The translations under genes and the position numbers were made by a program. Shown piece after piece: positions 1 through 14,536 of a DNA stretch of 14,536 nt; position 1 is the stretch's first letter; every line of letters begins with the position of its first letter. This DNA comes from Clostridium sp. CAG:413. GTDB lineage: Bacteria > Bacillota > Clostridia > Oscillospirales > Acutalibacteraceae. The DNA is taken from contig FR888204.1 in assembly GCA_000431775.1 (NCBI GenBank), forward strand, positions 1 to 14,536, in the 5' to 3' direction. The notes under the pieces were generated by a model that saw only the letters and a list, made by a program, of their open reading frames with translations, was not told the DNA's origin and ran no database searches.

Positions 1-84
1 TTTGGCAAAGTCGGCGGGTGAGGCTGCGACCGCCGCAAAGAGCAGCAGCCCCGCGGCGTTTAAAATATATCCGCTTTTTTTCAT
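1..84 (-). CDS. Exported protein, N-terminal fragment (signal peptide only)
   Basis: Only the first 28 codons lie in the window; the gene continues beyond base 1. The visible residues have the layout of a Sec signal peptide: a basic start (MKKSGY), a hydrophobic alanine/leucine core at about residues 9-21, and a small-residue region near AVAASPA where cleavage could occur. A GAGGTGA ribosome site sits just upstream of the ATG at 84. The gene diverges from yqfC, with 88 bases between the two starts. The mature protein cannot be seen, so no function is proposed. Confidence is for a real secreted-protein start, not for any product. Confidence 0.6.
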   Translation of the reverse strand, partial: MKKSGYILNAAGLLLFAAVAASPADFAK

Positions 85-172
85 TGCCGTCACCTCGCCC
101 TCCGTTCATTCTATGCGGGCGCTGTTCTTTTTATCGGTCGCCCGTCATAATTTTATATACGGGGTGACTTGA

Positions 173-472
173 ATGAAGGACAGAAACCGTCGGAGAGACG
201 AACGCAGGGGGAGGCTCATGGAATCCATAGGCCGCAGCCTTGATATCCCGCAGGATACCTTCGGCGGCTGCGCCCATATCGAGCTGCGGGGCAACCGTGA
301 GGCGATAGTTGACGGCTGCTGCGGGGTGCTGGAATACTGCGACGACGCCATTGCCCTGAATACGGGCAGACTGACCGTACGGTTCAGGGGCTGCGATCTG
401 ACCATTCTCTCCATGCAGAACGGTCAGGCGGTCATCAAAGGGATGATCAGCTCCCTTGAATACGGTAATTAG
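173..472 (+). CDS. yqfC: Sporulation protein YqfC (YabP/YqfC family)
   Basis: This 99-residue protein has the features of the YabP/YqfC sporulation family: a short basic N terminus (residues 1-14), then a compact beta-rich domain with the family pattern of 'GNREAIVDGCCGVLEY' followed by 'RFRGCDLTI' and a closing 'VIKGMISSLEY'. Its length matches the roughly 95-100 residues usual for the family. The ATG at 173 has a GGGGTGA ribosome site five bases upstream. yqfD follows after 18 bases, the conserved yqfC-yqfD order of endospore formers, where both belong to the mother-cell (sigma-E) programme. I could not find a convincing sigma-E promoter in the 88 bases upstream. The exact biochemical role of YqfC is not established. 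Confidence 0.88.
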   Translation: MKDRNRRRDERRGRLMESIGRSLDIPQDTFGGCAHIELRGNREAIVDGCCGVLEYCDDAIALNTGRLTVRFRGCDLTILSMQNGQAVIKGMISSLEYGN

Positions 473-490
473 GAGGATATTTGGGGCGCT

Positions 491-1681
491 ATGCTGATAC
501 TGAGGCTGTTTAGATATCTCTTAGGCTATGTCCGCTTTGCCGCATGGGGCGGCTTCCCCGAGCGATTTATAAATCTGTGCGAGCACAACCGAATTCTGCT
601 CTGGGATGTGCGTAGCAGGGACGGCGTGATCACCGCCTGCACCGACCGCAGCGGCTATAAACGGATGCGCTGCGCCGCCCGCCGCTCGGGCATGAGGCTG
701 CGGATAAAAAAGAAATGCGGGCTGCCGTTCTTCCTGAACAGGCACAGCCGCAGGGTCGGGATAATCATCGGAATGTGTATTTGCGTCTCGTCGCTGCTGA
801 TACTGTCGACCCGCCTTTGGAGCATCGAGGTCACGGGCAACGACCGAGTGCCGAGCGAGGAGATAATCGCCGCGTTTGAGCAGGCGGGGGTGCACCTCGG
901 CACGGCGTGCGAAAAGATAGACGAGGACGCCGCCGAGGAGGAAGCGATGAAGCACCTGAGCGGCATCCTCTGGATAAATATCAATGTTCGGGGCAGCTCG
1001 GCGTTCATCGAGGTCAGGGAGACAACGGAGCAGCCGACTCTTGAGAGTGATGAGCCGGGCAATATCGTCGCAGCCGAGGACGGGCAGATAGTTATCCTGC
1101 GCCCGTTCAACGGCACTCAGGAGCAAAAGATAGGCAACAGCGTGCTCAAGGGAGAGCTGCTTATAAGCGGTATGGAGGAAAATAAAGATTTGACCGTGTC
1201 CTTTTGCAGGGCGGACGGCTATGTGGTCGCGCGCACAGCAAAGAGCTTCTCCGCATCATGCCCCGCAGAATTCTCCGCAGAGCGTGTCACCAAGGCGAAG
1301 CGCAGCTTTCGGCTGAATTTCCTGACTCTCTCGGTGCCGTTGACTCCGCCCGCGGGGGAGGGGGCGTATGCCGAGCAAAAGCGCCTGCGCCTGAACGGCG
1401 TGACGATGCCTGTCGGCGTTACGGTGAGCACCGTTCAGGAGAAAGCGCCCGCCGATATAAGTCTTAGCGAAAGCAGGGCGCAGCTTGTGGCTCAGCTCGG
1501 CTTCCTTGAGCGCTGCGCCGATGAATTCAGATATATCTACGCCGAATCCGCCGAAACAAATATGCGCTCCGACGGTGGCGGCTGCTCGGTCGAGGGCAGC
1601 TTCACCTGCCTTGAGAATATCGGCGCAAGCGAGCCGATGGAGATAGAGCAGGGGCAAAACGAAGCGGGACCGCCGCAGTAA
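491..1681 (+). CDS. yqfD: Sporulation protein YqfD
   Basis: This 396-residue protein is close in length to the Bacillus YqfD. The N-terminal part is basic and Cys-containing (residues 1-87). One membrane segment follows at about residues 89-108 (GIIIGMCICVSSLLIL), then a POTRA-like stretch beginning 'SIEVTGNDRVPSEEII' at about residue 111, typical of a domain facing the intermembrane space or exterior. The C-terminal third is less conserved. The AGGAGG at 471-476 lies 14 bases from the ATG, rather far, with a GGGG run at 483-486 in between; no better in-frame start exists. It is required for sporulation in Bacillus, but its molecular role is unknown. In many Clostridia phoH follows; here the operon ends and convergent smsB begins. 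Confidence 0.9.
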   Translation: MLILRLFRYLLGYVRFAAWGGFPERFINLCEHNRILLWDVRSRDGVITACTDRSGYKRMRCAARRSGMRLRIKKKCGLPFFLNRHSRRVGIIIGMCICVSSLLILSTRLWSIEVTGNDRVPSEEIIAAFEQAGVHLGTACEKIDEDAAEEEAMKHLSGILWININVRGSSAFIEVRETTEQPTLESDEPGNIVAAEDGQIVILRPFNGTQEQKIGNSVLKGELLISGMEENKDLTVSFCRADGYVVARTAKSFSASCPAEFSAERVTKAKRSFRLNFLTLSVPLTPPAGEGAYAEQKRLRLNGVTMPVGVTVSTVQEKAPADISLSESRAQLVAQLGFLERCADEFRYIYAESAETNMRSDGGGCSVEGSFTCLENIGASEPMEIEQGQNEAGPPQ

Positions 1682-1697
1682 CGCAGCGATCCCGTTT
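1662..1697. terminator. Probable bidirectional terminator between yqfD and smsB
   Basis: A 12-position stem (1662-1673 with 1686-1697) has one C/A mismatch and one G-U pair around a 12-base loop that holds the yqfD stop codon. A short T run follows in the minus direction (CTTCGTTTTG) and a weaker one in the plus direction. It lies between convergent genes, the expected place for a shared terminator. The large loop and short T runs lower the confidence. Confidence 0.55.
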
Positions 1698-1711
1698 GCT
1701 ATATTACATTA

Positions 1712-2629
1712 TTATTTAAGGAAACCGTTGATGATGACGTTCTCCGCCTCTTCCTCCGTCATGCCGAAGGTCATCAGCTTGATGAGCTGGTCGTTGTTGA
1801 TCCTGCCTATCGCCGCCTCATGGACTATCTGAGCGTCGGCGCAGTTCGCCGTAATGGCGGGTATCGAGCTGACCGTTGCGTTATCCATTATGATGGAGTC
1901 GCACTGCACATGGGCGCGGCACCTTGCGTTGCCCACGGCGTTCGGGTGGAATATCTGCTTTGAATTCTCCTTTGCGACGGAGCGGGAGATTATGCGGGAG
2001 GAGGCGCCGTCGCCGTTGAGGCAGACCTCGATATCAGAGCGGGCGTGCTGGCTGCCGTGGGTGAGCAGTCTTTCGGTCACGATGAGCTTTGCGCCTGCGC
2101 CGAGGGAGGCTTTGGTGTCTCTTACGGTGGAGTCAACGCCCTTTATCTGCACCATTTCCATCTCGCACACGGAGTTCTCGTCCTGCTCGACTATGGTGAC
2201 GGGGTTGAGTATCCTCTCACCCTTGCCATCGCCCTCGCCGTAATGCTTCTCAACATATTTTATCTTGGCATTCTTGCCGATATGGAAGGTATGGATGCCG
2301 TCGTGCCGGGAATTTTGGCCGCCGTCGTTGTGGATTCCGCAGCCTGCGACTATCAGCACGTCCGCGCCCTCGCCGATATAGAAGTCGTTGTAGACCACGT
2401 CGTCAAGACCCGTTTCGGTCAAAATGACGGGGATATGAACGCTCTCATTCTTTGTGCCGGGGGCTACGATGATGTCGATGCCGGGCTTGTCCGTCTTGGG
2501 GACTATCTCGATATTGGCAGTGGACTGCCTCGCGATGCCGCCGCCGTTTTTTCGGATATTGTATGCGCCTGCGGGCACGCCGTGGAGGTCGGCGATGGTC
2601 TCAAGCAATGAAAGATCTACTTTTTCCAT
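1712..2629 (-). CDS. smsB: SmsB: SufB/SufD-like Fe-S scaffold of a minimal SUF-like system
   Basis: This 305-residue member of the SufB/SufD beta-helix family is much shorter than SufB of E. coli (about 495). The C-terminal core is kept: 'QCDSIIM' with Cys243, and 'VHEAAIGRI' with His270-Glu271, followed by 'NNDQLIKLMTFGMTEEEAE' and 'INGF'. The spacing from Cys243 to Glu271 (28) nearly equals that between E. coli SufB Cys405 and Glu434 (29), residues implicated in cluster building. The protein should form the scaffold that, with the SmsC ATPase, assembles Fe-S clusters. Its ATG overlaps the smsC stop codon by one base (TAATG), implying translational coupling. No sufS, sufU or second sufD lies nearby, which fits the two-gene SMS systems of anaerobic prokaryotes. 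Confidence 0.88.
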   Translation of the reverse strand: MEKVDLSLLETIADLHGVPAGAYNIRKNGGGIARQSTANIEIVPKTDKPGIDIIVAPGTKNESVHIPVILTETGLDDVVYNDFYIGEGADVLIVAGCGIHNDGGQNSRHDGIHTFHIGKNAKIKYVEKHYGEGDGKGERILNPVTIVEQDENSVCEMEMVQIKGVDSTVRDTKASLGAGAKLIVTERLLTHGSQHARSDIEVCLNGDGASSRIISRSVAKENSKQIFHPNAVGNARCRAHVQCDSIIMDNATVSSIPAITANCADAQIVHEAAIGRINNDQLIKLMTFGMTEEEAENVIINGFLK

Positions 2630-3363
2630 TATTCGTTGCCCGCCTTTCCTCTGAAATCACACTCGCTGTCAAATTCGCCCATGAGCTTCGGGAGAATTTC
2701 TTCCTTGGTGCCGACGCTCTTGACCTTGCCGTCGGCGATGACTATCATCGTGTCGGCAAGCTGCATTATCCTCTCCTGATGCGAGATGACGATAACGCTC
2801 TCGTGGCTGCCTGAGCACATCGCCTTGAAGCTCTCGACAAGCATTGAGAAGCTCCAAAGGTCTATGCCCGCCTCGGGCTCGTCAAATATTGCGAGATTGA
2901 GCTTGCGTGCCATAAGAGTGGCGATCTCGATCCTCTTTGCCTCGCCGCCCGAGAGGGAGGTGTCCATCTCGCGGTTGAGGTAATCCTTGGAGCACAGACC
3001 GACGCTTGTGAGGTAGCTGCAGCATTCATCCTCGGGCAGCTCGGAGCCGGCCGCAAGCGAAAGCAGGCGGCGCACGGTAAGGCCCTTGAATCTGGGCGGC
3101 TGCTGGAAGGCGTAGCCGATGCCCTTCTTTGCCCTCTCGGTCACGGAGAGCGAGGTGATATCCTCGCCGTTGAAGAGTATCCTGCCCTCGGTGGGCTTCT
3201 CGATACCCATTATGAGCCTTGCGAGGGTGGATTTGCCGCCGCCGTTCGGGCCGGTGATAACGGTGAACGAGCCGTCGGGTATCTCAAGGCTGATATTGTC
3301 GATGATCTCAAGATCGGAGCCGTCGACCCCGACCTTAAATGAAATGTTTTCGAGTTTTAACAT
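2629..3363 (-). CDS. smsC: SmsC: SufC-like ABC ATPase for Fe-S cluster assembly
   Basis: This 244-residue cytosolic ABC ATPase has a complete nucleotide site: Walker A 'GPNGGGKST' (residues 38-46, Lys44), Q-loop 'FQQPP' (86-90), signature 'LSGGEAKR' (137-144), Walker B 'LAIFDEPEAGID' (157-168, Glu162) and H-loop His195. The 'DEPEAGIDLW' version is unlike the 'DExDSGLD' of classical SufC and fits the minimal SUF-like branch. There are no membrane segments. It should dimerise, hydrolyse ATP and drive conformational change in SmsB, encoded by the overlapping next gene. A GGAG site at 3371-3374 precedes the ATG, and a near-consensus promoter lies about 40 bases upstream. Confidence 0.92.
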   Translation of the reverse strand: MLKLENISFKVGVDGSDLEIIDNISLEIPDGSFTVITGPNGGGKSTLARLIMGIEKPTEGRILFNGEDITSLSVTERAKKGIGYAFQQPPRFKGLTVRRLLSLAAGSELPEDECCSYLTSVGLCSKDYLNREMDTSLSGGEAKRIEIATLMARKLNLAIFDEPEAGIDLWSFSMLVESFKAMCSGSHESVIVISHQERIMQLADTMIVIADGKVKSVGTKEEILPKLMGEFDSECDFRGKAGNE

Positions 3364-3402
3364 AAATTATCTCCATTTTCGCCAAAATAAACATCCGAAG
3401 AT

Positions 3403-3431
3403 ATTATACTTTGATACGGAGAAATTATCAA
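3403..3431 (-). promoter_or_regulatory. smsCB promoter with overlapping inverted repeat
   Basis: On the minus strand the -35 box TTGATA (3426-3431) and the -10 box TATAAT (3403-3408) are separated by exactly 17 bases, placing the start of transcription near 3396. The -35 box is also one arm of an inverted repeat, TTGATA at 3411-3416 and TATCAA at 3426-3431, nine bases apart, which could be an operator. The promoter is well supported; the operator role is a guess. Confidence 0.75.
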
Positions 3432-3452
3432 TACTAAAATAATATAATTTTA

Positions 3453-4130
3453 TCAGGGATGTGGCAGATTTTTTCGGTAAGCCTCCATAATGTCCTTAAA
3501 TACTTCGCCGTTTGAGGGCGGAGTCCAGGTTATAGCGTTTGCGCCTGCCTCTATCGTCCTCATTATGCTCTCGCCCGTCTGACCGCCCGTTGCGATTATC
3601 GGAAAATCGGGGTGATTCGCCCTTATCTTTGCCACAAGCTGCGGAGTTTTGGCGGCGGCGGAGACGTTGAAGATATCGGCGCCCGCCTCTATCCTCGCCT
3701 CGATATCGTCCGTGTCTGAGACTACGGTGACGACCACGGGTATGTCTATCGCCTTCTTTAATTCCCTGACGACTTCATTTTGCGTCGGGGCGTTTACGAC
3801 AACGCCGAGGGCGCCCTGATACTCCGCGTGCAGGGCGAGGTTGATGACCCTCTGCCCCTGGGTCAGGCCTCCGCCCACGCCCACGAATACGGGCACATCG
3901 GCCGCCGTCATCACCGCCTGAGTGATTATCGGCTGCGGCGTGAACGGATAGACCGCTATCACGGCGTCCGAGTTGGTGTTACGGATTATGCTTGCGTCGG
4001 TCGAGAACAGCAGCGATTTGATGCGCCTGCCGAGGATGCCTATGCCCGAGCAGGCATAGATCTCTTTGGGCACGGTGAGCATGAAGTCACGCAAATAGCC
4101 CTTGACATGGGGCATTATTTTCTCTTCCAT
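3453..4130 (-). CDS. TIM-barrel protein of unknown function (often labelled hydrolase)
   Basis: This 225-residue (beta/alpha)8-barrel begins 'MEEKIMPHVKGYLRDF'. Repeated strand-loop units are visible: 'AVIAVYPFTPQP', 'PVFVGVGGGLTQG', 'GALGVVVNAPT', 'IPVVVTVVS', 'AGADIFNVSAA', 'FPIIATGGQTGESI' and 'GANAITWTPPS'. The Gly-Gly of the late strands resembles the phosphate-binding end of ThiG/TrpC-like barrels. Similar clostridial proteins are usually annotated only as hydrolase, and I cannot name a substrate. An in-frame ATG at 4190 exists, but the start at 4130 is preferred because AAAGGAG (4139-4145) stands eight bases upstream and family similarity begins there. It precedes smsCB on the same strand, but a separate promoter lies between them, so functional coupling is uncertain. 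Confidence 0.75.
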   Translation of the reverse strand: MEEKIMPHVKGYLRDFMLTVPKEIYACSGIGILGRRIKSLLFSTDASIIRNTNSDAVIAVYPFTPQPIITQAVMTAADVPVFVGVGGGLTQGQRVINLALHAEYQGALGVVVNAPTQNEVVRELKKAIDIPVVVTVVSDTDDIEARIEAGADIFNVSAAAKTPQLVAKIRANHPDFPIIATGGQTGESIMRTIEAGANAITWTPPSNGEVFKDIMEAYRKNLPHP

Positions 4131-4198
4131 CCTGTCATCTCCTTTTATTTTTGCACAAATTTTCTTTCCCGCTTCTGTACTTTTGCCCATAAGTATGT

Positions 4199-4208
4199 TA
4201 TAATTATA
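4199..4208. promoter_or_regulatory. Possible back-to-back -10 elements between the barrel gene and the flavin reductase gene
   Basis: The palindrome TATAATTATA reads as a TATAAT -10 box on both strands and sits between two divergent genes. On the plus strand the hexamer 17 bases upstream (4176-4181, TGTACT) matches TTGACA at only three positions, and no good minus-strand -35 box was found. It is offered as a candidate only. Confidence 0.3.
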
Positions 4209-4275
4209 TCATAGAATTGTAGCGAAACTTTGAACAAACGGAAAATAAGTAAAATTTGTAAAGGAGAATAAAACC

Positions 4276-4770
4276 GTGAAAAAGATAAATGTAAGAGACA
4301 TTAAAACAAGCCCTGTCGAGCTTATCGGCGATGATTGGGCGCTGCTCACAGCGGGCACGCCCGACAAATTCAACACAATGACCGTCAGCTGGGGCGCTCT
4401 CGGCGAGATGTGGGGCAGGGACGCCGCCTTTGTCTTTGTCCGCCCGCAGAGATACACCTTTGAATTCATCGAGCAGAGCGATATCTTCACCCTGTCGTTC
4501 TACGGCAGCGAATACAAGGACGCTCTCAGGCTCTGCGGCGCAAAGAGCGGCAGGGATATCGACAAGCCCGCAGCAGCGGGGCTGACCCCCGTTGAAGCAA
4601 GCGGCGGAGTGACCTTTGCCGAGGCGGAATATACCGTCGTCTGCCGCAAGATCGCCGAGCAAGCGCTCGACCCCTCGGGCTTCCTCGATAAGACGATAGA
4701 GAATAACTACGCGAAGAAGGACTACCACAAGATGTATGTCGGCGAGATAATCGCGGCGTATCAAAAATAA
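4276..4770 (+). CDS. Flavin reductase-like FMN-binding protein
   Basis: This 164-residue protein of the flavin reductase-like (FMN-binding split barrel) fold has the characteristic 'FNTMTVSWGALGEMWG' (about residues 32-47), 'AFVFVRPQRYTFEFIEQSDIF' and 'FTLSFYG' segments that line the flavin site. Family members bind FMN and reduce it or a bound partner using NAD(P)H; the true substrate of this small clostridial type is usually unknown. The start is GTG at 4276, with AAGGAG at 4261-4266 nine bases upstream. It stands alone on its strand, divergent from the barrel gene, and ends directly before a strong terminator. Confidence 0.82.
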   Translation: MKKINVRDIKTSPVELIGDDWALLTAGTPDKFNTMTVSWGALGEMWGRDAAFVFVRPQRYTFEFIEQSDIFTLSFYGSEYKDALRLCGAKSGRDIDKPAAAGLTPVEASGGVTFAEAEYTVVCRKIAEQALDPSGFLDKTIENNYAKKDYHKMYVGEIIAAYQK

Positions 4771-4775
4771 AAATT

Positions 4776-4806
4776 TACCGCTCGGTTCGCAGTGAACCGG
4801 GCGGTA
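4776..4806. terminator. Strong bidirectional intrinsic terminator
   Basis: A 13-pair stem (4776-4788 with 4794-4806, one G-U pair) encloses the five-base loop GCAGT. TTTTGTATTT follows on the plus strand and AATTTTTATTTTT on the minus strand. It lies six bases after the flavin reductase stop and downstream of the convergent asnB stop, so it can end both transcripts. Confidence 0.9.
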
Positions 4807-4827
4807 TTTTGTATTTGAGCGTTAATT

Positions 4828-6408
4828 TTATTTGCCGCTGTCGCCGTAGTTTGAGAGCACGCGAGCTGAGGGGTCGTTGACGTTGCAGCCCTCCCACTCC
4901 TTGTTGGGCATCCAAAAGTCGGCGACCATTTCCGCCTGACCGGGGTAATACTTCTCAAACAGCTCTCTGTAGAGAAGCGACTCCTTGGTGAACGGGGCGG
5001 CGAAGGTGTATTTCTTGCATTTTTCGGCGAATTTCTCGTCGGTGTATTGCTCCTCGGCGTATGCCTTGAGGTCGTCGACCATTGAGTGACCGACGGCGTC
5101 GCTGAAGGCGGCCTTCTCACGCATGAGTATGTCGCGGGGCAGATAATCGCCCTCGAAGGCGTGGCGCAGCAGATATTTGCCCTTGCCGTAGACATTCATC
5201 TTGATGGCAGGGTCAAGGCTCATAACGTAGCGCACGAAATCCAGATCGCCGAACGGCACTCTCGCCTCGAGCGAGTTGACCGAGATGCAGCGGTCGGCGC
5301 GCAATACGTCGTACATATAAAGCTCTCTGATGCGCTTCTCCGCTTCCTTCTGGAATTCGGCGGGTGAGGGAGCAAAGTCGGTGTATTTATAGCCGAAAAG
5401 CTCATCGGAAATTTCGCCCGTGAGGATAACTCTGAGGTCTGTGTTCTCATGGATGTACTTGCAGACAAGATACATGCCTATCGAAGCCCTTATCGTCGTG
5501 ATATCATAGGTGCCGAGCAGGGCGACCACCTCGGGCAGAGCCTTGATGACGTCGTCCTCGGTGATGATGACCTCGGTGTGGTCTGCGCCGATATAGTCGG
5601 CGACCTCCTTGGCATATTTGAGGTCGATGGCGTCGGTGCTCATGCCTATGGCAAAGGTCTTGATGGGCTTGTCGGAGAGCCTTGCGGCGACGGCGCATAC
5701 CAGAGACGAATCAAGTCCGCCGGAGAGCAGGAAACCGACGGGTGCGTCGGCGTCAAGCCTTTTCTCAATGCCCGCTACCAGCTTCTCTTTTATCTTGGCG
5801 CAGGCGGTCTCGACATCGTCGTGACAGACGGTCTCGGCGCGGCTGATATCGTCGTAGCAGACGAATTCGCCGTTCTTATAGTAGTGCCCCGGCGGGAACG
5901 GCATAATTTTGCCGCAGATGCCCACAAGGTTTTTTGCTTCGCTGGCAAAGACTATTGAGCCTTCATCGGAGTAGCCGTAGAAGAGCGGCCTTATGCCGAT
6001 AGGATCCCTTGCGGCGATATATTCGCCCGTATTGCCGTCGTAAATTATCATCGCGAATTCGGCGTCGAGCAGTTTAAACATCCCGACCCCGTACTCCTCA
6101 TAAAGGGGGAGTATCAGCTCGCAGTCCGAGCCGCTCACGAAGCTGTAGCCCTTGGCCTCCAGCTCTTTTTTCAGCTTGCGGAAGCCGTAAAGCTCGCCGT
6201 TGCACACGGCGTAGCTGCCGTCGCGGTAGAAGGGCTGCATTCCGCTCTCGTCAAGCCCCATTATGGAGAGGCGGTGAAAGCCGAGCAGACCCTTGCCCGT
6301 ATCTGTCACTCTCGTCATATCGGGGCCTCTTGATTTTGTTTTGTTAAGCCCCTCCTTGAATTTATCTTTTGATATGCCGGTACCGCAGTACCCCATTATC
6401 GAACACAT
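4828..6408 (-). CDS. asnB: Asparagine synthetase, glutamine-hydrolysing
   Basis: This 526-residue two-domain enzyme makes asparagine from aspartate, ATP and glutamine in the cytosol. The N-terminal Ntn-hydrolase glutaminase domain (about 1-190) starts 'MCSIMGY', so Cys2 becomes the N-terminal nucleophile. 'SRGPD' (26-30), 'HRLSI' (45-49), 'NGELYG' (70-75) and 'GSDCE' (93-97) build the glutamine site. The synthetase domain carries the PP-loop 'SGGLDSS' (229-235) and 'GEISDELFGY', with 'SLEARVPFGD' further on. The length fits AsnB. GGAGG precedes the ATG by seven bases. It lies 131 bases after a GNAT gene in the guaA direction; I found no convincing promoter of its own, only an imperfect hairpin in that gap. 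Confidence 0.95.
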   Translation of the reverse strand: MCSIMGYCGTGISKDKFKEGLNKTKSRGPDMTRVTDTGKGLLGFHRLSIMGLDESGMQPFYRDGSYAVCNGELYGFRKLKKELEAKGYSFVSGSDCELILPLYEEYGVGMFKLLDAEFAMIIYDGNTGEYIAARDPIGIRPLFYGYSDEGSIVFASEAKNLVGICGKIMPFPPGHYYKNGEFVCYDDISRAETVCHDDVETACAKIKEKLVAGIEKRLDADAPVGFLLSGGLDSSLVCAVAARLSDKPIKTFAIGMSTDAIDLKYAKEVADYIGADHTEVIITEDDVIKALPEVVALLGTYDITTIRASIGMYLVCKYIHENTDLRVILTGEISDELFGYKYTDFAPSPAEFQKEAEKRIRELYMYDVLRADRCISVNSLEARVPFGDLDFVRYVMSLDPAIKMNVYGKGKYLLRHAFEGDYLPRDILMREKAAFSDAVGHSMVDDLKAYAEEQYTDEKFAEKCKKYTFAAPFTKESLLYRELFEKYYPGQAEMVADFWMPNKEWEGCNVNDPSARVLSNYGDSGK

Positions 6409-6436
6409 TAGGATTCCTCCGTTATTCCCATTGGTT

Positions 6437-6485
6437 GCAGGAGCTTATATCTTAAACATTTTTGTTTATAAGATGCTGTGCCTGC
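6437..6485 (-). other. Imperfect hairpin in the GNAT-asnB gap
   Basis: On the minus strand the outer arms GCAGG/CCTGC and an inner stem (ATCTT-AT-AAAC with GTTT-AAGAT around the six-base loop AAAAAT) can form a bulged stem-loop upstream of the asnB ribosome site. No T run follows, so it does not look like a terminator. It might be a processing site or RNA leader element. The loop has A at position 1 but A, not G, at position 4, so it is not a convincing ANTAR target. Confidence 0.35.
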
Positions 6486-6539
6486 TATTCTGATTATTTT
6501 GATTGCCCATATTATCATAGCCGTACATCGATTCCGGAA

Positions 6540-6977
6540 TCATATTTTATTTACTCGTAACCTTTTCGCCAAGTGCAATTCGCCGTCTTCGCTGTAACCC
6601 AGCTTTGCATATACACTTTGAGCGCCATCGTTTTCGGTGCCAGTAAGCAGTTCAAATTTGTGCAGTGGATAATGGCTTTTACAGTATTCCTCGGCGAAGA
6701 CGATCATGGCGCTGGCAATGCCTTTCCTCCTGTGCTGCGGTTTTACATAAACCTCGGTGATCTCCGGCATATAGTCATCATAGCAGAAAGACTTTTTGAG
6801 CTGAACACATACGAATCCAGTCAGCTCACCGTTCAAATCATCGACGACGATCACCTCTTGCTTGTTGTCGGCAAGGGAGCTTCTGATATGCTCCAAGGTC
6901 GTTTCACCCGCACCGTTAAATTCGTTATTCAAAATCTCTAATTGCTCTGCGTCCTGTATTGTCGCAATGTGTATCAT
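6540..6977 (-). CDS. GNAT-family N-acetyltransferase
   Basis: This 145-residue single-domain acetyltransferase carries the GNAT acetyl-CoA motif 'VYVKPQHRRKGIASAMI' (motif A, R/Q-x-x-G-x-G/A type) after the strand 'ITEVYV', then 'ELLTGTENDGAQSVYAKLGY', the usual C-terminal motif B region. It transfers an acetyl group from acetyl-CoA to an amine; the substrate cannot be told from sequence. A GAGGG site lies seven bases before the ATG. It sits 24 bases after guaA and 131 before asnB on the same strand. Its base composition is lower in GC than its neighbours: a hand count over 6601-6720 gives 56 G+C of 120, against 70 of 120 over 7441-7560 in guaA. That may mean it was acquired later. Confidence 0.88.
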   Translation of the reverse strand: MIHIATIQDAEQLEILNNEFNGAGETTLEHIRSSLADNKQEVIVVDDLNGELTGFVCVQLKKSFCYDDYMPEITEVYVKPQHRRKGIASAMIVFAEEYCKSHYPLHKFELLTGTENDGAQSVYAKLGYSEDGELHLAKRLRVNKI

Positions 6978-7001
6978 GCTCTTGCCCTCATGTATTCGCT
7001 T

Positions 7002-8558
7002 TTATTCCCATTCCACCGTCGCAGGGGGTTTGGAAGTTATATCGTAAACTATACGGTTGATCCCCCTTACCTCGTTGACTATCCTTGTGGATATGCGGTC
7101 GAGCAGCTCATAGGGGATCCGTACCCACTCTGCGGTCATGAAGTCGTCGGTCTTAACGGCTCTGAGGGCAAGAACTCTGTCATAGGTCCTGCCGTCGCCC
7201 ATAACGCCGACGGAGCGCAGATCGGTGAGCACTGCAAAATATTGATTCATGTTTTTGTCTTCTCCGCTTGCGGCTATCTCGCTCCTCATTATGTAGTCCG
7301 CTTCACGCAGGATATCGGCTTTCTCCTTGGTGATGTCGCCGATTATACGCACTGCGAGACCGGGGCCGGGGAACGGCTGGCGCATTACAACGGATTCAGA
7401 GAGGCCAAGCTCCCTGCCGAGCGCCCTGACCTCGTCCTTAAAGAGGTGGTCGAGCGGCTCGATGATGCCCTTGAATCTTGCGATGACCTCGGGCGGGAGC
7501 AGGCGGTTGTGGTGGCTCTTGATGACGTCCGCGTCACCTTTGCCTGATTCTATAACGTCGGGGTAAATAGTGCCCTGAGCGAGGAAGTCACGGTTGGTTA
7601 TGCCGAATTTATCCGCCTCGTCGCGGAATACATAGCCGAATTCGGCGCCGATTATGTGCCTTTTCTCCTGCGGGTCGGTCACCCCCGCGAGCTTTGAGAG
7701 GAATCTCTCCTCGGCATTGACTCGCACGAAGTTGATATCCCACTTGGCGAAGGCGGCTTCGATCTCGTCGCCCTCGTTCTTACGCATAAGGCCGTGATCG
7801 ACGAATACGCAGGTCAGGCGGCTGCCTATGGCGTTGCCGAGCAGCGCCGCAAGCACCGATGAATCCACGCCGCCGGAGAGAGCGAGCAGCACTCTGCCGT
7901 CGCCTATCTCGGCTCTCAGGTGCTCAACGGTCGTCTTGCAGAAGTCGCCCATAGTCCAGTCGCCCTTTGCGCCGCAGATCTCAAACAGGAAGTTCTTTAT
8001 CATCTGCTTGCCGTACCGGGTATGGTTGACCTCGGGGTGGAACTGCACGCCGTAGAAGCCTCGCTCGACGTCGGCTATCGCCACGTTGGGGCAGGCGTCG
8101 CTGTGGGCGACAAGGGCGAATTCCGTCGGCAGGTCGGACATATAATCGCCGTGGCTCATCCAGCTTATGCTCTGCTCGGGCAGGCCCTTAAAGAGCGGGC
8201 AGGAGGTGTCAAAATAAGTCTCGGTCTTGCCGTATTCCCTTGCGGAATCGCTCTGGGCGGGCGAGACCTTGCCGCCGAGGGTGTAAGCTATGAGCTGGCA
8301 GCCGTAGCAGATGCCGAGGATGGGTATGCCGAGCTTGAATATCTCGGGGTCGACCTTGGGGGAGGACTCCTCATACACGCTGTTGGGGCCGCCGGTGAAG
8401 ATTATGCCGATAGGCTTCTCCGCTTTTATCTCCTCGAGCGGAGTGGAGTACGGCTTTATCTCGCAATACACGCTGCATTCGCGCACGCGCCTTGCGATAA
8501 GCTGATTATATTGACCGCCGAAGTCAAGGACGATTACTTTTTCCTGTTGTGAGATCAT
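7002..8558 (-). CDS. guaA: GMP synthase, glutamine-hydrolysing
   Basis: This 518-residue enzyme converts XMP, ATP and glutamine to GMP. The class I glutamine amidotransferase domain has the nucleophile Cys84 in 'GICYGCQ' and 'FHPE' with His174 and Glu176, completing the triad. The ATP-pyrophosphatase domain starts near '[12 protein letters not shown]' (P-loop 228-234), and the C-terminal dimerisation part contains '[13 protein letters not shown]' and ends '[10 protein letters not shown]', all typical. The ATG at 8558 is chosen over one at 8579: GGAGGT (8563-8568) fits it, and the predicted start of transcription near 8575 lies downstream of 8579. It is followed closely by the GNAT gene and then asnB, another glutamine amidotransferase. 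Confidence 0.96.
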
Positions 8559-8581
8559 TTTTACCTCCGAAAATAGCAAGT

Positions 8582-8610
8582 TTTATACTAATAATATTAC
8601 TCTTCGTCAA
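8582..8610 (-). promoter_or_regulatory. guaA promoter
   Basis: On the minus strand TTGACG (8605-8610) and TATAAA (8582-8587) are separated by 17 bases. Transcription would start near 8575, giving a leader of about 17 bases with the ribosome site in it. That leaves no room for a purine riboswitch or attenuator. It lies in the 85-base gap after glnN; I saw no clear glnN terminator there. Confidence 0.7.
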
Positions 8611-8643
8611 ACTTTGCAAGCGGAAAGCGGAAAAATAATTATC

Positions 8644-10734
8644 TTACCTTACGCCGAAAAGCAGCTCGCCGTATGAGGGATACGGCCATGCCTCGGCGGA
8701 GGAGACGGTCTCCATCTCGTCGACCGCTATGCGAAGCTCTCTCATGTCGTCGAGAATGGTTGATTTATAGAATTCCGCGAGCTCCACCATGTCGTCGACC
8801 GACTTGGAGGTGAGCAGATCCTGCTCGAGCTTCTTCACCGTTCTGTGGGCTGCGCCGATGAGGGCGGTGAGCATCTTGAGGCTGTCCTTCTCGTAGGAGC
8901 AGTCGGCGTCGGGGAGCACGGCGATCTTCTTCGCGACAGCGTCGCCGAGCTGAGCCGAGTAGCCGCTCATTGCGGGCAGGATATCCTTGCGTACCATGTC
9001 GAGCATGGTGAGCGCCTCAATGTTTATGATCTTGCAGTAGTTCTCAAGGCGCACCTCGTGACGGGCGGTGAATTCCTCAAGGGTAAATACCTTGTGGGAG
9101 GTGAAGAGGTCAACATTCTTTTTGTCAAGCATATGTGCAAGCGCGTCGGGGGTGGTCTTGAGGTTTGAAAGCCCTCTCTTCTCCGCCTCGGCTACCCAGG
9201 ATTCGTCGTAGCCGTCGCCGTTAAAGATTATGCGCTTGTGTTCTTTTATCGTCTTTTTGATGAGATCGTGCAGAGCGCCCTCAAAGTCCTCGGCGCCCTC
9301 AAGCTCGTCGGCAAACTGCTTCAGCTCCTCGGCAACGGTCGTGTTCAGCACGGTGTTGGCGCAGGAGATGGAGGAGGCGGAGCCGAGCATACGGAATTCA
9401 AACTTGTTGCCCGTGAAAGCGAAGGGCGAGGTCCTGTTCCTGTCGGTGGTGTCCTTCGGGAATTTCGGAAGGGTGTGGACGCCGATACGCATGATGTCTC
9501 TCTCTTTGGCGTCGTATTCACGGTCGTCCTCTATCGTTTCAAGGATATCCGAAAGATCGGAGCCGAGGAACATCGAGACGATTGCGGGCGGCGCTTCGTT
9601 CGCGCCGAGACGGTGGTCGTTGCCTGCGGAGGCGACGGAGATACGCAGCATATCCTGATATTCATCGACCGCCTTGATAACGGCGCACAGGAAGAGCAGG
9701 AACTGAGCGTTCTCATAGGGGGTTTCGCCCGGCTCAAGCAGGTTTACGCCGGTGTCGGTCGATATCGACCAGTTATTGTGTTTGCCGCTGCCGTTGACCC
9801 CGGCAAAGGGCTTCTCGTGGAGCAGGCAGACCATGTCGTGTTTCTTTGCGACCTTCTGCATTATCTCCATGGTGAGCTGGTTGTGATCTGCGGCAATATT
9901 GGTGGTGGTGAAGATGGGCGCCATTTCGTGCTGAGCGGGGGCGACCTCATTATGCTCGGTCTTGGCAAGCACGCCGACCTTCCAAAGCTCGTCGTTCAGC
10001 TCCTTCATAAATGCGGCGACTCTCGGCTTGATAGCGCCGAAGTAATGGTCGTCAAGCTCCTGACCCTTGGGAGGTCTTGCGCCGAAAAGGGTTCTGCCGG
10101 TATATATAAGGTCTTTTCTCTGATCATAGAGCTTCTTGTCAACAAGGAAGTATTCCTGCTCGGGGCCGACGGTGGTCTTGACCGAGGAGACATCCTCATT
10201 GCCGAAGAGCTTCAGCACTCTCATCGCCTGACGGTTGATGGCTTCCATTGAGCGGAGCAGCGCTGTCTTCTGATCGAGCGCCTCGCCGCCGTAGGAGCAG
10301 AACACGGTGGGTATGCAGAGCACGCCGTCTTTAATAAATGTATAGGAGGTGGCGTCCCATGCGGTGTAGCCCCGCGCCTCAAAAGTGGCTCTAAGGCCGC
10401 CGGAGGGGAACGAGGAGGCGTCCGGCTCGCCCTTGATAAGCTCCTTGCCGGAGAATTCCATTATGACCTTGCCGCCCTTGGGGGAGATGAAGCTGTCGTG
10501 CTTTTCTGCGGTGATGCCCGTCATCGGCTGGAACCAATGCGTGAAGTGGGTGGCGCCTTTCTCGATAGCCCAGTCCTTCATAGCGTTTGCAACGACGTTC
10601 GCAACGCCGAGGTCAAGGTGCTTGCCGTTCTTTATCGTTTTTTGAAGCGCCTTGTAGGTTTCCTTTGGGAGCCTTGCTTCCATAGTGCTGTCGTCAAAAA
10701 CCATTGAGCCGAAGATTTCCGTTACACTGCTCAT
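8644..10734 (-). CDS. glnN: Glutamine synthetase type III
   Basis: This 696-residue enzyme has the size and architecture of GSIII (about 700 residues, against about 450 for GSI). It makes glutamine from glutamate, ammonia and ATP. Visible are the GSIII N-terminal motif '[12 protein letters not shown]' (62-73), the metal-binding acidic strand 'GPEQEYF' (Glu192, Glu194), '[11 protein letters not shown]' (260-270), '[10 protein letters not shown]' with His319, and '[12 protein letters not shown]' (372-383), which holds the catalytic flap Glu380. AGGAG stands upstream of the ATG at 10734. It is preceded by a roughly 160-nt leader with two ANTAR-type hairpins and a terminator, so expression is probably set by antitermination. 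It diverges from glnA. Confidence 0.96.
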
Positions 10735-10765
10735 TTTTCTTACTCCTTTACATCATTTAAATGAG

Positions 10766-10815
10766 AAAAGCGACAAGGGGATTTATGGTGCTGCCATAAC
10801 GACGCCCTTGTCGCT
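10766..10815 (-). terminator. Leader terminator of glnN (attenuator)
   Basis: On the minus strand the arm 10815-10805 (AGCGACAAGGG) pairs perfectly over 11 positions with 10779-10769 (CCCTTGTCGCT). An apical stem (10799-10794 with 10788-10783) carries the loop CAGCA, and a TTTTCTC tail follows. It ends about 30 bases before the glnN ATG, inside the leader, so it should stop transcription before the gene. Its 5' arm is the same RNA as the second ANTAR-type hairpin. Confidence 0.82.
10798..10815 (-). promoter_or_regulatory. ANTAR-type antiterminator hairpin P2 in the glnN leader
   Basis: On the minus strand AGCGAC (10815-10810) pairs with GTCGTT (10803-10798; one G-U pair) around the six-base loop AAGGGC, which has A at loop position 1 and G at position 4. 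All of its 5' arm and half of its loop (AAGG plus the next G) belong to the terminator arm, so this hairpin and the terminator cannot coexist. That is the expected geometry for the second hairpin of an ANTAR target. Confidence 0.75.
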
Positions 10816-10847
10816 GAATTTTGTAATATTGCCATGAAAATGAAAAT

Positions 10848-10875
10848 CCGCAGACAGCATCGTTGCTGTCTGCGG
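10848..10875 (-). promoter_or_regulatory. ANTAR-type antiterminator hairpin P1 in the glnN leader
   Basis: On the minus strand an 11-pair perfect stem (10875-10865 with 10858-10848, CCGCAGACAGC/GCTGTCTGCGG) closes the six-base loop AACGAT, with A at position 1 and G at position 4. No T run follows, so it is not a terminator. Thirty-two bases separate it from the second hairpin. Two such hairpins in tandem are the known recognition element of ANTAR proteins such as EutV. Confidence 0.78.
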
Positions 10876-10900
10876 CGTCCTTGTCGCTTTTATGCTAGGC

Positions 10901-10929
10901 ATTTTACCACCATGAAATCGGTTTGTCAA
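10901..10929 (-). promoter_or_regulatory. glnN promoter
   Basis: The minus strand has TTGACA (10924-10929), a 17-base spacer and TAAAAT (10901-10906), placing the start of transcription near 10894. The resulting leader of about 160 nt contains both ANTAR-type hairpins and the attenuator. Confidence 0.78.
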
Positions 10930-10970
10930 TAGGTTTCTGAAATTTTTTCACCTTTTTGGCGAAAATGCCG

Positions 10971-10999
10971 TTGACAATGCACGAGGATATGAGTATAAT
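10971..10999 (+). promoter_or_regulatory. glnA promoter, full consensus
   Basis: TTGACA (10971-10976), a 17-base spacer and TATAAT (10994-10999) form a perfect sigma-A consensus. Transcription should start near 11004-11006, at the foot of the first leader hairpin. Such a strong promoter with a terminator directly after it implies that control is exerted after initiation. Confidence 0.88.
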
Positions 11000-11003
11000 T
11001 ATG

Positions 11004-11025
11004 CAGTAAACAAGGACGTTTGCTG
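11004..11025 (+). promoter_or_regulatory. ANTAR-type antiterminator hairpin in the glnA leader
   Basis: CAGTAAAC (11004-11011) pairs with GTTTGCTG (11018-11025; eight pairs, one G-U) around the six-base loop AAGGAC, with A at position 1 and G at position 4. The loop and the 3' arm are also the 5' arm of the leader terminator, so the two folds exclude each other. It lies at the very 5' end of the predicted transcript, leaving no room for an upstream partner hairpin. Confidence 0.7.
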
Positions 11026-11064
11026 GTCTGGCGAGGAGCCAGGGCGGCAGCGTCCTCTTTTTTT
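11013..11064 (+). terminator. Leader terminator of glnA (attenuator)
   Basis: AGGAC (11013-11017) pairs with GTCCT (11052-11056), GCTG (11022-11025) with CAGC (11048-11051), and TCTGGC (11027-11032) with GCCAGG (11038-11043) around the loop GAGGA. Seven T follow at 11058-11064. The stem has a four-base bulge and an internal loop. An alternative shorter stem, GAGGAGCC with GGC-AGCG-TCCTC, would end at the same T run. It stands 44 bases before the glnA ATG. Confidence 0.8.
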
Positions 11065-11107
11065 GTGCCAAGCAATGAATTCTCAACGATTTTTATGAGG
11101 TGAGAGT

Positions 11108-12316
11108 ATGATATACACGGCGAGAGAAGTATACGATTTTGTCCGGCAGGAGGATGTCAAATTCATCCGCCTCGCTTTCTGCGACGTGAACGGCAAGCAG
11201 AAAAATATATCCATAACGCCCGACGAATTGCCCAGAGCCTTTTCCGACGGCATTTCGTTTGACGCCTCCGCTATCAAGGGCTTCGGCGACGAGGTTGGCT
11301 CGGATCTGCTGCTCTTCCCCGTGCCCTCGACCCTCAATATTCTCCCGTGGCGGTCTTCGCACGGCAATGTAATAAGAATGTTTTGCTCGATGAAATACCC
11401 CGACGGCACTCAGTTTGAGAAGGATTCGAGGATGATACTCCAAAGAGCCGTCGACGCGGCCGCCGCAAAGGGCGTGAGCGTTCAGTTCGGTGCGGAGTTT
11501 GAATTCTATCTCTTTAATACCGATGAGAAGGGTATGCCCACCGACGAGCCTTTTGACCGCGCGGGTTATATGGACGTCGCCCCCGAGGATAGGGGCGAGA
11601 ACGCCCGCAGAGAGATTTGCCTGACCCTGCTTGAGATGGGCATAAAGCCCGAAAGCTCCCACCATGAGGAGGGCCCGGGTCAGAACGAGATAGACTTCCG
11701 CTACAGCGATGCCATGACTGCCGCCGACAATGCGATGAATTTTATGACCGTCGTCAAGGCTGCCGCTCAGAGGAACGGCATCTACGCCGATTTCTCTCCG
11801 AAGCCTCTGCCCGGTGAGAGCGGCAACGGCCTACATATAAATATGTCGGTCAAGACCGCCGACGGCGAGGATCACACCAACGCATTCATGGCGGGCATAC
11901 TTGCCCATATCAAAGAAATGACCGCTTTTCTCAACCCGACCGAGGATTCATATAAGCGCCTCGGCGAGAAGAAAGCCCCGAAATATATCACATGGTCGCC
12001 CGAAAACCGCTCGCAGCTCATACGCATTCCCGCCGCCAAGGGCGAATACAGGCGCATAGAGCTTCGCTCGCCCGACCCGACGGCGAACCCCTACATCGCA
12101 TATGCTCTGCTCATCATGGCGGGGCTTGACGGCATCGAACGTGAGCTTACCGACCCCGAGGCCGTCAACGTCAATCTTTATAAGGCTGACAGCAGCGTCA
12201 CCGAGCCGCTCGACAGATTGCCCGCGTCGCTCGACGAAGCGGTAGCCGTTGCCGAGGGCAGCGACTTCGTTCGCGGCGTTATCGGTATGAATATCACCGA
12301 TTTTCTCGGCATTTGA
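11108..12316 (+). CDS. glnA: Glutamine synthetase type I-like protein, short, flap Glu replaced by Lys
   Basis: This 402-residue protein is clearly of the clostridial GSI type: 'FDASAIKGF' (51-59), metal ligands 'GAEFEF' (Glu130, Glu132), 'SHHEEGPGQNEIDF' (Glu187, Glu194), 'GNGLHINMS' (His243), 'DSYKRL' (Arg284), 'NRSQLIRIP' (300-308) and 'RRIELRSPDP' (Glu318, Arg320). Two features are odd. The flap motif, normally ...EAP, reads GEKKAP (286-291), with Lys289 in place of the Glu that takes a proton from bound ammonium (Glu327 in Salmonella). The C terminus stops at 'NITDFLGI', about 35-45 residues short of the family's tail. It may be an active enzyme, a weak one, or a regulatory homologue. 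GAGG precedes the ATG by seven bases. The nitR-like gene follows after 14 bases. Confidence 0.9.
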   Translation: MIYTAREVYDFVRQEDVKFIRLAFCDVNGKQKNISITPDELPRAFSDGISFDASAIKGFGDEVGSDLLLFPVPSTLNILPWRSSHGNVIRMFCSMKYPDGTQFEKDSRMILQRAVDAAAAKGVSVQFGAEFEFYLFNTDEKGMPTDEPFDRAGYMDVAPEDRGENARREICLTLLEMGIKPESSHHEEGPGQNEIDFRYSDAMTAADNAMNFMTVVKAAAQRNGIYADFSPKPLPGESGNGLHINMSVKTADGEDHTNAFMAGILAHIKEMTAFLNPTEDSYKRLGEKKAPKYITWSPENRSQLIRIPAAKGEYRRIELRSPDPTANPYIAYALLIMAGLDGIERELTDPEAVNVNLYKADSSVTEPLDRLPASLDEAVAVAEGSDFVRGVIGMNITDFLGI

Positions 12317-12330
12317 CGGGGGTGACGGTT

Positions 12331-12915
12331 ATGACGAGCGGGAGAACGCAATACCGTGTTCTTATCGTTTCTGCCGTCGAGAAAATATACGAGTATATCA
12401 CCGAGATCCTGCCTCCCGGCGAATTTTCACCGATACTGCGAGCCGCCAGCGCAGGCGAGGCAAAGCGTATGCTTGTTTCCGACGAAGCAGATATAGTAAT
12501 AATAAATACGCCGCTGCCCGATGAATTCGGCACGGAGCTTGCCCTCGACCTCTCCGGGGGCACGGCGGGTGTGCTGCTCCTTGTGAAGAACGATTATTTC
12601 GACCAGGTGTGCTACAAGGTCGAGCGCGAGGGAGTGCTCACCGTCGGCAAGCCGAGCTCGAAGCAGACTCTTTACGGCGCGGTCAAGCTCGCCGCCGCAA
12701 TGAGCGCAAGGCTCGCCAAAATGGAGCGCAAAAATAAAACGCTCCAGGAAAAAATGGCGGATATCCGCACGGTCAACCGTGCCAAATGGCTGCTTATCGA
12801 GAATCTCAACATGACCGAGAGGGACGCCCATTATTATATTGAGAAGCAGGCTATGAATATGCGGCTCTCGCGCCACGAGGTGGCGGAGAACATAATCCGC
12901 ACCTATGATAAGTAA
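12331..12915 (+). CDS. nitR: ANTAR-domain RNA-binding antiterminator, NitR-like, with degenerate receiver
   Basis: This 194-residue protein has an N-terminal receiver-like fold (about 8-120), a charged helical linker (about 124-148) and a C-terminal ANTAR domain (about 140-190: 'NRAKWLLIENLNMTERDAHYYI' region and 'HEVAENIIR'). ANTAR domains bind paired hairpins with A1/G4 six-base loops and prevent terminator formation. The receiver lacks the chemistry of phosphorylation: strand 1 ends 'VLIVSAVE' (no acidic pair), strand 3 ends 'IVIINTP' with Asn59 in place of Asp, and only Lys107 remains. The gene directly follows glnA, as nitR does in solventogenic clostridia. ATG at 12331 is chosen for its GGGGGTGA site; a TTG at 12313 overlapping the glnA stop is the alternative. 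Likely targets are the glnN and glnA leaders. Confidence 0.85.
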   Translation: MTSGRTQYRVLIVSAVEKIYEYITEILPPGEFSPILRAASAGEAKRMLVSDEADIVIINTPLPDEFGTELALDLSGGTAGVLLLVKNDYFDQVCYKVEREGVLTVGKPSSKQTLYGAVKLAAAMSARLAKMERKNKTLQEKMADIRTVNRAKWLLIENLNMTERDAHYYIEKQAMNMRLSRHEVAENIIRTYDK

Positions 12916-12925
12916 ATAAATCAAC

Positions 12926-12954
12926 CTGAACCACTATTCGATTGCCCGGTTCAG
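12926..12954 (+). other. Hairpin between nitR and pyrG
   Basis: CTGAACC (12926-12932) pairs with GGTTCAG (12948-12954) around a 15-base loop, ending two bases before the GGGAG ribosome site of pyrG. No T run follows, so it is not a terminator. It may be a processing or stabilising stem. It does not resemble the pyrG reiterative-transcription attenuator of Bacillus. Confidence 0.4.
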
Positions 12955-12970
12955 AAGGGAGTAATAATAT

Positions 12971-14536
12971 ATGAAAAGGACGAAATACATCTTTGTAACG
13001 GGCGGCGTTGTATCCGGCCTCGGCAAGGGCATCACCGCCGCCTCGCTGGGCAGGCTGCTCAAGGCAAGGGGGCTGAAGGTCGCGGCTCAGAAGCTCGACC
13101 CCTATATCAATGTTGACCCCGGCACCATGAGCCCCTATCAGCACGGTGAGGTCTATGTCACCGAGGACGGTGCCGAGACCGACCTTGACCTCGGCCATTA
13201 CGAGCGCTTCATCGACGAAAACCTCAACAAATACTCAAACCTCACCACCGGTAAAGTTTATTGGAACGTGCTCAATAAAGAGCGCAGAGGCGAATATCTC
13301 GGCTCCACCGTGCAGGTCATTCCGCACGTCACCAACGAGATAAAGGATTTCGTCTATTCCGTAGCCAAAAAGACCGACGCCGACGTCGTTATCACCGAGA
13401 TAGGCGGCACGATAGGCGATATCGAGTCGCAGCCCTTCCTTGAGGCGGTCAGACAGATATCCCTCGAGGTCGGTAAAGAAAACAGCCTTTTCATCCACGT
13501 TACTCTCGTTCCCTTCCTCAGAGGCTCAGACGAGCATAAGTCGAAGCCCACTCAGCACTCCGTCAAGGAGCTTCAGGGCATGGGCGTTAAGCCCGATATC
13601 ATCATCTTGCGCTGCGACGAGCCGCTTGAGGAGTCGATATTTAAGAAGATCTCGATGTTCTGCAACGTCAAGCCCGACTGCGTTATCGAGAATATAACTC
13701 TCCCGATTCTTTACGAAGCGCCGATAATGCTTGAGAAGAGCAACTTCTCCTCGATAGTCTGCCGCGAGCTGGGCATAGACGCCCCCGAGATAGACATGAC
13801 CGAGTGGAATGAAATGCTCGAGCGCATACATAACCGCTCAAAGACCGTCACCATCGGCCTTGTCGGCAAATATGTGCAGCTTCACGACGCTTATCTCTCC
13901 GTTGCCGAGGCTCTGCGCCACGCAGGCTACGTCCACGGCACGAGGGTCAGCATCAAGTGGATAGATTCCGAGACCGTCACCGAGGAGAATGTCGGCGAGA
14001 TCCTCTCGGATTGCAGCGGCGTTATAGTCCCCGGCGGCTTCGGCAACAGAGGCATCGAGGGCAAGGTCATCACGGCGAATTACTGCCGCGTCAATAATCT
14101 GCCTTATCTCGGCATCTGCCTCGGTATGCAGACGGCGGTCATCGCCTTCGCCCGCTATGTCGCGGGCATGAGCGACGCCAACTCCGGCGAATTCGACGTC
14201 GACTCGACCCACAAGGTCATCGACTTCCTGCCCGACCAGAGCGACGAGGTCGCAAAGGGCGGCACGCTGCGCCTCGGAGCTTATCCCTGCAAGGTGAAGC
14301 CCGGCACTCAGATGTACCGTGCCTACGGCAAAGAGGAAATATCGGAGCGCCACCGTCACCGTTATGAATTCAACAACGATTACCGCAAGGCTCTGACCGA
14401 CGCAGGCCTTGTCGTCAGCGGCACTTCGCCCGACGATTACATCGTTGAGACCGTAGAAATACCCGAAAATGATTTTTATATCGGAGTGCAGTTCCACCCC
14501 GAGTTCAAGAGCCGCCCGAATAAGGCGCATCCGCTC
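12971..14536 (+). CDS. pyrG: CTP synthase (3' end outside window)
   Basis: 522 codons are visible without a stop; the family length of about 535 means only the last few residues are missing. The enzyme makes CTP from UTP, ATP and glutamine. The N-terminal synthetase domain begins '[20 protein letters not shown]' with its P-loop, followed by '[20 protein letters not shown]' and '[18 protein letters not shown]'. The C-terminal class I glutaminase domain has nucleophile Cys383 in 'LGICLGMQ' and 'QFHPE' with His509 and Glu511. The ATG at 12971 follows a GGGAG site. It is on the same strand as glnA and the ANTAR gene, 55 bases downstream; with no promoter seen, co-transcription is possible. It is another user of glutamine nitrogen. 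Confidence 0.96.

Follow-up and report, generated by a model that had tools for sequence, protein, structure and literature searches.

The stretch of DNA analysed here (the window, 14,536 nucleotides from Clostridium sp. CAG:413) carries, from position 4828 to its end at 14536, clustered genes whose products make or use glutamine: asnB, a GMP synthase gene, glnN, glnA, a gene for an ANTAR protein and a CTP synthase gene. The identities of asnB and of the GMP and CTP synthase genes were read from their translations only. glnN (8644..10734, minus strand) encodes a type III glutamine synthetase (Pfam GSIII_N, 3.8e-80), and it is indeed this gene, starting at 10734, that lies downstream of the leader hairpins described in an initial annotation. 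On the plus strand, glnA (11108..12316), a glutamine synthetase gene with Pfam Gln-synt domains (Gln-synt_C, 3.2e-88), is followed by the ANTAR gene (12313..12915, start possibly at ATG 12331; Pfam PF03861, E 1.2e-15) and, from 12972, by the CTP synthase gene. The ANTAR gene had been placed about 1.5 kb away from the glnN leader; its start was found at a distance of 1.4 kb. The promoters of glnN (10901..10929, minus strand; TTGACA at 10929-10924, a spacer of 17 nt and TAAAAT at 10906-10901) and glnA (10971..10999, plus strand; TTGACA-17-TATAAT) are divergent and lie back to back.

Leaders of glnN and glnA

The glnN leader is a real attenuator consisting of two tandem units, each with a hairpin whose six-base loop has A at position 1 and G at position 4 (A1/G4) beside a terminator of its own. 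The assignment of two units is based on an upstream copy of the hexaloop sequence and on a terminator layout shared with locus L001, the GSIII of which is 85% identical. In the initial annotation, two hexaloop hairpins with the loops AACGAT and AAGGGC had been described. Both hairpins are present, but the AACGAT loop is predicted to close to four nucleotides by an A-U pair. Directly upstream of the AACGAT hairpin lies a second copy of the AAGGGC hairpin sequence, AGCGAC-AAGGAC-GCCGC. This copy contains the hexaloop hairpin of unit 1 (10872..10887, minus strand; GCGAC-AAGGAC-GCCGC with one A.C mismatch), which begins 13 nt past the -10 box and folds weakly (-2.9 kcal). R1, a covariance model that combines promoter and hairpin, matched it together with the glnN promoter (10929-10871, 32.3 bits, E 1.8e-5), and the element is also present, mismatch included, in L001 and L003. 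The AACGAT hairpin itself is the hairpin of terminator 1 (10848..10875, minus strand; -22.3 kcal with a 4-nt loop), which in the window is followed 3' by a weak T-run (ATTTTCATTTTC).

Unit 2, at a spacing of 56 nt from unit 1 by coordinates, is the AAGGGC hairpin (10798..10815, minus strand; AGCGAC-AAGGGC-GTCGTT, -5.8 kcal). As annotated, its 5' arm and loop are common to an 11-pair terminator (10769-10815); including the T-run, this terminator 2 with its 11-bp outer stem covers 10766..10815 on the minus strand. The terminator fold (-24.5 kcal) and the unit 2 hairpin are mutually exclusive. Having no promoter itself, unit 2 obtained only 16 bits (E 0.036) with R1; its counterparts in relatives are A1/G4 hairpins on paired stems. 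The fold of the whole glnN leader has a z of -6.3, i.e. it is beyond chance. AGCGACAAGG is found in unit 1 as well as in unit 2. An alternative pairing of the terminator 2 3' arm with unit 1 is therefore feasible (10769-10780 with 10878-10888, minus strand), and the lowest-energy fold of the entire leader adopts it.

The glnA transcript opens with a hexaloop hairpin of 8 bp (11004..11025, plus strand; GCAGTAAAC-AAGGAC-GTTTGCTGG, loop at 11012-11017, -9.2 kcal). It shares positions 11013-11025 with the glnA leader terminator, which has a T-run (11013..11064, plus strand; -31.3 kcal). The R1 match to the glnA hairpin (35.6 bits, E 3.9e-6) is expected by construction, since this site is part of the training alignment A3. 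A minimal single-hexaloop target, i.e. A1, G4 and at least three closing pairs, is present in unit 2 and in the glnA leader, and in unit 1 if one A.C mismatch is allowed. An Rfam search of the window leaders at E 1 returned a single, sub-threshold and unrelated match.

Hexaloops, terminators and genes in related leaders

Leaders of up to 300 nt 5' of glnN were compared for 80 GSIII loci and the window (81 leaders). When hairpins with a six-base loop, a stem of 4 bp or more and an arm in common with a terminator were counted, 36 belonged to the A1/G4 class, distributed over 33 of the 81 leaders. Any other loop class was represented by at most three hairpins in the same scan, and shuffled leaders contained no such A1/G4 hairpin (0/405). 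A looser scan with 3 bp gave 49 A1/G4 hairpins in 41 of the 81 leaders, the next class having seven.

Compensatory changes in the glnN leaders, for which the initial annotation had suggested examining both of its hairpins, were found in the hexaloop stems, with one hexaloop per terminator. Selection by promoter and loop only yielded 94 sites in 81 sources, 51 of them with at least four of five pairs. For the covariation analysis 41 glnN leaders (36 distinct) were chosen by promoter and loop AANGGN, ignoring pairing. Where a promoter had several such loops, the one furthest 3' was taken; 8 of the 36 distinct rows are out of register. The stem partners pair in 78% of the cells, compared with 27-57% for slid partners. 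Double changes from C-G to A-U occur in eight rows and from G-C to A-U in six. Paired cells, double-change cells and the covariation score exceeded all 500 shuffles; double-change pairs (351/500) and further pair types (201/500) did not beat the shuffles, i.e. two of the five measures. A C-G pair closes the hexaloop in 27 of the 28 rows that were counted, and the loop reads AANGGC in 36 of 47 well-paired sites. Covariation in A3 is selected, because its sites had to show pairing (A3 and R1 were built from sites with at least three of the first four pairs); a further alignment, A2, with two misplaced window rows and one misregistered row, was left out of all claims. Overlapping terminators of -14 kcal or stronger were found at 119 of 137 promoter-anchored sites and in 122 of 1370 cases with shuffled downstream DNA.

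The arrangement that relatives have in common is a single hexaloop per terminator, directly 3' of a TTGACA-17-TATAAT promoter. At 146 promoter-anchored sites, all of which were required to have four of five pairs, the hexaloop hairpin lies -2 to 13 nt from the transcription start as predicted from the promoter. These predicted 5' tails therefore leave no room for an upstream recruiting hairpin. A separate second A1/G4 hexaloop within 20 nt (scanned with 4 bp and no overlap) is absent from 145 of the 146 sites, the sole exception being the AACGAT hairpin of the window. If overlapping hexamers are included, two sites of 146 remain, the window and L228, and in each the second hexamer is the terminator's own loop (window, 10848-10875, AACGAT; L228, minus strand, AAGGGG). 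From this the terminator hairpin could perhaps be an ANTAR site too in these two leaders. Extra units with terminators of their own follow about 45-104 nt downstream in several leaders, e.g. L001, L006, L007, L011 and L016. Judged by its sequence, the target looks like a single-hexaloop class, unlike the published dual ANTAR targets.

R1 was run on 60 of the 80 genomes and matched 47 of them at E 0.01. Matches were read in 30 loci and 40 hand-chosen regions, and the gene families behind them were named from representatives. They comprise glnN, glnA, gltB, amtB with a PII domain, gdhA, asnA, asnB, carA and purF, and further genes for a CN hydrolase, a C26 peptidase, a circularly permuted ATP-grasp protein and a class-II amidotransferase. 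The glnA representative fits best to type I, below the NCBIfam cut-off. R1 also has false positives without such a hairpin, namely L176 (E 1.2e-4) and, at E 0.002-0.01, L191, L192, L193, L196, L197 and L199. In a sample of 391 genomes from one bacterial class, searched at E 0.001, R1 matched 117 genomes, or 116 of 390 when G034, which belongs to the training set, is excluded; some few of the 80 genomes above may be among those without a match. Counting one match per genome, the best match precedes a nitrogen or nucleotide gene in 25 of the 29 top-scoring genomes of this sample: glnN (12), the class-II amidotransferase (5), gdhA (2) and, once each, amtB, asnA, asnB, pyrG, purC and a GATase_3 protein gene. 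pyrG and purC were thus added from the class sample, and also by eye. Of the other four best matches, three precede no recognised gene and one a protein outside the family search. Some ANTAR-bearing genomes whose glnN leader lacks the motif carry it before a same-strand gene upstream of glnN, e.g. asnA in L037.

Second in frequency among the genes that follow the signature is the one for a stand-alone protein with a class-II glutamine amidotransferase domain (L161, L167, L187, L208, L216, L219, L221 and L228); in L161/L162 this gene and glnN are divergent. The circularly permuted ATP-grasp protein was found in L170, L184, L190 (loop GAAGGC) and L194, where its identity comes from Pfam, with no NCBIfam match at E 1e-20; it is a candidate for an amide ligase in glutamine metabolism. 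A class I/II aminotransferase gene stands behind the signature in L188. In L206, L207 (plus strand, from 1501) and L209 (minus strand), the promoter and the hexaloop hairpin ATGAGC-AAAGGC-GCTCAC are immediately followed by a strong terminator, behind which no gene was recognised. Possibly this element of about 60 nt is an ANTAR decoy RNA, an idea comparable to EutX. For Pseudoclostridium thermosuccinogenes under CO2 limitation, overexpression of glutamate synthase, glutamine synthetase, asparagine synthase, an ammonium transporter and LL-diaminopimelate aminotransferase is reported (PMC7282089).

The ANTAR protein and its distribution

The ANTAR domain encoded in the window scores 57.4 bits with Pfam PF03861 (cut-off 27.3). 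It is preceded by a receiver-like domain, in which N occupies the phospho-acceptor position, and by a coiled coil. An AlphaFold model based on 22 sequences (pLDDT 94) resembles RNA-bound EutV (6ww6) with a TM of 0.80, and Rv1626 and AmiR were among the top matches of a structure search. In EutV numbering, K149, E160 and M172 are retained in all 49 sequences compared (window included), R142 is replaced by I in 38/49, Y164 by H in 48/49 and R168 by E in 48/49. The phospho-acceptor D54 is N in 35/49, among them the window protein, and D in 6/49. The window protein thus lacks the acceptor Asp of a phospho-activated response regulator, and from its residues phosphorylation is unlikely. The ANTAR gene lies directly 3' of glnA in 41 of 48 readable loci (50 were fetched), as it does in the window, an adjacency which we take to define the NitR type. 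Among ANTAR domains hand-picked from the class sample, mostly from high scorers, 20 from R1-positive genomes had H164 in 18, E168 in 13 and I142 in 11 cases, versus seven, three and two in 20 from R1-negative genomes.

ANTAR genes occur together with the leader motif. Without G034, 100 of the 116 R1-positive class genomes have an ANTAR gene, compared with 95 of the 274 R1-negative ones (Fisher p 1.2e-21, without correction for kinship); conversely, 95 of the 195 ANTAR-bearing class genomes have no R1 match. Among the 80 genomes with GSIII loci, ANTAR genes were found in 42 of 47 with the glnN motif by either definition and in 14 of 33 without it; with the looser scan alone, the figures are 36/40 and 20/40 (p 1.7e-4). 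In the GSIII tree of these genomes, the few kin-independent pairs comprised five concordant, two discordant and five tied ones (p 0.23). No ANTAR gene was detected in 16 of the 116 R1-positive class genomes, most of which may be incomplete. A re-search of 21 genomes (16 + 5) with A4 gave seven matches that all end at or before position 133 of 197. Distant ANTAR homologues were therefore rejected for these genomes, since the matches stop before the ANTAR part. In the complete chromosome of Treponema ruminis (L031) the relaxed scan found a glnN hexaloop-terminator (R1 E 0.004 and 0.007), and neither Pfam nor the family alignment revealed an ANTAR gene; this leader is either a counter-example or a relic.

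Proposed single-hexaloop antitermination and its alternatives

Comparison at the sequence level establishes the parts, their mutually exclusive folding, the covarying stems, the promoter-proximal position and the co-occurrence with ANTAR genes. We put the probability at roughly 0.8 that the window contains three single-hexaloop attenuators, two in tandem before glnN and one before glnA, each predicted to be held singly by the neighbouring ANTAR protein. The protein would bind one hexaloop hairpin as it leaves the polymerase; the held hairpin shares bases with the terminator, which would then not form, and the polymerase would read into the gene. To reach glnN, the polymerase would need to get past two successive gates of this kind; in this strain both the stem and the U-run of the first one are weak. 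If the protein behaves like NitR of C. saccharobutylicum (PMC6316151), it would be active when nitrogen is short. As the receiver Asp is replaced by Asn, activation would presumably proceed without phosphorylation, perhaps via a partner such as glutamine synthetase. A single hexaloop could suffice if the changed contact residues gave tighter binding; alternatively, a promoter-proximal hexaloop may need no recruiter.

In the initial annotation, the AACGAT and AAGGGC hairpins together made up a dual-hexaloop ANTAR target of the classical kind, in competition with one terminator. Both loops do have A1 and G4, and the last hairpin does overlap the terminator. We nevertheless consider this arrangement very unlikely. 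With the first loop closing to four nucleotides, A1 and G4 are not found in two six-base loops. Nor is there a short linker, the distance being 32 nt between the two annotated hairpins and 56 nt between units 1 and 2. In the eut system of E. faecalis the linkers measure 5-12 nt and 14 nt drastically reduces induction (PMC3369931); 20 additional linker nucleotides abolish antitermination by EutV (PMC8934654), and for actinobacterial dual targets linkers of 2-25 nt have been accepted. L001, which has the same two-unit layout, keeps a terminator at the place of the AACGAT hairpin, followed by U-rich TCTTTTTG, and has ATTTAAAT at the loop position and no A1/G4 hexaloop. Loss of A1/G4 with retention of the terminator, which had been named as evidence against the target, thus applies to the AACGAT hairpin and fails for the AAGGGC hairpin. 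In the covariance-model check that had also been suggested, the former reached 5.2 bits (E 5.3), compared with the 16 bits of unit 2. A separate second hexaloop within 20 nt recurs at no other of the 146 sites, and in L228, the sole overlapping case, the second hexamer is once more the loop of the terminator itself. The AACGAT hairpin was rejected as an ANTAR hairpin by conservation, fold and linker length. The comparison gives good support to ANTAR antitermination of glnN as such; the two-hairpin target is not supported.

Alternatively, the factor holding the hexaloop could be a different one, a small molecule or an RNA chaperone, and the ANTAR protein would merely occur in the same lineages. 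The 16 R1-positive class genomes and T. ruminis in which the ANTAR gene is missing would fit this explanation, and the kin-independent pairs (five versus two, with five ties) are compatible with shared descent. Yet A1/G4 has been published as the ANTAR determinant, the window leaders match no Rfam family, the ANTAR gene stands behind glnA, whose leader bears the motif in the window, and the recognition residues of the ANTAR protein change according to whether the motif is present. We therefore regard another factor as unlikely, although somewhat less so than the dual target. Finally, expression might simply be lowered by constitutive terminators without any regulator, the hairpins being mere side folds of them, and the terminator fold is indeed far stronger (-24.5 versus -5.8 kcal). 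However, there is covariation between the two arms of the hairpin and hardly any variation in its loop, neither of which a terminator alone demands, and the set of genes behind the signature is coherent; of the three alternatives this seems the most improbable.

Beyond the window, single-hexaloop attenuators held by ANTAR proteins probably form a large class without a recruiting hairpin, which would be served by an unphosphorylated AmiR-like subfamily (I142, H164, E168) and govern a nitrogen regulon in many Clostridia. Such a system would catch the first nascent hairpin at most about 30 nt from the start site and would depart from the current two-hexaloop model of ANTAR antitermination. Its regulon would include glnN, glnA, gltB, amtB, gdhA, asnA, asnB, carA, purF and pyrG, and the subfamily would fill the place that GlnR and TnrA have in Bacilli, so that in Clostridia of gut and rumen it would be a candidate for the role of general nitrogen regulator. 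The promoter-and-hairpin signature can be searched for, and Rfam holds no match for the window leaders.

EutV requires both hairpins in vivo, and a single hexaloop is discussed as its minimal binding unit; the 2022 structural paper ends by asking how widely single hexaloops are used (all PMC8934654). About 400 targets from firmicutes and proteobacteria are described as dual (PMC8164766), and in our searches of the open-licence PMC literature we found no description of single-hexaloop attenuators. Widespread natural attenuators with one hexaloop would allow the question of how far single hexaloops are used to be put to the test with a single protein and the glnA leader of about 60 nt.

Like EutV/EutW targets (PMC3369931, PMC8934654), the window leaders have an A1/G4 hexaloop hairpin that overlaps a terminator, and the predicted protein fold is the same. 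Unlike those dual targets, they have one hexaloop per terminator and no recruiting hairpin, and the protein family mostly lacks the acceptor Asp and mostly has I, H and E in place of R142, Y164 and R168 of EutV. AmiR of Pseudomonas aeruginosa (1qo0) likewise has a pseudo-receiver without phosphorylation residues (PMC8934654) and His at the position of residue 164; it differs from the window protein in being held by AmiC. In the sRNA EutX/Rli55 an extra single G4 hexaloop has been suggested as an ANTAR site (PMC8934654), as proposed here, but that RNA acts by sequestration whereas the window elements are attenuators. A further close system is NitR of C. saccharobutylicum, an ANTAR antiterminator of GS/GOGAT genes on nitrogen limitation (PMC6316151, citing Stutz 2007) and, as is predicted for the window protein, a clostridial regulator of glutamine synthetase and nitrogen genes. 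The accessible part of PMC6316151 gives no RNA motif for NitR, whereas here a single hairpin and a wider set of genes have been defined.
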